In this document: one piece after another, positions 1 to 64,000 of the stretch
How positions within the stretch are numbered: the first letter of the stretch is position 1
Layout of the letters: every line of letters begins with the position of its first letter
Assembly: GCF_900156475.1 (NCBI RefSeq)
Contig: NZ_FTNR01000010.1
Span: forward strand, 1 to 64,000
Length of the DNA stretch: 64,000 bases
Reading direction: 5' to 3'
From: Natronorubrum thiooxidans
Lineage (GTDB): Archaea; Halobacteriota; Halobacteria; Halobacteriales; Natrialbaceae
Program-made: the position numbers and the translations under genes
Notes under the pieces: model-generated
What the model was told of the DNA's origin: nothing
The model's database searches: none
The model's input: the letters and a program-made list of their open reading frames with translations, nothing else

Positions 1-518
1 GCGTCGGCCTCTTTCTCATCGCTACGGACGTACGTCATCGTCAACGTCACTGGCTTTCCGTTCGAGACGAGATACGCCGTGCAGTACCGGTGGCATGTCG
101 TTGTTCCGTCTTTCGCGTGCATGCGGCAGAGTTCACCTTCTTCATCGGCGTACGTTCCGTGGTAGGGGTTATCGACGAAGTCAATGGAAACGATCCTCGA
201 CCGATTAGGGTCGAGGATCGTCATCGCTACCTCTCTGAGAAGGCGGTTAGCAACCCGCTCAAGCCACTCTCGGTTGAGCGTATGGAGCCAGTCCATGACA
301 GTATCGTCACAGACAGCGTTGTCGTTGTCCTTGCACGTCTCCCAGATGGACGTCTGATTGACTGCTGCAAGAATGACAACAGCCCAGATATCGCCGGGAT
401 CGAGGGGCGAGCCCTCGATCCCTGGCAAAGGGAGCTGGCAGATGACGTCTTTCGCTAGATCTTTTACGTCCGAGTCCGAAAGAACACCGTCTGGTTGAGG
501 GGTTTTGAACACATTCAC
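1..518 (-). CDS. ISH3-like family transposase, N-terminal part (runs off the window)
   Basis: Reading the minus strand from a GTG at 518 (or GTG at 512) gives an open frame to the window edge. It starts VFKTPQPDGVLSDSDV and later has DFVDNPYHGTYADEEGELC followed by a K-x-G-T-T-T-C-H-R-Y-C motif. This matches the layout of haloarchaeal ISH3-type DDE transposases, where the first catalytic Asp sits in a D-x-x-x-x-P-Y-x-G motif before a G-T-T-x-x-H segment. About 170 residues are present; the other catalytic acids would be outside the window. An in-frame TAA lies directly upstream of the 518 start. The gene ends only about 20 bp from the 3' end of the primase gene, so the insertion sequence probably sits at or in that gene. 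Confidence 0.7.
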   Translation of the reverse strand, partial: MNVFKTPQPDGVLSDSDVKDLAKDVICQLPLPGIEGSPLDPGDIWAVVILAAVNQTSIWETCKDNDNAVCDDTVMDWLHTLNREWLERVANRLLREVAMTILDPNRSRIVSIDFVDNPYHGTYADEEGELCRMHAKDGTTTCHRYCTAYLVSNGKPVTLTMTYVRSDEKEAD

Positions 519-538
519 TTAACCAGACATCTTCCACA

Positions 539-2359
539 TCAGATCAACGCTTTAGCTCCAGCACTCATACCGGTTGGGAAGTACCGATATTCGTTCTCGA
601 TGCGTGAGAGGGTCGCGTTGAACACCACCGCGTCGAGGCCGTAATCGTTGAACAGTGGCCCGATGTTGTGTTCGTTGGCGACGTGCCGGATGGCTGCCCA
701 CGGAATCGGATCTGACGTCGGGATGTACCGTTCTTTCTTCGCGTGCTTCCACGCCTCCCACACCTCGCGGCGGCTGAGCGGGCCTTCGGGTGCCGAGGGA
801 TGGCGGACGCCTGCCTTGCACAGGATGTACGTCAGCGCGTTGTACGCCACTTTGTACTTGTGTTCGTAGGCGAGTTCGTCGCTGATGATGACGAAGTAGT
901 CCTCTCGACTGCCGTGGTGGCCGAGCGGGTTGTTGAGGCGGTCACCCTCGCTAAACCCGGTGACATCACGGAGTGTCAAGTCCCACAGTTCGGACTGCTG
1001 ACGGTCGTCAGAATCGGTGTCAGAATCCTCGTGTCGATTACGTTCGCGGCGCGACTGCTCTCGGGCGGCATTCTTGCGGGCTTCCTCGCTGGCGGCGGGG
1101 TGGTACCCAGCCGGCTTTGCGGAGGCGGCGAGCGCGCGGATGTTGCCACCCCACTCCTGCACGTAGTCGTCGACATCCATCTTGTGCCCACAGGGACGTG
1201 GGGGCGTTCCCACCCGAACGTCGATGCCTCGGTCGGCGAGGCATTCGCCCGTCTTGACCGCACCCTTGATACCGTGACCGTGCTGCTCGATGCTGAGCAC
1301 GTCCGTTATGCGGCTGGGGTCGTCCCCTTCGAGACGCGCGACGTTCGCCTCCTCTGAGTCTTGGAGGATATAGACGCGCTCAATCTCGTAGTCGTTAAGA
1401 ACGCGGACGAGCCGCTCCTGCGCGTCGCCGCTGAACTGGGTGGTGACCGGCGAGATCGCCGAGATGCCCTGTTCGTGGAGCGTGTACGCGTCTGCGATGC
1501 CCTCGGTGATGACGGTCGGCTCGCTCTCCTCGATGGAGTCGAGGCCGCAGATTGGTTCCTTCAGAGGCACATTGTCACGGCTGATGAGCGGCTTGTCGTA
1601 CTTGCCGTCCTTCCAGTCGGACGGGTGGCCGGAGTCCCGCGAGATGGCGAACACGGGCTCGCCATCGTAGATGTACGGGATGACGTACCGGCCCTGCCAC
1701 ATCGTGTAGAGGTTGCCGTCATCGTTCTCGCCGAACAGGCCGGTCGCCAGCATCTCCTCGCGACTGAACCCCTGTTCGTGGAGGTGAACCATCAGGGCCT
1801 CGCCGTCTGCGGGCGCCCACCCAACCATCTTCTCCGCGATCAGGTCGTCGCTCCAGCCGCGTACCTCGACGAAGTATTCGCGCGGTGTGTCAATTTCGAC
1901 CTCGTCGACGCCGGCGAGGTCACGGTCGAGCTGTTCGTGGTAGTACCGGCACGCGACGTTCATCGCCGCGAGCGCGCGGTCGACGTCCACCTCCGGTTCG
2001 ACTTTCTCGTCCTCGTCGTCCGTCTCCTCCTCGTCGCGATCGTCGTCCTCGTCAGTGGTCTGCGGGACGCGTTCACCGACGTCTCCGGTGACCTCCTCGT
2101 CCGTGTCCTCGCGCTGTGCGTGACTGGAACCGGCCAGCCAGTACCGTCCGTGTTCGTCGCGTTCCAACCATCCCTTCGATACCGCCCGCTCGACTCGGGG
2201 GCGGGCGCGGTCAGCCGTCTCGAAGAACCGCCTCCCGACGAGGCGGGCGAGCGTGTCCTCGTCGACGCCGTCGAGCGGGTTGTTGCCCGCGTCGCCGTCG
2301 TCATAGGCCTCTTCGATGATTTCGATCCAATCGGTCTGGGAGAGCTTGCGGTGCGTCAT
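539..2359 (-). CDS. TOPRIM-domain DNA primase-like replication protein
   Basis: 606 residues from ATG at 2359; the frame stays open upstream, but that part lies inside the helicase gene. Residues 80-125 form an acidic linker. A basic-core primase-like segment (W-Q-G-R-Y-V-I-P-Y near 221-230, then F-A-I-S-R-D) is followed by a TOPRIM fold: VITEGIADAYTL near 283-294 supplies the catalytic Glu and RVYILQDSEEA near 328-337 supplies the acidic pair. This order is that of DnaG-type primases in plasmids and proviruses. The start is 5 bp after the stop of the upstream SF1 helicase, so the two are co-transcribed. The C-terminus ends abruptly beside a transposase gene and may be truncated by it. The role in replicating the element is inferred. 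Confidence 0.7.
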   Translation of the reverse strand: MTHRKLSQTDWIEIIEEAYDDGDAGNNPLDGVDEDTLARLVGRRFFETADRARPRVERAVSKGWLERDEHGRYWLAGSSHAQREDTDEEVTGDVGERVPQTTDEDDDRDEEETDDEDEKVEPEVDVDRALAAMNVACRYYHEQLDRDLAGVDEVEIDTPREYFVEVRGWSDDLIAEKMVGWAPADGEALMVHLHEQGFSREEMLATGLFGENDDGNLYTMWQGRYVIPYIYDGEPVFAISRDSGHPSDWKDGKYDKPLISRDNVPLKEPICGLDSIEESEPTVITEGIADAYTLHEQGISAISPVTTQFSGDAQERLVRVLNDYEIERVYILQDSEEANVARLEGDDPSRITDVLSIEQHGHGIKGAVKTGECLADRGIDVRVGTPPRPCGHKMDVDDYVQEWGGNIRALAASAKPAGYHPAASEEARKNAAREQSRRERNRHEDSDTDSDDRQQSELWDLTLRDVTGFSEGDRLNNPLGHHGSREDYFVIISDELAYEHKYKVAYNALTYILCKAGVRHPSAPEGPLSRREVWEAWKHAKKERYIPTSDPIPWAAIRHVANEHNIGPLFNDYGLDAVVFNATLSRIENEYRYFPTGMSAGAKALI

Positions 2360-2364
2360 TGCCC

Positions 2365-4140
2365 TTAGTCTGCATGTTGGGTTTCGGTGCTGTCTGTCGT
2401 GCTGTGCGGGAGTCCGTCGCGGAACAGCGGCATCTGCTTGCCCGAGAAGAACTCGCGGGCGATAACCAGCTCCTCGCTGGCCCGCGTCGCCGCGACGTAG
2501 TACAAGCGTCGTTCCTCGGCGCGGAACTCGTCGTCGTCCCACCACTTCTCAGCGAGGTTGCGCGGATAGCCGGCGAAGGTCACGACCGCAGGGGCCTGTC
2601 GCCCCTTCGCGGCGTGGATGGTGCCGATCTTGATGTTCTCGGCGGCCTCGCGTATGTCCACGCCCGGGGACTCAGCGGCGGTCAGCACCATCTTCTTGCG
2701 CCATCCACCAGTCTCGAGCTTCTGCGCGATGTCGGAGATGTCCGAACAGCCCGGGAAGGCCGTCCAAATCGGGACGTCGGGTGCATCCTCTACGTCCGCC
2801 GGCGGGCCGGCATAGTCGGCGTCGCACTGCCTCCACCGGCGGTCGCTCGCCACCGCGGCGTCGATGAGCTGGTAGGCGTCCTCGTAGTCGAGGACGTCTG
2901 TGCCAGCGGCCATCCCTCGGAGGAGTTCGGCGACGTCGATCCAGCGGTCAGTCCACGGGTGCGTCTCCTCGGGATCGGCGTACGCTGGCGCGAACTTCAT
3001 GCCAATCCCCGAGAACGGAACGCCCTGCTTTCGGAGCGCCCGAGCGATACTCTTCGCGTGTCGATTTGTTCGAGCAAGCAGGTACACGTCCCCGCCGTCG
3101 TCCGCATCGTGGCGGTCGAGGAGGCTGAGCGCAAGCTCCGCCGCCTCCACGTCCGTCCACAGGGACTGCTCCCGTGCAACACCCTCGTCGTCGAGCGCAC
3201 TGTTGATCCCGCTCTCGGGGAGGATGCCGCGGGCGACGCGAGTGACTGCCTCGGGGCATCGGTAGCTCTGCCTGCGGACGTTCTCGACGTCGACGGGCGT
3301 CTCGTCGAACAGCCACGGCTTCGCGCCCTTGAACGAGTAGATAGACTGGTTCTCGTCGCCGGCGATCACGGCGAGGTCGTACTGATCCGCGTCCATCCAC
3401 TCGCGGAGGATGAGGTACTCCGCCGGTGCGTAGTCCTGAAACTCGTCGATGAACAGCACGCTGCAGTCGGGCCAGCGCGCGTACTGCGGCTCTTCGTGGA
3501 GCTTCGTCGCGTACTCGCAGATGTAGTCGTGATGCTCGTAGAGCCCCTGCTCGTCCTTCCACGCGCGGTACTCGGCGAGGATGGCGGCAACCTCCGAGCC
3601 CGCGTACGTGGTGTCAACGGGCACCTCGTCAATCCACTCGGGCGTGAGTTCGACGCGACTAGCGTCAATGGCGTCGCCGTGCTGCATCAGCCACTGGTCG
3701 ATCGCGAGGAGCTTCTCGCCCTCGCTCATCTCCCGTGACTCGTCTTCCTCGGCCTTCCGCAGGAGATTACCGGAGGGCTTGAACCGGATGCCGCGGTCGG
3801 TGAAGAACTCGTGGATGGTGTCGTCGTCGCCCGCGCCCGTCACGATGTCGTCCCCGTTGACACCGTTGAGCGACTTGACGAGCGAGTGGAGGGTCGTGAC
3901 CCGCTCGGCCACGGTGTCGAAGTCGTCCGGCGTGAACGGGCCGTCGCCGCCGCAGAGGTCAATCACGAGGTCTCTGGCGTGCGAGTTCGTGAAGCTGATC
4001 CAGCGGAAGTCGTCCAGTTCGTAGCCGTCGTCAAGGAGTTCCTCTGTGCGGTGGAGGATCTCCGTGGTCTTTCCCGCGCCCGGGACGCCGCGGATGCGGT
4101 ACACGTCCGCATCGTTGAGTTCGTCGGCGTCAGGTATCAT
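2365..4140 (-). CDS. UvrD/Rep-like superfamily 1 DNA helicase
   Basis: 591 residues. Motif I GVPGAGKTTE is at 18-27, and motif II is seen as VLFIDEFQD near 228-236. Motif III GDENQSIYSFKGA is at 261-273. Later come motif V-like IGTIHAAKGRQAP and motif VI-like YYVAATRASEEL. All core motifs of an SF1A ATPase/3'-5' helicase are intact. The protein is shorter than cellular UvrD (about 700 or more), with a reduced accessory region, as is common in element-encoded helicases. It overlaps the preceding gene by 4 bp (ATGA) and is followed 5 bp later by the primase, so the three form one replication operon. It should act as an ATP-driven translocase during element replication; direction and partners are inferred. 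Confidence 0.85.
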   Translation of the reverse strand: MIPDADELNDADVYRIRGVPGAGKTTEILHRTEELLDDGYELDDFRWISFTNSHARDLVIDLCGGDGPFTPDDFDTVAERVTTLHSLVKSLNGVNGDDIVTGAGDDDTIHEFFTDRGIRFKPSGNLLRKAEEDESREMSEGEKLLAIDQWLMQHGDAIDASRVELTPEWIDEVPVDTTYAGSEVAAILAEYRAWKDEQGLYEHHDYICEYATKLHEEPQYARWPDCSVLFIDEFQDYAPAEYLILREWMDADQYDLAVIAGDENQSIYSFKGAKPWLFDETPVDVENVRRQSYRCPEAVTRVARGILPESGINSALDDEGVAREQSLWTDVEAAELALSLLDRHDADDGGDVYLLARTNRHAKSIARALRKQGVPFSGIGMKFAPAYADPEETHPWTDRWIDVAELLRGMAAGTDVLDYEDAYQLIDAAVASDRRWRQCDADYAGPPADVEDAPDVPIWTAFPGCSDISDIAQKLETGGWRKKMVLTAAESPGVDIREAAENIKIGTIHAAKGRQAPAVVTFAGYPRNLAEKWWDDDEFRAEERRLYYVAATRASEELVIAREFFSGKQMPLFRDGLPHSTTDSTETQHAD

Positions 4141-5243
4141 GCGTCGATCACCCGCTCGTCGGCGGACGTTTCGCTATCCTCGTCATCACCTCCCATCAGG
4201 TCAGTCTCGTCAATGTTGAGCGCCTCTGGATCGAACGGGTAGCAGTGAATCTGCTCCCCGTCGACGGTGACGCGGTGAGTACTGTTGATCGTGTGACCGT
4301 TGCGCTGGAGCGCACCGGACAACTTACCGTGGTAGCCGGTGCCCGACTTGTTCGTCTGCTCCTCGACAACCTCCTCGATGGCCTCGGACTTGACCCACAC
4401 TGTGGGCTCGTCGAACCGGCTGTCGGACGCATCCTCGTACAGGGCACCCCAGTGTCGGGAGATGAACTGTTCGCGGTCGCGGGTCGCGGCGGTGCTGCAC
4501 CGCTGCGCAACGCGATCCGTCACGCGGTCGGCGATAATATCTTCCTCTGTCGCCTGCTCGGTCATCGCCACGGTTTTCTGCGCGTTCCAGTCCTCCCAGA
4601 TCGCGTTCCAGTCCTGATCGCCAATCTCCGGTTCGACGAGGAAGTTCTGGTAGTACTTCGCCTTCACCGTCTCGGCGCTGTCGCTCCTCCACTCGGAGAG
4701 GTCGAAACGGAAGATCCGCGTGCCGTCGATGGGGGAGGATGTGGGTGATTCCACCCACACCATCACGGTGAGTCCATCGGCGGACTGATACGCCTTCACG
4801 TCGCTCGTAAGCTCCTCCACGAGCTTCTTCGCATCAGGCGTCATTTCTGTCGTCTCGTCGTCCTTCATCGTCAGGGCCAGCTCGCGGAGCTTCGTTTTCA
4901 GCCAGCCGCTGTTAAGATCGTCGCGGTCGGCGGCGTCCGCCATCTGGTTGCCGTACTTTTTGCGCTTCTGCTCGCTCTCGAACCAGTCGCGCTGCCAGTC
5001 GTCGCGGTACAGCATCTCGTCGTCCGTCGCGTCGCGGAGGCGGACGCGCATTTCGTCAGCGGAGACCTCGATGCTGAGGTGGTAGTTGTTTCCGATGTCG
5101 ATGACTAGCTCGTCGTCACCTGCGTCACCTTCGCCCGGTCGCTGAATTACCTCGATTTCCTGCATATTCGCTGGAGAGGGTGAGTCCTCCGAGCTGGAAT
5201 GGACGCGCCGATTAGGGGCGGCGCCGGGGTCTGGAGAGCCCAT
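4137..5243 (-). CDS. Uncharacterised acidic protein leading the replication operon
   Basis: 368 residues from ATG 5243, or 342 from ATG 5165 (MQEIEV). I prefer 5243 because a TATA-like element on the minus strand (5270-5280) lies about 27 bp upstream, which fits a leaderless message; there is no Shine-Dalgarno before 5165. The first 26 residues are Ser/Pro rich and may be dispensable. The body is acidic with short helical segments (WQRDWFESEQKRKKYG, then AKKLVEELTSD) and a C-terminal stretch resembling a small helix-turn-helix (YHGKLSGALQRNGHTINSTHRV). I recognise no catalytic motif. Its position ahead of a helicase and primase suggests an initiator or loader function, which is only inference. 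Confidence 0.6.
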   Translation of the reverse strand: MGSPDPGAAPNRRVHSSSEDSPSPANMQEIEVIQRPGEGDAGDDELVIDIGNNYHLSIEVSADEMRVRLRDATDDEMLYRDDWQRDWFESEQKRKKYGNQMADAADRDDLNSGWLKTKLRELALTMKDDETTEMTPDAKKLVEELTSDVKAYQSADGLTVMVWVESPTSSPIDGTRIFRFDLSEWRSDSAETVKAKYYQNFLVEPEIGDQDWNAIWEDWNAQKTVAMTEQATEEDIIADRVTDRVAQRCSTAATRDREQFISRHWGALYEDASDSRFDEPTVWVKSEAIEEVVEEQTNKSGTGYHGKLSGALQRNGHTINSTHRVTVDGEQIHCYPFDPEALNIDETDLMGGDDEDSETSADERVIDA

Positions 5244-5269
5244 TGGACTCGCTCGAGCATATCCGGGAA

Positions 5270-5280
5270 CAACATAAAAG
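5270..5280 (-). promoter_or_regulatory. TATA element for the replication operon
   Basis: On the minus strand this reads CTTTTATG-like, centred about 30 bp before the ATG at 5243. It is one half of a divergent promoter pair and implies a leaderless transcript. Confidence 0.5.
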
Positions 5281-5321
5281 ATACACGCTACAGGGGGTGA
5301 GATGTATACGGCTCGGGCCAC

Positions 5322-5333
5322 TCTTTTATATTT
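5322..5333 (+). promoter_or_regulatory. TATA element for the winged-helix gene
   Basis: CTTTTATATTT on the plus strand lies about 25 bp before the ATG at 5354, the usual haloarchaeal spacing for a leaderless message. Only about 50 bp separates it from the opposing element, so a protein bound here could control both directions. Confidence 0.6.
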
Positions 5334-5353
5334 CCATCTATAACCAACACACG

Positions 5354-5632
5354 ATGACGGGTCAGACTGACGCGCCGCCACAGCTCTCCAAGACGGACAC
5401 CACGCTCCTTGGTCATCTCCGTGACGGACGGAGCACGCCTTCCATCCTCAGTGATGAAGACGATGTCTCCAGCAGCAGATCGTACGTCAGCAAACGTCTC
5501 TCCAAGATGCGTGACCAAGGCCTCGTCGAGCTGGTTGACGACCGGCACATCAGCCTCTATCAGATCACCCCAAAGGGCGATCGGGCTCTCGACGCGTGGC
5601 GCGAACTCCGAACAGCACTCGCCGAATCCTGA
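5354..5632 (+). CDS. Small winged helix-turn-helix regulator (PadR/MarR-like fold)
   Basis: 92 residues beginning MTGQTDAPPQLSKTDTTLL. The pattern L-L-G-H-L-R-D-G-R, then S-S-R-S-Y-V-S-K-R-L-S-K-M-R-D-Q-G-L-V-E and a wing with YQITPKGDRALD, is a standard archaeal winged helix of the kind used in element-borne repressors. The start is chosen from the TATA element about 25 bp upstream; a longer frame upstream has no promoter support. It is divergent from the replication operon with the two TATA elements close together, so it is a good candidate copy-control or immunity-type repressor. Target and ligand are unknown. Confidence 0.75.
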   Translation: MTGQTDAPPQLSKTDTTLLGHLRDGRSTPSILSDEDDVSSSRSYVSKRLSKMRDQGLVELVDDRHISLYQITPKGDRALDAWRELRTALAES

Positions 5633-6484
5633 CCTCTTCTTGCACATCTTTGGACTTCCTCACAACCAGTAGTGGTCTTTGCACCCTTATGCACGCGCGT
5701 TGAGGGGGCAGGTGGGGGGATACATACCCCTCTCTGCCGGATCGGGGGCGGGGGGTGAGGAATTTCGGCAGTAGAACCCTACCATATGCTCAATAACAGG
5801 CAGTAGAGCAATTGTTAGGGTCAAACCATCCCCAACATTCACCGCCGTTGTCTGGCGATTGGAAATGTGGGGGCAAATCACGCTCTACATTTCCCGGCCT
5901 AGTCGGGAGGTTCTTGAAACCAGATCTAAGGATTATGGCGCTCAAAGGTGGGTTAGCGGCACGTTCGGCGGCAACGCGCCCGCGTAAAGGGGCCAACACC
6001 TCCCGACTGGGTTCGTAGTACCGTGGCGGGATCTCGGCGGCGAACCCCGTCCTGCGTGAGGTTTACACCGGTTCAGGGCCTACTATCGGATGGAGCCGGT
6101 TGCTGGTTCCCGTGGTCTGGAGAGCCCACTTTCCTGCGCCTGCTTTCTGGGCGTAGGACGCTTCACGTCCCGCCAGCCCTACATCTGTTTCGCGTCTACG
6201 ATGCGGTGTAGCCGGATTCTGGGTCTTCTTTCTGAGGTAAGGGGGGATCAGATAAGGCGGCGTCGAAAGCTGAAGGACTCGGTTGGCATCAGCAAGCGAT
6301 GGCGCGCCGTACTGGCGAACGCTGTAGTGCCGTACGTGGCGTCTGAGGGTGTGGGTGACGTGGAGGTCATACGAGAACGAAGAGGCCAAATCTGCGTCTG
6401 TGAGCGGGTTCCTCGAAGCGATGTCGGCGTGGAAGGTTCTATAACCTTCTCGCCGAACAGGGAATGGAGATATTCCCCGGACTC
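5633..6484. other. 850-bp gene-free region rich in inverted repeats (candidate structured RNA or origin)
   Basis: No reading frame here looks coding: composition and residue usage are unlike the neighbouring genes. Several strong stems are visible. They are: 5707-5738 (GGCAG...CTGCC with G4/C4); 5803-5888, closed by GTAGAGC/GCTCTAC with an inner CCCC-ACATT-CGCC/GGCG-AATGT-GGGG; 5898-5911 with 5998-6011 (14 pairs including one wobble); 6147-6176; 6304-6342 (GCCGTAC/GTACGTGGC); and 6424-6456 (TCGGCG + GAAGGTT / AACCTTC + CGCCGA). The wobble in the third stem is U-G only if the plus strand is transcribed, weakly favouring that strand. The region lies beside the replication genes, so a replication origin is the main alternative. 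Confidence 0.5.
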
Positions 6485-6997
6485 CTATTCTTTGGGCGGA
6501 TACCAGAAGACCGTCTTTTCTACCTCCTCTTCGGAATAGTAATCAGTGAAGTAGTGGCGTTTACGAATCTCGATCTCGTCTAGTGAGATTACCTCTGGCC
6601 ACGCGACGCGTCGAAGCCTTTGACGTCCCATTGTCGGATGCTTAGGCTTGGACACTGTTCCAACCTTTCCTATCTGACCGGGAAATACCATCTTCGTCGC
6701 CAAGACTGTACAACTTAAGTCAGGGATATAGACGAGAAGTGCAAATTTTCCTCGAGTAACAAGTTCTACCCACTGGTCGTCCCAGACAGCAAATTTCCCG
6801 ACTGACCCATCTTCGTATTCGCATGCACAGGACTTGATCTCAATTGGCTCATCGTCTTCAGTGCGCGCATCGTGCCACGACGCATGATCCTCAATGAGGC
6901 CATATTCCTCGATTACGTGTGTTTCGGCTCGCTTCCAGCGCGGCGGTGGATCACTATGAGGGAGCATCTGTTCCTGCCACGAATACAACGACTTCAC
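6485..6997 (-). CDS. Putative PD-(D/E)XK-fold nuclease
   Basis: 170 residues from a GTG at 6997 (an internal ATG lies 10 codons on). Residues 35-60 contain H-A-S-W-H-D-A-R-T then E-P-I-E-I-K-S-C-A, matching the D...E-x-K core of restriction-endonuclease-like folds, followed by a G-K-F-A-V-W-D-D-Q-W segment often forming the next helix. The C-terminus is rich in aromatic and acidic residues. It is lower in GC than the core genes further right. It stands alone between the structured non-coding region and a direct repeat. A role in defence, element processing or DNA repair cannot be separated from sequence alone. Confidence 0.55.
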   Translation of the reverse strand: MKSLYSWQEQMLPHSDPPPRWKRAETHVIEEYGLIEDHASWHDARTEDDEPIEIKSCACEYEDGSVGKFAVWDDQWVELVTRGKFALLVYIPDLSCTVLATKMVFPGQIGKVGTVSKPKHPTMGRQRLRRVAWPEVISLDEIEIRKRHYFTDYYSEEEVEKTVFWYPPKE

Positions 6998-7046
6998 TGT
7001 CGACCACCTCGTACAGTACGCCTGAAATCGGACGTCGTTCGGATGC

Positions 7047-7215
7047 TGGCTAGTATAGACATGCCTGTCTTGGCTCCGGTGAACGGAATCTTGTCGTCGC
7101 TACCGCGGCTCCAGCTGGCTTCTGTTGCTGGGGCCAGTCTCGAGGATCTTCCGATCGGTTATAGCAATTTTGTCAGAATCGCGATCTCGGATAGATCATC
7201 GAATTTGCTGTCTAT
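7047..7215 (+). repeat. Direct repeat, copy A
   Basis: About 170 bp that align with 13930-14100 in the same orientation. Shared blocks include ATGCCTGT, GCTACCGCG/GGTACCGCG, CTGTTGCTG, TCTCGAGGATC and CGCGATCTCGGA in the same order with similar spacing. It has no coding potential. It may be an element end or an old recombination site. Confidence 0.55.
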
Positions 7216-7351
7216 CTGGATGTGCTACGAGTAATAGAATGCTTCCGGAAAATCGTCTCCTTACCTTCTTGCTCTTCTTTCGAACACGAGGAAGAATGAG
7301 TGGTTCTTGCGTGCTCGTCGTTGCTCGTACGTGCGGCCAATCGTCGATGCG

Positions 7352-7618
7352 ATGCCCACCGCCCTGCACGCCGTCTGCATCGCCCTAGAAGCCCCCAGTG
7401 CGATGGCCCTTGCCGAAGCCCGCCGCCACGCGCTCGCCGAACACCTCGCGGAACTCCCGCACGCCACCGTTCTCGCCCCCGACGGACGCGGCATCACCTC
7501 GGAGAGCGACAACTGGGCCACGAACGCGTGGGCGGGGTTCTGCCGCACCCTCGACAACATCATCGACCGCCCACGCGTGCAGGACGCGCTCGACGACACG
7601 CACGCAGAAGAACAGTAG
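7352..7618 (+). CDS. Small hypothetical protein
   Basis: 88 residues from ATG 7352 (MPTALHAVCIALEAPSAMAL), with high third-position GC and an acidic, Ala-rich composition typical of haloarchaeal coding DNA. A start at 7307 would add 15 less plausible residues. The middle (LAEARRHALAEHLAELPHA) should be an amphipathic helix; the end has FCRTLDNIIDRPRVQDAL. No known domain is recognised. It runs toward the convergent coiled-coil gene at 7681 with about 60 bp between. Confidence 0.55.
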   Translation: MPTALHAVCIALEAPSAMALAEARRHALAEHLAELPHATVLAPDGRGITSESDNWATNAWAGFCRTLDNIIDRPRVQDALDDTHAEEQ

Positions 7619-7680
7619 TCGTCAGTCTCGCTGAACTCCAACTCAGTGGCCAGACTCGCCGGGTATCGATCGCAGCCCTG

Positions 7681-8514
7681 CTACCCGAATAGACCACCGC
7701 TGTCGTCGTCCTCATCGTCACCGAGATTGAACACCGCCTCTGCCACCGCCTTCTTCGCCTCACCGTAGCCGTGTTCGGGGATCAGACCGACACCAACCCG
7801 ATCCCAGATTTTGGCGATGTAGTTCCGGTTCTCGTTCACCATCTCGGATAGCGTCTCCTCGTCGCGCCCCTTCAGTGCCGCCTGCACGTCGCCGACGGAC
7901 TCCTCCAACGACTCCACCTTCTCCTCGAGATCCTCGACGTCACCGCGGAGGTCTTTGATTTCCTGCTCGCGGTCAACGTCCTCGCGGATGAGGGAATTGA
8001 GGCGGTCGAGACGGTTGTCTACGCGGTCAACGTCACTCTGGAGGGCATCCATCTGACCGTCCCACCCGTCGACAGTCTCCTTGATGTCGTCGATCCGGTT
8101 GTTCGCCGTGATTGCACGAGTAGTCGCACCCTCGGCGTGCTGGCGGGTCAGATCGACGTTCTGCAGGAGCTGATCGATCTGCTGTTCCAACTGCCCACGA
8201 TGGAGTTCCGGGGCGAGGTCAAGGTTCTGCCTGAGGGCGAACGCCTCACCTTCGTCGGTGAGTTGGTAGACGGTGGACTGGTGGCCGTTGTGTTCGCGGG
8301 TCTCGCCGGCGTCCTCGACGAGGCCGCGCTCGGCGAGAGCCGACCGGCCACCGGTGTCGAGATCGCACCTGTAGTGGACTTGCTGAGTCTGATCGAAGCC
8401 GACTTGTTCCTTGATAAACCCGGCGGTGGCACTACCCCCGGTGTTGAGCAGCACTTCAAGTGTCATCTGACTGTGGAAATCGAGGTCACCCCCTGTTTCT
8501 TCCACTTCTCCCAT
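7681..8514 (-). CDS. Winged-helix protein with long C-terminal coiled coil
   Basis: 277 residues. Residues 12-85 look like a winged helix (LEVLLNTGGSATAGFIKE...LAERGLVEDAG...YQLTDEGEAFAL). Residues 100-225 form a long heptad-rich coiled coil (IDDIKETVDGWDGQM, VDRVDNRLDRLNSL, LRGDVEDLEEKVESLEES). A short globular tail with an acidic DDEDDDSGG end follows. Proteins of this design in haloarchaeal plasmids and proviruses are often partition or transcription factors; which one applies here is not determined. The start is supported by the acidic N-terminus and the loss of coding character upstream. Confidence 0.65.
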   Translation of the reverse strand: MGEVEETGGDLDFHSQMTLEVLLNTGGSATAGFIKEQVGFDQTQQVHYRCDLDTGGRSALAERGLVEDAGETREHNGHQSTVYQLTDEGEAFALRQNLDLAPELHRGQLEQQIDQLLQNVDLTRQHAEGATTRAITANNRIDDIKETVDGWDGQMDALQSDVDRVDNRLDRLNSLIREDVDREQEIKDLRGDVEDLEEKVESLEESVGDVQAALKGRDEETLSEMVNENRNYIAKIWDRVGVGLIPEHGYGEAKKAVAEAVFNLGDDEDDDSGGLFG

Positions 8515-9179
8515 ACGTGTTCTAATAGTCGCTCGATTCGGTTAAACACCCTGTTAAAATTAAGATGTTTCTGCTAACAGGGAGAGTACATTTGACGGCG
8601 TTTGACGGAAAATCGGGGCCACGACTAGAACAACCCCCGGTGTTCCCTCGAATAGCTCCGGGGCCGCATGGCCCGACGAGGACTGGGGCCTCAAACACCG
8701 GCCCCTGTGACCCCGCTTAGAAAACCATTAGATAGGTGATGAATCCTCGAGAAGAGCAGAGTTCCACGGGTGGGAAAGGAGTGCTCCGCAGACTCCGCGA
8801 GCGGGATCCCCGCCGGGGTGTCTCCGCAGGTAGAACAGGGGCTCTCAACGATGAAGGGTCGAGCCCCACCAGTTCTCCGGCCACCAGCGTGCTACCTCGA
8901 GGAAAGAGACCTCGATACATTGCGTCGACAATAGCAGACATCGGCGCCAGCGGCGGGCAGGCAGGCAGGCCCGCGTCTGCGTGCAGGAGGGACTCCCCGT
9001 GAGCATCGCCGCCGAGAATGGCAGCGGAGCAGGCCCCGTCTCGCGGGAGACAGGCTTCCCCAGTGTCCCCTCGAGAACACTGGTTCCTCACCGCGCCCAC
9101 GCGCAAGCAGGCTTCTCCGGCTGTCTACGCTCAGGTAGGTTCCCAGAACTCTAACACGCAAGAGCGCGAACATACAATC
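8515..9179. other. Gene-free region with GC-rich palindromes and degenerate repeats
   Basis: About 660 bp with no convincing gene. Positions 8635-8705 hold overlapping palindromes: CCCCGG (8635) with CCGGGG (8658), GGGCC/GGCCC around 8661-8674, and GGGGCC (8685) with GGCCCC (8700). Around 8738 the plus strand reads ATGAATCCTCGAGAAGAGC, close to the sequence inside the small gene at 9180, suggesting a decayed duplicate. From 8975 on, short GC-rich hairpins ending in TTCCCC-like strings recur. Confidence 0.45.
9124..9146 (+). repeat. Hairpin-containing short direct repeat, copy 1
   Basis: TCTACGCTCAGGTAGG followed by TTCCCAG. It contains the stem CTAC/GTAG and matches 9325-9348 at nearly every position. 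The pair brackets the small gene at 9180-9317. Confidence 0.6.
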
Positions 9180-9317
9180 ATGATCAGCGACGACGAGATG
9201 ACTCCCCGAGAGGAGCAGGCCATCGACGATCGCATCGAGGAGATCAACAACGACGAAAAACAATACACCACCGAAGAAGTGGCACAGAGCCTCGACATCG
9301 ATCTCGACGACGAATAA
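9180..9317 (+). CDS. 45-residue acidic protein, possibly antitoxin-like
   Basis: Starts ATG at 9180 (MISDDEMTPREEQAIDDRI) and ends just after a run of acidic residues (LDIDLDDE). A longer in-frame start at 9018 would add 54 residues of basic, non-haloarchaeal-looking sequence that overlaps the repeats, so I reject it. The composition and length recall the short acidic antitoxins of haloarchaeal toxin-antitoxin pairs, but no toxin gene is adjacent. The gene lies exactly between two copies of a 23-bp hairpin repeat. Confidence 0.55.
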   Translation: MISDDEMTPREEQAIDDRIEEINNDEKQYTTEEVAQSLDIDLDDE

Positions 9318-9324
9318 CCACCAT

Positions 9325-9348
9325 TCTACGCACAAGTAGGGTTCCCGG
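9325..9348 (+). repeat. Hairpin-containing short direct repeat, copy 2
   Basis: TCTACGCACAAGTAGGG then TTCCCGG, 8 bp after the small acidic gene. Stem CTAC/GTAG is conserved while the loop differs from copy 1 (GCACAA against GCTCAG), which suggests that pairing is maintained. Confidence 0.6.
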
Positions 9349-9527
9349 CACTATCGCCGATAAGGTCTCGAGAGTCTCGACACGAACCGAAGGGGTTCCC
9401 CGACATCGCCAAGCGAGGAGTTCCGGGGAGACGCCGCGGCTTCGGAGTGGTGGCGAGGACTGACACATGCAAACAGATCATCAAGATCGGGTGTTACCGA
9501 GTTCTTGCCGAGGCGTCGGAGCGACAA

Positions 9528-10505
9528 CTACAACTGACTGTGTAACCGCTGGATCCGGCCGGCAAAGGTCGATCGAAGGGCCCGTGTGGCCGATAGGAGC
9601 CATTGGTGATACGCGTCGTATCGGTTCACGGCCCGAAGGTCAAACTCGCCCTCGCTGTACTGGGTGGCGATGACGTCACGGATTTTGTCCTCTGACCCGC
9701 GTTCCCACGTGATCTCGGCGTCGCCCCTGATGCGAGAGCGTAACTCCTCGCCGATCTCCTGTCGGTTGGCTTCGAACGCGTCGAAGGCGGTGTGGTCGTC
9801 GTCCTTGTCGATCTCCAACCGGACGGCGAGGCCGGTTCCCGTGGCCCGCAGCGATAGCCGGTAATCGCTGGTCGAGATGTCAGCAGCGATAGGGAGGTGA
9901 TAGACGTGCGGAGCCGAGGAGGAATGGGGGTGGACATCCCCGCTAGCGAGGGCCTCGTTACCCTCGTCTTCAGCGATCGCGACGAACTGCTTGAAGAACT
10001 GCTCCTGATAGACGCCGCGATCGACGTCCTCGCCGTAGGGCCACTCGGTCGGCTCAACCTCCGGCACGAGGCGGAACGCCGCCCGGTTGCACCCCTCGAT
10101 TTCGACCACCTCGGCCCGTAGTGCAAACACGGCCCGGTCGGCGGTCTCGTTATGGTCGCGCACTGCCTCGCGGTGGCCATCGGTGAACTCGCCGGCGATC
10201 CACACGATCACATCGGCGTCAAGGTTCGCCGAGTAGGTGTTCGCCTTCCCCCAGTGGTCGTGGTCGGAGCGGCCGAACTGGTTCTCCACAACGACCTCCA
10301 CACCGAAGGTCTCATCCCGAGCGTAGATGTCGACGAAGTAGCCCTCGACCTCGCGTTCGAGTTCCTCGGCGACCAGACCGTGCAGGCCAAGCACCTCCCG
10401 CAGGTAGTGGATGTTGTCCTTGTCAGCCAGCCACGCGCTGAAGGACTCCTCGTCGGCCCAGTACTCAGAGAAGGGAGGGCGCTGGAGAGTACTGAATTCC
10501 GTCAT
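9528..10505 (-). CDS. DUF4268-type protein with PD-(D/E)XK nuclease-like domain
   Basis: 325 residues from ATG 10505 (MTEFSTLQRPPFSEYW); a TTG three codons upstream is possible. Residues 50-115 contain YFVDIYARDETFGVEVVVENQ, then GRSDHDHWGKANTYSANL and VIVWIAGEFTDGHREAV. This is the family signature: Asp...Glu-x-Asn-Gln followed by D-H-x-x-x-G-K-x-x-T-Y, with a nuclease-like core. The C-terminal half is the DUF4268 region. Such proteins occur in mobile islands and near restriction systems; biochemical function is unproven. It is a single gene with its own upstream spacer and no visible partner methylase. Confidence 0.75.
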   Translation of the reverse strand: MTEFSTLQRPPFSEYWADEESFSAWLADKDNIHYLREVLGLHGLVAEELEREVEGYFVDIYARDETFGVEVVVENQFGRSDHDHWGKANTYSANLDADVIVWIAGEFTDGHREAVRDHNETADRAVFALRAEVVEIEGCNRAAFRLVPEVEPTEWPYGEDVDRGVYQEQFFKQFVAIAEDEGNEALASGDVHPHSSSAPHVYHLPIAADISTSDYRLSLRATGTGLAVRLEIDKDDDHTAFDAFEANRQEIGEELRSRIRGDAEITWERGSEDKIRDVIATQYSEGEFDLRAVNRYDAYHQWLLSATRALRSTFAGRIQRLHSQL

Positions 10506-10530
10506 ATCCCACAATGTTGTGGCCCAACGT

Positions 10531-10707
10531 ATGTGCCTTGCTCCCTACTTCCGGCGAACGGGTCTGGAGCGGTACTACTGCAGGATCAAGACCGGGAACG
10601 CGTCCTTCGAGCGATCACAGAGCGCAGCGATGAAGCAGCTCGAACGAGAGAAGCACATTCTCAAGATCCGAATGCTCATCGAAGAGTTGGCCGATTACCC
10701 CCTGTGA
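10531..10707 (+). CDS. Possible small protein, divergent from the DUF4268 gene
   Basis: 58 residues from ATG 10531. The second half (MKQLEREKHILKIRMLIEELADYPL) has a natural-looking amphipathic helix; the first half is basic and Cys/Tyr containing, unlike the neighbours. It may instead be a 25-residue peptide from ATG 10630. No promoter or family is recognised, so this is tentative. Confidence 0.3.
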   Translation: MCLAPYFRRTGLERYYCRIKTGNASFERSQSAAMKQLEREKHILKIRMLIEELADYPL

Positions 10708-10750
10708 ATTCACGAGGTCGAATTGCCGACCTAACTAAGGCTATTTCGAC

Positions 10751-11083
10751 TTACTCGTCTTGCCGTGCGTTTGCGTCCGCGCCGAAGCTCTGCCGGGGCT
10801 GGTATCCGTACTCGCGAAGCAGTCCGTGGAGTGCTTGTCCGACCTCGTGGCGCACATCGGTCTCCCGGATCACCGCCGCACGCTCGGTTTCATCGGTGGC
10901 GAGTCCAGAGCGTTCCTCCGCGTCGCTCTCCATCTGTACCTCGTTACCCTCCTCGATCTGTGACTGTGCGAACGCGTCTATCGCATCCGCGAAGTCCTCG
11001 TATCCGCTGAACTCCTCGACCGCATCTTCGGCCGCTTCCTCGGCCTCGGCCATGTGTTCTGCAACGTCGTAATCACGTGACAT
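10751..11083 (-). CDS. Acidic hypothetical protein
   Basis: 110 residues from ATG 11083 (MSRDYDVAEHMAEAEEAAED). Strongly acidic and helical, with repeated Ala/Glu blocks and a C-terminal LHGLLREYGYQPRQSF. Nine more upstream codons are open but begin in a hydrophobic stretch without promoter support. No known domain is visible. It is convergent with the tentative small gene at 10531. Confidence 0.6.
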   Translation of the reverse strand: MSRDYDVAEHMAEAEEAAEDAVEEFSGYEDFADAIDAFAQSQIEEGNEVQMESDAEERSGLATDETERAAVIRETDVRHEVGQALHGLLREYGYQPRQSFGADANARQDE

Positions 11084-11288
11084 AGGGACGACGAGGAACA
11101 GCAAGCACATTAATTTGGTTGGTGTGCCGTCGTCTGGTCACTTCATCGGTTTCGTTTGAATTCTCTATCCGTCACAGCTGTAGGGAAGACCTGATCACGG
11201 CCTCATTCCATCGACTATCAACGAATCGGTGTAGGTCAGTATGATTCCCTCTATGCAGGAGGGCAGTCGGAACTGGGATATTTACCCT

Positions 11289-11368
11289 ATAGCTACTGAG
11301 AACACACTACTCCACAGTACCCTCACTAAGGAAAATACTGAGTGGTAGTGTGTTGTTCTGTGGAGTAA
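11289..11368 (+). promoter_or_regulatory. Two interleaved inverted repeats before the winged-helix gene pair
   Basis: AACACACT (about 11290) is matched by AGTGTGTT (about 11348), and ACTCCACAG (about 11299) by CTGTGGAGT (about 11360). The arms are interleaved rather than nested, so they cannot form one hairpin; two operator half-site pairs or a pseudoknot are possible. The region ends 5 bp before ATG 11374 and contains GGAG as a possible ribosome binding site. Confidence 0.5.
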
Positions 11369-11373
11369 GGGGA

Positions 11374-11952
11374 ATGACGACGATGACTATAACCGGCGAC
11401 GGAATCTCCATCAAGCGCGAGGTCTCCGAGGAGACGGCACTCGAAGTCATGGAGGTCGCAATGAGTGACGAAATGAACGACGACGCTCCCACCGTCACCG
11501 TGGCCCTGAGCGGCGAGGGCATGGAGTTCGGTCGAGAGGTGTCCGAAACGGCCGGCGTCGAGGCGATGGACGTCGCCGTTCATGGAGGTTCACGGATGGT
11601 TGCCGAGAGAGAAGACGAAAGTGCCGGCGCTGACGGACTCCCGGACGACTTCTTCGACCGTCTGTCGACACGGCAGCGAGTCATGTTGGAAATCCTGCTC
11701 GAATCAGACGGAGAGTGGATGCGCGGCACCGATATTCGGCAGAAGATGCGCGAGGACTATGACATGGACGTCGGCGAGGGCGGCCGGGCAACCGCCGGTG
11801 TCATTGCCGGACTCACCCGGAAGTACAACGAGGAGTTTAGACGAGAGATGATTCCCGGACAGTGGGCCGACGAGACCCAGCAGCACGCGGAGTTCAAGAT
11901 CGGTGAGAAGTACAAGGAAGAGATTCAAAGAGGCCTCAAGGAGGAAGGATGA
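11374..11952 (+). CDS. Winged-helix protein with duplicated N-terminal beta module
   Basis: 192 residues. The first 65 contain two similar segments: TITGDGISIKREVSEETALE and VALSGEGMEFGREVSETAGVE, each followed by a V-M-E-V-A or A-M-D-V-A end. The second half (LPDDFFDRLSTRQRVMLEIL...WMRGTDIRQKMREDY...) is a winged-helix-like domain with a conserved E-F-R-R-E-M-I-P-G-Q-W tail and AEFKIGEKY end. That domain is repeated as the whole of the next gene. ATG 11374 is chosen because the eight codons upstream lie within the inverted repeats. The two genes overlap by 4 bp. No name is recognised; a paired DNA-binding regulator is the likeliest role. Confidence 0.65.
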   Translation: MTTMTITGDGISIKREVSEETALEVMEVAMSDEMNDDAPTVTVALSGEGMEFGREVSETAGVEAMDVAVHGGSRMVAEREDESAGADGLPDDFFDRLSTRQRVMLEILLESDGEWMRGTDIRQKMREDYDMDVGEGGRATAGVIAGLTRKYNEEFRREMIPGQWADETQQHAEFKIGEKYKEEIQRGLKEEG

Positions 11953-12272
11953 CCCGCGATACGCTCCCCGATGACTTCTTCGATCGGCTGTCCCCGAAGA
12001 AGGAGGCACTGTTACAGGTGCTGCTTGACGCTGAGGGCGACTGGGTTCGCGGCGTCGATATTCGAGAGCGGATGCGACAGGAGTACGGTCTATCCGTCCC
12101 CCACCATCCCGGCGCAATCGCCGTCCATCTCGGCCATTACACGCAATGGTACTCCGAAGAATTCCGGCGGGACGTGATTCCCGGCAGGTGGGTCGATAAC
12201 AGCCGCACGCACGCAGAGTTCAAAATCGGCGAAAAGTACGAGGACGAATTGCGCGAATGGTTCGGTAAGTAG
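11949..12272 (+). CDS. Single-domain paralogue of the preceding winged-helix protein
   Basis: 107 residues starting at the ATGA overlap. It aligns with the C-terminal half of its neighbour throughout: LPDDFFDRLSPKKEALLQVL against LPDDFFDRLSTRQRVMLEIL, then G-D-W-V-R-G-V-D-I-R-E-R-M-R against E-W-M-R-G-T-D-I-R-Q-K-M-R. The ends correspond as EEFRRDVIPGRW and HAEFKIGEKY. It lacks the N-terminal beta module. This is a clear tandem duplication followed by divergence, with translational coupling. The pair might form a heterodimer; that is inference. Confidence 0.7.
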   Translation: MTRDTLPDDFFDRLSPKKEALLQVLLDAEGDWVRGVDIRERMRQEYGLSVPHHPGAIAVHLGHYTQWYSEEFRRDVIPGRWVDNSRTHAEFKIGEKYEDELREWFGK

Positions 12273-12418
12273 TCGCAACTGTCTGTTCCCACGTCCTCAA
12301 CAAGTAGGAGATCACCGACGACCTCTAGGAGCGGTGCGAGGGGGTGGCCAATGTGACCGGCGATGACACCACCGAAACATTCTAAAATCTCGACTGTGCG
12401 ACTATTAATCTACACAAG

Positions 12419-13120
12419 ATGGTAAGCAAGCGGGAAACTCTTCTTGGGATATTTTATTACCTCGCCGGTTTAGCCGTTACTCTCGCCAGCCCGGAATTGG
12501 AAGTTCCTCAGCGGTTCGTGGTATTCAGTCTGTTTGCATCGATTGTTTTTGTTATTGAGTCAGGAAGGCGGGTTCTGAAGAGGAGAAAAGAAGATGCAAT
12601 CTCACGGGAGCCACAGGTTGAAGTATTGCTCGACGGGTTAATAGAAAAGTATCGAGAGCGATCTGACTGCCACCTTCGCGCAAACGTCATGGTGCCGTTC
12701 GAGAATCGTCCAATCCAATCACAGTTTCTTAAACGACGATCCTACACGACGCTTGAGTTCAAAGACCATACTGGTGGATATTCTGAGCAAGAACTAGAAT
12801 TATCATACGAGTCTGGACAGGGATCATGCGGCCTCGCTTGGAGACGATGCCGACCAGTAATATATGGAGAAGGTCAGAGAGAAGCGGCAGAGAAAGCGAT
12901 GACTGATACCCAATTAGAGAAGGCCGGTCACGTAGAATCAGTCCTAAGTGTTCCAATCTACGAAAACGAGAGACGCCCAGAGAATCTTGTTTGTGTAGTG
13001 AATGTCGACAGTGAAGATAGCCTGTCCGAAACTTGTTTTACAGAGGACGATATAATGTCGTACACAGAGCGTCACGCGGACGTCATAGCGGCCACAGTGG
13101 AGGAGGACTATCATGCCTGA
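12419..13120 (+). CDS. Membrane-anchored GAF-like sensor protein
   Basis: 233 residues. Two N-terminal membrane segments (about 9-25 and 32-48) are separated by a short loop, then a basic stop-transfer RRVLKRRKED. The cytoplasmic part (75-230) resembles a GAF domain: S-Y-E-S-G-Q-G-S-C-G-L-A-W near the middle, later LSVPIYE and LVCVVNVDSEDSLSE, and a final helix with E-R-H-A-D-V-I-A-A-T-V. The codon choice is noticeably more AT-rich than neighbours, hinting at separate acquisition. It overlaps the next small gene by 8 bp. A ligand-sensing signalling or defence effector is possible; no catalytic output domain is present. Confidence 0.6.
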   Translation: MVSKRETLLGIFYYLAGLAVTLASPELEVPQRFVVFSLFASIVFVIESGRRVLKRRKEDAISREPQVEVLLDGLIEKYRERSDCHLRANVMVPFENRPIQSQFLKRRSYTTLEFKDHTGGYSEQELELSYESGQGSCGLAWRRCRPVIYGEGQREAAEKAMTDTQLEKAGHVESVLSVPIYENERRPENLVCVVNVDSEDSLSETCFTEDDIMSYTERHADVIAATVEEDYHA

Positions 13121-13292
13121 ACAAGAAGCCCGATCCGACGACAAGGGGTACGATACGCTTGAATATGCGAACGAGCAGGGCGGTCAGGTTGGTTCGCTGA
13201 CGTCCGATGAGCTGTACGAGGTTCTGGATACGGTTCAGTCCAGAGAGATGGCTGAACAAATCCAGCGGAGCTACACTAAACGACAAGATTAG
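13113..13292 (+). CDS. Small acidic partner protein of the GAF-like membrane protein
   Basis: 59 residues from ATG 13113, overlapping the end of the GAF-like gene by 8 bp. Sequence begins MPEQEARSDDKGYDTLEYAN and continues with a helix L-T-S-D-E-L-Y-E-V-L-D-T-V-Q-S-R-E-M-A. No domain is recognised. Codon use and composition look coding, and the overlap indicates translational coupling with the membrane protein. Confidence 0.55.
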   Translation: MPEQEARSDDKGYDTLEYANEQGGQVGSLTSDELYEVLDTVQSREMAEQIQRSYTKRQD

Positions 13293-13516
13293 CTGCTTTT
13301 TGTAGATCGTTTGTAGCCGTTTCCTATAGTCAGGTATTTCCAGAGGCCGAGGAATACGCTGGCCAGTTGCCGGCCTCGAAGGGCTTGCTCAAAATCCAAG
13401 TTGCTTCAGAAACGAACCAAAAACATCGACGCGTACCTCCTCGCCGACCATAACCTGTCGATCAAGGAACCAGCGGACATCGACCGGGACACGTAGACGT
13501 TCGACGTAGGGGCTCG

Positions 13517-13591
13517 ATGACTGAGGACAGAATGATGGAGGTCTGGGAGACCATCGCGGTGGAGAAGATCGAGATGGTCAGCGATGAGTGA
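13517..13591 (+). CDS. 24-residue possible peptide coupled to the next gene
   Basis: MTEDRMMEVWETIAVEKIEM then VSDE, ending in an ATGAGTGA overlap with the start at 13584. Just upstream (about 13400-13497) another short frame, ending in KEPADIDRDT, is closed by a stop; both could be decayed pieces of one older gene. It could equally be a leader for translational coupling. Confidence 0.35.
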   Translation: MTEDRMMEVWETIAVEKIEMVSDE

Positions 13592-13910
13592 CTCGCCAAG
13601 CGAGATCATTGAGGCCGTGCGACAAGCGAACAATCGCGGCGGATGGGCCGTGATTCGGCTCGCCACCGATGTGGAGATTGGTGTCCGCTTCGAGCACGTC
13701 GAGATCGTAGAGTCGGATGGAGAATGGGAGACGCGTTCGCTAGCAGCCCCATTCGCTCGCACCCACGGCGGCGGGCCGAGGATGAGCGGCGTGTTGATCG
13801 CGTCACAGCGGGATCCGCATCGGTGGTGGGTGTGGGCGACGTGGCTGGAGGCAGGGCCGTCGGTGATCGACGAGCGCCAAGCCCGCGTCGAGGACGTGGA
13901 TGCTGCATGA
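13584..13910 (+). CDS. Small hypothetical protein
   Basis: 108 residues, MSDSPSEIIEAVRQANNRGG at the start, with a compact beta-rich middle (WAVIRLATDVEIGVRFEHVE) and Trp-rich HRWWVWATWLEAG near the end. It looks like a small single-domain protein of haloarchaeal mobile regions; I do not recognise a named family. The start is fixed by the overlap with the 24-residue frame upstream. Copy B of the direct repeat starts about 20 bp after its stop. Confidence 0.6.
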   Translation: MSDSPSEIIEAVRQANNRGGWAVIRLATDVEIGVRFEHVEIVESDGEWETRSLAAPFARTHGGGPRMSGVLIASQRDPHRWWVWATWLEAGPSVIDERQARVEDVDAA

Positions 13911-13929
13911 GCTAGAGCGCGTTTTGTGT

Positions 13930-14100
13930 CGTCGTACTTGGATATGCCTGTATTGATGCCAGTGAATGGTTCGTGTTGCGGGTACCGCGTCTTCACTAGT
14001 CTCCTGTTGCTGAGGCTGATCTCGAGGATCCTCTTGCTTATTGTAAAAATTTGCCAGAGTCGCGATCTCGGACTGATTGCTGAAGACTACGCTCGAGAGT
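13930..14100 (+). repeat. Direct repeat, copy B
   Basis: Second copy of the 170-bp repeat seen at 7047-7215, same orientation, 6.9 kb apart. It lies between the small gene at 13584 and the FAD oxidase. An apparent reading frame through it is not coding because the frame is not shared by copy A. Confidence 0.55.
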
Positions 14101-14128
14101 TGTTGGTCGCGAACGGCTTGGTTTCCAC

Positions 14129-15550
14129 TTAGGCGTCCTCTGGATCGACGTTGACGTTCTGCTGGAAGACGTTCTTGGGATCGTACTCGGCTTTGACATT
14201 GGCGAGGCGGTCATAGCTGTCGGCGTAGACCTGTTCCGTCCAGTTCTCCCAGTTGCGTTCCTCAACGCCGGTAAAGCCAGCGTAGGCACCCTCGGCACCT
14301 TTGCGACGGAGTTTACGTTCAGTTTCGGCGGCCCAATCAAGGGTGGGCTGATTCTGGAACTCCTCCCAGTTGCCTTCGATAGTAATCATGTATTGCTTAT
14401 TCTCCCACGCGTAGGCGGCATCGGGGCTGGCGCCAATGTTGCCGCCAAGCGGCCAGACACCAACAGCGGCCATCGGGGTCGGGGCTGCCTCGGTCTGTTC
14501 GACGATGAAGTTGCGAATGCCTTCCGTGAGTTCGTCTACGTAGACCGAACGGTGGGTGTACTTGCGGCCCCACGGATACATCTGAGTGCCGAGGTCGTGG
14601 AGCGCCTCGTAGGGCATCATGTCGCTCATGTCGATAAGTGGTTCGCCGATCTCACGGAGAGGTGCAATGGCCTCCTCGCCTTCAGCGGGGTCGCCTGCGT
14701 AGCAGCCGAGGATGCCGACGGCGTCGGTACCTGCGAGTTCGTCGGGCATCGGCGGGAGGTTCGGAACGTGACCGCTGAGGAAGATGGTGGTCAGTTCCTC
14801 GGGTGCGTCGCTCATGACCTGCTGGAAGGTGGCTATCGCGTCATCCACCATCTCGTAGGGGTAAAAGATGCCGAGCGCTTGCACCATCGGGCCAATCTCG
14901 TACAGTTCAAACTCGAAATTGGTGACAACGCCAAAGTTGCCGCTACCACCACGTACCGCCCAGAACAGTTCTTCGTTTTGTTCGGGAGAGGCTGTCTGCA
15001 CCTCTCCGTCGGCCGTGACGATTTCAACGCTACGGAGTGCGTCGATGCCGAGTCCGTGCTTGCGTCGTACCCAGCCAATGCCACCGCTGAGCGTGGAGCC
15101 GGGAATTCCGACACTGCCCGCGCTGCCGGTAGGACACGCGAGACCGTGTTCCTGCGTCTCGGCGAGTACGTCCTCAGCGCGAGTGCCGGGTTCGACACGA
15201 GCGACTTTCGCCTCGGGATCGACCTGTATGCCGTCCATCTTCGAGAGATCGACGACGAGACCCTGATTGACGACGGCACTGCCCGTCTGATTGTGGGCAC
15301 CTCCCCTGATCGCGAGTTCGAGTCCGGCGTCCTGAGCGAACTGGACGGCAATAGCCACGTCAGTCGCATTTTCGACGCGAGCGATGACTGCGGGGTACTT
15401 ATTGATCAGGCCGTTCCACACGGTTCGCGCTTCCTCGTACTCGTCACTATCGGGTAGTACGAGATCGCCCTCAAGGCGCTCAGCAAACTCTCTAATGTCC
15501 TGTTCGTCGAGTTCGGCGACCGTCCCAAGCGGATGCTTGTGTACCGACAT
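14129..15550 (-). CDS. FAD-linked oxidase, berberine-bridge-enzyme-like
   Basis: 473 residues. The N-terminal FAD_binding_4 region has AIRGGAHNQTG, where His is the expected 8-alpha flavin attachment site, then CPTGSAGSVGIPGSTLSGGI and a second flavin-contact stretch FWAVRGGSGNFGVVTNFEFE. The C-terminus ends in the BBE motif YDPKNVFQQNVN. The Cys of bicovalent family members is replaced by Ala in G-S-A-G-S-V-G, so a single covalent link is predicted. These enzymes oxidise sugars, alcohols or secondary metabolites with O2; the substrate is unknown here. It is a cargo gene, flanked by repeat B and a degenerate stretch. Confidence 0.85.
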   Translation of the reverse strand: MSVHKHPLGTVAELDEQDIREFAERLEGDLVLPDSDEYEEARTVWNGLINKYPAVIARVENATDVAIAVQFAQDAGLELAIRGGAHNQTGSAVVNQGLVVDLSKMDGIQVDPEAKVARVEPGTRAEDVLAETQEHGLACPTGSAGSVGIPGSTLSGGIGWVRRKHGLGIDALRSVEIVTADGEVQTASPEQNEELFWAVRGGSGNFGVVTNFEFELYEIGPMVQALGIFYPYEMVDDAIATFQQVMSDAPEELTTIFLSGHVPNLPPMPDELAGTDAVGILGCYAGDPAEGEEAIAPLREIGEPLIDMSDMMPYEALHDLGTQMYPWGRKYTHRSVYVDELTEGIRNFIVEQTEAAPTPMAAVGVWPLGGNIGASPDAAYAWENKQYMITIEGNWEEFQNQPTLDWAAETERKLRRKGAEGAYAGFTGVEERNWENWTEQVYADSYDRLANVKAEYDPKNVFQQNVNVDPEDA

Positions 15551-16046
15551 TAATGTACATTCATGCCCACTCCCCTATAGGTAGTAAAAACTTACATTCA
15601 GTTTCTATGATGTATATCGACAACTCAATTTAGAGTGAAGAAATAATAGCCACAACAGGCGGCACAAATAACTGTCCAATGCCTACGTCTGTCTTGACTA
15701 CTGGAACAGGATTCCGTATCCACGTTCTTGACAACGCGGCAACTCACGTTGCAGAATTGCAAAGTGATTCGAGTTTACTTTGCAATCTTGCAACATCTCT
15801 ATCTGGACACATCCACACTCGCTGAGGTCACGGATACCCCCATCTCGGGAAGTGAACGTACACAACTGTGCGTCGAGCCTTGAGTACAATTGGAGATAGC
15901 CGAGTCTACGCTGATGGAACTGAAGCCTTCGATCGCTACTGCGATCCTTCGGCTGACGATCCGCACATCAAGACCTGCTCAAATCGAACGCAGTGATTGA
16001 AGACCTCCACCTGTAAGGCCTGAATGCCTCGTCAGAGGCCAAGTCG
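15551..16046. other. Low-GC spacer with possible gene remnants
   Basis: About 495 bp between the oxidase and integrase. The first 100 bp are AT-rich and contain the oxidase promoter region. A short plus-strand frame ending at about 16000 reads VYADGTEAFDRYCDPSADDP and then stops, and looks like a fragment of a larger decayed gene. No complete gene is seen. Confidence 0.4.
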
Positions 16047-17165
16047 TCACATCCTGTCGAGCGCGTCTCTGCGGTCTTCAGGAGGCGTCTGATCGTAGCG
16101 CATTGTGGTTTGCTGGGAGCGGTGGCGGAGCTGAGACTGCGCGGCTGCAAGTCCTTCTTCGCGAGCCATGTACGTGCCTGTGGAGTGACGGATCGAGTAC
16201 CACGAGATGTCGCGGTTCTCCGTCTCAATTCCAGCTTCGTCGCAGAGTTTGCCGAGGAGGTAGTTGAGAGCATTCGAGCCGTACGGATTTCCCTGTGACG
16301 TGAGCCAGAGGTAGTCTGAGTCGTCGTACTTGGGACGTGTCTCTCGTTCGGCGAGCCAGCGGTCGAGATGGCGGGCTGTGTCCTCGCGGAGACTGACCGT
16401 CCAGTTTTCACCGCCGTTCGTGCCTTTCGAATCCTGCTCCTTCGGGATCCGCAACACCGCGTTTGCGGTGTCCACCCACGAGACGCGTGCGCGTTCGACT
16501 TCGATGGGGCGCAAGCCGGCATCCAGACCGGTGGCAACGAGCGACGGCACCTTCCAACTCGTCGCTTTCTCCCACTCTTCGCGTCCGACCTCGCGTTTCG
16601 GCATTTCGAATCGTTGTGCGAGATATATTTTCCAGCGATCGCGCTCGTCAGGGTCGACGTAGTCGTACGATGGAATACTGCCGTAATTGAGACCGGCGTC
16701 ACGGATACGTTGCCGTTCCTCGAGCGTGAGGTAATCGCGAGCGTGGTGGGAGGTCTGGTTTGGTGTGTAGGTCGTTTCAGGTTCCCACTCGTCAGCGCCT
16801 TTCTCGTGCGCTTGCCACCACATATACCGTTTGAGGGCTTTCACGTACTGATTCTTGTTTTCATCGCCCCAGTCCTTGTACTTCATCTCATCGACGAACG
16901 CGTCCGCGTGTCCGTGCGTCAACGAGGCCGTGTACCCTTCGCGTTCCCACACCCACCGGTAGATCTTCGAGAGACGATAGGCAGTGCTCTCCACTACGCT
17001 CTCGCTGTACCCTTTGCCTTCGTCGGGATTCTTGCCCGACTGCCAGAGCCACGTGAGAACTTCGCGGCGGTGGTCTCGGTAGTCCTTGATTTGGAGTTGG
17101 TTGAGGTTCTTCGCGTCAATGTCGTGGACGAGAGGGATGCCGTCCGGGAGTTTGGCGTCGCTCAT
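16047..17165 (-). CDS. Tyrosine recombinase / integrase
   Basis: 372 residues from ATG 17165 (MSDAKLPDGIPLVHDIDAKN). An N-terminal SAM-like core-binding domain (about 20-135) is followed by the catalytic domain. The residues are visible: Arg in ATGLDAGLRPIEVERARV, the His-x-x-Arg pair in SIRHSTGTYM preceded by W-Y, His in QSQLRHRSQQTTMRYDQ and the nucleophile Tyr in the same segment. All are intact. An open frame continues upstream through the tRNA, but coding there is impossible. The gene lies 164 bp from the 3' end of tRNA-His on the same strand, the standard arrangement for a haloarchaeal element integrated into a tRNA. It should catalyse integration and excision of the region to its left. 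Confidence 0.9.
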   Translation of the reverse strand: MSDAKLPDGIPLVHDIDAKNLNQLQIKDYRDHRREVLTWLWQSGKNPDEGKGYSESVVESTAYRLSKIYRWVWEREGYTASLTHGHADAFVDEMKYKDWGDENKNQYVKALKRYMWWQAHEKGADEWEPETTYTPNQTSHHARDYLTLEERQRIRDAGLNYGSIPSYDYVDPDERDRWKIYLAQRFEMPKREVGREEWEKATSWKVPSLVATGLDAGLRPIEVERARVSWVDTANAVLRIPKEQDSKGTNGGENWTVSLREDTARHLDRWLAERETRPKYDDSDYLWLTSQGNPYGSNALNYLLGKLCDEAGIETENRDISWYSIRHSTGTYMAREEGLAAAQSQLRHRSQQTTMRYDQTPPEDRRDALDRM

Positions 17166-17328
17166 AGCTGTATTTGTCCTGATAGTTTTCCGCAATCGCC
17201 GGACGGCGTGGGGATCGGGTATGAGATTTCTTTTCAGCCTTTTCGGCACCCCGGTAACCTTGGGTGATCGCCGGGATACGGATTCTTCGCCAGCGGCTCT
17301 GAACCCAGTGATTTTGCGGGAAAAGGAA

Positions 17329-17401
17329 GTCCGGGTGCGAGAATCGAACCCGCGTCTCAGCCTCCACAAGGCTGAAGGATAACCACTACCCCAACCCGGA
17401 C
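17329..17401 (-). tRNA. tRNA-His (GTG)
   Basis: Minus-strand cloverleaf with anticodon stem CAGCC/GGCTG around TTGTGGA and T-arm GGGTTCGATTC. Acceptor GTCCGGGT pairs with ACCCGGAC, so the histidine-specific G-1 and C73 are both encoded. Its 3' end faces the integrase, and it is the probable integration site; no second copy of the 3' half was noticed in this window. Confidence 0.92.
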
Positions 17402-17572
17402 ACGCTTGCAAGACAAAGTAGGAGCGGTTAGACTCAAATACGTTACGACTCGTGCACGGTCCTATGCGAGTTCGTACCGCGTGAACGGTGGTCGTGAACG
17501 CGGCCAGACGGCATCCCACAGCGAACCGGACCGGGACGTTTTTTGGCACACAGGCGCTAGTACTGCCAACGC

Positions 17573-18028
17573 GTGGCCATCACCGACAAAATCTACGTCA
17601 AGAACCACCGCCAGCTCAGCTCCCAGCTCGAGACCAACATCCCGAAGGGGGCGTTCAAGGGTGCAACGCTTGACATCCTCTTTCAGGGTGCGGGCCTCGA
17701 GAAACTCGACGAGGCGACCCGTGACCGGGTGCTCGATTTCGCACAGGACTTCCTCGACTGTGGCTGTGACAACAACCCCTACTGTGGCTGTCCGGAGCGG
17801 AAGTTCATCCAGTATCTCCTCGAGTTGCGCGCACAGGGACTCGGCCCAGACGCGATCGTCGACGTGATGACCGACGACTACATGGTGTATGCCTACTCCG
17901 GCGACGTCCTCTCGTTTCTCGACAACGGTGTCCGCACGCTCGAGGCGGCCGAAGCGCTCGCACGGGTCGAGGGGGCAGACGAGAAATACGACGAGATTCG
18001 ACGGGCAAAACAAGACCTCGCGAGGTAG
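17573..18028 (+). CDS. DUF5814-family haloarchaeal protein
   Basis: 151 residues from a GTG at 17573 (M-A-I-T-D-K-I-Y-V-K-N). A Cys cluster C-G-C-D-N-N-P-Y-C-G-C-P-E-R-K near residues 63-77 is a likely metal site. The family is conserved in haloarchaea as a small stand-alone protein; function is not established. A TATA-like run of T about 30 bp upstream supports a leaderless start. It is the first core gene to the right of the integrated element and converges with the ribbon-helix-helix gene, 3 bp apart. Confidence 0.8.
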   Translation: MAITDKIYVKNHRQLSSQLETNIPKGAFKGATLDILFQGAGLEKLDEATRDRVLDFAQDFLDCGCDNNPYCGCPERKFIQYLLELRAQGLGPDAIVDVMTDDYMVYAYSGDVLSFLDNGVRTLEAAEALARVEGADEKYDEIRRAKQDLAR

Positions 18029-18031
18029 CCG

Positions 18032-18448
18032 CTACCGCAACTGGTAGCGGTCGTCGTCGTCGTCCAGTTCGTCGAGCAGTAGGACCTCGTCTTCTTCTTC
18101 CTCGAGTCGATCCTGTAAGTCGTTGACGTAGGCTTTGTACTCGTCGAGTTGTTCCCGCAGGTGGTCGGCCTCGAGCTCGAGCCGTTCGTGTTCGCGGATG
18201 AACCGCTTTGGGACTTCGACGGTCGGCGGGAACGATTTCTCACCGTCGCCATCATCGCGGCCCCCAGTCTTCGTCTCGAGGTCGTCTTCCGGAACGACGG
18301 CGACCTGTCCGTCGTGGTCGACGAGCAGGTCGACGTAGTCCCGAAACACCGCGGACAACGAGATGTCGCGTTCGGCAGCGATGTCTTGCAGCGCCTCGAA
18401 CGCGTCCTCGTTTACGCGAAACGAGATTGTCTTGTTCTTGTTGCCCAT
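18032..18448 (-). CDS. Ribbon-helix-helix regulator with coiled-coil tail
   Basis: 138 residues. Residues 1-45 (NKTISFRVNEDAFEALQDIA, then S-A-V-F-R-D-Y-V) form a CopG/Arc-type ribbon-helix-helix. After an acidic linker, residues 75-125 are a coiled coil (HERLELEADHLREQLDEYKA). It would bind DNA as a dimer through the N-terminal strand. The target is unknown. It overlaps no gene and its promoter region is shared with the VOC gene on the other strand. Confidence 0.75.
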   Translation of the reverse strand: MGNKNKTISFRVNEDAFEALQDIAAERDISLSAVFRDYVDLLVDHDGQVAVVPEDDLETKTGGRDDGDGEKSFPPTVEVPKRFIREHERLELEADHLREQLDEYKAYVNDLQDRLEEEEDEVLLLDELDDDDDRYQLR

Positions 18449-18566
18449 TGATCGCTACATTATCCGTCATCCCACTTAACCGTTCGTCAGACCCGACAGA
18501 GACGACTGTTCGACAGTCTCTTCGCTGGACCAGACTGGCTATGGGCCTCGAGGCCCACTCGCTGGT

Positions 18567-19532
18567 ATGCTTGCTGATACGCCCGGCCTCCACCACGTGA
18601 CTGGGATTGTCGGGGACGCACAGGCGGCGATCGACTTCTATACGGGCGTCCTCGGCCTCCGACTCGTCACGCAAACGATTAACTTCGAAGACATTCTACA
18701 ACATCACCTCTATTTCGGCGATGCGGACGGAACGCCCGGAACGGTCCTAACGCAGTTTCCGGATCCCCACGGCGACGCCGGCCGGGTGGGAACGCCACAG
18801 GTCGAATCGGTCGCGTTCGTCGTTCCGGACGACGCCCTCGCGTACTGGCAGGAGCGACTCGATGATCACGGGATCGCGGTCGAGGGGCCGTGCGAGCGAT
18901 TCGGCGAGCGAGCCCTTCGACTCGAGGATCCCGTTGGAACGCAACTCGAACTCGTCGGACATCCACGGCCGACGATCGATCGCGCCACCGTCGAGCCGTG
19001 GGCGGCCGGACCGGTTCCGACGGACGTGGCGTTCCGCGGGCTCTCCGGCGTCTCGGTCCTGTCGGTCAATCCCTATGCAACGGCAAGCACACTCGAGACG
19101 CTGGGGTTCGAGCATGAGGCCGAACATGCGGCTCGGATTCGGTATCGAGCGTCAGGGACTCGAGCAACGGTCGTCGATATCCTCGATCGCAACGCGCCGT
19201 TCGGCCGCGAAGGACAAGGCACGATTCATCACGTCGCGGTTCGCGTTGGGAGCGAAGAGGAACTCCACGAGTGGCGTGCACTCTTCGACGACCGCGGCTA
19301 CGACGTTTCACGGGTCAAAGACCGTCACTTCTTCCACTCGCTGTACGTCCGCGACCCGGGCGGTGTCCTCTTCGAACTGGCGACCGACACCGGCGGCGTC
19401 GCCGCGAGCAACGATGGCGACCGCTCGGGTGAATCGCTGTATCTCCCCAACTGGTTCGAACGGGATCGCGACCTAATCGAGAGCCAACTACCGACGCTGA
19501 CGGTGCCGACGACCCACACACGCGACCGATGA
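18567..19532 (+). CDS. Two-domain VOC ring-cleaving dioxygenase (MhqO-like)
   Basis: 321 residues with two vicinal-oxygen-chelate modules: PGLHHVTGIVGDAQAAIDFY at the start and GTIHHVAVRVGSEEELHEW in the second half. Metal ligands His and a late Glu (GGVLFELATD) are present, as is YLPNWFE, a common end in this family. Such enzymes are extradiol-type or glyoxalase-like and in bacteria are linked with quinone detoxification. It overlaps the next gene, a small serine hydrolase, by 4 bp (ATGA), the same gene pair as bacterial mhqO-mhqD. Confidence 0.8.
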   Translation: MLADTPGLHHVTGIVGDAQAAIDFYTGVLGLRLVTQTINFEDILQHHLYFGDADGTPGTVLTQFPDPHGDAGRVGTPQVESVAFVVPDDALAYWQERLDDHGIAVEGPCERFGERALRLEDPVGTQLELVGHPRPTIDRATVEPWAAGPVPTDVAFRGLSGVSVLSVNPYATASTLETLGFEHEAEHAARIRYRASGTRATVVDILDRNAPFGREGQGTIHHVAVRVGSEEELHEWRALFDDRGYDVSRVKDRHFFHSLYVRDPGGVLFELATDTGGVAASNDGDRSGESLYLPNWFERDRDLIESQLPTLTVPTTHTRDR

Positions 19533-20203
19533 CTGGCTCCGATCGATTCATGGACGCCGTCTCAGGGCCCCACGCTGGCCAGCCGCTGGTGACGGCCGGT
19601 GCGCCCGCGCTGGTCGCAGACGCGGCGTTTATCGTCTGTCACGGCCGCGGTGCGACGGCGCAGGGCGTTATCAATCTCATGGAACCGGTCTCCCGCCACG
19701 GCGTCGCCGTCCTCGCCCCGCAAGCCGAGCGAAGCCGCTGGTTTCCGAGACGGGCGACAGCCCCGCGGGCGGCCAACGAGCCGTGGCTCTCCTCGAGCGT
19801 CGACTGCGTCGGGGCCGCACTCGAAGCCGCCCGAGCGATCGATATCCCGCCCGAACGGACCGTCATCGGCGGCTTCTCGCAGGGGGCCTGCGTCGCCGCT
19901 GAGTTCGTCCGCCGGACACCCACCCGCTACGGCGGGCTTGCCGTCCTCTCGGGGGTGCTTCCCGGCTCGGACGACGACCTTGAGGCAACGGTGATCGACG
20001 GCTCGCTCGAGGGCACGCCGATGCTCGTCGGCTACGGCGCGGCCGATCCACACGTCGACCCTGAGCGCGTCGCCGAGACGGTCCGCGTGTTCGAACGGGC
20101 AGACGCCACGGTCGACGAGCGGTGCTATCCCGTGGGCCACGAGGTCACCGACGACGAGTTCGAGGCGATCGGGACGCTGCTCGAGGCCGTGCTCGAGGGC
20201 TAA
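19529..20203 (+). CDS. Alpha/beta-hydrolase, phospholipase/carboxylesterase family (MhqD-like)
   Basis: 224 residues. An oxyanion-type H-G-R-G near residue 37, nucleophile elbow G-G-F-S-Q-G-A near 114-120, Asp in G-A-A-D-P-H and catalytic His in Y-P-V-G-H-E-V complete the Ser-Asp-His triad. The length fits the family. It is translationally coupled to the dioxygenase upstream, so the pair probably degrades or detoxifies an aromatic/quinone compound; the substrate is inferred only from the bacterial parallel. Confidence 0.8.
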   Translation: MTGSDRFMDAVSGPHAGQPLVTAGAPALVADAAFIVCHGRGATAQGVINLMEPVSRHGVAVLAPQAERSRWFPRRATAPRAANEPWLSSSVDCVGAALEAARAIDIPPERTVIGGFSQGACVAAEFVRRTPTRYGGLAVLSGVLPGSDDDLEATVIDGSLEGTPMLVGYGAADPHVDPERVAETVRVFERADATVDERCYPVGHEVTDDEFEAIGTLLEAVLEG

Positions 20204-20262
20204 GCCGGCGACGCTCGAGTCTCTCTGATACGAAAAAGAACGGGAACGGAAGCCGACCGGTC

Positions 20263-20904
20263 TCAGACCGTCGCTTCGGCGTCGTCGCGCTCGACGTCCT
20301 CGAGACTCTCGAGGGCGGCGATGACGTCGTTGCGGTAGTTGACGACGGGCGAGTCATAGCGCTCGCGAGCCATCTGCGCGTACTCGTTGGTGGGCGCCGT
20401 CGAGGCGCTTTCTGGCGCTTCCTGTTCGGCTTCCCACGCTTCGAAGGCCTCGATTCGGTCGAGCGTTCGCTCGGCTGTTTCGACGACCCAGCGATCGCGA
20501 GTCGCGTCGTCGACGACTGCAATCGACTCGGGACGAACGGAGACGTTGACGGTGCCGTCGTCGGTCTCGTAGGTGCGTGGTTTGCCGACGATGGCGACGT
20601 AGGCCGGCGGCTCCGTGTCGCGAAGCGCCGAGGCCGCCTCGGGCTGGTACTGGCCGGCGTAGACGAAGAAGGTCCCCGTCGGGTCGACGACGCGGCCGCG
20701 CCAGTACTCGCTGTCGTCGCCGACGTCTTCGGTCTCGGTCAGGGTCCCAACAATAAAGACGCGGTTGGCGCGGTCGCCAGTCGGGAGCAGCGCGTAGTTG
20801 GGCGCACGCTCGTCGTCGCTTTCTTTGAATGTGTACGTCGAGTCGTTGAATTCGGAGGCGAAGACGCGGCGGGCGACTTCGCGGGTGAGTTCTGCCTGGC
20901 TCAT
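20263..20904 (-). CDS. RPA3-associated protein (COG3390 type)
   Basis: 213 residues, MSQAELTREVARRVFASEFN. A central OB-like region (RANRVFIVGTLTETEDVG... WRGRVVDPTGTFFVYAGQY) is followed by VAIVGKPRTY and a helical C-terminus. In haloarchaea this gene follows rpa3 and its product binds the RPA3 ssDNA-binding protein. Here it starts 1 bp after the stop of rpa3, so both are made from one message. It functions in DNA repair and replication together with RPA3. Confidence 0.85.
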   Translation of the reverse strand: MSQAELTREVARRVFASEFNDSTYTFKESDDERAPNYALLPTGDRANRVFIVGTLTETEDVGDDSEYWRGRVVDPTGTFFVYAGQYQPEAASALRDTEPPAYVAIVGKPRTYETDDGTVNVSVRPESIAVVDDATRDRWVVETAERTLDRIEAFEAWEAEQEAPESASTAPTNEYAQMARERYDSPVVNYRNDVIAALESLEDVERDDAEATV

Positions 20905-20905
20905 G

Positions 20906-21835
20906 TTACATCGACCTCGCTTTGATCAGCAACTGTTCTGGATCGGCTGGCCCGTCGAGTTCTTCGACGTCGTCGGCCAACACGTAGCGGCCGAACGTCG
21001 GCCCCTCGATACGGTAGTAGGTGCCGACGATATCGTCCATGATCTCGTCGGCGACGACGGTCGTATCGAGCGCGTCCATCGCCATGTCCTTGGCCTCCTC
21101 CAAACTCAGCCCCGTCAGGTCCTCGGTGGCTTCCTTGTCGAAGATGACCTCGTGGGCGTCGATGCCGTCGTCGACAACGGCCTTGATCCGGAGGTCGAAC
21201 TCGCCTTCGACCTCGCCGTGTTCGTTACAGCGGCCGTTCTGGAGCACTCTGGTGCAGCCTTCTTTCGGGCAGCGCTTGATCAGCCCGCTACCACTTTGCA
21301 TGTCGACGAGCGCGCCTTCGATCTCGCTCGTGTCGTTGCCGACCTCGAGGTCCTCCTCGAGTTCCTCGATCACCGTCGTCGAGTTGAGTTTGACCGAGTA
21401 CCGGCCCTGATACTCGTCAGTGACGACGTTTTGGAGTTCGTAGACGCCGCCTTCCTCGAGCGTTGGAAGCTCGGATTTCGCCCACTTGGTGAACTTGATC
21501 GTCCCGGTCGGATCGCCCAGCAGGCCGACCTGTGCGACGGAGTCGCTGCGGGGGTCCCAGAGCTCGATGACCTTCGCGGTGAGGTCGATCCACTGCTCGG
21601 GTTCGTCGACGTCCTCGACGTTTGCGGCCTCGCTCCCGCCGCGTGAGATGTCCTCGCGCTCGAGGTCGGCTTCCTCGAGGTAGTGGTTCGTGACGCTCCG
21701 TCGGGCCTCGTCCATGGGGACTTTGTACTCGTCGACGAGCGTGGTCAGGCGCTCCTCAATATCCTCGACGGCAACGTCGATATGGTCTGAAAACTGGTCG
21801 TGGATGTCGTCCGCGTGCTGTCGTACGTCGCTCAT
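20906..21835 (-). CDS. rpa3: Single-stranded DNA-binding replication protein A, RPA3 type
   Basis: 309 residues from ATG 21835. An N-terminal helical domain (1-75) precedes an OB fold (WIDLTAKVIELWDPRSDSVA ... GTIKFTKWAKSELP) and a zinc finger C-P-K-E-G-C ... C-N-E-H near 195-210. This is the haloarchaeal RPA with a CxxxxC...CxxH finger. Excess upstream frame is rejected because GGAGG lies 9 bp before this ATG and a TATA element is at 21888. It binds ssDNA in replication and repair and works with the associated protein encoded 1 bp downstream. Confidence 0.88.
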   Translation of the reverse strand: MSDVRQHADDIHDQFSDHIDVAVEDIEERLTTLVDEYKVPMDEARRSVTNHYLEEADLEREDISRGGSEAANVEDVDEPEQWIDLTAKVIELWDPRSDSVAQVGLLGDPTGTIKFTKWAKSELPTLEEGGVYELQNVVTDEYQGRYSVKLNSTTVIEELEEDLEVGNDTSEIEGALVDMQSGSGLIKRCPKEGCTRVLQNGRCNEHGEVEGEFDLRIKAVVDDGIDAHEVIFDKEATEDLTGLSLEEAKDMAMDALDTTVVADEIMDDIVGTYYRIEGPTFGRYVLADDVEELDGPADPEQLLIKARSM

Positions 21836-21887
21836 TGTGTCACGCCTCCTCTTTCGTTTCACTGGGAGGCATACGCGAGTTCGCTCC

Positions 21888-21899
21888 CGATCATATTTA
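21888..21899 (-). promoter_or_regulatory. TATA element of the rpa3 operon
   Basis: Minus strand reads TTTAAATATGA. Together with GGAGG just before ATG 21835 it predicts a short leader of about 30 nt, so this gene is leadered, unlike most here. Confidence 0.6.
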
Positions 21900-22104
21900 A
21901 ACTGCCGCCACCGGAGCGAAAGTGAACTGCAATGCTTCGAACCGGCTGCTGACGGCGGGATTGGGTTGCTGTCAATCGGTCGTTGGGCAGGGTTCATCGT
22001 CGAGTGTCGGGCGATCAGATCCGATGTGTTGATTGGGCCAACCGACGGCCAGCGAACGTCTCCCAGCGACGAGACTATGGGGCCTGCGGCCTAACAGATC
22101 GGTA

Positions 22105-22416
22105 ATGTCGGATCGTCGTCGCCTCGAGCGGTTCCTTCGCTCGAAGCTTCAGGAGGCTGGCGAGCAGTACGAAGAGGTTCGTGGCTCGACGACCGAGCAA
22201 CTCGAGGAAGCTCGCGAGGCCTATCGGGTGGCGAAAAACGCCCGCAGTCTCCCCTCTGACGAAGCGGGGCGGGCGAAGATCGTCTGTCGTCGGTACGCCG
22301 AACAGCGGGCGGCGATGCTCGACGATCAGTACCGGCCAGCCTGTTTCGAAGCCGATCATCCCGACTGTGAAGGCTGTGTGGAAGACGTTCGAGAAGGGCG
22401 GATCGAAACCTGGTAA
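22105..22416 (+). CDS. Conserved haloarchaeal protein (DUF7091-like)
   Basis: 103 residues, MSDRRRLERFLRSKLQEAGE. Mostly helical with a small Cys pair D-H-P-D-C-E-G-C-V-E-D near the end, and a conserved IVCRRYAEQRAA segment. I associate it with a family restricted to haloarchaea with no known function. Promoter and neighbours give no further clue; it stands alone. Confidence 0.65.
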   Translation: MSDRRRLERFLRSKLQEAGEQYEEVRGSTTEQLEEAREAYRVAKNARSLPSDEAGRAKIVCRRYAEQRAAMLDDQYRPACFEADHPDCEGCVEDVREGRIETW

Positions 22417-22467
22417 ACTGCCTCGTGACCCCACATACTCGCCTCACCGGCACGTCATGAATCGGCG

Positions 22468-22698
22468 CTACTCGTCGTCGGCCGTGACGACACGCTCGAC
22501 GACTGCCCGCTCACCGTCGTCGTACACGTAGGTCGTCTCCGACTCCTCGTCGTCGGTCTGTCGGTGGCTCCCATCACAGAATGGAAACGACGCCGAAAGC
22601 CCGCACTGACAGACCGCAACATCGCCTTTTTCGTCGTCGATATCCGACGGCTCCAGTTTTCGCGGCCCCGTTGCCTCGAGTTCGACCAGTCGTGTCAT
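22468..22698 (-). CDS. CDGSH iron-sulfur domain protein
   Basis: 76 residues. The motif C-Q-C-G-L-S-A-S-F-P-F-C-D-G-S-H near 30-45 supplies the three Cys and one His of the redox-active [2Fe-2S] cluster of the mitoNEET-type family. There is no membrane anchor. These small proteins are thought to carry electrons or clusters. A single-gene unit. Confidence 0.88.
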   Translation of the reverse strand: MTRLVELEATGPRKLEPSDIDDEKGDVAVCQCGLSASFPFCDGSHRQTDDEESETTYVYDDGERAVVERVVTADDE

Positions 22699-22861
22699 GT
22701 CTGTGGCTTCGTGTGGTCACAACGAAAAGGGACTGGTTGAGAGTTGTGTGCGCTGCTCGCGGTCATCCGCGCCGTCTCGAGCCCGTTCGATCACGGTGGC
22801 CGAAATCGTCGTGAACACAAGGTACTTGAGCCCGGTTTGTGATTTCGAAGTACGAACCAGC

Positions 22862-23155
22862 ATGAGTTTTCACGAAACAGGGCTGCCGATTGCGATCCTG
22901 CTTGCAGCCGTCAAGACGCTCATCCTGCTCGTGGGCAGTGTCATCACGTTTTTCGCGTACAAAGCCTACCGCCGCACCCAACAGCGCGCACTCGGGCTTC
23001 TCGCCGTCGGGTTCGGGCTCGTCACGCTTGGACTGGTGCTCGCTGGCTTGCTGTATGAGCTTCTCGGGGTATCGCTGATGATGGGAATTCTCCTCGAGAG
23101 CCTGCTGATGTTCGCCGGCTTTCTCATCATTGCACGCTCCCTGTATGTCACGTAG
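22862..23155 (+). CDS. Small three-helix membrane protein (DUF7521-like)
   Basis: 97 residues from ATG 22862. Three hydrophobic segments at about 8-30, 42-64 and 68-92, with a basic AYRRTQQRA loop between the first two. It resembles a haloarchaeal family normally found beside winged-helix regulators, though none is adjacent here. Function unknown. Confidence 0.65.
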   Translation: MSFHETGLPIAILLAAVKTLILLVGSVITFFAYKAYRRTQQRALGLLAVGFGLVTLGLVLAGLLYELLGVSLMMGILLESLLMFAGFLIIARSLYVT

Positions 23156-23259
23156 TCAGTCTGCTTTCCCCGCCACAACTGCTGATTCGATACTAGCCAT
23201 TGAACGCCACTGCACACCTGACCGTGCGGTCGACTGCCGGGGTTCGGCCTCGAGGCTGT

Positions 23260-23736
23260 TCACTCGATGACTTCCCTGTGGATTTCGTCGAGCATTCCCT
23301 CGAGTTCCTGTTGCCGCTGTTCGAGTGTTGCAATCCGTTCTCGCAAGGCAACATCGGATCCGGTCGCACGAGTGGTCGGTGTGGCGGTTGGCTGATGAGT
23401 CGTGTTGTGGTGACGGCCCGAGGATCGATCCACCGGTGACGACAGTGATGGGCGTGCGGCGGCCTGTTCCGGCGTCGAACTGTGCGTTTCCGACTTCGTG
23501 TCCGTCACGAGCATGCTGTTCCACCCACTGAGCCAGAGTTCGTACGCGCGAGCGTAGTGTTCCATGGCTCGCGTACTCTCTTGTAAGCCATCGACGACTG
23601 CTTGCTGCGTTTCGATGTACGTACTGCTCATATCCTGGTACTCCTCGAACGCGTCAGTGATGGCTTTCAATCCCGAATAGGGCGAGACTGTGGCTTGAGA
23701 GTCGTTCATTCCGAATGGTGTGTCATCGACACTCAT
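23260..23736 (-). CDS. Hypothetical helical protein, phasin-like composition
   Basis: 158 residues from ATG 23736 (MSVDDTPFGMNDSQATVSPY). The first half is a long amphipathic helix region (ITDAFEEYQDMSSTYIETQQ, YARAYELWLSGWNSML), then a Ser/Thr/Pro/His-rich linker and a C-terminal coiled coil (ALRERIATLEQRQQELEGML). This layout recalls polyhydroxyalkanoate granule proteins (PhaE/phasin), but no diagnostic motif is present and no PHA gene is nearby. A TATA-like GATATGATATATG at about 23755-23767 supports the start. Confidence 0.55.
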   Translation of the reverse strand: MSVDDTPFGMNDSQATVSPYSGLKAITDAFEEYQDMSSTYIETQQAVVDGLQESTRAMEHYARAYELWLSGWNSMLVTDTKSETHSSTPEQAAARPSLSSPVDRSSGRHHNTTHQPTATPTTRATGSDVALRERIATLEQRQQELEGMLDEIHREVIE

Positions 23737-23936
23737 GATGAATGTTCGGACATATATCATATCCTGACCGTCCGACGGACAAGAAAAGAAACTCATCTGG
23801 ACTGTAAGTGGTCATCTGTGTTCATTCACAGGATGGAAAAACGCGAATACGGGAGTCATATCCTATGACAACCGCCGCATGCCAGGCTGCCATCAGCTCT
23901 CAGATATCGGAAACAGCTATCGATCGAACAGTAAAA

Positions 23937-24007
23937 GCCTAGGCCGGGATTTGAACCCGGGCTCTCGTCCTTACCAAGGACGCGCTTTACCGCTAAGCTA
24001 CCCAGGC
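23937..24007 (-). tRNA. tRNA-Thr (GGT)
   Basis: Minus-strand cloverleaf. Acceptor GCCTGGG pairs with CCTAGGC with one G-U, anticodon stem CGTCC/GGACG surrounds TTGGTAA, and T-arm is CCGGGTTCAAATCCCGG. No neighbouring integrase or duplicated 3' end was seen. Confidence 0.92.
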
Positions 24008-24102
24008 GCGTATCTCTTCGTTGTCGCGAGTTGTCTTTATGCGTTTCGATTCGCAACCGGGCATGGGTTGGTATGTCGCATCTCGATCCCGGCCACAAAC
24101 CG

Positions 24103-24930
24103 TCAGGGATCCGTCGCCGATGTTGCCCGATCGGTCGGCTGCTCCTCAAGTGACTGCTCCGAAAACGACGGCTCGAGACCGTCGAGACACTCGGGTACCG
24201 GTGGGAAATCGGTGTCGACGGCATCGGCGATCGTTTCTGCGGTAGCAAGCAGCCGCGATGACGGCGTGGTCCCGACGGCGGCGGTTCCGGTGAGGACGGC
24301 GAGTTCGAGGATGTTGCGTTCCAAGTTGGCGTCGATAGTTGCGGGATCGACACCGGTGTTGTCGTCAGTGTGAGTGGCGCTTTCGGCTGTGGTCTCTGTG
24401 CTAGACGATCGTGTCGGCCCGTCGGTCGCAGCGACCGTACTACGCTGGGTTTGGTCCCGACCGAACGCCTGGACCGTTCGAACCGCTTTGCCGGCCGCGT
24501 CAGTCCGAGCGAGCAGATAGAAGCCGCGTGCAACGAGGATATCGGCGGCGAGGATCTCGAGGTCGCCAGCCTGTCCGTCGGCCGTCTCAGCTGTCGTCCC
24601 CGTCTCGGCTGTCGTCCAGGGTTCGTCGTGTGCGAGCGAGCGCGTGAGTCGAAGTCCCTCGTAGATAAGCTGGACGCCGGCTGCCTGCGTGGCAATCCCG
24701 TCTGAATCGTTCGGACTGTCGTCGCTGTGATCGGTGTCGAGATCTCCCTCGAACTCGCGGCGACCGCTTCCGTCGGGCGCTGCCGCTGCTGTAGCACTCT
24801 CAAGGGTGAGAACGCCGGGAACCATCGAGGCCTCGTCGAGTGTTGCCTCGAGGTAATCGTGTAGCTGCGGTGGTTCCACGTCCGCGATAGCCTCGGAGGC
24901 GGCACGCCGACAGCTGTCGGCTTGTTCCAT
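24103..24930 (-). CDS. Conserved haloarchaeal protein (DUF7114-like)
   Basis: 275 residues from ATG 24930 (MEQADSCRRAASEAIADVEP). Helical, with A-A-G-V-Q-L-I-Y-E-G-L-R-L-T-R-S-L-A-H-D and L-A-A-D-I-L-V-A-R-G-F-Y-L-L-A-R as the most conserved-looking segments. These recall the helix pattern of polyprenyl synthase-like folds but without the aspartate-rich motifs. A variable Ser/Thr/Asp-rich stretch is inserted around residues 175-205. The start is divergent from, and about 60 bp away from, the enoyl-CoA hydratase gene. Confidence 0.65.
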   Translation of the reverse strand: MEQADSCRRAASEAIADVEPPQLHDYLEATLDEASMVPGVLTLESATAAAAPDGSGRREFEGDLDTDHSDDSPNDSDGIATQAAGVQLIYEGLRLTRSLAHDEPWTTAETGTTAETADGQAGDLEILAADILVARGFYLLARTDAAGKAVRTVQAFGRDQTQRSTVAATDGPTRSSSTETTAESATHTDDNTGVDPATIDANLERNILELAVLTGTAAVGTTPSSRLLATAETIADAVDTDFPPVPECLDGLEPSFSEQSLEEQPTDRATSATDP

Positions 24931-24991
24931 TGGAAGGAGGTTACGACGGAGGAGGCAAAGACCTTTGGAAACGTCGGGTAGACTGGCGTAT

Positions 24992-25702
24992 ATGATCGAT
25001 GTCGAGACTGATGCCGATCGCTCTCTCCGGACGGTCACGATCGACCGTCCCGAAGCACGAAACGCCTTGACCGTCGAGTCCCTCAAGGCCCTCGAGGCGG
25101 CGATCGACGACGCCGACGAGCCCGTCGTCTACCTCCGTGGCAACGGCCCTGCGTTCTGTGCAGGGGCCGATCTCGAGACCGTCAGCGAGCTCGAGGGCGA
25201 CCGCGAGCGGGCCATCGAGTTTGCCCGACTGGGACAGCGCGTCGCCCGAACGATCGAGGACTCACCGGCCATCGTCGTCGCCGGCATCGATGGGCCGGCC
25301 CGCGGCGGCGGCCTCGAGTTCGCGCTGGCCTGTGACGTCCGCGTTGGGACGCCTGACTCGACCTACGGCGAACCCGGCGTCACTTTTGGCCTGTTCGGCG
25401 CCTGGGGCGGCACCGTCCGGCTGCCCCGCGTGATCGGCGAGGGTGACGCCCTCGAGTTCGCCCTTTCGGGACGGGCCGTCGACGCCGAGGAAGCGCGTCG
25501 GATGGGGCTGATCTCGCGGATCGAAGCCGAGCCACGGACCGTCGCCGAGGAGATCGCTGCGAACGCTCCAGACACACTCGCCGTGTTGAAACGACGGATT
25601 CGGGACGATCGCGAACGGGCGACGCAGGAACGACTCGAGGCACAGGCCTTCGGCGACCTCGTCGAGGCCCACGCCGACGATATCGACGCGTTACTCGAGT
25701 AG
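24992..25702 (+). CDS. Enoyl-CoA hydratase/isomerase family protein
   Basis: 236 residues from ATG 24992. Crotonase fold with the CoA-pocket motif F-C-A-G-A-D-L near 57-63, the oxyanion segment GPARGGGLEFALACDV near 100-115 and YGEPGVTFGLFGAWGGT. The first catalytic Glu (G-G-L-E-F) is present, but the second position (usually P-E in G-x-P-E) is Gly in G-E-P-G. Hydration activity may be altered, and an isomerase, hydrolase or decarboxylase role is possible. Short for the family (usually about 260). A stand-alone gene. Confidence 0.82.
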   Translation: MIDVETDADRSLRTVTIDRPEARNALTVESLKALEAAIDDADEPVVYLRGNGPAFCAGADLETVSELEGDRERAIEFARLGQRVARTIEDSPAIVVAGIDGPARGGGLEFALACDVRVGTPDSTYGEPGVTFGLFGAWGGTVRLPRVIGEGDALEFALSGRAVDAEEARRMGLISRIEAEPRTVAEEIAANAPDTLAVLKRRIRDDRERATQERLEAQAFGDLVEAHADDIDALLE

Positions 25703-25772
25703 GGACGAACGCCTCTCTTGGCATGTGACTGCGCCACAACCATTATTTCGCGACCGATCGTACGCCGAATCG

Positions 25773-26312
25773 ATGCCCGATCCGGTCTTTCTCTCCGGCG
25801 ACCGTGTCGAGCTCCGCCCCATCGAGGAGGCCGACCTCGAGTTCCTCCAGCGACACGTCAACGACCCGCGGGTCTGGCGGGCGATTGGCCGGTCGAAGCC
25901 GCTCAACCGCGTTCAAGAACGGGCGTTCTTCGACGACGTCGTCTGTAGCGACGAATCGATCCAGTTGCTGCTCGTCGCCGAGTCGACGCCGGTGGGAACG
26001 ATCGGGCTGCAATCGATCGACTGGGTCTCGAGTCGAGCGGAACTCGGCTACTGGATCGCACCCGACCATCAGCGCAACGGCTACGCGTCCGATGCGGTCG
26101 AGCGGATCGTCACCTACGGGTTCGACCAACTCGGTCTCCACCGGATCGCCGCCCGCGTTTTCGCATGTAACGAGCCCTCGCGACGCCTCCTCGAGTCGGT
26201 CGGGTTCAGACAGGAAGGCGTCCATCGGGACGTCGAGTTCATCGACGGCGAGCATCAAAACGCCTACTGGTATGGCCTCCTCGAGGATGAGTGGCGCTCG
26301 GAGACGGCGTAA
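25773..26312 (+). CDS. GNAT N-acetyltransferase, RimJ/RimL-like
   Basis: 179 residues from ATG 25773 (MPDPVFLSGDRVELRPIEEA). The acetyl-CoA binding motif A is seen as LGYWIAPDHQRNGYASDAVE, with the Q-R-x-G-Y/A core, and RVFACNEPSRRLLESVGFR as motif B. Family members acetylate protein N-termini, aminoglycosides or small molecules; specificity cannot be told. It is convergent with nadE. Confidence 0.85.
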   Translation: MPDPVFLSGDRVELRPIEEADLEFLQRHVNDPRVWRAIGRSKPLNRVQERAFFDDVVCSDESIQLLLVAESTPVGTIGLQSIDWVSSRAELGYWIAPDHQRNGYASDAVERIVTYGFDQLGLHRIAARVFACNEPSRRLLESVGFRQEGVHRDVEFIDGEHQNAYWYGLLEDEWRSETA

Positions 26313-26370
26313 TCGTCGCCGTCGGCGACCCACCAAACAGGAAGTCGTTACGACCGGCGCGCCGAGCTGC

Positions 26371-27165
26371 TCAGTTCAGCGGCTTCGGCGCGGGCGGCGC
26401 CTGTCGTTTGTGCTCGCTTCGCTCGTACATTCCGCGGACCTTCTTGACGGTTTCCTCGTCGACCTCGAGCAGCCGGCAGGTCGCCGCGACCGACAGCGGG
26501 CCGTCGATGTGGGTCGCGAGGATCGAATCGAGCGTCTCGTAGCTGATCCCCAGTTCGTCTTCGTCGGTCTGGTCGGCCCACAGCTCCGCCGTGGCCGTCT
26601 TCGAGACGAGGTCTTCAGCGACGCCCATGTGTCGTGCGAGTTGGCGAACCTGTGCTTTGTAGAGGTTCCCGATCGGATGGCAGTCGACAGCGCCGTCGCC
26701 GTACTTGGTGAAGTAGCCGACCGCAGCCTCGCTCCGGTTGCCGGTGCCGACGACCAGCCGGCGCTCGTGGTTGGCGACGAGGTAGTTCAGGAGGGCTCGC
26801 AGCCGCGCTCGAGCGTTGCCGACGGCTTCGTGGTCGCCTTCGGCGTCGGGGTAGGCCGCAAGCAACGAGTCGATGATCGGCTCGAGTTCGATGACATCGT
26901 AGCCGATCTCGAGGTTCTGGGCGACTCGCTCGGCGTCGCTCATGTTTTCGTCGCTGCTGACGGTCCCCGGGAGGACGAGCCCGTGGACGTTCTCGACGCC
27001 GACTGCCTCGACGAGGAGGCGGGCGGTGAGTGTGCTGTCGATACCACCCGAGAGTCCGAGGACGACCCCCTCGGCACCGGCGGCGTCGACCTGTTGGCGG
27101 ATGAACTCGACGATATGATCGCGTTGCTGATCCAGTTCCGCATCCGAAAGGCGAAGATCGATCAT
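26371..27165 (-). CDS. nadE: Ammonia-dependent NAD+ synthetase
   Basis: 264 residues. P-loop of the N-type ATP pyrophosphatases, VVLGLSGGIDSTLTARLL, near 34-51; VVGTGNRSEAAVGYFTKYGD and ELWADQTDEDELGISYETLD are the deamido-NAD and nucleotide contacts. No glutaminase domain, so ammonia is the donor. It makes NAD+ from deamido-NAD in the final step. TATA-like TTTAATAA (27189-27196) sits about 27 bp before ATG 27165, giving a leaderless message. Confidence 0.92.
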   Translation of the reverse strand: MIDLRLSDAELDQQRDHIVEFIRQQVDAAGAEGVVLGLSGGIDSTLTARLLVEAVGVENVHGLVLPGTVSSDENMSDAERVAQNLEIGYDVIELEPIIDSLLAAYPDAEGDHEAVGNARARLRALLNYLVANHERRLVVGTGNRSEAAVGYFTKYGDGAVDCHPIGNLYKAQVRQLARHMGVAEDLVSKTATAELWADQTDEDELGISYETLDSILATHIDGPLSVAATCRLLEVDEETVKKVRGMYERSEHKRQAPPAPKPLN

Positions 27166-27320
27166 GTTACCGAATACGAGTGGGCAGGTTTAATAATCAC
27201 CCCTTACGGCTAATCTGTGGACGTTTGTTGTATTCCTGACCGGACATAGCCACGGGTGCCCTCGAGGAACGCTACGTTGAAGTGGATTCGGCAGCTACGT
27301 TTGGGTGACTCGAGTACAGT

Positions 27321-27391
27321 GCGCTGGTGGTCTAGTGGTAGGACATGAGCTTCCCAAGCTCATAGCCCGGGTTCAACTCCCGGCCAGCGCA
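27321..27391 (+). tRNA. tRNA-Gly (CCC)
   Basis: Acceptor GCGCTGG/CCAGCGC is perfect; anticodon stem TGAGC/GCTCA around TTCCCAA; T-arm CCCGGGTTCAACTCCCGG; discriminator A at 27391. Confidence 0.92.
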
Positions 27392-27466
27392 TTCCGAAAC
27401 GGACGTCCACGGAGCGCGTACGTTTTTTGACAGCATGGCCCCGCTCTCGAGCGACGCGCATCGCAC

Positions 27467-28816
27467 TCAGAGGTAGCCAAGCAGCGTCCCGCCGAGGACG
27501 ACCACCCACATTACGACGCCGACGAGGAGCATGTCGTTGAGCCGGGGGTCACGCGCCGCGCGTTTCGTCGCCCCACCGGCGATCAGTCCGAGTGCGACGA
27601 TGACGAGCATCCGCTGGAGGACGACGTCGATCGGCAGCGAGTCCACGCCGACCAATCCGTAGTCGAGCCAGATGGCCAGTGCGAGCGACCCTGCAGCGAC
27701 GAGAGCGGCATCGAGCCGTCGTTCGAGCGTCCGGGCGATCAGGGCGGTCGTGATTGGAATCCCGACTGCGATGATGGGATACAGCACAGCGGCGATCATG
27801 TGTGGCGTCAGGACGTCGACCCGGCGCTCGAGGAAGAGCCCGCCCATTCGGACGCCGAGAAACAGCGCGAGGATGGTGAAGACGAGGATCAGGTGGCCGG
27901 CCTCGAGTCGGTCGTAGGCGGCCGCGATCCGGCGACGGTCGACGTCAGTCAGATGGGTATCGATGGCGTCGGGTGTGTACTCGGAGACGCGCTCGGAATC
28001 GGTCCGGCCGTCGGCGCCTGTGTCGGTCGTCGCGACGCGTTTGCGGGCGATGAGCCCCACGCCTGCCGGGAGGACGATCATGCCAGTCAGTTCGACGACG
28101 GTTGCCCAGCCGTTGGCATCGGAGGGGCCGGCGTTGTCGAGGTAGATCCGACGGACGTCCCGTTCGGTGTCGACCTGTGGATGGCTCATGAAGTCCGACT
28201 CGATTTTCGATTGGGCTGCTTCGACGCCATCGACGCGATGGCGGAGCGTAAACCAGTCGAAATGTTCGGTGTGACCCTGCATGGCGATCCACTGGTCGGC
28301 AGGATTTGGACTCTCGTAGAGTCGGATATGATACCGGTGGCCGTAGTAATCCCCGTCCTGGAGTTGTGCGGTCTCGTCCGTCCAGTAGGCGCGTTCGTCG
28401 GGACCAGGATCGATCCAGGCGTACCGTGTTGCACCGATGGCTTCGCCCCACTCGACGCCCGTCGCGTGACCGGCTTCCTCCTCGAGAATCGTTCCGTTTT
28501 CGGCGTCACCACTGGCCGCTGTCGTTTCGATTGCTTCCCAGTCCCCGTCGCTTTCCTCAGTCATCGTCCGGAGAATGTCGGCAGTGTCACCACGAACGAT
28601 TACGTTGATCGGGCTCCGCTGCTGGAAGCGCTCCTGCGGGCTGAGAAACCGCCAGAATTTGCTTTCGGAGTCGTTTACGGACGTCAGTCTCGGGGAGACC
28701 TCCGCTTCGTTGGTCCCGATATCGGTGGTCGATGGCGAGACCAACAGCGAGAGGCTCCCGACAAAGAGAACGGAGAGTGCGAGTAAGGCAACGACAATCA
28801 CGATCGAACGGCGCAT
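27467..28816 (-). CDS. Membrane protein with LssY-like extracytoplasmic region
   Basis: 449 residues. A signal anchor (4-27) is followed by an extracytoplasmic domain of about 200 residues; SPINVIVRGDTADILRTMTE and DGDYYGHRYHIRLYES resemble the LssY C-terminal domain. From about 235 there are membrane segments: one near 238-258, then five or six more after a cytoplasmic linker (298-449). The substrate is unknown; LssY-related proteins have been placed with phosphatase or lipid-related membrane proteins. It is a single gene. Confidence 0.6.
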   Translation of the reverse strand: MRRSIVIVVALLALSVLFVGSLSLLVSPSTTDIGTNEAEVSPRLTSVNDSESKFWRFLSPQERFQQRSPINVIVRGDTADILRTMTEESDGDWEAIETTAASGDAENGTILEEEAGHATGVEWGEAIGATRYAWIDPGPDERAYWTDETAQLQDGDYYGHRYHIRLYESPNPADQWIAMQGHTEHFDWFTLRHRVDGVEAAQSKIESDFMSHPQVDTERDVRRIYLDNAGPSDANGWATVVELTGMIVLPAGVGLIARKRVATTDTGADGRTDSERVSEYTPDAIDTHLTDVDRRRIAAAYDRLEAGHLILVFTILALFLGVRMGGLFLERRVDVLTPHMIAAVLYPIIAVGIPITTALIARTLERRLDAALVAAGSLALAIWLDYGLVGVDSLPIDVVLQRMLVIVALGLIAGGATKRAARDPRLNDMLLVGVVMWVVVLGGTLLGYL

Positions 28817-28983
28817 TTCATCCCTCTAGCAAAGGGGTACATATCAAGATTGGTGTTCGTTGAACGGCGATTTCGACGCCGATATCACTCGAGTGTCAAC
28901 TGACGCGAGTTCATCACCAATCACGATGAGAATCGGCAATATCGGCTCTCAGACCGGTGTGGTCAGCATAACCGTCCGTCCGA

Positions 28984-29418
28984 TCAGCGCTCGACGTCCG
29001 GACCGACGGTGAGAACGGGCGCGGGTGCCTGGCGAACGACTCGCTGAGAGACGCTTCCGACGACGTTGCGCTCGTACTCGTCGCCGCTCGTTCCCATCAC
29101 GATCAGGTCGATCTCGTGTTCGTCGGCGTAGTCGACGATACACTCGGCGGGATTGCCCGAGTCGAGAGCCGTCTCCACCTCGAGTCCATGATCGATCGTT
29201 TCCGTCGCAATCTCGTCGACGGCGTCGCGTGCGTTCGCCTGGAGATCGGCGCGGACGGCCTCGACACGGTCGTCGTCGAGGACCAGAAACGCACGGTCGT
29301 CGACGACCGAGAGGACGTGTACTGTCGCGTCTCTCGTCGTTGCGATTTCGGCTGCGTGGGCAGCGACGACTGCCGCGTGGTCGCTTCCGTCAGTGGGAAC
29401 GAGGATTCGGTCGTACAT
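28984..29418 (-). CDS. UspA-type universal stress protein
   Basis: 144 residues. N-terminal YDRILVPTDGSDHAAVV and the ATP-binding loop GTSGDEYERNVVGSVSQRVV (G-2x-G-9x-G-S) mark an ATP-binding UspA domain with intact loop. Usual length. It probably acts as a dimer; the process served is unknown. Confidence 0.9.
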   Translation of the reverse strand: MYDRILVPTDGSDHAAVVAAHAAEIATTRDATVHVLSVVDDRAFLVLDDDRVEAVRADLQANARDAVDEIATETIDHGLEVETALDSGNPAECIVDYADEHEIDLIVMGTSGDEYERNVVGSVSQRVVRQAPAPVLTVGPDVER

Positions 29419-29599
29419 CAGGGCTATCTAGACGACTCGAGTGAATAAAAAAAGCGGTTGCTGTGGTTCCTCCCGCATGGGAATAGACTACGGGTGCAAC
29501 TGGACGTGAGTCGCCGAGACTGGTCGGGCGGGTCAGTACACCGACAGCTGACGGTATTGCTTGGCTGTGAGTGGATGGATTCGGTTGCGGGCGGTCCAA

Positions 29600-29839
29600 T
29601 TAGGATTTCCAGCTGAGTTCGATCGCGATCGTCTCACGATTTCCGCGGAGCAACGAGGAGCGCTCGACGACGTCGATCGAGCAGTCGACCTCGTCGGGCG
29701 GTGTGAGCGTGATCGTCTTGTTGCCGACGTCGACGTCGATCTCGTCGGCGTCCGTCTCGAACTCCGCGGCGAGCGCCTTGAGATATGCCGCGAGTTCCGC
29801 TCGCGGGAGTTTTTCGTCTACCGTCGTCCGTTGGGCCAT
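29600..29839 (-). CDS. Amphi-Trp domain protein
   Basis: 79 residues from ATG 29839 (MAQRTTVDEKLPRAELAAYL), ending in IAIELSWKS. The end with a single Trp and alternating strand pattern is typical of the small amphi-Trp family frequent in haloarchaea. A 24-residue longer reading is rejected because it starts in the basic upstream sequence. Function not established. Confidence 0.82.
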   Translation of the reverse strand: MAQRTTVDEKLPRAELAAYLKALAAEFETDADEIDVDVGNKTITLTPPDEVDCSIDVVERSSLLRGNRETIAIELSWKS

Positions 29840-30001
29840 GCGGGCCAGTGGTAGCGACAGCCCCAAAAGTATGCACAACGAACGGAATATAACGCGTACG
29901 TACGCTCTCAAAGACGGATCATGCTGGCGCGATGGTCTCCTGTCGGCGGTCGCAAACGAGAGCAGATGGCTTTTTGATTATGGGATGGGTAGCCGCCGCC
30001 A

Positions 30002-30853
30002 ATGGACGTCGCCGTCGGCATCGTCGCCCAACGAGACGACGAGCGTGCACAGGAACTCGCTGCGACACTCATCGAGGCCCTCGAGTGTCTCGGCGAACAC
30101 GAGCAGGCGACCGTTTCGGTCGTCGTCGACGACGCGAGCGGCGACGCGGTCGATGCCCCCGCCGTTCCGGTCGCGTCGATGGCCGACCGGGATCTCGTCG
30201 TGAGTATCGGCGGCGACGGCACGCTGTTGTTCGTCGCCCGCGAGATCGGCACCACACCGATTCTCGGAGTGAACCTCGGCGAAGTCGGCTTTCTCAACGC
30301 CGTCGCGCCCGCGGACGCTCGAGATATCGTCACCGATCTCGTCGCAGCGCTCCGCGAAACCGGCTCGCTCGAGGGCCGAACACTCTCTCGACTCGAGGCA
30401 ACCGGCGACGGCGACTGGACGCTCGAGCCGGCGCTCAACGAGATCGTCGTCCACGGGCCACGTCGGGGCCACGGCGGCGGTGTGACCGTCGAGACCCGAA
30501 TCGGCGGCGACTGCTACGCCGCAAGTCACGCCGACGGCGTGCTCGTGGCGACACCGACGGGCTCGACCGCATACAACCTAAGCGAGGGCGGGCCGCTGGT
30601 GCACCCGGAGACGGACGCCCTCATCGTTACCCAGATGGCCGCCGCCGAGTCGATGCCGCCGCTGGTCGTCGATCCAGACACGGAACTCACCATCTCGGTG
30701 TCGGGTGCCGACACCGCCTACGTCATCAGCGACGGGCGAAACCGTCGGCGACTCGAGCCACCCGCGACCGTCACCGTCTCGCTCGCACCCGACCCGGTTC
30801 GACTCGTCGGACCGGAGGGAAATTTCGTCACGAGCCTCGAGAAACTCGACTAG
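30002..30853 (+). CDS. nadK: ATP-NAD kinase
   Basis: 283 residues. The diphosphate loop G-G-D-G-T-L-L is near 69-75, followed by LGVNLGEVGFLNAV; the downstream ALNEIVVH, SHADGVLVATPTGSTAYNLS and GGP segments are the NAD and ATP contacts of the family. It phosphorylates NAD+ to NADP+. A TTTTTGATTA element about 25 bp upstream supports a leaderless start at 30002. It is separate from nadE, so NAD genes are scattered here. Confidence 0.92.
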   Translation: MDVAVGIVAQRDDERAQELAATLIEALECLGEHEQATVSVVVDDASGDAVDAPAVPVASMADRDLVVSIGGDGTLLFVAREIGTTPILGVNLGEVGFLNAVAPADARDIVTDLVAALRETGSLEGRTLSRLEATGDGDWTLEPALNEIVVHGPRRGHGGGVTVETRIGGDCYAASHADGVLVATPTGSTAYNLSEGGPLVHPETDALIVTQMAAAESMPPLVVDPDTELTISVSGADTAYVISDGRNRRRLEPPATVTVSLAPDPVRLVGPEGNFVTSLEKLD

Positions 30854-30896
30854 CGACGAACTGCTCGTCTCGGGACCGATTGTCGCCGTTTTTCGT

Positions 30897-31517
30897 TCAT
30901 TCGAGGAGGCGCTCGAGCTGCGCCGGGGGAACCGCGCCCCGGGCGGCCTGTCCCTCGTAAACGAACGTCGGCACACCGGTGATCCCCTGTCGCTGAGACA
31001 TGGTGAACCGATCCTCGAGTTCCGTCCGGACGCCGTCGTCATCGATCGCGGACCGGATTTCGTCGACTGGCAGCCCGACGGCGTCTGCAACGTCTGCCAA
31101 CACATCGGTGTCGCCGATGTCGCGGCCGTCCTGCCAGAGCGCTGCATAGATCGCGTCGTCGAACGCGGCCCACTGGTCGGGATATTCCTGTTTGACGTAC
31201 CACGACGCCTGCTGGGCCGGTAACGAGTCGACTTCGATCGCTATCTCTTGGGCCATCTCAACATCGTACTCCGTCTGCAGGCGACGGACGTTCTGTTTGG
31301 CCTGCTCGAAGTACTGATCGTCTTTGCCGTCGTCGACGTCGTGGTCGATCGAGCCGTCCGGGTTGCGCTTCCCGCTTCGGAGGTCGAACGGCTGCCAGTC
31401 GACCTCGAGTGGCTCTTCACGCGTCTCGCGGTACTGTGCGAGCGACTGGTTGCCGAGATAGCAGAACGGACAGACGTAGTCGGCGTACAGTTCCAGACGG
31501 TCGGATGTCTCGGACAT
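30897..31517 (-). CDS. DsbA-family (FrnE-type) thiol oxidoreductase
   Basis: 206 residues from ATG 31517. Active site Y-V-C-P-F-C-Y-L near 15-22, then helical insertion and the cis-Pro strand G-I-T-G-V-P-T-F-V-Y near 180. The FrnE group is cytoplasmic and there is no signal peptide here. It probably catalyses dithiol-disulfide exchange with unknown partner. Convergent with nadK. Confidence 0.87.
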   Translation of the reverse strand: MSETSDRLELYADYVCPFCYLGNQSLAQYRETREEPLEVDWQPFDLRSGKRNPDGSIDHDVDDGKDDQYFEQAKQNVRRLQTEYDVEMAQEIAIEVDSLPAQQASWYVKQEYPDQWAAFDDAIYAALWQDGRDIGDTDVLADVADAVGLPVDEIRSAIDDDGVRTELEDRFTMSQRQGITGVPTFVYEGQAARGAVPPAQLERLLE

Positions 31518-31637
31518 ACACCCACGTCGCACGCAGGACGGAAAAGTCGATGGCAACCGGACCCGCCCGCTCGAGATGCAAGGCCATCGTAGCGCGCAAA
31601 CGCGCGGTGTCCGTTACCTCCTCGAGCGCCGTTGCCG

Positions 31638-32393
31638 TTAGGCCTCGCCTTCGGTGTCGGCCTCGCCGGTTCCGGTCACGTCGGGCAGATTCGGATCCCG
31701 GTAGGGGTTGCGACCGTAGGCCGGGAGCTCGTCCTCGAGTTGGGCTTTGAGTACGCGCCGGAGTCGATTCAGGCTGGTCGTATCCAGCCCGTAGTCGGCG
31801 GCGAGGCGTTTGAACGTCTCCTCGTCGGTAATGTCGTGGGCCCGATACTGGCCGAACAACTCGTCCAGTCGCTCGGCCGACAGCGCTTGCGCGTCGATAT
31901 CGTCCAGCCCGAAGTACTGCTGGCGGTCAACGTCGACGACGTGGCGGATTACTACCAGCGCGACCTTCTCGATCGCCCGCTGGCTGCCGAACTCCCGGAG
32001 GTCGATCTCGTCCATCACACCGAGGGCGAGATCGCGCTGCCACGGCGTCACGTCGAGGGCGTTACACAGTGCCTGGGTCGTCCGGAGGCGATCGAGATGG
32101 TGAGCGCGCTCGCTGTAGCCCGGCGTCGCCGCGTGCTGTTCGTCGTGGAGGCGACGAACGCTGTCGGAGAGGTCCCCGTCGGGCGACTCCGCGCGGCCGA
32201 TAACGGTCGCACTCGGCGTGACGACGCCCCATTGGCGAACCGTCGAGTCGCGCTGGACGGCCGCTCGAGAGAGCGAACCGGAGCCGGGTCGTACCTCGAG
32301 GCGGCGCTCCGCCTCGTCCTCGAGATGTGGGCTGTCGCCGACGGCCACAGACTGGTCGGCAGCTGGACCGGGTTCAGCACCGTCGTCTCTCAT
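31638..32393 (-). CDS. rpoeps: DNA-directed RNA polymerase-associated epsilon subunit, haloarchaeal
   Basis: 251 residues from ATG 32393 (MRDDGAEPGPAADQSVAVGD). The conserved core SRAAVQRDSTVRQWGVVTPS, then HDEQHAATPGYSERAHHLDR and ALCNALDVTPWQRDLALGVM, is that of the protein co-annotated as RNA polymerase epsilon in haloarchaea. A possible start 17 codons upstream has no promoter support. The protein is thought to be a transcription accessory factor; its detailed role is unknown to me. Confidence 0.85.
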   Translation of the reverse strand: MRDDGAEPGPAADQSVAVGDSPHLEDEAERRLEVRPGSGSLSRAAVQRDSTVRQWGVVTPSATVIGRAESPDGDLSDSVRRLHDEQHAATPGYSERAHHLDRLRTTQALCNALDVTPWQRDLALGVMDEIDLREFGSQRAIEKVALVVIRHVVDVDRQQYFGLDDIDAQALSAERLDELFGQYRAHDITDEETFKRLAADYGLDTTSLNRLRRVLKAQLEDELPAYGRNPYRDPNLPDVTGTGEADTEGEA

Positions 32394-32553
32394 TACGTCT
32401 CGCTGGGACAGGCAGACGGAAAAAGGCTCGCTCGTTACAATCATCTCTCAGACGGACTAACAGTCCTGCTAACACGTTCTCGCGTGAGAGACAGGGCGTT
32501 CGCTCTCGCGCCGGCACTGACGGACAGGGGTCTGCATGAGCCCGCAAAAAGCC

Positions 32554-32589
32554 CTTCGTAGCTCTGCTTTGTGACCAGAAATAGTTAAA
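32554..32589 (+). repeat. Promoter-like repeat, copy 1
   Basis: CTTCGTAGCTCTGCTTTG then TGACCAGAAATAGTTAAA. First of five related copies on the plus strand; this copy has the least regular TATA-like end. Confidence 0.7.
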
Positions 32590-32650
32590 CGGTCGGCGCT
32601 GTCGACAGTCGCAACTCGCGAATATGTTTGCTCGAGAACGACCGTCTTCC

Positions 32651-32686
32651 CGTCATAGCTCTACCTTGTGACCAGAGGCACTTAAA
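32651..32686 (+). repeat. Promoter-like repeat, copy 2
   Basis: CGTCATAGCTCTACCTTG followed by TGACCAGAGGCACTTAAA. About 97 bp after copy 1. It is preceded by CTCGAGAACGACCGTCTTCC, an additional upstream block shared with copies 3 and 5. Confidence 0.75.
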
Positions 32687-32758
32687 ACAGGTCGAGCAGA
32701 TCAGTTCCGGACACCAGTAGCTGACTGATGTTGAGTCCTCGAGAAGCGACCGTTCTCC

Positions 32759-32794
32759 CGTCGTATCTTCACCTTGTGACCAGAAGTACTTAAA
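32759..32794 (+). repeat. Promoter-like repeat, copy 3
   Basis: CGTCGTATCTTCACCTTG followed by TGACCAGAAGTACTTAAA, 108 bp after copy 2 and 11 bp before the stop of the minus-strand nucleotidyltransferase gene. A transcript from it would run antisense to that gene. Confidence 0.75.
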
Positions 32795-32805
32795 GGCGAC
32801 ATGAC

Positions 32806-33753
32806 TCACGACGGGGGTGATCCGTACCGGTACTGGACTGCGGTGATCAGTTCGTCGACATACTCGTCCAACCGTTCGATGTCAGGTCCACCGCGTGCGT
32901 GTGTGTCGGGATCGATCTCTCTCGCTGGATGGGCGAATTCGCGACCGACAACGTCGCCGACCGTGGCCCCGCCCTCGCCCGCGCGCTTGCGCTCGAGCAG
33001 TTTACGAGCGCGCTCGATCCGTTCGGTGTCGAAGACGGCCGGAGCCTGCTCGGTCAGGAACCGCTCGAACTCGAGTGCAGGCAGGTCGTGGCCGTCCCGT
33101 TCTCCAGTCGCCTGCAGGTAGCGGGCAGACATCGCTGCCCGGGTGATCGTCAGGTTCCGTTTGACGGTGGGCTTCGTCTGTGTCTCGGTGAACCGCTCGT
33201 CATCGGCCGGAATCGTCATCGTCCCCACGTCGGTTTTGACAACGTACGCGCCGTCTTCGAGCACGTCGACGATTGGGAAGCGCTCGTCGTCGGTGGAAAC
33301 CAGATGATGCGAGATGTACTTCCGGTAGTTGCTCGTCGCGATACCGCGCCACGTGTGGTAGAGGTCCATCGGGTTGTACGTCCGTTCGACGTAGGTAGCG
33401 AGATCGGCTGGATCGTATGCAGCCCGATAGCGGATCGGACTGCGAAGGACGTCGATCGCGCCTTCGTTGGAGTCGGCCAGCAGGCCCGCAAACGTGCGGA
33501 CGTCCCAGCCCTGAACGTCGATCTCGCCGTATTCGCGGTCGATGACTTCGGTGGGTCCCTCGAGGTGGACGTACTGACGCAGGTCGGTCGGCACGAAGAC
33601 GACGCCGACATCGTAGTCGCTGTCGGGACTCGCCGCGCCCCAGGCATGACTGCCGCGGGCGACCGCGAACACGATGGCAATATCGTACTCGCGTTCGATC
33701 GTCCCCAATACGTTGTCGATTGTTTCGAAAATGTGTGCCGGAACCGAATCCAT
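32806..33753 (-). CDS. Nucleotidyltransferase-superfamily protein (COG3541-like)
   Basis: 315 residues from ATG 33753 (MDSVPAHIFETIDNVLGTIE). The nucleotidyltransferase motif is ARGSHAWGAASPDSDYDVGV, i.e. G-S-x-x-x-G-x9-D-x-D with both acids intact, and EIDVQGWDVR gives a third Asp. The C-terminal half is helical with Y-I-S-H-H-L. A longer upstream frame crosses a promoter-like repeat and is rejected. Relatives are often phage- or element-associated and may modify RNA or protein. Repeats 1-3 lie just beyond its 3' end and repeats 4-5 before its start. Confidence 0.78.
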   Translation of the reverse strand: MDSVPAHIFETIDNVLGTIEREYDIAIVFAVARGSHAWGAASPDSDYDVGVVFVPTDLRQYVHLEGPTEVIDREYGEIDVQGWDVRTFAGLLADSNEGAIDVLRSPIRYRAAYDPADLATYVERTYNPMDLYHTWRGIATSNYRKYISHHLVSTDDERFPIVDVLEDGAYVVKTDVGTMTIPADDERFTETQTKPTVKRNLTITRAAMSARYLQATGERDGHDLPALEFERFLTEQAPAVFDTERIERARKLLERKRAGEGGATVGDVVGREFAHPAREIDPDTHARGGPDIERLDEYVDELITAVQYRYGSPPS

Positions 33754-33808
33754 AGCTGTCACTCGAGCAGTAGTATCAGTAAAAGCGGGCGGACCAGGCC
33801 CAAATGCC

Positions 33809-33844
33809 CTTCGTAGCTTTACCTTGTGACCAGAAGTACTTAAA
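33809..33844 (+). repeat. Promoter-like repeat, copy 4
   Basis: CTTCGTAGCTTTACCTTG followed by TGACCAGAAGTACTTAAA. It lies upstream of the nucleotidyltransferase start but in the opposite orientation, so it does not read into that gene. Confidence 0.75.
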
Positions 33845-33953
33845 GAACGACGGAGTTGGCAGCGGTCGCCACTCCAGTCGTCCGATCGAACTGCAAAGCA
33901 CGTGATCGTCGCCGTCGCTCGTTGATTGTGACCCCTCGAGAACGGCGACTTCC

Positions 33954-33989
33954 CGTCGTATCTATATCTTGTAACCAGAGCCACTTAAA
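33954..33989 (+). repeat. Promoter-like repeat, copy 5
   Basis: CGTCGTATCTATATCTTG followed by TAACCAGAGCCACTTAAA, 165 bp before ATG of mptA on the same strand. A further half-copy (CGAGAACGTCGTCTTCC) occurs at about 34100. Confidence 0.7.
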
Positions 33990-34153
33990 GGGACGAGCGA
34001 ACGCTTGGGTTCGGTTGCCGCGAGGAATATGTCACATCCGCCGGACCGATCTCGGTTGCTGGAACGATTACACGTCTCGGTACCGCTCGACCGTTCGTTT
34101 CGAGAACGTCGTCTTCCGAAAGGTTGAATCGCATCCTGCCCTGAATACGCACA

Positions 34154-35086
34154 ATGAGTCACCAGCTGCCGGACGTACAGGCGACGTCACCCGATGTCAC
34201 TGTGGGTCTGAGTCAGGTCGGCGTCACTGGCGTCGACAAACTCGTCAAGATCGCCCGCGAAGACAAGCGCCCGATCGTTCTCACCGCCGAGTTCAAGGTC
34301 TTCGTCGATCTCCCTGGCTGGCGAAAGGGTGCGGACATGAGCCGTAACATGGAGGTCATCGACGAGATTCTCGAGGATGCAACCCGTGAAGAAGCCTACC
34401 GCGTCGAAGAGGTCTGTGGTGAGGCTGCAGAGCGACTCCTCGAGAAACACGACTACACCTCGAAAGCGCAGGTGACGATGGAGGCGGAGTTCATGCGCCG
34501 CGAGCAGACGCCCGCAAGCGACCGCGAAACCCAACACACTGTCGACATCATCGCGTCGGCGACGGCGACCGAAGACGGCACGCGCGAAGAAATCGGCGCG
34601 GAGGTCACGGGAATGACCGTCTGTCCGTGCTCGCAGGGGATGTCCACCTCGCGCGCAAAAGAGACGCTTCAGAACCTCGGCGTCGAAGACGAGACGATCA
34701 CGCAGTTCTTGGAGGAAGTTCCACAACCGGGTCACTCCCAGCGGGGTCACGCGACGCTGACCGTCGAATCCAGCGGCGATCCCGAGATTGATCTGAACGA
34801 CATCATCGATATCGCCCGCGACGCGATGAGCGCCCGGATCTACAACCTCGCGAAACGCCCCGACGAGGACCACATGACCTACGCGGCCCACGCGGACGCG
34901 AAGTTCGTCGAGGACTGTGTGCGCGCGCTGGCCGACGGCGTCGTCAACGAGTTCGATCATCTGCCAGACGACGCAGTGATCACGATGGCCCAGTCCAACG
35001 ACGAGTCGATTCACCAGCACAACGCCCACGCCGAACGCGTCGTCGAGATGGCGACGCTGCGCGAGGAAGTCAACGGCGAGTTTTAA
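34154..35086 (+). CDS. mptA: GTP cyclohydrolase MptA (GTP cyclohydrolase IV, FolE2 family)
   Basis: 310 residues, [20 protein letters not shown]. Conserved [18 protein letters not shown] near 155-172 contains the metal-binding Cys, and [17 protein letters not shown] and the final [12 protein letters not shown] add His ligands. This type makes 7,8-dihydroneopterin 2',3'-cyclic phosphate from GTP, the first step toward methanopterin/folate and, in haloarchaea, the archaeosine precursor. The 5' untranslated span to copy 5 of the promoter-like repeat is long for haloarchaea. A weak TATA-like element nearer the ATG cannot be excluded. Confidence 0.93.
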
Positions 35087-35172
35087 CTGTTACACCGAGG
35101 CGATCGCTCACCGATCGGATCGGTCGAAAACCAGCTGCTTTTCTACGAAACGCCGACGTGAGGCGCTCAACG

Positions 35173-35976
35173 TCAGAACTCGAGTGGCGCTGCGTCGTCC
35201 CAGCGGGGGACGAACTCCTCGTGGACGTTTGCGGCGAACTCGGGGTCTTTGAGGTCGATCATGCCGAACGCCTCGCTAGATGAGAGCGGGTTCGGAACCT
35301 GAATACAGACTTCGACGCCGTCGATGATGTTGAACGAGCCCGTGATATCGTCGTTCGTCCGCACGTCGAAGTCGCCGCGTTGCTGTAAGGTCTCTCGGTA
35401 GCGCTTGCCGACGTCTTCGGAAAGCGACGATACCATCTCGCGAGTCATCAGGAGGTCGACCGAGACGCCCCGATCGAGGGCGTCCTCGAGTTGTGCGTTG
35501 ACCTGCTCGCTGACGGCCTGCATATCCCACTGGGGGGCCGGATCCGCAGACACCATCACGATGTGGTCGTCGGCGGCTGCAAGCCGCTCGAGCAGCAGGT
35601 CGATCGTCTCCTCGGGACCGACTGCAGCGGTCCAGAACTGATCTTCGACCGGCTCGGCGGCGTCGAGTTCGTCGGCCAACTCGTCGACGATCGACGCATA
35701 CTGGTCTGCCTTCTCCTCGAGTTCCCGTTTCTTGTCGTCGAGCAGCCGATCGAGCGCCGTCGCAGGCTCGACAGCGACGTACTTTTTCGGCCGGCTTGCG
35801 GTCTGGCTCCGGACGAGATTGTACTGCTCGATGCTGTTGAGGACGTCGTAGATCCGACCCATCGGCACGTCGCTTGCACGAGACAACTCCTTGGCTGTTG
35901 TGGGGCCGGTGTTGAGCAATGCTCGATATGCTCGAGCTTCGTACTCCGAGAGCCCGAGATCCCTGAGACTGGCCAT
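35173..35976 (-). CDS. TrmB-family transcriptional regulator (TbsP-like)
   Basis: 267 residues from ATG 35976 (MASLRDLGLSEYEARAYRAL). Winged helix at 5-75 with TTAKELSRASDVPMGRIYDV, then a coiled linker (DDKKRELEEKADQY) and an effector domain with WTAAVGPEETIDLLLERL and NIIDGVEVCIQVPNPLSSSE. The N-terminus is the archaeal sugar-responsive TrmB type, but the C-terminal domain is shorter than TrmB and resembles the haloarchaeal TbsP design; the ligand is uncertain. Monocistronic. Confidence 0.78.
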   Translation of the reverse strand: MASLRDLGLSEYEARAYRALLNTGPTTAKELSRASDVPMGRIYDVLNSIEQYNLVRSQTASRPKKYVAVEPATALDRLLDDKKRELEEKADQYASIVDELADELDAAEPVEDQFWTAAVGPEETIDLLLERLAAADDHIVMVSADPAPQWDMQAVSEQVNAQLEDALDRGVSVDLLMTREMVSSLSEDVGKRYRETLQQRGDFDVRTNDDITGSFNIIDGVEVCIQVPNPLSSSEAFGMIDLKDPEFAANVHEEFVPRWDDAAPLEF

Positions 35977-36061
35977 GTGATGACCGACCAACTGAAGAAA
36001 CATAAACGCTGTGGTGGTTTGATCGTCGTTCGATTTTCCATCGCAGCAGCGCCTGTTGGCG

Positions 36062-37711
36062 TTACTCGAGGATCGACTGGACGCGGTTACTCAACTCGTC
36101 GGGGGTTTCGGCACGGTCGGAGACGAACTCGCCACGTTCGGCTCGGGCGGTCCCGGCCTCGAGGGCGTCGGCAGCCGGGACGACGACCTTCTCGTGGTCG
36201 GCAAGTCGCAGGGCGGCCCGATGGAGGTCGGTGCCGGGCTCGTCACCGACCGTGATCACGAGCGGGCCTTCGAGCAGCCGGGAGACGGTCGTCGCGTAGC
36301 CGGCGATCTGGACACCGAAGCGATCGCTCGCGCCAGCGAAGGCCTCGAGCGTTTCCCGGGCGAGGTCACGATACTGCTGTGTGCCCGTCAGCACCGCGAG
36401 CTCGAGCAGCGCGTCCGCGATTGCGACGTTCGCATCCAGCGGCCGGAGCGGTCGGTCGAGGAGACCGGCACCCACTGCAGGCCCGTCGACGAACGACGCG
36501 CCGTCGTGTAAGTGTTCGATCGTCGCGTCCGCGACCGCCATCGCGTCCTCGAGGACGGCCGGCTCGAGCGTGCTCGCGACCGTCGTCAGCGCCGAAAGCG
36601 TGCGGGCCTGGTTGAGCAACAGCGGGACCGGGTCGCCGTTCGGTTTGCGTTCTGTGCGTCCCTCGAGCGTGTGGGCGACGACGCCGTCCGTGAGCAGGTC
36701 TTCCCGGAGTGTCTCGAGTGCGCGTTCGGTGTACCGTCGCGCGCGCTCGTCGTCGGTGTAGGCGTAGTACGTACACAGCCCCTCGATCGCCAGCCCGTTG
36801 GGGCCGGCAAAGACGCCCTCGTCGACTGGCGGCTCGGCCGCACCGGCGCGGTCGGTCGCATCGAGGGTGTGTGCATCGCTCTCGCCGGGTGCTTGGCTGT
36901 TCCCAAAGGCGTCGACATCGTCGTTCCACAGCGTCGTCGTCAGATACTCGATCGTTCGCTCGGCAGGCTCGCGATACTCGTCTTTGCCTGTGTGCAGGTA
37001 GGCGTTTGCGAACGCCCGAACGAGCGCGCCGTTGGAATCGAGCAGTTTCTCGTGGTGGAGCCCCGACCAGTCTGGCTCGCTTGCAAAGCGATAGAAGCCG
37101 CCGTCGTACTCGTCTAGCAGGTTCGCGCTGACCGCATCGAACGACCGCAGGGCCATCTCCCGGTCGCGCTTGAGCGCGAACTCGAGGGCGTCTGGCAGCG
37201 GGAACTTCGGGCTGTCTCCCCAGCCACCGGCGACCTCGTCGTAGGTTTCGGTGAGTTGGCCGAGCATCGCGGCTTCGACGTCGGCTGTCAGTTCGCCCGC
37301 GGGTGGGTTGTCCTCTCGGAGTGGCCGCGGGATCCGTCCGGCACCGCTGCCCTTGGTGTCCCACATGGTTCGGACGCTGTCGAGTACCTGTCGCATCCCG
37401 TCCGTTCCGAGATAGCCCGCGCCGGTCAGCACCGAGCCGTCCGGGGCAAGAAAGACCGTGGATGGAAAGCCGCCCATGTTGTACCGATCACGCACGCGCG
37501 GGTGACGGTCGGCGTCGACCCGAACCGGCACGAAACTATCGTTGAGATTCGCCGCGATTCGTGGTTCGGCGTATGTCGTGCGGTCCATCTCGTGACAGTG
37601 CTCACACCACGTCGCAGTGAGCGAGAGCAAGACGGGCGTGTCCGCCTCCGCTGCCTCGTCGAAGGCTTCCTGTCCCCACTCGCGCCACTCGACACGCGTC
37701 GGATCGTTCAT
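36062..37711 (-). CDS. Thioredoxin-domain protein of the YyaL/Spata20 (DUF255) family
   Basis: 549 residues from ATG 37711 (MNDPTRVEWREWGQEAFDEA). Thioredoxin-like domain 1-120 with T-A-T-W-C-E-H-C-H-E-M, giving a CxxC active pair, and G-F-P-S-T-V-F-L as the cis-Pro strand. The rest is an alpha/alpha toroid resembling N-acylglucosamine epimerase folds (GGWGDSPKFPLPDALEFALK ... YDGGFYRF). The family normally has about 650 or more residues, so this is a shorter archaeal version. Function remains unknown. Confidence 0.82.
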   Translation of the reverse strand: MNDPTRVEWREWGQEAFDEAAEADTPVLLSLTATWCEHCHEMDRTTYAEPRIAANLNDSFVPVRVDADRHPRVRDRYNMGGFPSTVFLAPDGSVLTGAGYLGTDGMRQVLDSVRTMWDTKGSGAGRIPRPLREDNPPAGELTADVEAAMLGQLTETYDEVAGGWGDSPKFPLPDALEFALKRDREMALRSFDAVSANLLDEYDGGFYRFASEPDWSGLHHEKLLDSNGALVRAFANAYLHTGKDEYREPAERTIEYLTTTLWNDDVDAFGNSQAPGESDAHTLDATDRAGAAEPPVDEGVFAGPNGLAIEGLCTYYAYTDDERARRYTERALETLREDLLTDGVVAHTLEGRTERKPNGDPVPLLLNQARTLSALTTVASTLEPAVLEDAMAVADATIEHLHDGASFVDGPAVGAGLLDRPLRPLDANVAIADALLELAVLTGTQQYRDLARETLEAFAGASDRFGVQIAGYATTVSRLLEGPLVITVGDEPGTDLHRAALRLADHEKVVVPAADALEAGTARAERGEFVSDRAETPDELSNRVQSILE

Positions 37712-37870
37712 ACCGGTGTCTCGGCTGTCGCGGGCGTAAGCCCTTCGTTCGATAGTGGATTCGACGGCTCCTCGGACCTCGAGGCCATCGCAGCCGACTC
37801 GAGGCCGGTTCGCGTTCCCAGTACAACTCGAGAGTAAAGCGTTTTCACCCTCCACGGGCTATATCGGCGC

Positions 37871-38485
37871 ATGCTCCGGTGGATCTTCGCGCTCCTGCTC
37901 ATCCCGTTTCTCGATGCGGTGATCCTCGCGATCGTCGTCAGCCAGACGACATACCTCGGCTGGGTGGGAATGGTGTTGCTCGTCGTCCTGACCGGCCTCG
38001 TCGGCATGTTGCTCGTCCGTGCCGAGGGTCGCCGAACCATCCGGAAGATGCAGCGGTCGATGGCTCAGGGAAAGCCGCCGACGAACGAACTGCTCGACGG
38101 TGGCCTGCTGATCGCCGCCGGCGCGTTCCTGCTGACGCCCGGGCTGGTCACCGACGCTATCGGGTTCCTGCTCGTCGTCCCCCTGACGCGGCTTCCGATT
38201 CGGGCCGCCCTCAAACGCTTCGTGATCGTCCCCTACGCGGACAAGAAAACCGGCGGCTTCGCCAGTGGCAAGGTCTGGACGTTCGGGTTCCCCAACGAGG
38301 GGATGGCTCGAGACGGTGCCCAGACTGGCACAGGAGACGGTGGCGCAGGTGGCACGTACGACCTCGGTGCTGATGACTACTCCGTTGACGCTGACAACGG
38401 CCAGGAGTCGTACACGATTGACTTCGGGAGCGAATCCACGACCGACGACTTGGACGATGACACCGACGACCCCTCCGCTCGGTAG
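37871..38485 (+). CDS. FxsA-family membrane protein
   Basis: 204 residues. Membrane segments are at about 2-22, 28-52 and 72-96 (the last with a short amphipathic continuation), with L-T-P-G-L-V-T-D in the third as the family signature. A Gly/Asp-rich acidic C-terminal tail of about 75 residues is cytoplasmic and unstructured. In bacteria the family affects phage exclusion when overproduced; in archaea the role is unknown. Confidence 0.85.
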   Translation: MLRWIFALLLIPFLDAVILAIVVSQTTYLGWVGMVLLVVLTGLVGMLLVRAEGRRTIRKMQRSMAQGKPPTNELLDGGLLIAAGAFLLTPGLVTDAIGFLLVVPLTRLPIRAALKRFVIVPYADKKTGGFASGKVWTFGFPNEGMARDGAQTGTGDGGAGGTYDLGADDYSVDADNGQESYTIDFGSESTTDDLDDDTDDPSAR

Positions 38486-38553
38486 CGGTTCTCACAGTAC
38501 CTGAAGAAAGAAACCCTTAAACATACCAGCCAACAACTACTGAATGCGAACGC

Positions 38554-38627
38554 GGGCCAATAGCTCAATCAGGTTGAGCGCCACTCTGATAAGGTGGAGG
38601 CTCTCGGTTCAAATCCGAGTTGGCCCA
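38554..38627 (+). tRNA. tRNA-Ile (GAT)
   Basis: Acceptor GGGCCAA/TTGGCCC, anticodon stem CCACT/GGTGG with loop CTGATAA, and T-arm CTCGGTTCAAATCCGAG; discriminator A at 38627. Its 3' end is copied 129 bp downstream (see the repeat entry). Confidence 0.92.
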
Positions 38628-38844
38628 TACTTTTGCTGCGAACAACTTCGTGAGCAGCAAGTTCTGTATCGACCTCTGTTTGAACCCTGGAAGTCGCATG
38701 CTCGCGAGCGAAGCGAGTGAGACCGTCTTCCTTCGGTTCAAATCCGAGTTGGCCCATATTCTCGTGGCGAGCAAATTCGCGAGCCATAGCTATTGTATCC
38801 AACTCGGATTTGAATGAGACCAGTTGCATGCTCGCGAGCGAAGC
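38604..38844 (+). repeat. Tandem copies of the tRNA-Ile 3' end plus flanks
   Basis: The 26 bp 38604-38629 (T-arm and acceptor half of tRNA-Ile) recur identically at 38733-38758. A 16-bp inverted copy is at 38799-38814. A second shared block, GCATGCTCGCGAGCGAAGC, occurs at 38696 and again at 38826, giving a repeat unit of about 130 bp twice over. No integrase gene lies here, so these look like scars from element loss or tandem insertion. Confidence 0.75.
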
Positions 38845-38915
38845 CGCCTTCCGCCAGTGGAACAGACTCGTAGCCCGCCCCACAGGCGTTTGTTCGTCGA
38901 CAGGGTATAGCGTGT

Positions 38916-39725
38916 ATGTCCAACTCCGACGGCGGGTGGATCTCCCTCTTCTCCGGCGGCAAAGAGTCCTCGTGGGCGCTCTACCGCGCACTGGAATCCG
39001 GACGTGATGTTCGCAGACTCGTGCTTATCCATCCGCCGGCCAACTCTCAGATGTACCATGCACCCGCAATAGCTGTCGCTCGGCTGGCTGCACGGAGCAT
39101 CGGGATCCCCATCGTCGATGTCGGGATCCCCGTCGTCGATATCGAACCCCCCGACATCGGCGGGGATGTCGATCCTCGCTCGAGACCGGAGGATACCACC
39201 GCAATCGAACCCCTCGAGGACGCACTCAGGACGCTGGACGCCGAGCTCGACGGCGGTGTCAGTGGAGTCATCACTGGCACCGTCGAGAGCGAGTTTCAGG
39301 CCGATCGACTCCGGTCGATGTGTGACCGCATCGGGTGTGAGTTCGCCGCGCCACTGTGGCAGGCCGAGCCGACCGTCCTCCTCGAGACGATGATCGAGGC
39401 GGGCCTCGAAATCGTCGTCGTCGAGGTGACGGCACCCGGGTTCGACGAGTCCTGGCTTGGACGACAGCTGGATTCCGATGCAGTGGCCGACTTGGAAGCA
39501 CTTACCGGTGAGTACGGTGTCCATCCACTGGGTGAGGGCGGAGAGTTCGAGACGATCGTCACCGACGGCCCACATATGTCCCGTCGAATTTCCCTCGAGT
39601 TCGAGCGGGTATGGCACGGGAACTGGGGGACGTTGCGAGTTACCGACGCCCGACTCGAGACACCGCCGCCGGGAGACGATCACCACTGCGAGGACGATAG
39701 CCCACCGTCGGACAACGGCGGGTGA
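38916..39725 (+). CDS. Dph6-type ATP pyrophosphatase (diphthine-ammonia ligase family)
   Basis: 269 residues. PP-loop S-L-F-S-G-G-K-E-S-S-W-A-L near 10-22; the motif SGVITGTVESEFQADRLRSM and CEFAAPLWQAEPTVLLETMI are typical of the archaeal Dph6/MJ0570 group. HPLGEGGEFETIVTDGP near 200-216 is also characteristic. This family amidates diphthine on EF-2. An acidic/His-rich C-terminal tail is not part of the conserved domain. The gene starts about 70 bp after the tRNA-derived repeats. Confidence 0.82.
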   Translation: MSNSDGGWISLFSGGKESSWALYRALESGRDVRRLVLIHPPANSQMYHAPAIAVARLAARSIGIPIVDVGIPVVDIEPPDIGGDVDPRSRPEDTTAIEPLEDALRTLDAELDGGVSGVITGTVESEFQADRLRSMCDRIGCEFAAPLWQAEPTVLLETMIEAGLEIVVVEVTAPGFDESWLGRQLDSDAVADLEALTGEYGVHPLGEGGEFETIVTDGPHMSRRISLEFERVWHGNWGTLRVTDARLETPPPGDDHHCEDDSPPSDNGG

Positions 39726-39769
39726 CCGCCCCATCGCGTGTGGGCGATGCGATCGGTGTGTCGATTCGG

Positions 39770-40123
39770 TCAGTCGTCGGTATCGGCCGGCGATAACTGG
39801 CGCGGAACGATCTGTCCCCAGACGTGCTTGTCGATGAGCCAGACTGTCAGCGGCTCCTCGACCTCGAGACAGCAGGAGAGTCGTGGATAGCCGAATCGGA
39901 CGGCTGCAGCATCGTGCCAGTGGGTCGGTTCCGGTGCGGGATCGACCTCGACGGTACAGGTCGCACACAGCCCTCGACCGCCGCAGTTGACGTGTCGCGA
40001 AACGGTCCCGTACACCGGCAAGTCGCGTTCGAGCAGTGCATCCCGAAGCGTCGTGCCGCGTTCGACCTCGAGAGTCGTTTCCGCAGCCTCGGTGACGACC
40101 CGAACCGGAATGTTCTCACCCAT
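39770..40123 (-). CDS. Plant-type [2Fe-2S] ferredoxin
   Basis: 117 residues. C-G-G-R-G-L-C-A-T-C near 47-56 and L-S-C-C near 82 supply the four cluster Cys. The first 40 residues form the beta-grasp lead. The C-terminal EPLTVWLIDKHVWGQ is an extension beyond the classic fold. An electron carrier with unknown partner. It is convergent with the dph6 gene. Confidence 0.85.
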   Translation of the reverse strand: MGENIPVRVVTEAAETTLEVERGTTLRDALLERDLPVYGTVSRHVNCGGRGLCATCTVEVDPAPEPTHWHDAAAVRFGYPRLSCCLEVEEPLTVWLIDKHVWGQIVPRQLSPADTDD

Positions 40124-40186
40124 AGTGTTCGGTTCGGCTGCACCTCCCGTGATTCTACTGGTGACTCGCCACTCGACCTCGAGACA

Positions 40187-40645
40187 TCAGTCCTGCTCGG
40201 AGGGGTTCGATGCCGTGTACGCTGCGAGATCGGAGACGACCCTGTCCTGCTCAGAGCTGGCACTGCGCCCCGGTCGCTTCGACAGATGGGTGTACGCCAG
40301 CAGCGAGTCGTCGTTGAGGACGACTTGCAGGATATCGCGTTCTGCGATCGCCTCGAACGAGACTCTGGGTTCGACGTGTTGATCGACGAGTTCGCCGCCG
40401 TCCTCGAGCAACAAGACGACGTGTCTGTCGTCGACGATTCGATCGACGACGGCGACGTACCGTGTTGCGCCGTCCGGGATGTCGTCCGGCGTGTCTCTCG
40501 TCGACCGGCACCGTGTATCGCCTGCTCGATCGTCACCACGGCCGAGATCCGCACCGACGGTTGTCGAGGTGGCTACTGTCGCCATCCCGAGCGAGCCAAG
40601 CGTCTGGAGGACCGTTCGTCGCGATGGTCGCTGTCGGCGTGACAT
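40187..40645 (-). CDS. DUF3006-type protein with twin-arginine-like leader
   Basis: 152 residues from ATG 40645 (MSRRQRPSRRTVLQTLGSLG). The leader S-R-R-T-V-L-Q-T-L-G with a hydrophobic stretch resembles a Tat signal, so the protein may be exported folded. The mature part (Y-V-A-V-V-D-R-I-V-D-D-R-H-V-V-L-L-L) has the DUF3006 beta pattern, including LLAYTHLSKRPG. Function unknown. Confidence 0.65.
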   Translation of the reverse strand: MSRRQRPSRRTVLQTLGSLGMATVATSTTVGADLGRGDDRAGDTRCRSTRDTPDDIPDGATRYVAVVDRIVDDRHVVLLLEDGGELVDQHVEPRVSFEAIAERDILQVVLNDDSLLAYTHLSKRPGRSASSEQDRVVSDLAAYTASNPSEQD

Positions 40646-40889
40646 GCCCTGGTTGGCCGCGGTATAACTGATAAACGTGCGGGCGGTCGACGTCTGGGTA
40701 GACGTCCCGAGTTCGGTGCTGTCTCTTCGAGAGGGGGTGTCGCGGCAGAGACAATTCAGGCAGTATCGAACCCAACCAGTTAGGCAATCATCTTGTTGAG
40801 CGGACTCATGTACGTCTACGTGCCATCCGAAAACGTGGATGGCGGTCCCAGGGGCACACGTGGAAAAACAACGGGGCCATTTTTTGTGC

Positions 40890-42248
40890 CTAGACGACGA
40901 GAAAGTACCACGCCATACCCACGCCACCGCCACCGAGGATGAGGAACGCGGCGTGAACGTCGCGGACGAACAGCACGCTGGTTACGGCTGCCAAAGCGAC
41001 GGTGAAGCTGTCGACGAACGACTCGAGCGCCAGTGTCACGGTCGCACCCAGAATCGCCCCGACGACCGCGGCGTTGACGCCGACGAGAGCCGACTGGACG
41101 ATATCGTTCTCCCGAACCCTCGCGAAGTACGGGAAGAAACCCATGATGAACGCAAACGAGGGGCCGAAGGCACCGACCATCGCGACGAACGCGCCGACGA
41201 CGGCAATTGAAACCAGACCGTAGGTGTCGAGCATGAGTTTGTAGCCGACGAAGGCCGTCGTCATCACGACCGGGCCGGGCGAGAGCTGGCCGATCGCGAT
41301 CCCGTCGACGAACTCGCGGCCGGTCATCCAGCCGAACTCGCTGACGACGTAGAGTTCGATGAAGGGAATCAGTACGAGCCCACCGCCGTAAATGAACGAG
41401 CCGGTATAGATCATGAACGCGAACAGTTGCACCCACGGGTTCGCCCAGATTGCGAGGAGGAGTCCCCACAGCGGGCTCGCTTCGATGGTCCGTCGTGCCG
41501 CTGGGCCGAGGAGATCGAATAGCCGATCGCGAAGCGTAAACGCGGTGAGGGTGATCGCTCCGCCGATCGTCCACACCGAAACGCGACGCCAGTTCCGCCG
41601 GACCCACGTCGAGCGGTAGATGCCGACCGCGATCGCCCCGGCGACGACGAACTGCACGACGGGATTGGTGCCGATGGTGGCCGTCACGACGATTGCGGCG
41701 GCGAGCAGCCCCACCAGCAGGTAATCGATCGACCACGTCTCCGCACCGAGCCGAAACTCGGCGTCCGTCCGTCCCTCCGCGAGCGCACTCTGTGCCATCG
41801 ACCACGACGCCCCGACGATCAGCCCGATCACGACCGGGTTGATGCCGTAAAACAGCGCTTCGACCGACGGCACCGCTTGATAGGCGAAGTAGAGCCACGA
41901 AAAGAAGACGACGATGACGAACGTCGGCAGCATGAAAAAGAAGCCGGCGACAACTGCGCCGGGATTGCCGGCGTAGATCCAGCCCATGAAGATGCCGAGC
42001 TGTGTCGAGGCGGGGCCGGGGAGGGTGTTACAGATCGCGAGCCCCTCCATGAACGTCGACTCGTCCGTCCACTCGCGGCTGTCCTCGCCGACGAGGTCGG
42101 ACTCCATCATCGCGATGTGAACCAGCGGCCCGCCGAAGCCGACGATGCCGATGAACAGGTAGTATCTGGCGATTTCGAGCAGTTTCCGCCGCGACGGCTC
42201 ACCGCGATAGGCGTCAGCGGAAGACGCCGCGTCCGTCGTCTCGCTCAC
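40890..42248 (-). CDS. chrA: Chromate transporter, ChrA family
   Basis: 452 residues from a GTG at 42248 (VSETTDAASSADAYRG); the frame is open further upstream but without support. Two similar halves each begin with a family motif: F-G-G-P-L-V-H-I-A-M near 36 and, after a central linker, F-I-Y-G-G-G-L-V-L-I-P near 265; the G-P-x-S/G-P motifs LPGPASTQLGIF and LSPGPVVMTTAF are present in both halves. About ten membrane segments. It is predicted to export chromate. Divergent from the TrpD-like gene. Confidence 0.88.
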   Translation of the reverse strand: MSETTDAASSADAYRGEPSRRKLLEIARYYLFIGIVGFGGPLVHIAMMESDLVGEDSREWTDESTFMEGLAICNTLPGPASTQLGIFMGWIYAGNPGAVVAGFFFMLPTFVIVVFFSWLYFAYQAVPSVEALFYGINPVVIGLIVGASWSMAQSALAEGRTDAEFRLGAETWSIDYLLVGLLAAAIVVTATIGTNPVVQFVVAGAIAVGIYRSTWVRRNWRRVSVWTIGGAITLTAFTLRDRLFDLLGPAARRTIEASPLWGLLLAIWANPWVQLFAFMIYTGSFIYGGGLVLIPFIELYVVSEFGWMTGREFVDGIAIGQLSPGPVVMTTAFVGYKLMLDTYGLVSIAVVGAFVAMVGAFGPSFAFIMGFFPYFARVRENDIVQSALVGVNAAVVGAILGATVTLALESFVDSFTVALAAVTSVLFVRDVHAAFLILGGGGVGMAWYFLVV

Positions 42249-42413
42249 AGCGTGAGACTCACCTCGAGTCCGGATAAGCGTGCACCTGTCCATCGCTGCG
42301 TTACGGCCGAGTCGCGTCGGTCGTGGCTCATCGAGACGGCTCGTTCGACCGCGTCTCTCGTGTTGACTCCCGGAAGCGGGAGGCTTTTGGCTGGCCCCTC
42401 CAAACCGCACTCC

Positions 42414-43484
42414 ATGACTCACTCAGCCCAGGAGTTCGGCGAATGGCCGCTTAAACGGCTGCTGACGGCCGTCGTCGGCTCCGGCCCAAAATCTGCCGAC
42501 GACATGAGCCACGCGCAGGCTCGAGAGGCCTTCCAGCGGATTCTGGCCGGCGAGCCCAACGAGACGACGCTCGGTGCGTTCTGGCTGGCAAATCGCTGGA
42601 AGCGAAACACCCCCGAGGAGCTGGCGGCCTACACCGACGTCATGCGCGAGGAGTCGGTCGTGACCGCAGAACCCGACGTCGATCCCGTCGACTGCGGGGC
42701 AAACTACGACGGCAAACACTCCTCGGCCGTCCTCGGCGTCGGGGCTGGAATCGTCGCTGCGGCTGCGGGCACGCCGGTCGTCGTCCACTCCGGCGATCGC
42801 GTCCCCACTCAGAAGGCGACGGCGTACAAACACGTCCTCGATGAACTCGGCGTGCGGACGGACCTCGAGCCAACCGAGAGCGCCGAGATGGTCGACGAAA
42901 CCGGCTTTGGCTTCTACTATCAGCCCGCGTTCAACCCGGGTATTCAGGACCTCTACGAACGACGCGACGAGATGGGCGTCCGCACGTTCGTCAACACGAT
43001 CGAGACGGTCGCCAATCCCGCAAACGCCGACGTCCACCTCGGCTCGTTCTACCACCTCGCGTTCGCGAAGAAGCTGACTGATCTCCTCAGAGAAAGCGAA
43101 CAACTCGAGTTCTCGCGGGCGATCTTCTTCCAGGGAATGGAAGGCTACGACGACATTCGCCCCGGTTATACGAAAGTCGCCGAATGGAGCGAGGAGGACG
43201 ACGAACTCGAGGACTACGAGATCGAAACCGCCGAGTACGGCATGGCGATGGAAAGCGACGACCTCGCAGTCGACGACGTCACCGCCGATTCGGCGGCGAT
43301 CACCGAAGCCGTCCTCGCTGGCGAGCGCGACGACGCGTTCACCGACGCCATTGCGCTCAACGGCGCGTTCCGGATGTACGCCCGCCAGGACGTCGACACG
43401 CTCGAGGAGGGGTTAGCGCAGGCTCGCGAGGTCATTGCAGACGGCAGCGCCGACGCAGTGCTCGAGGAGCTGCGGGCGTTCTGA
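42414..43484 (+). CDS. Anthranilate phosphoribosyltransferase-like protein (TrpD paralogue)
   Basis: 356 residues. N-terminal helical domain (1-75) and the glycosyltransferase-3 body with AVLGVGAGIVAAAAGTPVVV and SGDRVPTQKATAYKHVLDEL. The PRPP/Mg loop that reads G-T-G-G-D in true TrpD is here D-C-G-A-N-Y-D-G-K, as in the YbiB-like TrpD2 group, so anthranilate activity is doubtful. YbiB in bacteria binds nucleic acid. No trp genes are nearby. Confidence 0.72.
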   Translation: MTHSAQEFGEWPLKRLLTAVVGSGPKSADDMSHAQAREAFQRILAGEPNETTLGAFWLANRWKRNTPEELAAYTDVMREESVVTAEPDVDPVDCGANYDGKHSSAVLGVGAGIVAAAAGTPVVVHSGDRVPTQKATAYKHVLDELGVRTDLEPTESAEMVDETGFGFYYQPAFNPGIQDLYERRDEMGVRTFVNTIETVANPANADVHLGSFYHLAFAKKLTDLLRESEQLEFSRAIFFQGMEGYDDIRPGYTKVAEWSEEDDELEDYEIETAEYGMAMESDDLAVDDVTADSAAITEAVLAGERDDAFTDAIALNGAFRMYARQDVDTLEEGLAQAREVIADGSADAVLEELRAF

Positions 43485-43658
43485 GTCCCGACACACCGGG
43501 TTTCGTTCGTCGTTTGAGATTCCATCGTCGACACGACATGTACAGTCCAGACGATGGCTTACCATTGTTCGACGTTTCTGGATCTTCTCCGAACAGTTGA
43601 TCGTCGCTGTCCTCAAATAGTGAACGAATTTATATAATGTGCGTACGATGATGGGTGT

Positions 43659-44420
43659 ATGCGACTCGAAGACAAGACTGTTGTTATCACTGGTGCAGCG
43701 TCGGGGATCGGCGAGGAAACGGCCAAACGGTGTGCCGATGAGGGCGCGCGGGTGATCGTGACGGATATCGATACCGACGGCGGCGAGGAGACCGTGGCTG
43801 CGATCGAAGACGCTGGTGGCGAGGCGGCGTTTGCCGACCTCGACGTCACCGACAGCGAGGCCGTCCACGCTGTCGTCGACGAAGTTGCCGAGCGCGACGG
43901 TCTCGACGTGATGATCAACAACGCCGGCACCGGCCACCCCGGGGGGAGCCTCGAGGAGATCGATGACGGGATCCGCGATTTCGTAATCGACGTCAACATC
44001 AAGGGTGTCTGGAACGGCTGTCACGCTGCCTTGCCACACATGAAAACACAGGGTCACGGCTCGATCGTCAACATCGGCTCGTTGGCGAGCATCCTCGGGC
44101 TTCCAAAACAGGCCGCCTACTCGACGACCAAAGCCGCCGTTCTGAACATGACCCGGACCATCGCCGCCGAAGCGGGACCGTACGGTGTCCGGGCGAACGC
44201 CGTCTGTCCGGGCTTTACCGAAACGCAAATGCTCGAGCAGTATCTGGCGACGCAGGATGAGCCGGAGCAGGCCCACCAGGAACTGGCTGAGCAGTATCCC
44301 CTCAAGCGCCTGGGCACGCCCGAAGAGATCGCAAACGCGGTGCTCTTTCTTGCAAGCGACGAATCGTCGTTCGTCAGCGGCCACGGCCTGGTCGTCGACG
44401 GTGGGTTCTCGACCTGCTGA
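43659..44420 (+). CDS. Short-chain dehydrogenase/reductase
   Basis: 253 residues. Cofactor loop T-G-A-A-S-G-I-G near 11-18, N-N-A-G near 87-90, catalytic Ser in NIGSLASILG, and Y-S-T-T-K near 152-156; P-G-F-T-E-T near 185 is standard. An Asp at the end of the second strand (V-T-D-I-D) suggests NAD(H) preference. Substrate unknown. It is convergent with the deacylase gene. Confidence 0.88.
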   Translation: MRLEDKTVVITGAASGIGEETAKRCADEGARVIVTDIDTDGGEETVAAIEDAGGEAAFADLDVTDSEAVHAVVDEVAERDGLDVMINNAGTGHPGGSLEEIDDGIRDFVIDVNIKGVWNGCHAALPHMKTQGHGSIVNIGSLASILGLPKQAAYSTTKAAVLNMTRTIAAEAGPYGVRANAVCPGFTETQMLEQYLATQDEPEQAHQELAEQYPLKRLGTPEEIANAVLFLASDESSFVSGHGLVVDGGFSTC

Positions 44421-44437
44421 ATCGCGTTCGCTGCTGG

Positions 44438-45409
44438 TCACGCCTCGCGGACCAACGCGACGCTTGCAAGCTGGTCGCCCGCGACGACGGTGGCCTCCTG
44501 TGTGAGGACGTAGAGCAGGCCGCCTCGATCAGTCACCGCCTCGTGGAGTGGGTCGTACGTCGTCGGATCGTACACCGTTCCGACCGTCGTCCCTTCACTG
44601 ACGAACTGGCCGACCTCGAGCGTCGGCTCCGGACGGAACAGGCCAGATTCAGTGGCAGTTACCTGTCCGAGATGGTTTCGAGCGACCGTCTGGTCTCGCT
44701 CGGTGATGTCACCAGGTAGCATCCCAAGGTACCGGCAGACGTCGAGCAGCCCGTCGACACCGATCTCGACGACGGCCTCGATGATCTGCTTGTTGTGTGC
44801 GAGCTCGGGCGTAATGGCCGGGATTCCTGCGTCGGCACCGGCGACACGCAGTTTGCCCGCGAATCCGCGCCGGTGCCACTCGTCTCTGGCGTCGTCGTTG
44901 GCCCGTTCAGAGAGTAAGAGACCGGTTCCAAACGCTTCCGCGAGCTGTCGAGCATCGTCGTCACCCTCCTGATAGACGACGTGGGGAAGCATATCCGGGC
45001 TACCCGTGTGAAGATCGACGATAGCATCTGCCTGGCTGATCTCCTCCCAGAGCCGGGCGGCCATGCGCTGGTGGAGACTCCCCTCAGCGTCGCCGGGCCA
45101 GATCCGGTTCATGTTCGGATTGACGCTATCGAGTACCTCCGGCGTCGTATAGGAGACGCGATCGAACGTCAGCGGGTTCGCGACGGGAACGGTGACGACG
45201 GTTCCCGACAGCTCCTCGAGGGGCAGTCGCTCGTGAAACCGTCGGAGCGCTTCAGCGCCGTTGATTTCGCGACCGTGCTGGGCACCCTGAACGTAACAGG
45301 TCGGCCCGTCTTCGACGCCGTGATACCGGTGAATCGTCGTCGTCACCGCCATGCCGGAGGGGAGCCGTGCGAGCGTGACCTCCTCTGCGGTATGCGTCCC
45401 AGTGCTCAT
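44438..45409 (-). CDS. Succinylglutamate desuccinylase/aspartoacylase family protein
   Basis: 323 residues from ATG 45409 (MSTGTHTAEEVTLARLPSGM). Zn-site elements are H-G-R-E-I-N-G near 46-52 (His and Glu) and IVDLHTGSPDMLPH (third ligand His). The catalytic Glu is probably in AITPELAHN. The C-terminal segment LFRPEPTLEVGQFVSEG is the usual beta-barrel extension. Acts on an N-acyl amino acid or similar amide; the substrate is not assigned. Confidence 0.83.
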   Translation of the reverse strand: MSTGTHTAEEVTLARLPSGMAVTTTIHRYHGVEDGPTCYVQGAQHGREINGAEALRRFHERLPLEELSGTVVTVPVANPLTFDRVSYTTPEVLDSVNPNMNRIWPGDAEGSLHQRMAARLWEEISQADAIVDLHTGSPDMLPHVVYQEGDDDARQLAEAFGTGLLLSERANDDARDEWHRRGFAGKLRVAGADAGIPAITPELAHNKQIIEAVVEIGVDGLLDVCRYLGMLPGDITERDQTVARNHLGQVTATESGLFRPEPTLEVGQFVSEGTTVGTVYDPTTYDPLHEAVTDRGGLLYVLTQEATVVAGDQLASVALVREA

Positions 45410-45551
45410 GCTCGGTCGTTCCACGGCCGGTAATATGTACCTGCGGCCGCCTCGTGTCGCTCGAGGCCGTCGTGTCCGGGCTGTGACTTCCTGAGAGCCG
45501 CCGCAACTCGAGACCACTATCGTTTTCTGTCGGCCCGCCGTCGCTGACGCT

Positions 45552-46070
45552 ATGGGAAACGTTACTGCGACCCTTCACACCAACAAGGGAGACATCGATG
45601 TCGAACTGTACGACGACCGCGCACCGCGGACCGTCGATAACTTCGTCGGCCTCGCAACTGGTGGCAAAACCTGGACCGATCCCGAGTCGGGCGAAGAAGT
45701 CGAGGGCGAGCCGCTGTACGACGACGTCGCTTTCCACCGCGTCATCGAGGGCTTCATGATTCAGGGCGGCGACCCGACCGAAACCGGTCGCGGCGGCCCC
45801 GGCTATCAGTTCGACGACGAGTTCCACGAGGAACTGCGCCACGACGATGCGGGGGTTCTGAGCATGGCGAACTCCGGGCCGAACACCAACGGCTCGCAGT
45901 TTTTCATCACGCTCGACGCCCAGCCCCACCTCGACGACCGCCACTCCGTCTTCGGCAAAGTCACTGACGGCATGGACGTCGTCCGCGAGATCGGCTCCGT
46001 CGACACCGATCCGAACGACAAACCACGAACGGAAGTCGTCCTTGAGTCGGTTTCGGTCAACTACGAGTAA
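45552..46070 (+). CDS. Cyclophilin-type peptidyl-prolyl cis-trans isomerase
   Basis: 172 residues. [14 protein letters not shown] near 59-72 and [20 protein letters not shown] near 103-122 hold the catalytic Arg and peptide-binding residues; [14 protein letters not shown] closes the barrel. Cytoplasmic, no signal. Catalyses prolyl isomerisation in protein folding. Confidence 0.93.
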
Positions 46071-46153
46071 CGCCACCGCTTGGCGTTTCGAGCGAGTCCC
46101 CGTTTTTGGACCGAAACAGCACGACTCGAGCAGCCGGTCTCGCGGGCGGACGA

Positions 46154-46309
46154 CTACTCGACTGATTTCGCTCGGTTGTGGAAATCACCGCCACAGGCCT
46201 CGCATTTGCCGGGATTGGTCTCGGCCGTGACGATTTTTCCACACTGGAGACACTCGTACTCGGATGTGATATCTGACGTGTCGTTTTCGACGTCTTGACC
46301 GTGAGGCAT
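46154..46309 (-). CDS. Small rubrerythrin-like zinc-ribbon protein
   Basis: 51 residues from ATG 46309, MPHGQDVENDTSDITSEYEC. Two C-x-x-C pairs, C-L-Q-C-G and C-E-A-C-G-G-D-F, form a zinc ribbon of the small DUF7129-like type common in haloarchaea. Overlaps no gene; a stand-alone unit downstream of cyclophilin. Confidence 0.8.
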   Translation of the reverse strand: MPHGQDVENDTSDITSEYECLQCGKIVTAETNPGKCEACGGDFHNRAKSVE

Positions 46310-46349
46310 ATCATGGTATTAGTTCGCCAGACACAAAAGACTGCGTGTA

Positions 46350-46790
46350 CTGTGTGACCTCCTCCTTGCCGTAAACGGCAAGGCTTCCCACGGCACCGCA
46401 CCGCTGAGTTGGGATATTTACTGGTTTACGACCTGTCGGCATGACAGGCCGATGGCGTTCACGAGAACGGAGTTCTCGTGCAGCCCATCAGAAATCAAAG
46501 ATTTCTGAGGACGGGGCCACACCGCCGTTACTCCTATCCCGACATGGGACTCGGAGTTATCTTGTACCGAGACACCACAGCGGTTCGAGATGAGTGTCTC
46601 GAACGTTCTGGTTCTCGGAGTCCCGATATTGTGCATTTGAGTGGGCGGTGTGACCGCCTCGGTGTATGTCATGCTACGACAGAATGAAACTTAAATATCC
46701 GTACTGCTGCAAAACGTGGACTGTGTAGGCGTCGTCGGATTCACGCCCGTCCTGAAGGACGAGATTCTCTCCTCGAAAAAGATAGTAACC
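46350..46790. mobile_element. ORF-less element with IS200/IS605-like hairpin ends
   Basis: Three perfect hairpins occur within 150 bp: 46364-46383 (CCTTGCCGT/ACGGCAAGG), 46460-46480 (CACGAGAAC/GTTCTCGTG) and 46489-46507 (CAGAAATC/GATTTCTG). Further on, CGTCC-TGAA-GGACG is at 46748-46761 with TTCACGCCCGTCCTGAAGGA, a string I associate with the ends of haloarchaeal IS200/IS605 elements of the OrfB/TnpB class. No transposase frame is present, so this is a solo end, relic or miniature derivative. Exact borders are not determined. Confidence 0.55.
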
Positions 46791-46936
46791 GTCACGAACG
46801 CTGTCCTGATACGGACTGCTGTCACTGTGTCTACGACGGTTGCTGCCATCCAGAACAGACAGCGCCGACTCCCTGCCCGCCGTCGTGGAGTACCGCGAAC
46901 AGTATGCTTAGTTGTGTCGCACCCGTTCGCACACGC

Positions 46937-47887
46937 ATGGGCTGGACTGCCGCCGACATTCCGGAGCAACGAGACCGCACAGCCATCGTGACGGGCGCAA
47001 ACAGCGGCATCGGCCTTGAGACCACCCGCGAACTCGCCCGAAACGGTGCGACGGTCGTCATGGCCTGCCGGGATACCGACCGTGGCGAGGACGCAGCACG
47101 GGATATCCGGGTAGACGTCCCCGGTGCAGACCTCCGCGTCGAACCATGTGATCTGGCGAGTCTCGAGTCGATTCGCGCGTTTGCAGACCGTCTCGGCGAC
47201 GAATCGACCGACGTGCTGATCAACAACGCCGGGACGATGGCGATCCCGCGCCGGGAGACCGCCGACGGGTTCGAGACCCAGTTCGGCGTCAACCATCTGG
47301 GTCACTTCGCGCTCACGGGGCTGGTGCTCGACGACCTGCGGACCGATGGCTCGGAACCGGCACGCGTCGTCACCGTCTCGAGTGGCCTTCACGAACGCGG
47401 CGAGATCGCGTTCGACAACCTTCACGACGAGCGTGGCTACGACAGGTGGGACGCCTACAGTCAGTCGAAACTCGCGAACGTGCTCTTTGCGTACGAACTC
47501 GAGCGACGGTTTCGCGCAGGCGGCGTTAACGCGGTCAGCGTCGCGGTCCACCCCGGATACGCCGATACGCAACTGCAGTCACGCGGCGTCGAGGACCGTG
47601 GCCGTGTGATTCAAGCGGCAACGCGGGTCGCGAACACGGTGCTGGCACAGCCTGCCGAACAGGGTGCACTGCCGACGCTGTACGCCGCGACCGCGCTGGA
47701 CGTCGAGGGCGGGGCGTACTATGGTCCTGGCGGATTCATGAATATGCGTGGTACTCCTGAGCGGCAGGCGTCGTCGGACCGCTCGTACGACCGCGAGACG
47801 GCCCGCCGGCTGTGGGCCGTCTCGAGCGAGCAAACCGGTGTTGCGTACGCCCTTCCCGAACCGACGCTCGCAGAACGCTCGTCGTAA
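46937..47887 (+). CDS. SDR oxidoreductase, retinol dehydrogenase/WWOX-like
   Basis: 316 residues from ATG 46937 (MGWTAADIPEQRDRTAIVTG). Cofactor motif T-G-A-N-S-G-I-G near 19-26, an Arg following the second strand (A-C-R-D) that suggests NADP(H), N-N-A-G near 97-100 and catalytic YSQSKLANVLFAYELE. The long C-terminal region with VHPGYADTQLQ is usual for this subgroup. Substrate not predicted. Confidence 0.87.
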   Translation: MGWTAADIPEQRDRTAIVTGANSGIGLETTRELARNGATVVMACRDTDRGEDAARDIRVDVPGADLRVEPCDLASLESIRAFADRLGDESTDVLINNAGTMAIPRRETADGFETQFGVNHLGHFALTGLVLDDLRTDGSEPARVVTVSSGLHERGEIAFDNLHDERGYDRWDAYSQSKLANVLFAYELERRFRAGGVNAVSVAVHPGYADTQLQSRGVEDRGRVIQAATRVANTVLAQPAEQGALPTLYAATALDVEGGAYYGPGGFMNMRGTPERQASSDRSYDRETARRLWAVSSEQTGVAYALPEPTLAERSS

Positions 47888-47988
47888 CTACAGCCGCTTG
47901 CCGTCGGCCTCGTCTCCGGTGCTGTCACAGCCACGCGTGGCGCTGCTCGACCGTAACGCGAAAGACCACAGCGACGAATCCCTCCTCA

Positions 47989-48327
47989 ATGAGCGACGAC
48001 GGTATCCAGCGCGCGAGCGACATCGGCTCGTCGGATGCACCACCGATCGACGAAAAGCCCTACAAGCTCATCTTCGAGGCCAACAAGTGCTTTGGCGCTG
48101 GCAAGTGTGCTGAGGTCAGCGACAACTGGGAGCTGTCGATCACATCGGGGCTCGCCCAGCCCACCACGTACTTTTTCGGTGAGGACGACCTTGACCACAA
48201 CGTCCGTGCGGCGGAGGTCTGCCCGGCGAAAAAAGACGATGGCTGTATTCACGTGATCGACCGCCGAACCGACGAGGAGATCGCACCCGACCCACACGGT
48301 GACGGGACGTTAAGTGTTGACTGGTAA
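47989..48327 (+). CDS. Single-cluster ferredoxin
   Basis: 112 residues from ATG 47989. Cys ligands are in KCFGAGKCAEVS and AEVCPAKKDDGCIHV, giving a 3Fe-4S or 4Fe-4S cluster of the mononuclear type found with P450 and other oxidoreductases. Acidic throughout. Follows an SDR gene by about 100 bp on the same strand; a functional link is only suggested. Confidence 0.78.
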   Translation: MSDDGIQRASDIGSSDAPPIDEKPYKLIFEANKCFGAGKCAEVSDNWELSITSGLAQPTTYFFGEDDLDHNVRAAEVCPAKKDDGCIHVIDRRTDEEIAPDPHGDGTLSVDW

Positions 48328-48413
48328 CTCACCGATAGCCGTCCGTGTGATCGCCGACATCGACATCGAAACGCACATTCCACGTGGGGTACTATCCTCG
48401 AGTGCACTTCTGT

Positions 48414-48497
48414 GCGAGGGTAGCCAAGCAGGCCAACGGCGGTGGGCTTAAGACCCGCTCCTGTAGAGGTCCCTGGGTTCAAATCCCAGCCCTCGCA
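48414..48497 (+). tRNA. tRNA-Leu (TAA)
   Basis: Acceptor GCGAGGG/CCCTCGC, anticodon stem GTGGG/CCCGC with loop CTTAAGA, a long variable arm (CTCCTGTAGAGGTC) as expected for a class II tRNA, and T-arm CTGGGTTCAAATCCCAG. Confidence 0.93.
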
Positions 48498-48605
48498 TAC
48501 CGACTCGAACAGACCGTGAGTGGTGACTTCTCCATCTGGATTAGAATCAGACCAGTCACAGCCCGTGATGGGTGCTGTGTTTGAACGGGAGTCACTCGAG
48601 TCCGG

Positions 48606-49742
48606 TCAGCGCTCGGCGACGCCACTCGGGTCGTCCGTGGGGGCTCGTTTGAGGTGGATCGACACAGTCGTCCCCGGGGTGTCGTCCGCGATCGAGATCT
48701 CGCCACCGGCCTGATCGATTACCGTCTGCACGAGATAGAGGCCGACGTTCACGTCCGGCCCTTCGTCGATCCGACGCTCGGAAGCGGCGAGAAACGCCCG
48801 CTGTGTGCGCGGGAGGCGGATAGCTTCGCCGCCGATCGAGACAATCACACGGTCGTCGTCCGACTCGAGTGCAACGGTGATCGTCGGCTGGGGGCCGTCG
48901 GCGTGACGGGCGAGCGCCGAGAGGAGCTGGGCGATAGCGGTCGAGAGCAACGGCGTTCCGAGGACCGGTACCGGGCGTCGATCGGCCGATGCGGGACGGT
49001 ACTCGATGTCGACTGCCGGCAGTCTGTGCCGTGCTTGTTCGAGTTCGGTCTCGAGGACGGCCTCGAGGTCGAGAGACGCAGTCGTCGCTTCGACGTCGGT
49101 CTCGAGTGCTGTCGCCACGTCGGCTGCCATGTCCACGCACTCGACGACGTTTTGGGTGGCACCCCGCATCGATTCGAACGCCGCCGTCCCGTCCGGAGTG
49201 ACCTGCGGCTCGAGCACATCGGCCCAGCCCAGCGCGACGCTCAGTTCGTTTCGGATGTCGGTCCTGAGGAGCCGACTGAGAACGGCGAGTCGGTGATTCG
49301 TTTCCGAAAGCGTTCGTTGCTGGTGCTTTCGCTCGAGTCCGTAGCGAATCGCTCGGTGGATGAGCGCGGCGCTGAGGTGTGCTTTCTCGAGGTAGTCCTG
49401 AGCCCCCCGCTGGATCGCTCGCGCACCGATGTCGCCGCCGTCGCGTCCGGTCAAGACGATGATCGGCACGCCCGGGGCGTGTGCTGTGACTGCGCTGACG
49501 GTGTCAAGACCGCGGCTGTCGGGCAACTGGAGATCGAGCAGGACGACGTCTATGCCGTCGTCCGTGAGCACCTCGAGTGCATCGCCGAGGCGTTCGACGC
49601 GGTCGAGTCGGCTGATCTCCGCGGCAATATCGCTCCGCTCGTGCCGATCGCGGCGGTGCTCGAGCACCAGTCGTTCGATGTAGCGCGCGTCGTCGTCGCT
49701 GTCTTCGACGAGTAACACCGCCAGTGGCTCGCCTGCAGTCAT
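48606..49742 (-). CDS. Response-regulator protein with degenerate histidine-kinase-like region
   Basis: 378 residues from ATG 49742. Receiver domain 1-120: L-L-V-E-D-S-D-D-D near 10-18, phosphoacceptor Asp in VVLLDLQLPDSRG near 67-79, conserved Thr in VLTGRDG and Lys in YLEKAHL. The kinase-like half begins LLRTDIRNELSVALGWADVL: the usual phosphorylated His of L-R-H-x-I-R-N is Thr. The N-box Asn is missing in AQLLSALARHA, but a G2-like GLYLVQTVIDQAGGEISIAD remains. It probably does not autophosphorylate and may serve as a receiver or allosteric partner of the kinase encoded 90 bp upstream. Confidence 0.8.
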   Translation of the reverse strand: MTAGEPLAVLLVEDSDDDARYIERLVLEHRRDRHERSDIAAEISRLDRVERLGDALEVLTDDGIDVVLLDLQLPDSRGLDTVSAVTAHAPGVPIIVLTGRDGGDIGARAIQRGAQDYLEKAHLSAALIHRAIRYGLERKHQQRTLSETNHRLAVLSRLLRTDIRNELSVALGWADVLEPQVTPDGTAAFESMRGATQNVVECVDMAADVATALETDVEATTASLDLEAVLETELEQARHRLPAVDIEYRPASADRRPVPVLGTPLLSTAIAQLLSALARHADGPQPTITVALESDDDRVIVSIGGEAIRLPRTQRAFLAASERRIDEGPDVNVGLYLVQTVIDQAGGEISIADDTPGTTVSIHLKRAPTDDPSGVAER

Positions 49743-49831
49743 CGGCCTGACAGCCACCCCCTCCGAGAGTCGAGTTCGGCGACTGTCGGTCGAATCCCCC
49801 TCATTAGGCAGCCGGTTCGAACTGAACCGGG

Positions 49832-51610
49832 CTATTTCTTTCGACCCGACGGGCCGTCGGGAACGGTGACAGCGACTGTCGTTCCGACATCAGGTGTCGA
49901 ATCGATCTCGATCGTTCCGCCGTGGCGATCGACGATTTTCTTACAGATCGCCAACCCCATTCCGGATCCCGACGCCGTTCCAGCGCGGTCGGCCCGGGTA
50001 AAGAGCTCGAAGACGTACTCGAGGTCGTCCGGCTCGATCCCGACGCCATCGTCTTCGACGGTCACCCGCCACCCGTCGTCGGCTCGCGTCGCAGCCACGT
50101 GGATCGTCGGGGGCCCGTCGCTCGAGTACTTGAGTGCGTTCCCGATCAGATTCTGAAACAGCTGTCGAAGCTGGTGTGGAACACCCCACACTGTCGGCAG
50201 CTCGTCACGGGTTACGGAGGCGTTTCGATCGTCGATTTCGAATCGATACGCGTCGATGACATCGTCAAGCACTCGGTCACAGTCGACCGCCGTCCACTCG
50301 TCGTCGACCGACCCGATCCGAGAGTACGCAAGCAGGTCGGTGATCATCTCCTGCATTCGATCCGTGTTCTTTCGTGCAACCTCGAGGAGTTCGGTTCCGT
50401 CGGCGTCAATCGCCGATCGATGTTCACGTTCGAACAAGGCGAGATACTGCTCGGTCGTCCGCAACGGTCCTCGAAGATCGTGTGAGATAACACCCATGAA
50501 CGCTTCGAGTTCGGCGTTCGATCGTCTGAGCCGATCGATCGTCGCCTCGAGTTCGGCCTCGAGCTCTCGGGTTGCCGTGATGTCGCGAACGATGATCGAC
50601 CGACCGATGCGTTCCCCGCGAACGTCGTAGACAGGAGCCGACGTGAGTTCGAGCTGTCGACGCTCGCCGCGACGCTCGTCAACGAGTTCGCCCGTAGCTG
50701 TCTCGCCATCGGAACCGCGCTCGAGGGCCATGGCGTGGTCGGGACGCAGCGTGTCGAACCGTGTGCCGATCGCGTCCTCGGAGAGTCCAAGCAGGTGTTC
50801 GGCGGCGTCGTTCAGATCGACAATGCGGTCATCGCGGTCGGTGACGATCACTCCCTCCCGAAGGTTGCCGACGACGATGTTGCGGGCGACCGGTGTCAGG
50901 TCGAGCAGCCGGTAGTAGTAGATCGCGATAAAAAACCCGATGCCTGTGATGGTGAAACTGAACGGGGTGAGATCGAAGTTAGGAACGGGTGTAAATCCGG
51001 CGTGGTGGATCGCGTTCGTCGCCATCGGTAGGGCCGCACCGACTAAGAGCAGTCCGACTTGTCGCCGGTAGATCCGCGGTGACCAGATCGATAGCTGGAC
51101 GAGCAAGACGACGCCAGCGATCATGAGCGCGTATCCGTACGCTGCGTGCGCATAGAACACCGGTCCGAACTCCTGACGGAAGATCAGAAACGACGCGTCG
51201 GCGACAGCTTCGACGCCCAGCGGAACCCGAACGAACCGGTGGGCCTCGTTCGTAAAGACGAGCACGAGGTAAACGGCGGGAACGACCGAGAGCGCCCCGA
51301 TCGTACGGCGTGTCACCCAGTGGCCTCGCCCGGTAAACTGGAGTGCGAAACAGAACCACGCGACAGGGACGATTGCAACGCCGATATGGACGATATTCGC
51401 CCAGAACAGTTTCGTCGCCACGGTCGCCCCCGCGAGTTGGAGCGCGTACGCGAACGCCCACAGCGAGGTGGCTGCCATGAGTGCGGCGAACGGGACTGCG
51501 CCAGTCGCATCCCGGTTGTTCCACGCGTACGTTCCGATCGTCCCCATGACGATCGCTGCTGCCACGAGGATGGGCGTAAAGGCGGTCCACTGCCACTCCC
51601 AACCGATCAT
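49832..51610 (-). CDS. Seven-transmembrane PAS histidine kinase
   Basis: 592 residues from ATG 51610 (MIGWEWQWTAFTPILVAAAI). Seven membrane segments occupy about 10-225 (histidine-kinase N-terminal 7TM region), then a PAS domain at about 240-350 with GVIVTDRDDRIVDLNDAAEH. A helical linker leads to the H-box VISHDLRGPLR, the N-box LFQNLIGNALKYSSDG, the G1 box VEDDGVGIEPDD and G2 GSGMGLAICKKIV. All catalytic elements are intact. It likely senses a membrane-linked signal and phosphorylates a receiver encoded on either side of it. It lies in a three-gene cluster with receivers. Confidence 0.9.
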   Translation of the reverse strand: MIGWEWQWTAFTPILVAAAIVMGTIGTYAWNNRDATGAVPFAALMAATSLWAFAYALQLAGATVATKLFWANIVHIGVAIVPVAWFCFALQFTGRGHWVTRRTIGALSVVPAVYLVLVFTNEAHRFVRVPLGVEAVADASFLIFRQEFGPVFYAHAAYGYALMIAGVVLLVQLSIWSPRIYRRQVGLLLVGAALPMATNAIHHAGFTPVPNFDLTPFSFTITGIGFFIAIYYYRLLDLTPVARNIVVGNLREGVIVTDRDDRIVDLNDAAEHLLGLSEDAIGTRFDTLRPDHAMALERGSDGETATGELVDERRGERRQLELTSAPVYDVRGERIGRSIIVRDITATRELEAELEATIDRLRRSNAELEAFMGVISHDLRGPLRTTEQYLALFEREHRSAIDADGTELLEVARKNTDRMQEMITDLLAYSRIGSVDDEWTAVDCDRVLDDVIDAYRFEIDDRNASVTRDELPTVWGVPHQLRQLFQNLIGNALKYSSDGPPTIHVAATRADDGWRVTVEDDGVGIEPDDLEYVFELFTRADRAGTASGSGMGLAICKKIVDRHGGTIEIDSTPDVGTTVAVTVPDGPSGRKK

Positions 51611-51687
51611 CGAGAACACGGTCCTGGGTGGAGCTACCGTGAGAAATAGCTTAGCCGTTCTGCCGTTCCGCCGGTCGATTCGGTGAC

Positions 51688-52512
51688 TCACTCGTCACTC
51701 GAGGACGACGAGAGCTGGTCGAGCCGATCACAGAGTATGTGGTACTGCTCGCTCTGTTCGAGGGCAGCAGCGGTGTACGCCGCCTCGAGCGCGGTTCGTT
51801 TCTCGAGCAGCGCGTGATACGTCCGTTCGGTCGGGGGCTGGCCGACGCGCTCGAGTTGCGTGTTGACCGTCTCGAGAAACGTCGGTTTCGAGACCGGCTT
51901 CCGAACGATCGTATCGCAGCGAACGTCAACGAGGTCGAGTCCGGGTCGGTCGGCGGTAAGCAACACGGTCCGACAGGCGTTGTTTGCGTGCCGAGCGAGT
52001 TCGTCGACACGTGCTGGTCCCTCGGCGGCGAACTGTCGGTCGTAGACGACGACGTCGATCGTGTGGTCGAGCGCTTCTCGGAGCGTCCGCTCGTCGTGGA
52101 CTCCGTAGACGATCGCCTCGGAGTCGAGCCACTGCTGGTAGAGTTCCGTGAGCCGCGAATCGCGATCGGCGATCACGATTTTAGGCTTGGAGGCGTTGAG
52201 ATGGTGATCGCCCCAGCCCGCGAGCGTCTCGAACACCGGCTCTAACTCTGCGCCGGCGTCGGTGATGTCGTACTCGACGCGAAGCGGTGATTCGTTCACG
52301 ACGATGCGACTGATAAGCCCGTGTTCGCGGAGTGACTCGACGTTTTGGGAGAGGACCTTTCCCGAGATGCCATCCAGACTGTCGTGAAGTTCGTTGAACC
52401 CGAGCGGGCCGTCGTCGAGGAGTGCCATGACGATTCGCGGATGCCACTTCCTCGAGAGCAGCGCCAATACGGCGAGCGCGGTTTCGTCGCGAACACCACT
52501 CGCGGCCGTCAT
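51688..52512 (-). CDS. HxlR winged-helix fused to a receiver and HalX domain
   Basis: 274 residues from ATG 52512 (MTAASGVRDETALAVLALLS). Residues 10-100 are HxlR-type: KWHPRIVMALLDDGPLGFNE, then L-S-Q-N-V-E-S-L-R-E-H-G-L and Y-D-I-T-D-A-G. Residues 110-220 are a receiver with acidic pocket A-D-R-D, phosphoacceptor Asp in V-V-V-Y-D-R-Q-F, Thr in LLTADRP and Lys in IVRKPVS. The end is a HalX domain (ALLEKRTALEAAYTAAALEQ). HalX receivers normally lack DNA-binding domains, so the fusion is unusual and gives a phosphorylation-controlled repressor or activator. It is divergent from the giant surface protein gene. Confidence 0.8.
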   Translation of the reverse strand: MTAASGVRDETALAVLALLSRKWHPRIVMALLDDGPLGFNELHDSLDGISGKVLSQNVESLREHGLISRIVVNESPLRVEYDITDAGAELEPVFETLAGWGDHHLNASKPKIVIADRDSRLTELYQQWLDSEAIVYGVHDERTLREALDHTIDVVVYDRQFAAEGPARVDELARHANNACRTVLLTADRPGLDLVDVRCDTIVRKPVSKPTFLETVNTQLERVGQPPTERTYHALLEKRTALEAAYTAAALEQSEQYHILCDRLDQLSSSSSDE

Positions 52513-52667
52513 CGTCTGGTACACGTGGGAGGAACGTGATATACTCCCCGATACTGGAACTCTGACCGAGTGAGTCGATCGCAAGCCAACCGAGAACTGA
52601 CACGAAATGAGCGTGGAGTCCGGGATGCGGTCGGGGTGTGATGGCGGAGCGTGGTCACTTACCTCGG

Positions 52668-52686
52668 GGTAACCTGAACGGTTACC
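52668..52686 (+). promoter_or_regulatory. Perfect inverted repeat, candidate operator
   Basis: GGTAACC-TGAAC-GGTTACC, two 7-bp arms around a 5-bp spacer, ending 16 bp before the TATA palindrome of the surface-protein gene. The position suits an activator or repressor such as the divergent HxlR-receiver protein. Confidence 0.6.
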
Positions 52687-52702
52687 ATCGAGTCAGCGCG
52701 AG

Positions 52703-52722
52703 TATATATTTATAAATATATA
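52703..52722 (+). promoter_or_regulatory. Palindromic TATA sequence of the surface-protein gene
   Basis: A 20-bp perfect palindrome of only A and T (TATATATTTA/TAAATATATA) ending 10 bp before ATG 52732. The centre of the left half is about 26 bp from the ATG, so the message would be leaderless. Because it is symmetric it could direct transcription either way, although the leftward gene starts 190 bp away. Confidence 0.7.
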
Positions 52723-52731
52723 ACAACTATT

Positions 52732-55700
52732 ATGAGTCTGCTAGAGTGGAAGTCACGTTTTTCTCAGGTCCGTACTCGATCGTTCGCCGTCGTGCTCTCC
52801 GTTTTACTCGTCACGTCCATCATGGTTCCGTTCGTGGCTGTTGGTTCTACAACAGGTGATGGCGACGGATCGTCGCTCGAGCAGCTGGCTGGCCTCGAAG
52901 CGACGAGCGATCATGGCACATGTGTCGTTGCAGACGAATCTATTCAGGACGCAATCGACGCTGCCAGTCCCGGCGAGACGATCTGCGTCGGGGACGGTAC
53001 CTATCAGGAAGCGCTGTTCATCGACAAAGACGATCTGACGCTCATCGCATCGGATGGGTCACAGCCGGTACTCGACGGAAGCGACGGCGTGTTCGGTCAC
53101 GGTATCCACGTTTCGGGTGCGACGGGCGTCACCATCGACGGAGTCGTCGTTCAGGGGTTCGAAGAGATCAACGGCTTGAGCGGGATCGGGATCTATCTCC
53201 AAGACGCTCACGAGGCAACGGTTCGCAACACCGAGGTTCGAAACAACGACGGTGGCATCCTCAACTGGAACGGCGACGACGTCACCATCGAATCGAACAC
53301 GCTGACGAATAACGCACAGGGGAAGGTGTCGAATGCGTTCAACAACGTCCACGGCGGGATTCATCTGTCCGGTTCCAGCGGGAACACGATCGAGAACAAC
53401 GACGCGAGCGGGAACCACGAAACCAACATCTACGTTCGGAATTCCGACGATGCGACCGTCCGCGGAAACACGGTCACAGATGCGCCCCAGGGACAACAGG
53501 GAAGCATCTACGTTTACGGGTCGACAAACGCGCTGATCGAGGCCAACACGGTCACCGACAACGTCGGCGGCGACCTCCGACGCGGGATCGGACTCAGGAC
53601 GGCCGATGGCCCGACCGTCACCGACAACCATCTCGAAGGGAATCAGGGAACCGCCCTCCACGTACGCAGTTCAAACGATGTGTCCGTCTCGGGGAACACG
53701 ATCACGAACAACCAGAATACTGGGCTGTTCGTGACGGGGTCCGCGACCAACACCGTTCTCGAGGGGAACACCGTCGACGGGAACGACGGGCACGGGATTC
53801 GTGTCCAGTCCGACGGCGTCATCGTCCGGGACAACGATATTCTCGAGAACGAGCTGTCGGGCGTGTCGGTGAGCGAGGCGCGAGAAGTCATCGTCCGGAG
53901 CAACGTGATCGCAGACAGCGACAACAGCGGCGTGGCTGTGTTCGGATCGACGTCGACTGCGGCGCGTAATGGGCTCATCGAGGGGAACACTGTCTCCGGA
54001 AGCGGCGGAGACGGGATCTGGATCAGCGGGCCGCGGGACGTGACCGTCCGTGGCAACGACGTGACGACCAGCAGCGAACACGGCATCCACGCGATCGACG
54101 CCGAGAGCGTCGTCATCGACGAAAACGACGTGTCCGGCAGCCAGCGAAGTGGGATCAAAACGGACGGCGCGGTGAACGTCACCGTCACGAAGAACACGGT
54201 CACCGCCAACGCCGACACGGGGATTCTCGTCCGGGATACGGTCTCGGACACCCGAGCGATGGCAATCAGTGAGAACACCGCCACGGACAACGTTGATGGG
54301 GTTCGTCTGGAAGGGAGCAATCTCGAGAACGTGACCGTCGAGGCAAATCGTCTCGAGGAGAACACGAACGGGGTGACTATCGCGGACACCCCCTCCAGCC
54401 AGGACGCGCTTAGAATCAACGAAAACGTCATCCAGAACAATGCCAACAGAGGAATTAACCACGAAACTAATCAGCTGATCGACATCACGAGCAACTGGTG
54501 GGGTGATGCGAGCGGGCCGAGCGGCGGCGCGGTCGACCGTGAGACCGGGGCGGTCGCTGACGGGTTGGGCGATTCGATCGAACACGACTCGCATGACGAC
54601 CGCTTCTGGTTCGATCCGTGGCTCACGACCGACGTGGGCGGCGAATCAGACCCAGTCGGCGCACAGTTCGACATCGAGATCACCGACACGAACGAACCGA
54701 TAACTGCCGGTGAGACGCTCGTCGTCACGGCCACCGTCACCAACATGGGTGATCAGTCCGGAACCGAAACAGTCGAACTCATTGCCGACGACGGCGCGAC
54801 CGGTCTGGATAGCACCGAGGTGACGCTCGGGGACGGCGAGAGTGAGCCGATCGACCTCTCTTGGGAGACGACTGGGGACGACACCGGCGTCTTCGATCTC
54901 TCTGTCGTCTCGCCGTACAGCGCGGATACGGTGATTGTGACGGTCGACGCTCCGTCCGCTGGGGCGTTCTTCGCGGTGACGATCGACGACACTAACGAGC
55001 CGATCGCGGCGGGAGACACGCTCGAAGTGTCCACGACGATCGCCAACATTGGCGATGCGGAGGGCACACAGACCATCGAGTTCGTGGCGTTCGACGGAAC
55101 GACGGTCGTCGATTCCACGTCGCTGACGCTGGCGGCTGACGCGACCGAAACGCTCGTTCTCAGTTGGTCGAACGCGCCGGACGGAACCGGCGACGTGACC
55201 GTCCGAACCGAGGACGATAGCGACGGCCGCACGGTCGCCATCGGTGCGGCCACCGCCGTCGAAATCACGAGTTGTCGCGTCATCGACACAGCGGGTAACT
55301 ACGTGCTGTCCAGCGACCTCAGCGGTGACGACACCTGTATCACGATCACGGCGAGCGACGTGTCCGTCGACGGCGGTGGGCACACGATCGCTGCGTCGAA
55401 CGCGACTGGAAACGATTGGGGTGTCCACGTCACTGGCGTCGACGGACGGGTTGAGAACGTCTCCGTCACGAACCTCGTTCTCGAGGGGTGGGGCAACGGT
55501 GTGCGGTTCCGAAACGTCGATGACAGCGAGCTATCGAATGTCGTCGTCGAGAACGGCTCTACGGGCGTAGTCCTGTCGGCCTCACACGGAAACACGCTCA
55601 ACGACCTCACGATTCGAGACAACAACCGACGGGCGCTGTCGCTGAGCTCCAGCGACGACAACGTGGTGAGCGACGTGGAGGCGACCGGCAACGAGGCGGC

Positions 55701-58700
55701 CACGACGTTCAGCGGCCGCGGGTCGGTGTATCTGTTCGGCTCATCGAACAACGAGTTCGAGGACGTCGTCGTCACCGACGGGCGCTCCGGTGTTCGGATC
55801 TCGTTCAGCACTGGCAACGAGTTCGTCGGCCTCACCACGGAGCGCCACGCGAACTACGGCCTCGAAGTACAGAGCAACAGCAACACGTTCACCGATGTTG
55901 TCGCGAACGACAACGGCTGGCACGGGATTCAGGTGAACACGGCGAGCTTCAACGCCTTCGAGAACGTCACCGTGACTGGTACCGATGGGAGTGCGGTCCG
56001 ACTCACCGGGATCGGATCGGGGAGTACGCCCCAGAACAACGTCTTCGAAAACGTCTCCGTGACCGACAACGACGGGGCGGCAGTCTCGCTCAGCGTCGCG
56101 AATTACAACACGTTCCGGGACCTGACAACGGCCTCGAATACCGGATCGGCGGTTACCTTCGTGAGCAGGGCTGAAGGTAACCTCGTCGAATTCGGCGAGA
56201 TCGGTCACGGAATTAACACCGCTGTCAACTTCGGTTCCGACAGCGTCGGGAATACGGTCAGGGAGGTGTCTCTTAACGGGACCGGAACGCCGTTCGTCTC
56301 ACAGGACGGTGGCCCCAACAACGAGTTCGACCGCGTCGACATCGACGGGACGGTCGTCTCACTTTCTGCCCGTGGTGTCGGAACGTCGCAAGTGTCGCCG
56401 AGCACGCTCCCCGCGGACTCGACCCCGCTCGGTTCGTTCCTCCGAGTCACGCCGCACAGCTCCGGCACGACTCACGTCGAGCACCTCCGGTTCCATTACG
56501 AGGCCGCCGACGTGGAGTCGCTTGACGAGAACGCGCTCGCGATCTGGCGGCTTGTGGACGGCGAGTGGATCGCGCCGACCGATGCTACGTACGTCACCGG
56601 CGTCGACACTGACCAGCAGTACGTGTTCGCGACCGGCATCGACGAGAGCCACCTGTCCGCGACGTTCGGTGTGTTCGCCACAGGGAGTTCGACGGATCCC
56701 GGTGACGGCGATAGCAGCGGCAGCAGCGGTGGCGGCGGTGGTAGCGGCGCGGCCACGCCGGCCGACCCCGAACCGGAGCCCGATGCCCCGTTCTTTACCG
56801 TGAGCATCGTCGAGACCACGTCGCCGGTAACAGCGGGTGAAACGCTCGACGTGACCGCAGTCGTCGAAAACGTCGGTGCCGAAAACGGGACCGGGACCGT
56901 CGAGTTGCTCGCCAACGGCGCGGTCGTGGACTCGGCGTCGACCTCGCTTTCCGCTGGCGACGAGGTGGCGATCGAGCTCTCGTGGGCGACCACTGCCGAC
57001 GACGTGGCCGAAACGAGCACGCTCGAGGTGCGCAGTGACGACGACGCGGCGACCGCCGTCGTTACCGTGAATCCGGTGGACGAGGATGCCGAAATCGTCC
57101 TCTATGGCGCTCGCGCACAGAGTGACACCGTGGACGTCGGCGACACGTTGACCGTCGTCGGGGACTTCTACAACCTCGGGACGACCGGCGGCGAGCGAAC
57201 CGTGACGCTGTTCGTCGACGGCGAGGCAGTCGACGACGCGACGGTGACGGTCTCGCCGGGACTGGCTCGTGGCGCCGCAGAGCTCACGTGGACGCCGACC
57301 GAGGACGACATCTCCGACGGGGCTGCAGAGACGGAGTTCACCCTCTCGCTCGACGGATTGCTGGTCGGCACCGTCACGGTCGACAATCCGTACTCCGACA
57401 TTCAGGTGATCGCGGCGTCCAGCTCGTCAACCGAGCTCGTCGCCGGTGAGGAAGCGTACGTGGTCGGGAGCATCTATCAGGCGGGGACCATCGCGGGCAG
57501 CGAGACGTTCGACCTGGTTGCCGAGAACGTCGACACCGGTGAGGAGATCGTCCTCGGGAGTCAGGAATCGCCCGAACTCGCTCCCGGCTTCTACTACCTC
57601 GGTGCGCTCAACGTCTCGTACGCCATCGACGAGCCGGGCACCTACGACCTCAGGCTGGGTGATCGCGATGCAGGCTCCGTGGAGGCCGAAGCCGCCTACT
57701 CCGACGTGAAGGTGATCGCTGCATCCACCTCCGAGATCGAATTGGTCGCGGGCGAGGAGGCGTACGTCGTCGGGAGCATCTACCAGGCAGGGACCATCGC
57801 GGGCACCGAAACGTTCGACCTCATTGCCGAGAACGTCGACACCGGCGATGAGATCGTCCTCGGGAGTCAGGAATCGCCCGAACTCGCTCCCGGTTGGTAC
57901 CACCTCGGTGCGCTCAACATCTCGTACACGATCGAAGAGGCTGGCACCTACGACATCACGCTCGGTGATCAGTCGGCAGGGACCGTTGAGGTCGAAGCCG
58001 CCTACTCCGATATTCTGGTTATCGGCGCGTCGACTTCCGAAGTCGACCTCGTTGCGGGCGAGGAGGCGCACGTCGTCGGGAGCATCTATCAGGCAGGAAC
58101 GATCGAAGCCGGCGAGACGGTCGACCTCGTCGCTGAGAACGCTGAGACGGGCGAGGAGATCGTCCTCGGGAGTCAGGAATCGCCCGAACTCGCTCCCGGC
58201 TTCTACTACCTCGGTGCGCTCAACGTCTCGTACACCATCGATGAGGCGGGGACCTACGATCTCAGGCTGGGTAATCGTGATGCAGGCACCGTCGAGGTCG
58301 AAGCCGCCTACTCCGATATCACCGTCATCGCCGCTTCCTCGTCCGTCGTCGAGTTCGTCGCAGGCGAGGAGGCCTACGTCGTGGGGAGCATCTACCAGGC
58401 CGGCACGATCGAAGCCAGCGAGACGTTCGAACTCACCGCCGAAAACGTCGACACCGGCGAAGAGTTCGTCCTCGGGACGCAGGAGTCGCCCGAACTCGCC
58501 CCCGGCTACTACTATCTCGGCGCGCTCAACGTCTCGTACACCATCGACGAGGCAGGTACCTACGACCTCACGCTCGGCGACCGTCCGGCCGGCACCGTCG
58601 AGGTACTCCCCTCTAATAGCGACATTCGCGTGACCGCAGCCAGCGTCGAAGAGATCGAACTGGTCCAGGGCGAGACCACGTTCGTAACTGGTAGCATCTA

Positions 58701-61632
58701 CCAGGCCGGGACGGACGACGGGCCACAACGGATCGTCCTCGAGGAGCGGAACCTGGACACGAACGAGACGCGGATCGTCGGGGAGCAGACCGTCTCGCTG
58801 CAGCCTGGCTTCTACCATCTCGGCGCGCTCAACATCTCGTACGCGCCCGAGGCCGCGGGCTCGTACGACCTCACGCTCGGTGACCGCGTCGTCGGGACCG
58901 TCGCCGTCGACGAGGCCATCACCGACATTCAGGTCGTCGGCGCATCCGTCTCGGCGGTCGAACTCGTGGAAGGCGAGGAACTGTTCGTCACTGGCAGCCT
59001 CTATCAGGCGGGCACCGTCGCGGGCAGCCAGACCATCGAACTAACGGCCGAGAACGTCGACACCGGTGAGGTCGCGGTCGTCGCCAGCCAGGAGACGGGC
59101 GAACTCCAACCCGGATTCTACCATCTCGGTGCACTCAACGTCTCGTACACGCCGGACACTGCAGGCACGTACGAACTCACGCTCGGCGATCGGTCGGCTG
59201 GTACCATCGAGGTCGAAGCCGCGTACTCCGACGTGCAGGTGATCGCTGCGTCCACCTCCGAAGTCGATCTCGTTGCGAGCGAGGAAGCGTTCGTCACCGG
59301 GAGCATCTACCAGGCTGGCACCATCGCGGGCAGTGAGGCCGTGGACCTCGTCGCCGAGAACGTCGAGACAGGAGAGGAGGTCGTCCTCGGTAGTCAGGCG
59401 TCACCCGAACTCGCTCCCGGCTGGTACCACCTCGGCGCACTCAACGTCACGTACGCCATCGACGAGGCTGGCACCTACGACCTCCGGCTGGGTGACCGCC
59501 ACGCCGGCACCGTCGAGGTCGAAGCCGCCTACTCCGACGTCCAGGTGATCGCCGCCGGAACCTCAGCTGTCGACCTCGTCGCGGGCGAGGAGGCGTTTGT
59601 CACGGGCAGCATCTATCAAGCGGGAACGATCGTGGACAGCGGAACGATCGAACTCACCGCCGAGAACGTTGATACCGGTGAGATAGTCGTCCTCGGCTCT
59701 CAGGAGTCGCCCGAACTCGCTCCCGGCTGGTACCACCTCGGCGCGCTCAACGTCTCGTACGCCATTGACGAGCCGGGCACGTACGATCTCAGACTGGGTG
59801 ACCGCAATGCCGGCACCGTCGAGGTCGAGGCCGCCTCCTCCGACATCATCGTCATCGCCGCCGGAACCTCAGCTGTCGACCTGTTCGCTGGTGAGGAGGC
59901 GTTCGTCACGGGAAGCATCTACCAGGCTGGCACGATCGCGGGCAGCGAGACGGTCGACCTCGTCGCCGAGAACGTCGAGACAGGAGAGGAGGTCGTCCTC
60001 GGCTCTCAGGAGTCGCCCGAACTCGCTCCTGGCTGGTACTACCTCGGCGCGCTCAACGTCTCGTACGCCATCGACGAGCCGGGCACGTACGACCTCCGGC
60101 TGGGAGATCGCGACGCGGGAACCGTCGAGGTCGAGTTCGGTACTGTGGACGTCGACATCGTCTCCGTCGACGGGCAGGGAACCGGCTTCGACCTGGAGAC
60201 GGGCGAGCCGCTCGTGTACACGAGCCACAGTGCGACGGTCGCCGTCCACGTCAAATCCGACGTTCCGCTTGATGAGGTGACGCTCCTCGTCCAGTCCCGC
60301 GAAACCACGTACGCTGTCTCGGCAGCCGGAACCCATGTGACGGGCGACCGCTGGACCATCGACGTGCCGCTGGCCGACGTTCCCGACGATGGCCGCTACG
60401 GGCTCACCGTCGTCGCCGTCGACGCCGGTGGCACCGGCGACGCGGCGGTCGCCGAAGAGGTGCTCGTGATCGATCGCAACGGTCCCTCGATGTCGGTCTC
60501 GGTCGAGAACGTCGACAGCAACGACGCGACGGTCGTCGTCGTCGACAGCAACGAACCGCTCGAGGAGCTTTCGTCGGTCACCGTCGAACTACCCACTCAA
60601 GACGGCTCGACGTCGACCGAGACGATTACGATGATTCAGGCCACCGACACCCAGTTCATCGGCACACTCGAGTTCGAGGAGTCGGGCGAGTACACCGTCA
60701 CCGTCGTCGGCGTCGACCACGCGGGCAACGAAGGGACCGACACTGCGTCGGTCATCATCAACACCGGCTTTACGCTGAACGACGGCGAGATCATCATCGA
60801 CAAATCGGGAACCTCGATCGCGTTCGAGGTCGCCGACGACGCCGACGAGGCGATCAACGCCCAGGAGCTGTTCCTCGCACTGTCGGAAAACAGCATCAAC
60901 CCGAACGTCGGCGGCGGCGACCTCGGCGTCGGCTTCATCACGGCCAAGTTGGACAGCTTCCTCGAGTACCACCTCGAGGAGGGGACGATCGAGCACGCGA
61001 CGATCTCGATGGCAGTCGACGAGACCGCCGTTCCAAGCGGTTCCAGTGTTGCCGACGCACAGATCCACTACTACGATCAGTCCGCGAGTCAGTGGGACCC
61101 AGTCGACACCACTGTCGAACAGGTCGGCGATCAGCCGTTCCTGGTCGCCGACGTGACCCACTTCTCGACGTACGGCGCGTTGATCGCCGACGAGGAGCCG
61201 CCACAGCTCGTGTCTGCCTTCCCGACCGACGGGACGACGCTCAAGGCAACGACTGAGGAGCTCACCGTCCGATTCGAGTACGCCGACGAGCTATCGGGAG
61301 TCGATGTCGGCGACGTTCGGTTGGCCGTCGACGGCATCGACGTGACGGGCGACGAGGGCTCGAGTATCACGTCGTTGGCGGCCGAACACACGATGGCCGT
61401 CGAGGCTGGCGGCTCCTACACCGTCTCGGTGACCGTTGTCGACGTCGCCGGAAACGCCGCAACCTACGAGACGACGTTCGACGTGGCCGGCGAAGACGAC
61501 GAGAGCGATGCTGATGAGAACCATGCGCGCAACGACGAAACCGGCGACGACGGGACTCCCGGATTCGGCGTCTCGATGACGTTGCTCGTGGTGCTGGTAG
61601 CCGCACTGTTCATCGCTCGCCGACGCCGTTGA
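52732..61632 (+). CDS. Giant secreted PGF-CTERM surface protein with beta-helix, CARDB and tandem repeats
   Basis: 2966 residues. Signal peptide about 1-42 (RSFAVVLSVLLVTSIMVPFV). Right-handed beta-helix of NosD type about 60-600, with rows of N-x-I-x-x-N units. CARDB domains start near 643 and 745 (DTNEPITAGETL, DTNEPIAAGDTL). A second beta-helix follows about 843-1203, a Gly/Ser linker about 1328-1342, and another CARDB near 1350. Nine 102-residue repeats fill 1554-2469, followed by Ig-like segments. The C-terminus has G-T-P-G-F-G-V, one membrane helix and RRRR, the PGF-CTERM signal cut by archaeosortase. It is exported and lipid-anchored, probably adhesive or cell-cell contact; substrate binding is unknown. 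Divergent from a signalling cluster. Confidence 0.88.
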   Translation: MSLLEWKSRFSQVRTRSFAVVLSVLLVTSIMVPFVAVGSTTGDGDGSSLEQLAGLEATSDHGTCVVADESIQDAIDAASPGETICVGDGTYQEALFIDKDDLTLIASDGSQPVLDGSDGVFGHGIHVSGATGVTIDGVVVQGFEEINGLSGIGIYLQDAHEATVRNTEVRNNDGGILNWNGDDVTIESNTLTNNAQGKVSNAFNNVHGGIHLSGSSGNTIENNDASGNHETNIYVRNSDDATVRGNTVTDAPQGQQGSIYVYGSTNALIEANTVTDNVGGDLRRGIGLRTADGPTVTDNHLEGNQGTALHVRSSNDVSVSGNTITNNQNTGLFVTGSATNTVLEGNTVDGNDGHGIRVQSDGVIVRDNDILENELSGVSVSEAREVIVRSNVIADSDNSGVAVFGSTSTAARNGLIEGNTVSGSGGDGIWISGPRDVTVRGNDVTTSSEHGIHAIDAESVVIDENDVSGSQRSGIKTDGAVNVTVTKNTVTANADTGILVRDTVSDTRAMAISENTATDNVDGVRLEGSNLENVTVEANRLEENTNGVTIADTPSSQDALRINENVIQNNANRGINHETNQLIDITSNWWGDASGPSGGAVDRETGAVADGLGDSIEHDSHDDRFWFDPWLTTDVGGESDPVGAQFDIEITDTNEPITAGETLVVTATVTNMGDQSGTETVELIADDGATGLDSTEVTLGDGESEPIDLSWETTGDDTGVFDLSVVSPYSADTVIVTVDAPSAGAFFAVTIDDTNEPIAAGDTLEVSTTIANIGDAEGTQTIEFVAFDGTTVVDSTSLTLAADATETLVLSWSNAPDGTGDVTVRTEDDSDGRTVAIGAATAVEITSCRVIDTAGNYVLSSDLSGDDTCITITASDVSVDGGGHTIAASNATGNDWGVHVTGVDGRVENVSVTNLVLEGWGNGVRFRNVDDSELSNVVVENGSTGVVLSASHGNTLNDLTIRDNNRRALSLSSSDDNVVSDVEATGNEAATTFSGRGSVYLFGSSNNEFEDVVVTDGRSGVRISFSTGNEFVGLTTERHANYGLEVQSNSNTFTDVVANDNGWHGIQVNTASFNAFENVTVTGTDGSAVRLTGIGSGSTPQNNVFENVSVTDNDGAAVSLSVANYNTFRDLTTASNTGSAVTFVSRAEGNLVEFGEIGHGINTAVNFGSDSVGNTVREVSLNGTGTPFVSQDGGPNNEFDRVDIDGTVVSLSARGVGTSQVSPSTLPADSTPLGSFLRVTPHSSGTTHVEHLRFHYEAADVESLDENALAIWRLVDGEWIAPTDATYVTGVDTDQQYVFATGIDESHLSATFGVFATGSSTDPGDGDSSGSSGGGGGSGAATPADPEPEPDAPFFTVSIVETTSPVTAGETLDVTAVVENVGAENGTGTVELLANGAVVDSASTSLSAGDEVAIELSWATTADDVAETSTLEVRSDDDAATAVVTVNPVDEDAEIVLYGARAQSDTVDVGDTLTVVGDFYNLGTTGGERTVTLFVDGEAVDDATVTVSPGLARGAAELTWTPTEDDISDGAAETEFTLSLDGLLVGTVTVDNPYSDIQVIAASSSSTELVAGEEAYVVGSIYQAGTIAGSETFDLVAENVDTGEEIVLGSQESPELAPGFYYLGALNVSYAIDEPGTYDLRLGDRDAGSVEAEAAYSDVKVIAASTSEIELVAGEEAYVVGSIYQAGTIAGTETFDLIAENVDTGDEIVLGSQESPELAPGWYHLGALNISYTIEEAGTYDITLGDQSAGTVEVEAAYSDILVIGASTSEVDLVAGEEAHVVGSIYQAGTIEAGETVDLVAENAETGEEIVLGSQESPELAPGFYYLGALNVSYTIDEAGTYDLRLGNRDAGTVEVEAAYSDITVIAASSSVVEFVAGEEAYVVGSIYQAGTIEASETFELTAENVDTGEEFVLGTQESPELAPGYYYLGALNVSYTIDEAGTYDLTLGDRPAGTVEVLPSNSDIRVTAASVEEIELVQGETTFVTGSIYQAGTDDGPQRIVLEERNLDTNETRIVGEQTVSLQPGFYHLGALNISYAPEAAGSYDLTLGDRVVGTVAVDEAITDIQVVGASVSAVELVEGEELFVTGSLYQAGTVAGSQTIELTAENVDTGEVAVVASQETGELQPGFYHLGALNVSYTPDTAGTYELTLGDRSAGTIEVEAAYSDVQVIAASTSEVDLVASEEAFVTGSIYQAGTIAGSEAVDLVAENVETGEEVVLGSQASPELAPGWYHLGALNVTYAIDEAGTYDLRLGDRHAGTVEVEAAYSDVQVIAAGTSAVDLVAGEEAFVTGSIYQAGTIVDSGTIELTAENVDTGEIVVLGSQESPELAPGWYHLGALNVSYAIDEPGTYDLRLGDRNAGTVEVEAASSDIIVIAAGTSAVDLFAGEEAFVTGSIYQAGTIAGSETVDLVAENVETGEEVVLGSQESPELAPGWYYLGALNVSYAIDEPGTYDLRLGDRDAGTVEVEFGTVDVDIVSVDGQGTGFDLETGEPLVYTSHSATVAVHVKSDVPLDEVTLLVQSRETTYAVSAAGTHVTGDRWTIDVPLADVPDDGRYGLTVVAVDAGGTGDAAVAEEVLVIDRNGPSMSVSVENVDSNDATVVVVDSNEPLEELSSVTVELPTQDGSTSTETITMIQATDTQFIGTLEFEESGEYTVTVVGVDHAGNEGTDTASVIINTGFTLNDGEIIIDKSGTSIAFEVADDADEAINAQELFLALSENSINPNVGGGDLGVGFITAKLDSFLEYHLEEGTIEHATISMAVDETAVPSGSSVADAQIHYYDQSASQWDPVDTTVEQVGDQPFLVADVTHFSTYGALIADEEPPQLVSAFPTDGTTLKATTEELTVRFEYADELSGVDVGDVRLAVDGIDVTGDEGSSITSLAAEHTMAVEAGGSYTVSVTVVDVAGNAATYETTFDVAGEDDESDADENHARNDETGDDGTPGFGVSMTLLVVLVAALFIARRRR
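57391..60138 (+). repeat. Nine tandem 306-bp repeats coding 102-residue domains
   Basis: Units start at about 57391, 57697, 58003, 58309, 58615, 58918, 59224, 59530 and 59836. Each begins with (Y)SD-I/V and carries VGSIYQAGTI, SQESPELAPG and YYLGALNVSY-like blocks. Units 5 and 6 are most divergent; units 1-4 and 7-9 share long identical DNA blocks, pointing to recent duplication or gene conversion. A distant tenth unit precedes them from about 57085. Confidence 0.85.
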
Positions 61633-61766
61633 TACGGACTACTGTACGTCGTTTCCGGTGCAACCATAATCGTCCTGCAAGCTTCACCGGGAAACCGTTA
61701 CAGCAGACCGGCTGAGGGCCGATTCGACCGACGGAACCGCTCTTTTCATTATCCGTTCGGGACAGC

Positions 61767-62582
61767 CTACTCTGTCCCCGTATACAACGAGACGTCGAGT
61801 GATCGTGCCGAGTGTGTGAGTGATCCCATCGAGATCACGTCGACACCCGTGGCGGCGTAGTCGGGAACGTCCTCGAGGGTGATCCCGCCGCTGGCCTCCG
61901 CGAGGACATCGTGGTCTTCGAGCGCGTCGACGGCCGCCGAGGCGTCGTCGGGAGCCATGTTATCGAGCAGGACGATATCGGCTCCCGCCGCGGCCGCCCG
62001 CGGGGCGTCGTCGACGGTTTCGACTTCGACCTCGAGTTTCGTCGCGAAAGAAACGCGCTCACGGAAGTGGGAAATCGCGCCCTCGAGACCCAACTCGGCG
62101 ACGTGGTTGTCCTTGATCATGACCATATGCGAGAGGTCCAGTCGGTGCGTGTCGCCGCCGCCAGCGACGACAGCGCGTTTCTCGAGGCCGCGCAGGCCGG
62201 GCGTCGTCTTTCGGGTCCCGGCGATCCGAACGTCGTCGGATTCGGTGCGAGCCGCCTCGACCGCCTCGTGCGTCGCCGTCGCGATACCCGAAGCGTGACC
62301 GGCGAGGTTGACCGCGACGCGTTCACCGCGGAGCACGTCGCGGGCCGGCCCCTCGACGCGGAGGAGTTCGTCGCCGGGATCGACGGCAGCGCCGTCCTCG
62401 AGCGCGTCGACCACGCCGACGCCAAGGTAGTCGAAAACAGATTGAGCGGCCTCGAGGCCCGCCACGACGCCGGATTCTTTCGCGACGAGTCGGCCGGACG
62501 TCTCGCCCGGCACCTCGTTGGTGACGTCGTGGTGGCCGAGGTCCTCGCGGAGCCAGCCCTCGATCTGTGTGTCGGGAATCAT
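61767..62582 (-). CDS. nadC: Nicotinate-nucleotide pyrophosphorylase (carboxylating)
   Basis: 271 residues from ATG 62582 (MIPDTQIEGWLREDLGHHDV). G-T-R-K-T-T-P-G-L-R near 122-131 binds quinolinate, and VVAGGGDTHRLDLSHMVMIK follows with the PRPP contacts; IVLLDNMAPD and EASGGITLEDV complete the barrel. It converts quinolinate and PRPP to nicotinate mononucleotide. It is the de novo NAD gene next to nadB, separated from it by a mechanosensitive channel gene on the other strand. Confidence 0.92.
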   Translation of the reverse strand: MIPDTQIEGWLREDLGHHDVTNEVPGETSGRLVAKESGVVAGLEAAQSVFDYLGVGVVDALEDGAAVDPGDELLRVEGPARDVLRGERVAVNLAGHASGIATATHEAVEAARTESDDVRIAGTRKTTPGLRGLEKRAVVAGGGDTHRLDLSHMVMIKDNHVAELGLEGAISHFRERVSFATKLEVEVETVDDAPRAAAAGADIVLLDNMAPDDASAAVDALEDHDVLAEASGGITLEDVPDYAATGVDVISMGSLTHSARSLDVSLYTGTE

Positions 62583-62737
62583 GTCTCGCCTGCGGATGCG
62601 GCCGCAGCGAAAATAAACGGTCCGTTTCAGCCGGCTGACGGTCGATCGAACGCGTCTCACGGCATCCCGGAATAGACTCGAGACCCTGATTGTCCGTCCG
62701 TAGAAACGGTTAACTCACTCTTCGCCGAGAGTCTGTC

Positions 62738-63880
62738 ATGGTCGAGGTAGTTACCAGTGTTCTAACACGGGTGTTCGAGGGAGTTCCGGCCTGGCAGGCC
62801 ACACTGTTGTTGATCGGCGCCTCGGTCGGTCTCGCTGTCTTACTCGAGGTGCTCGTACTGCGGACGCTGTTGCGATACACCAGCCGAACGAAGACCGAGT
62901 ACGATTACATCCTCGTCGGGGAGCTTCGCGCACCCGTCGTCCTGACGGCGGCGCTGACGGGTGTCTATCTGCTCACACAGCTGCCGTCGGTGAGTCAGAA
63001 CGTCCTCCTGACGCCCGCACAGCTCGAGACGTTCTTCGGGAAGCCGTCGCTGTCGGTCATCATCGTCGCGTGGGCGTTCGCGTCGAACCGGATCGTCAAC
63101 CGGTTCGTCGAGGAGGTCAAAGACAAGGGGTCGCGGTTCGACTTCGCACCCGTCTTCTCGAACGTCTGGACGCTCGTCGTCGTCATCGGCACGGTCGGCG
63201 TCTTGCTGTCGCTGTGGGAGTACAGCATCTCGCCGCTGCTCGGCGCGGCCGGCGTCGCGGGGATCGCCGTCGGCTTCGCTGCTCGAGACACCGTCGCGAA
63301 CTTCTTCGGTGGGATCGCGCTCTACTTCGACGACACGTACAAACTCGGCGACTACATCGAACTCGACTCGGGCGAGGCGGGGACGGTCGTCAAGGTCGGC
63401 GTGCGGTCGACGACGCTCATGATGCGCGACGAAGTACTCGTCACGGTGCCGAACGCGTCGCTGAACGCCGCGAAGGTGATCAACCAGTCGGCCCCACAGC
63501 GCAGAAGACGGCTCAAGGTGCCGATCGGCGTCGCCTACGGCACCGACATCGACGTGTTCGAAGAACTCGTCACGGAGCTCGCCGTCGACGAACCGCTCGT
63601 GCTCGACTCGCCGAAGCCGCGGATGCGCTTTCGAGCCTTCGGCGACTCCGCGCTCGAGTACGAACTCCTCTGTTGGGTCGGCTCGCCGACTCGTGCGAAC
63701 AAGACCAGACACGAGCTCAACCGAGCGATCTACACGGAACTGCTTGCAGCAGAGATCGAGATCCCGTTCCCACAGCGTGACGTTCGAGTCGTCTCAGAAT
63801 CGTCCACCGAAGCTGACCAGTCACCGCAGACGTCCCTGCTGGAGGACGACTCCGAGAAAATCGCGACGAGACGGCAGTAG
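62738..63880 (+). CDS. MscS-family mechanosensitive channel
   Basis: 380 residues. Three N-terminal membrane segments (about 20-42, 65-85 and 105-125 with a loop) lead into the pore helix and beta domain: GVAGIAVGFAARDTVANFFG near 171-190, with Gly/Ala repeats that pack the pore, then GDYIELDSGEAGTVVKVGVR and VTVPNASLNAAKVINQS. The C-terminal alpha/beta cage ends near 350, followed by a Ser/Gln-rich tail. It gates on membrane tension during osmotic shock. It is convergent with the nadB end. Confidence 0.9.
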   Translation: MVEVVTSVLTRVFEGVPAWQATLLLIGASVGLAVLLEVLVLRTLLRYTSRTKTEYDYILVGELRAPVVLTAALTGVYLLTQLPSVSQNVLLTPAQLETFFGKPSLSVIIVAWAFASNRIVNRFVEEVKDKGSRFDFAPVFSNVWTLVVVIGTVGVLLSLWEYSISPLLGAAGVAGIAVGFAARDTVANFFGGIALYFDDTYKLGDYIELDSGEAGTVVKVGVRSTTLMMRDEVLVTVPNASLNAAKVINQSAPQRRRRLKVPIGVAYGTDIDVFEELVTELAVDEPLVLDSPKPRMRFRAFGDSALEYELLCWVGSPTRANKTRHELNRAIYTELLAAEIEIPFPQRDVRVVSESSTEADQSPQTSLLEDDSEKIATRRQ

Positions 63881-63882
63881 GG

Positions 63883-64000
63883 CTACCGTGTTGGGGCCGG
63901 TCGCTCGGTCGGCTCGGACGAGACGTAGTGACAGCCCTTCGAGTCCGGGTTTTCCGCGGCCGCACGCGCGATCAACAGCGCGGTGACGGTGGCGTTTCGC
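63883..64000 (-). CDS. nadB: L-aspartate oxidase, C-terminal end (runs off the window)
   Basis: Only 38 residues are in the window. The minus strand reads RNATVTALLIARAAAENPDS, then K-G-C-H-Y-V-S-S-E-P and a short tail to TAG at 63883. This R-N-x-x-x-x-A-x-x-I-A-x-x-A and C-H-Y-V-S end is typical of NadB, and nadC close by supports it. NadB oxidises L-aspartate to iminoaspartate for quinolinate synthesis. Confidence 0.7.
   Translation of the reverse strand, partial: RNATVTALLIARAAAENPDSKGCHYVSSEPTERPAPTR

Follow-up and report, generated by a model that had tools for sequence, protein, structure and literature searches.

Constrained non-coding DNA next to the replication genes of a haloarchaeal mobile element, a candidate replication origin or control region

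The minimal replicon of pRN1, which belongs to a Sulfolobus plasmid family, consists of a repressor and a replication protein with a stem-loop of ~100 bp. This stem-loop has a 21-nt stem and a 58-nt loop, is required for replication and has been proposed as the origin (PMC4234260, PMC3869888). The 64,000-nt stretch of haloarchaeal DNA analyzed here, termed the window, contains a locus that resembles pRN1 in having a repressor-type gene, a primase/helicase module and a long, non-coding stem-loop of ~100 bp (here with 14-bp arms and an 86-nt loop). However, pRN1 encodes a single primase-polymerase/superfamily 3 helicase protein, whereas a UvrD-type helicase and a DnaG-type primase are found here. 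The pRN1 stem-loop is downstream of the replication gene, whereas the region studied here is upstream of the operon and carries a G-rich palindrome and a CGCGCG box in addition. On these comparisons pRN1 is the closest known analogue, with a likeness in outline. Because the replication proteins and the gene order differ, we do not class the interval, a predicted origin, as a member of the pRN1 family.

Two other described systems share features with the interval. Like haloarchaeal orc/cdc6 origins, which have ORB elements with a G-string (PMC3528665), it is non-coding, lies beside replication genes and combines G-rich repeats with an AT-richer stretch. It differs from them in that it has no match to the ORB consensus and no orc/cdc6 gene was noted adjacent to it, and related elements use repeats of their own. 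The interval therefore lacks the hallmarks of an orc/cdc6-type origin, which would have ORBs with a G-string next to orc/cdc6. The ornate phage RNAs GOLLD and ROOL (PMC12286853) are similar in length, have many stems and also occur in a mobile-element setting. In contrast to these RNAs, the interval has no Rfam match, no covariation support and no adjacent tRNA island; only two copies were found, and the fold is lost in the homologue.

A non-coding interval next to a divergent operon

The interval (positions 5633-6484, 852 nt) is a genuine gap between two genes. Directly upstream is a gene encoding a 92-aa winged-helix (wHTH) regulator (5354-5632, plus strand), which matches Pfam HVO_A0261_N below the cut-off and PHROG 2440, a transcriptional regulator, with an E-value of 3.5e-11. 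On the other side, convergent with the interval, is a gene for a PD-(D/E)xK restriction-endonuclease-like protein (6485-6997, minus strand; PHROG 2095, unknown function), whose low-confidence model folds like NhoI, DpnI and PvuII (best E 4e-4, prob 1.0). A divergent operon on the far side of the wHTH gene, on the minus strand, comprises p3 (4137-5165), which is its first gene and has homologues in related elements, a UvrD-like superfamily 1 helicase (2365-4140; Pfam UvrD 9.7e-18, PHROG 1967 3.6e-52) and a DnaG-type primase (539-2305; Pfam DNAG_N 9e-7, PHROG DNA primase). The p3 product is possibly a DNA-binding protein, as the fold of its low-confidence model (mean pLDDT 66) bears a weak resemblance to that of TcpK, a protein that binds oriT (prob 0.98, E 0.09). 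Thus, the interval has the setting of an iteron or stem-loop origin, in that it is non-coding and adjoins the p3-helicase-primase operon. The element continues past the start of the contig (C37), which is position 1 of the window, so its left boundary is outside the window; integration of the element is plausible.

The sole detected homologue of the interval is in a genome of a different family, termed G189, to which window positions 580-7346 align at 91.6% identity. Within the interval the two sequences differ by 32 substitutions and five separate 1-nt indels. Because no reading frame is kept across these changes, the interval is non-coding, in agreement with an earlier, sequence-only reading of this DNA. 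The divergence of the interval is 3.8%, apart from the indels, compared with 8.5-11% in the neighboring non-coding DNA and, at fourfold sites, 15% in the helicase gene, 17% in p3, 18-21% in the primase gene, 28% in the nuclease gene and 8% in the wHTH gene. The most conserved block, at 5900-6130, has a single substitution over 230 nt (0.4%). The comparison clearly points to constraint on non-coding DNA that adjoins a replication operon, and the interval is therefore probably functional, although this estimate of conservation rests on two sequences, for which selection and recent recombination are not fully separable.

Recent recombination between the two elements might explain the low divergence, in which case the stems would be incidental. 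Such recombination is conceivable because the 3' part of the wHTH gene is nearly identical as well, with two differences in 5449-5640 (1.0% nucleotide divergence), a segment that is almost entirely coding. The patchiness of the divergence, with these two differences and the single one in 5900-6130, fits such an event, and the comparison is limited to two sequences. However, divergence between and beside the near-identical patches is 4-6%, which is still below that of the flanks, and the module common to distant elements, described below, does not depend on the comparison with G189. We regard recombination as the main cause of the low divergence as very unlikely.

Further DNA homologues were found neither in the window's own family (125 genomes), nor in that of G189 (146 genomes), nor in another family (170 genomes), nor among phages and plasmids, and a search of viral contigs with exact patterns produced none. 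Matches of 27-35 nt in other genomes were, where inspected, coding matches and were set aside.

A module shared upstream of p3

Relatives of the element were found by a helicase search, and the DNA upstream of p3 was examined in ten distinct haloarchaeal elements with p3 and a UvrD helicase, the window included. Viral and genome collections scanned for the helicase gave only generic UvrD relatives. Most of the related elements have a large gene in the position of the primase gene, which is recognizable by sequence as a primase in only some of them. A CGCGCG box together with a G-rich palindrome (typically AAAGGGGGGTCGATTTTCGACCCCTTT) is present no more than 800 nt upstream of p3 in seven of the ten elements, compared with an expectation of 0.19 derived from the remainder of these loci; the search expression was written after examples had been seen, so this probability is only indicative. 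Short repeats adjoin the module in most of these seven, and in several relatives tandem repeats of ~9 bp (GGTAGGGTT, CAAGAACCC, CCCGGTTTA and GTGGTCAGG) lie beside it. When a stricter version of the module was sought across the class, 8 of 145 genomes gave a match, of which one (G088) has an examined p3 operon, and the control count was similar or larger. Therefore, the module carries information only when its position is considered as well.

The window's copy of the module, at 5693-5738, is inside the interval. It consists of the box ACGCGCGT (5693-5700, plus strand) and the palindrome GGCAGGTGGGGGGATACATACCCCTCTCTGCC (5707-5738), which is the counterpart of AAAGGGG(G)TCGATTTTCGACCCCTTT in the relatives, is invariant in G189 and can form a hairpin (z -3.0 on the plus strand and -2.1 on the minus strand). 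Located 3' of the module, at 5761-5830, is the AT-richest stretch of the interval (57% AT at about 5761-5820). It holds a direct repeat, GGCAGTAGA (5767-5775 and 5799-5807), and the inverted repeat ACCCTA/TAGGGT (5776-5781 and 5816-5821), and we propose it as an unwinding region. Tandem iterons were not found in the window's copy, where the repeats are just this two-copy 9-mer and the inverted hexamer.

The strongest long-range feature of the interval is a stem-loop at 5898-6011, in which 14-bp arms (CCTAGTCGGGAGGT at 5898-5911 and ACCTCCCGACTGGG at 5998-6011) enclose the 86-nt loop. The arms form 13 of 14 pairs and are invariant in G189, and the z-scores are -3.6 on the plus strand and -3.4 on the minus strand. 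Dyads with 14-bp arms and loops of 74-86 nt occur in the window and in two relatives (L083 and L087), and were equaled in 0, 1 and 0 of 100 shuffles, respectively; no long dyad beyond chance was found in the remaining seven elements. Conserved dyads and repeats are thus present at the same place in related replicons, with the box and palindrome in seven of ten and the long dyad in three of ten.

On balance, the interval is cis-acting DNA and most likely the replication origin and control region of a mobile element of haloarchaea. This element is predicted to replicate by means of the p3, UvrD-like helicase and DnaG-like primase that it encodes. According to this model, p3, the small winged-helix protein or both would bind at the palindrome and the repeats. 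Then either the AT-rich stretch would open or the dyad, as the proposed origin core, would extrude a stem with a single-stranded loop. The helicase would be loaded at the opened or extruded site, and the primase would subsequently start synthesis. This model is favored by the shared module and long dyads, by the tandem repeats near the module in several relatives, and by the position adjoining the helicase-primase operon. Stems that are roughly symmetric between the strands, strong conservation without a compensatory pattern, the weak likeness of the p3 model to TcpK and the precedent of the pRN1 replicon are also consistent with it.

Several observations argue against an origin. The module and dyad span only ~5693-6011, and in several relatives the non-coding DNA that precedes p3 amounts to just 260-800 bp. 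Tandem 9-bp repeats like those of the relatives are absent from the window, whose own repeats are fewer and otherwise arranged. L078, the element closest in layout, lacks the long dyad, and the module expression was post hoc. Moreover, no orc/cdc6 gene was noted beside the interval, and the comparison with known ORB motifs that had been suggested as a check of the sequence-only reading gave no match in the interval to the canonical haloarchaeal ORB, GAAACNNNNGGGG, with up to one mismatch.

An operator would be an equally good explanation for a palindrome near an operon. The interval might accordingly be a transcriptional control region, containing operators, a leader or the 3' UTR of the wHTH switch and of the divergent replication operon, in which the hairpins would be terminators or sites for regulators. 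A winged-helix regulator gene adjoins the interval and the divergent operon is nearby, dimeric regulators fit palindromes, and the modules of several relatives are directly upstream of p3. In the window, however, the module is beyond the wHTH gene and more than 500 nt from the start of p3, which is an unusual position for an operator, and conservation over 850 bp is long for such a region. We consider this explanation quite unlikely.

If the interval is an origin, it would define the start site of a putative replicon type, with p3 and a UvrD helicase (and a primase in several members), that extends across several haloarchaeal families. A described origin for this replicon type was not found in the literature searched. 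The origin would have a short signature, namely the CGCGCG box, the G-rich palindrome and short repeats, and could be of use in building haloarchaeal vectors.

The layout most like that of the window is seen at L078, where ~1 kb of non-coding DNA (12107-13133) is downstream of a small winged-helix-like gene and the boxes TTGAAACAGTGGGG and CGACGGAACC are repeated. The count of the ORB-like TTGAAACAGTGGGG repeats is not beyond chance. Sequence similarity between the two gaps was not detected, the wHTH genes of the two loci are not clearly homologous, and the only match to the L078 gap within its family is 25 nt long.

Predicted stems and a possible structured RNA

The 3' part of the interval (6012-6484, ~470 bp) is conserved, although partly less so, and lacks a counterpart in most relatives, in which less non-coding DNA precedes p3. 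It is outside the explanation as an origin, and could represent either an auxiliary part or something separate, for example an RNA.

Six strong stems had been claimed for the interval. Five are present (5707-5738, 5803-5888, 5898-5911 with 5998-6011, 6147-6176 and 6424-6456), with z-scores of -2.5 to -5.4 relative to shuffles, whereas the sixth, at 6304-6342, has a z-score of only -0.2. A dyad formed by GGAAATGTGGGG and CTCTACATTTCC (5861-5894) has a mean pairing probability of 0.89. The short hairpin at 6147-6176 has z-scores of -2.7 (plus) and -2.5 (minus). The hairpin TCGGCG..CGCCGA at 6424-6456 is weakened in G189, from -19.4 to -12.7 kcal/mol, by a deletion and substitutions. Strong specificity for the plus strand was not borne out, as single stems are about equally stable on the minus strand; one mispair of the dyad at 5898-6011 does, as had been stated, read U-G on the plus strand alone. 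This dyad shows somewhat greater plus-strand stability in G189 (z -5.0, compared with -3.2 on the minus strand).

These features could reflect a structured non-coding RNA of ~800 nt on the plus strand, possibly continuing the wHTH transcript and similar to GOLLD or ROOL, to which it is close in size. In addition to the plus-strand preference of the dyad in G189 and the very low divergence of the interval, the fold of the whole interval has a z-score of about -3 on the plus strand (-3.15) and about -1 on the minus strand, and a long-range closing stem is predicted (5652-5664 with 6399-6411). This global signal is modest. Across 70 other combinations of 852-nt stretch and strand sampled in the window, the mean z-score is -0.7 (sd 1.2), and 2 of the 70 reach -3 or lower. 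Furthermore, stability specific to the plus strand is not retained in the homologue, which is 96% identical but has whole-region z-scores of only -0.87 (plus) and -0.40 (minus). Elsewhere in the window, ~18201-19052 (minus strand, z -5.6) and 11001-11852 (both strands, about -3) match or exceed the interval.

The substitutions also give little sign of a conserved RNA structure. Sixteen of the substitutions that distinguish the window from G189, a single close homologue, affect predicted pairs; pairing is preserved by 8 of them and disrupted by the other 8, compared with 7.0 and 8.8 for random placement. No compensatory pattern was seen in the stems in this comparison of two sequences, and some indels land inside predicted stems. 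Rfam has no match in the interval even at an E-value of 10. The covariance search over haloarchaeal genomes that had been put forward as a check was conducted with a model of the core against 391 genomes, and recovered the two known copies and three weak, chance-like matches. The two weak matches inspected for genes (L044 and L045) are inside protein genes. A scan for bacterial-type terminators found no terminator-like site, which is weak evidence in an archaeon.

We therefore view an RNA of this kind as doubtful, and, with similar reservation, would apply this explanation mainly to 6012-6484, where the origin signals are absent. That the interval, or this 3' part, represents a new class of large structured RNA of haloarchaeal mobile elements, perhaps with an origin in the 5' part, seems somewhat more doubtful still. 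If an RNA is made, it would be a large and ornate one encoded by a haloarchaeal element, and no report of an RNA of this kind was found in the literature searched. The sequence-only reading had preferred an RNA and named an origin as its rival. Its location for the feature stands, and the rival gains from the box, palindrome and short repeats of the relatives and from the long dyad of some. Its preference for an RNA is mostly not supported, given the lack of a compensatory pattern and of an Rfam match, the loss of the fold in G189 and the strand-symmetric stems.

Neighboring features of the elements

A non-coding block of ~50-130 nt with the core CTCGAGGATCNTCCGATCGGTTATAACAATTTTGTCAGAATCGCGA is found upstream of the restriction-endonuclease-like gene. 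It occurs as a direct repeat in the window (7055-7190 and 13941-14072, ~75% identity). In another genome, the block has been retained in front of a homologue of the gene with 45% identity (L037, 10474-10519; 46 nt at 91%). Window positions 7261-7346 (minus strand) are the C-terminal remnant of a ParB/methyltransferase-like gene, of which G189 has an intact copy (L035, 10420-11817), and the element seems to have been truncated or recombined at this point. Farther along, at 9528-10514 (minus strand), the window encodes a DUF4268 protein that matches the PADLOC candidate defense family PDC-S11 (1.5e-57). The related element of G189 is adjoined by HerA-like, NurA-like, Rad50-like and Mre11-like genes (L035, 1033-8661), of which HerA was named by a match and the other three by our reading of the sequences.
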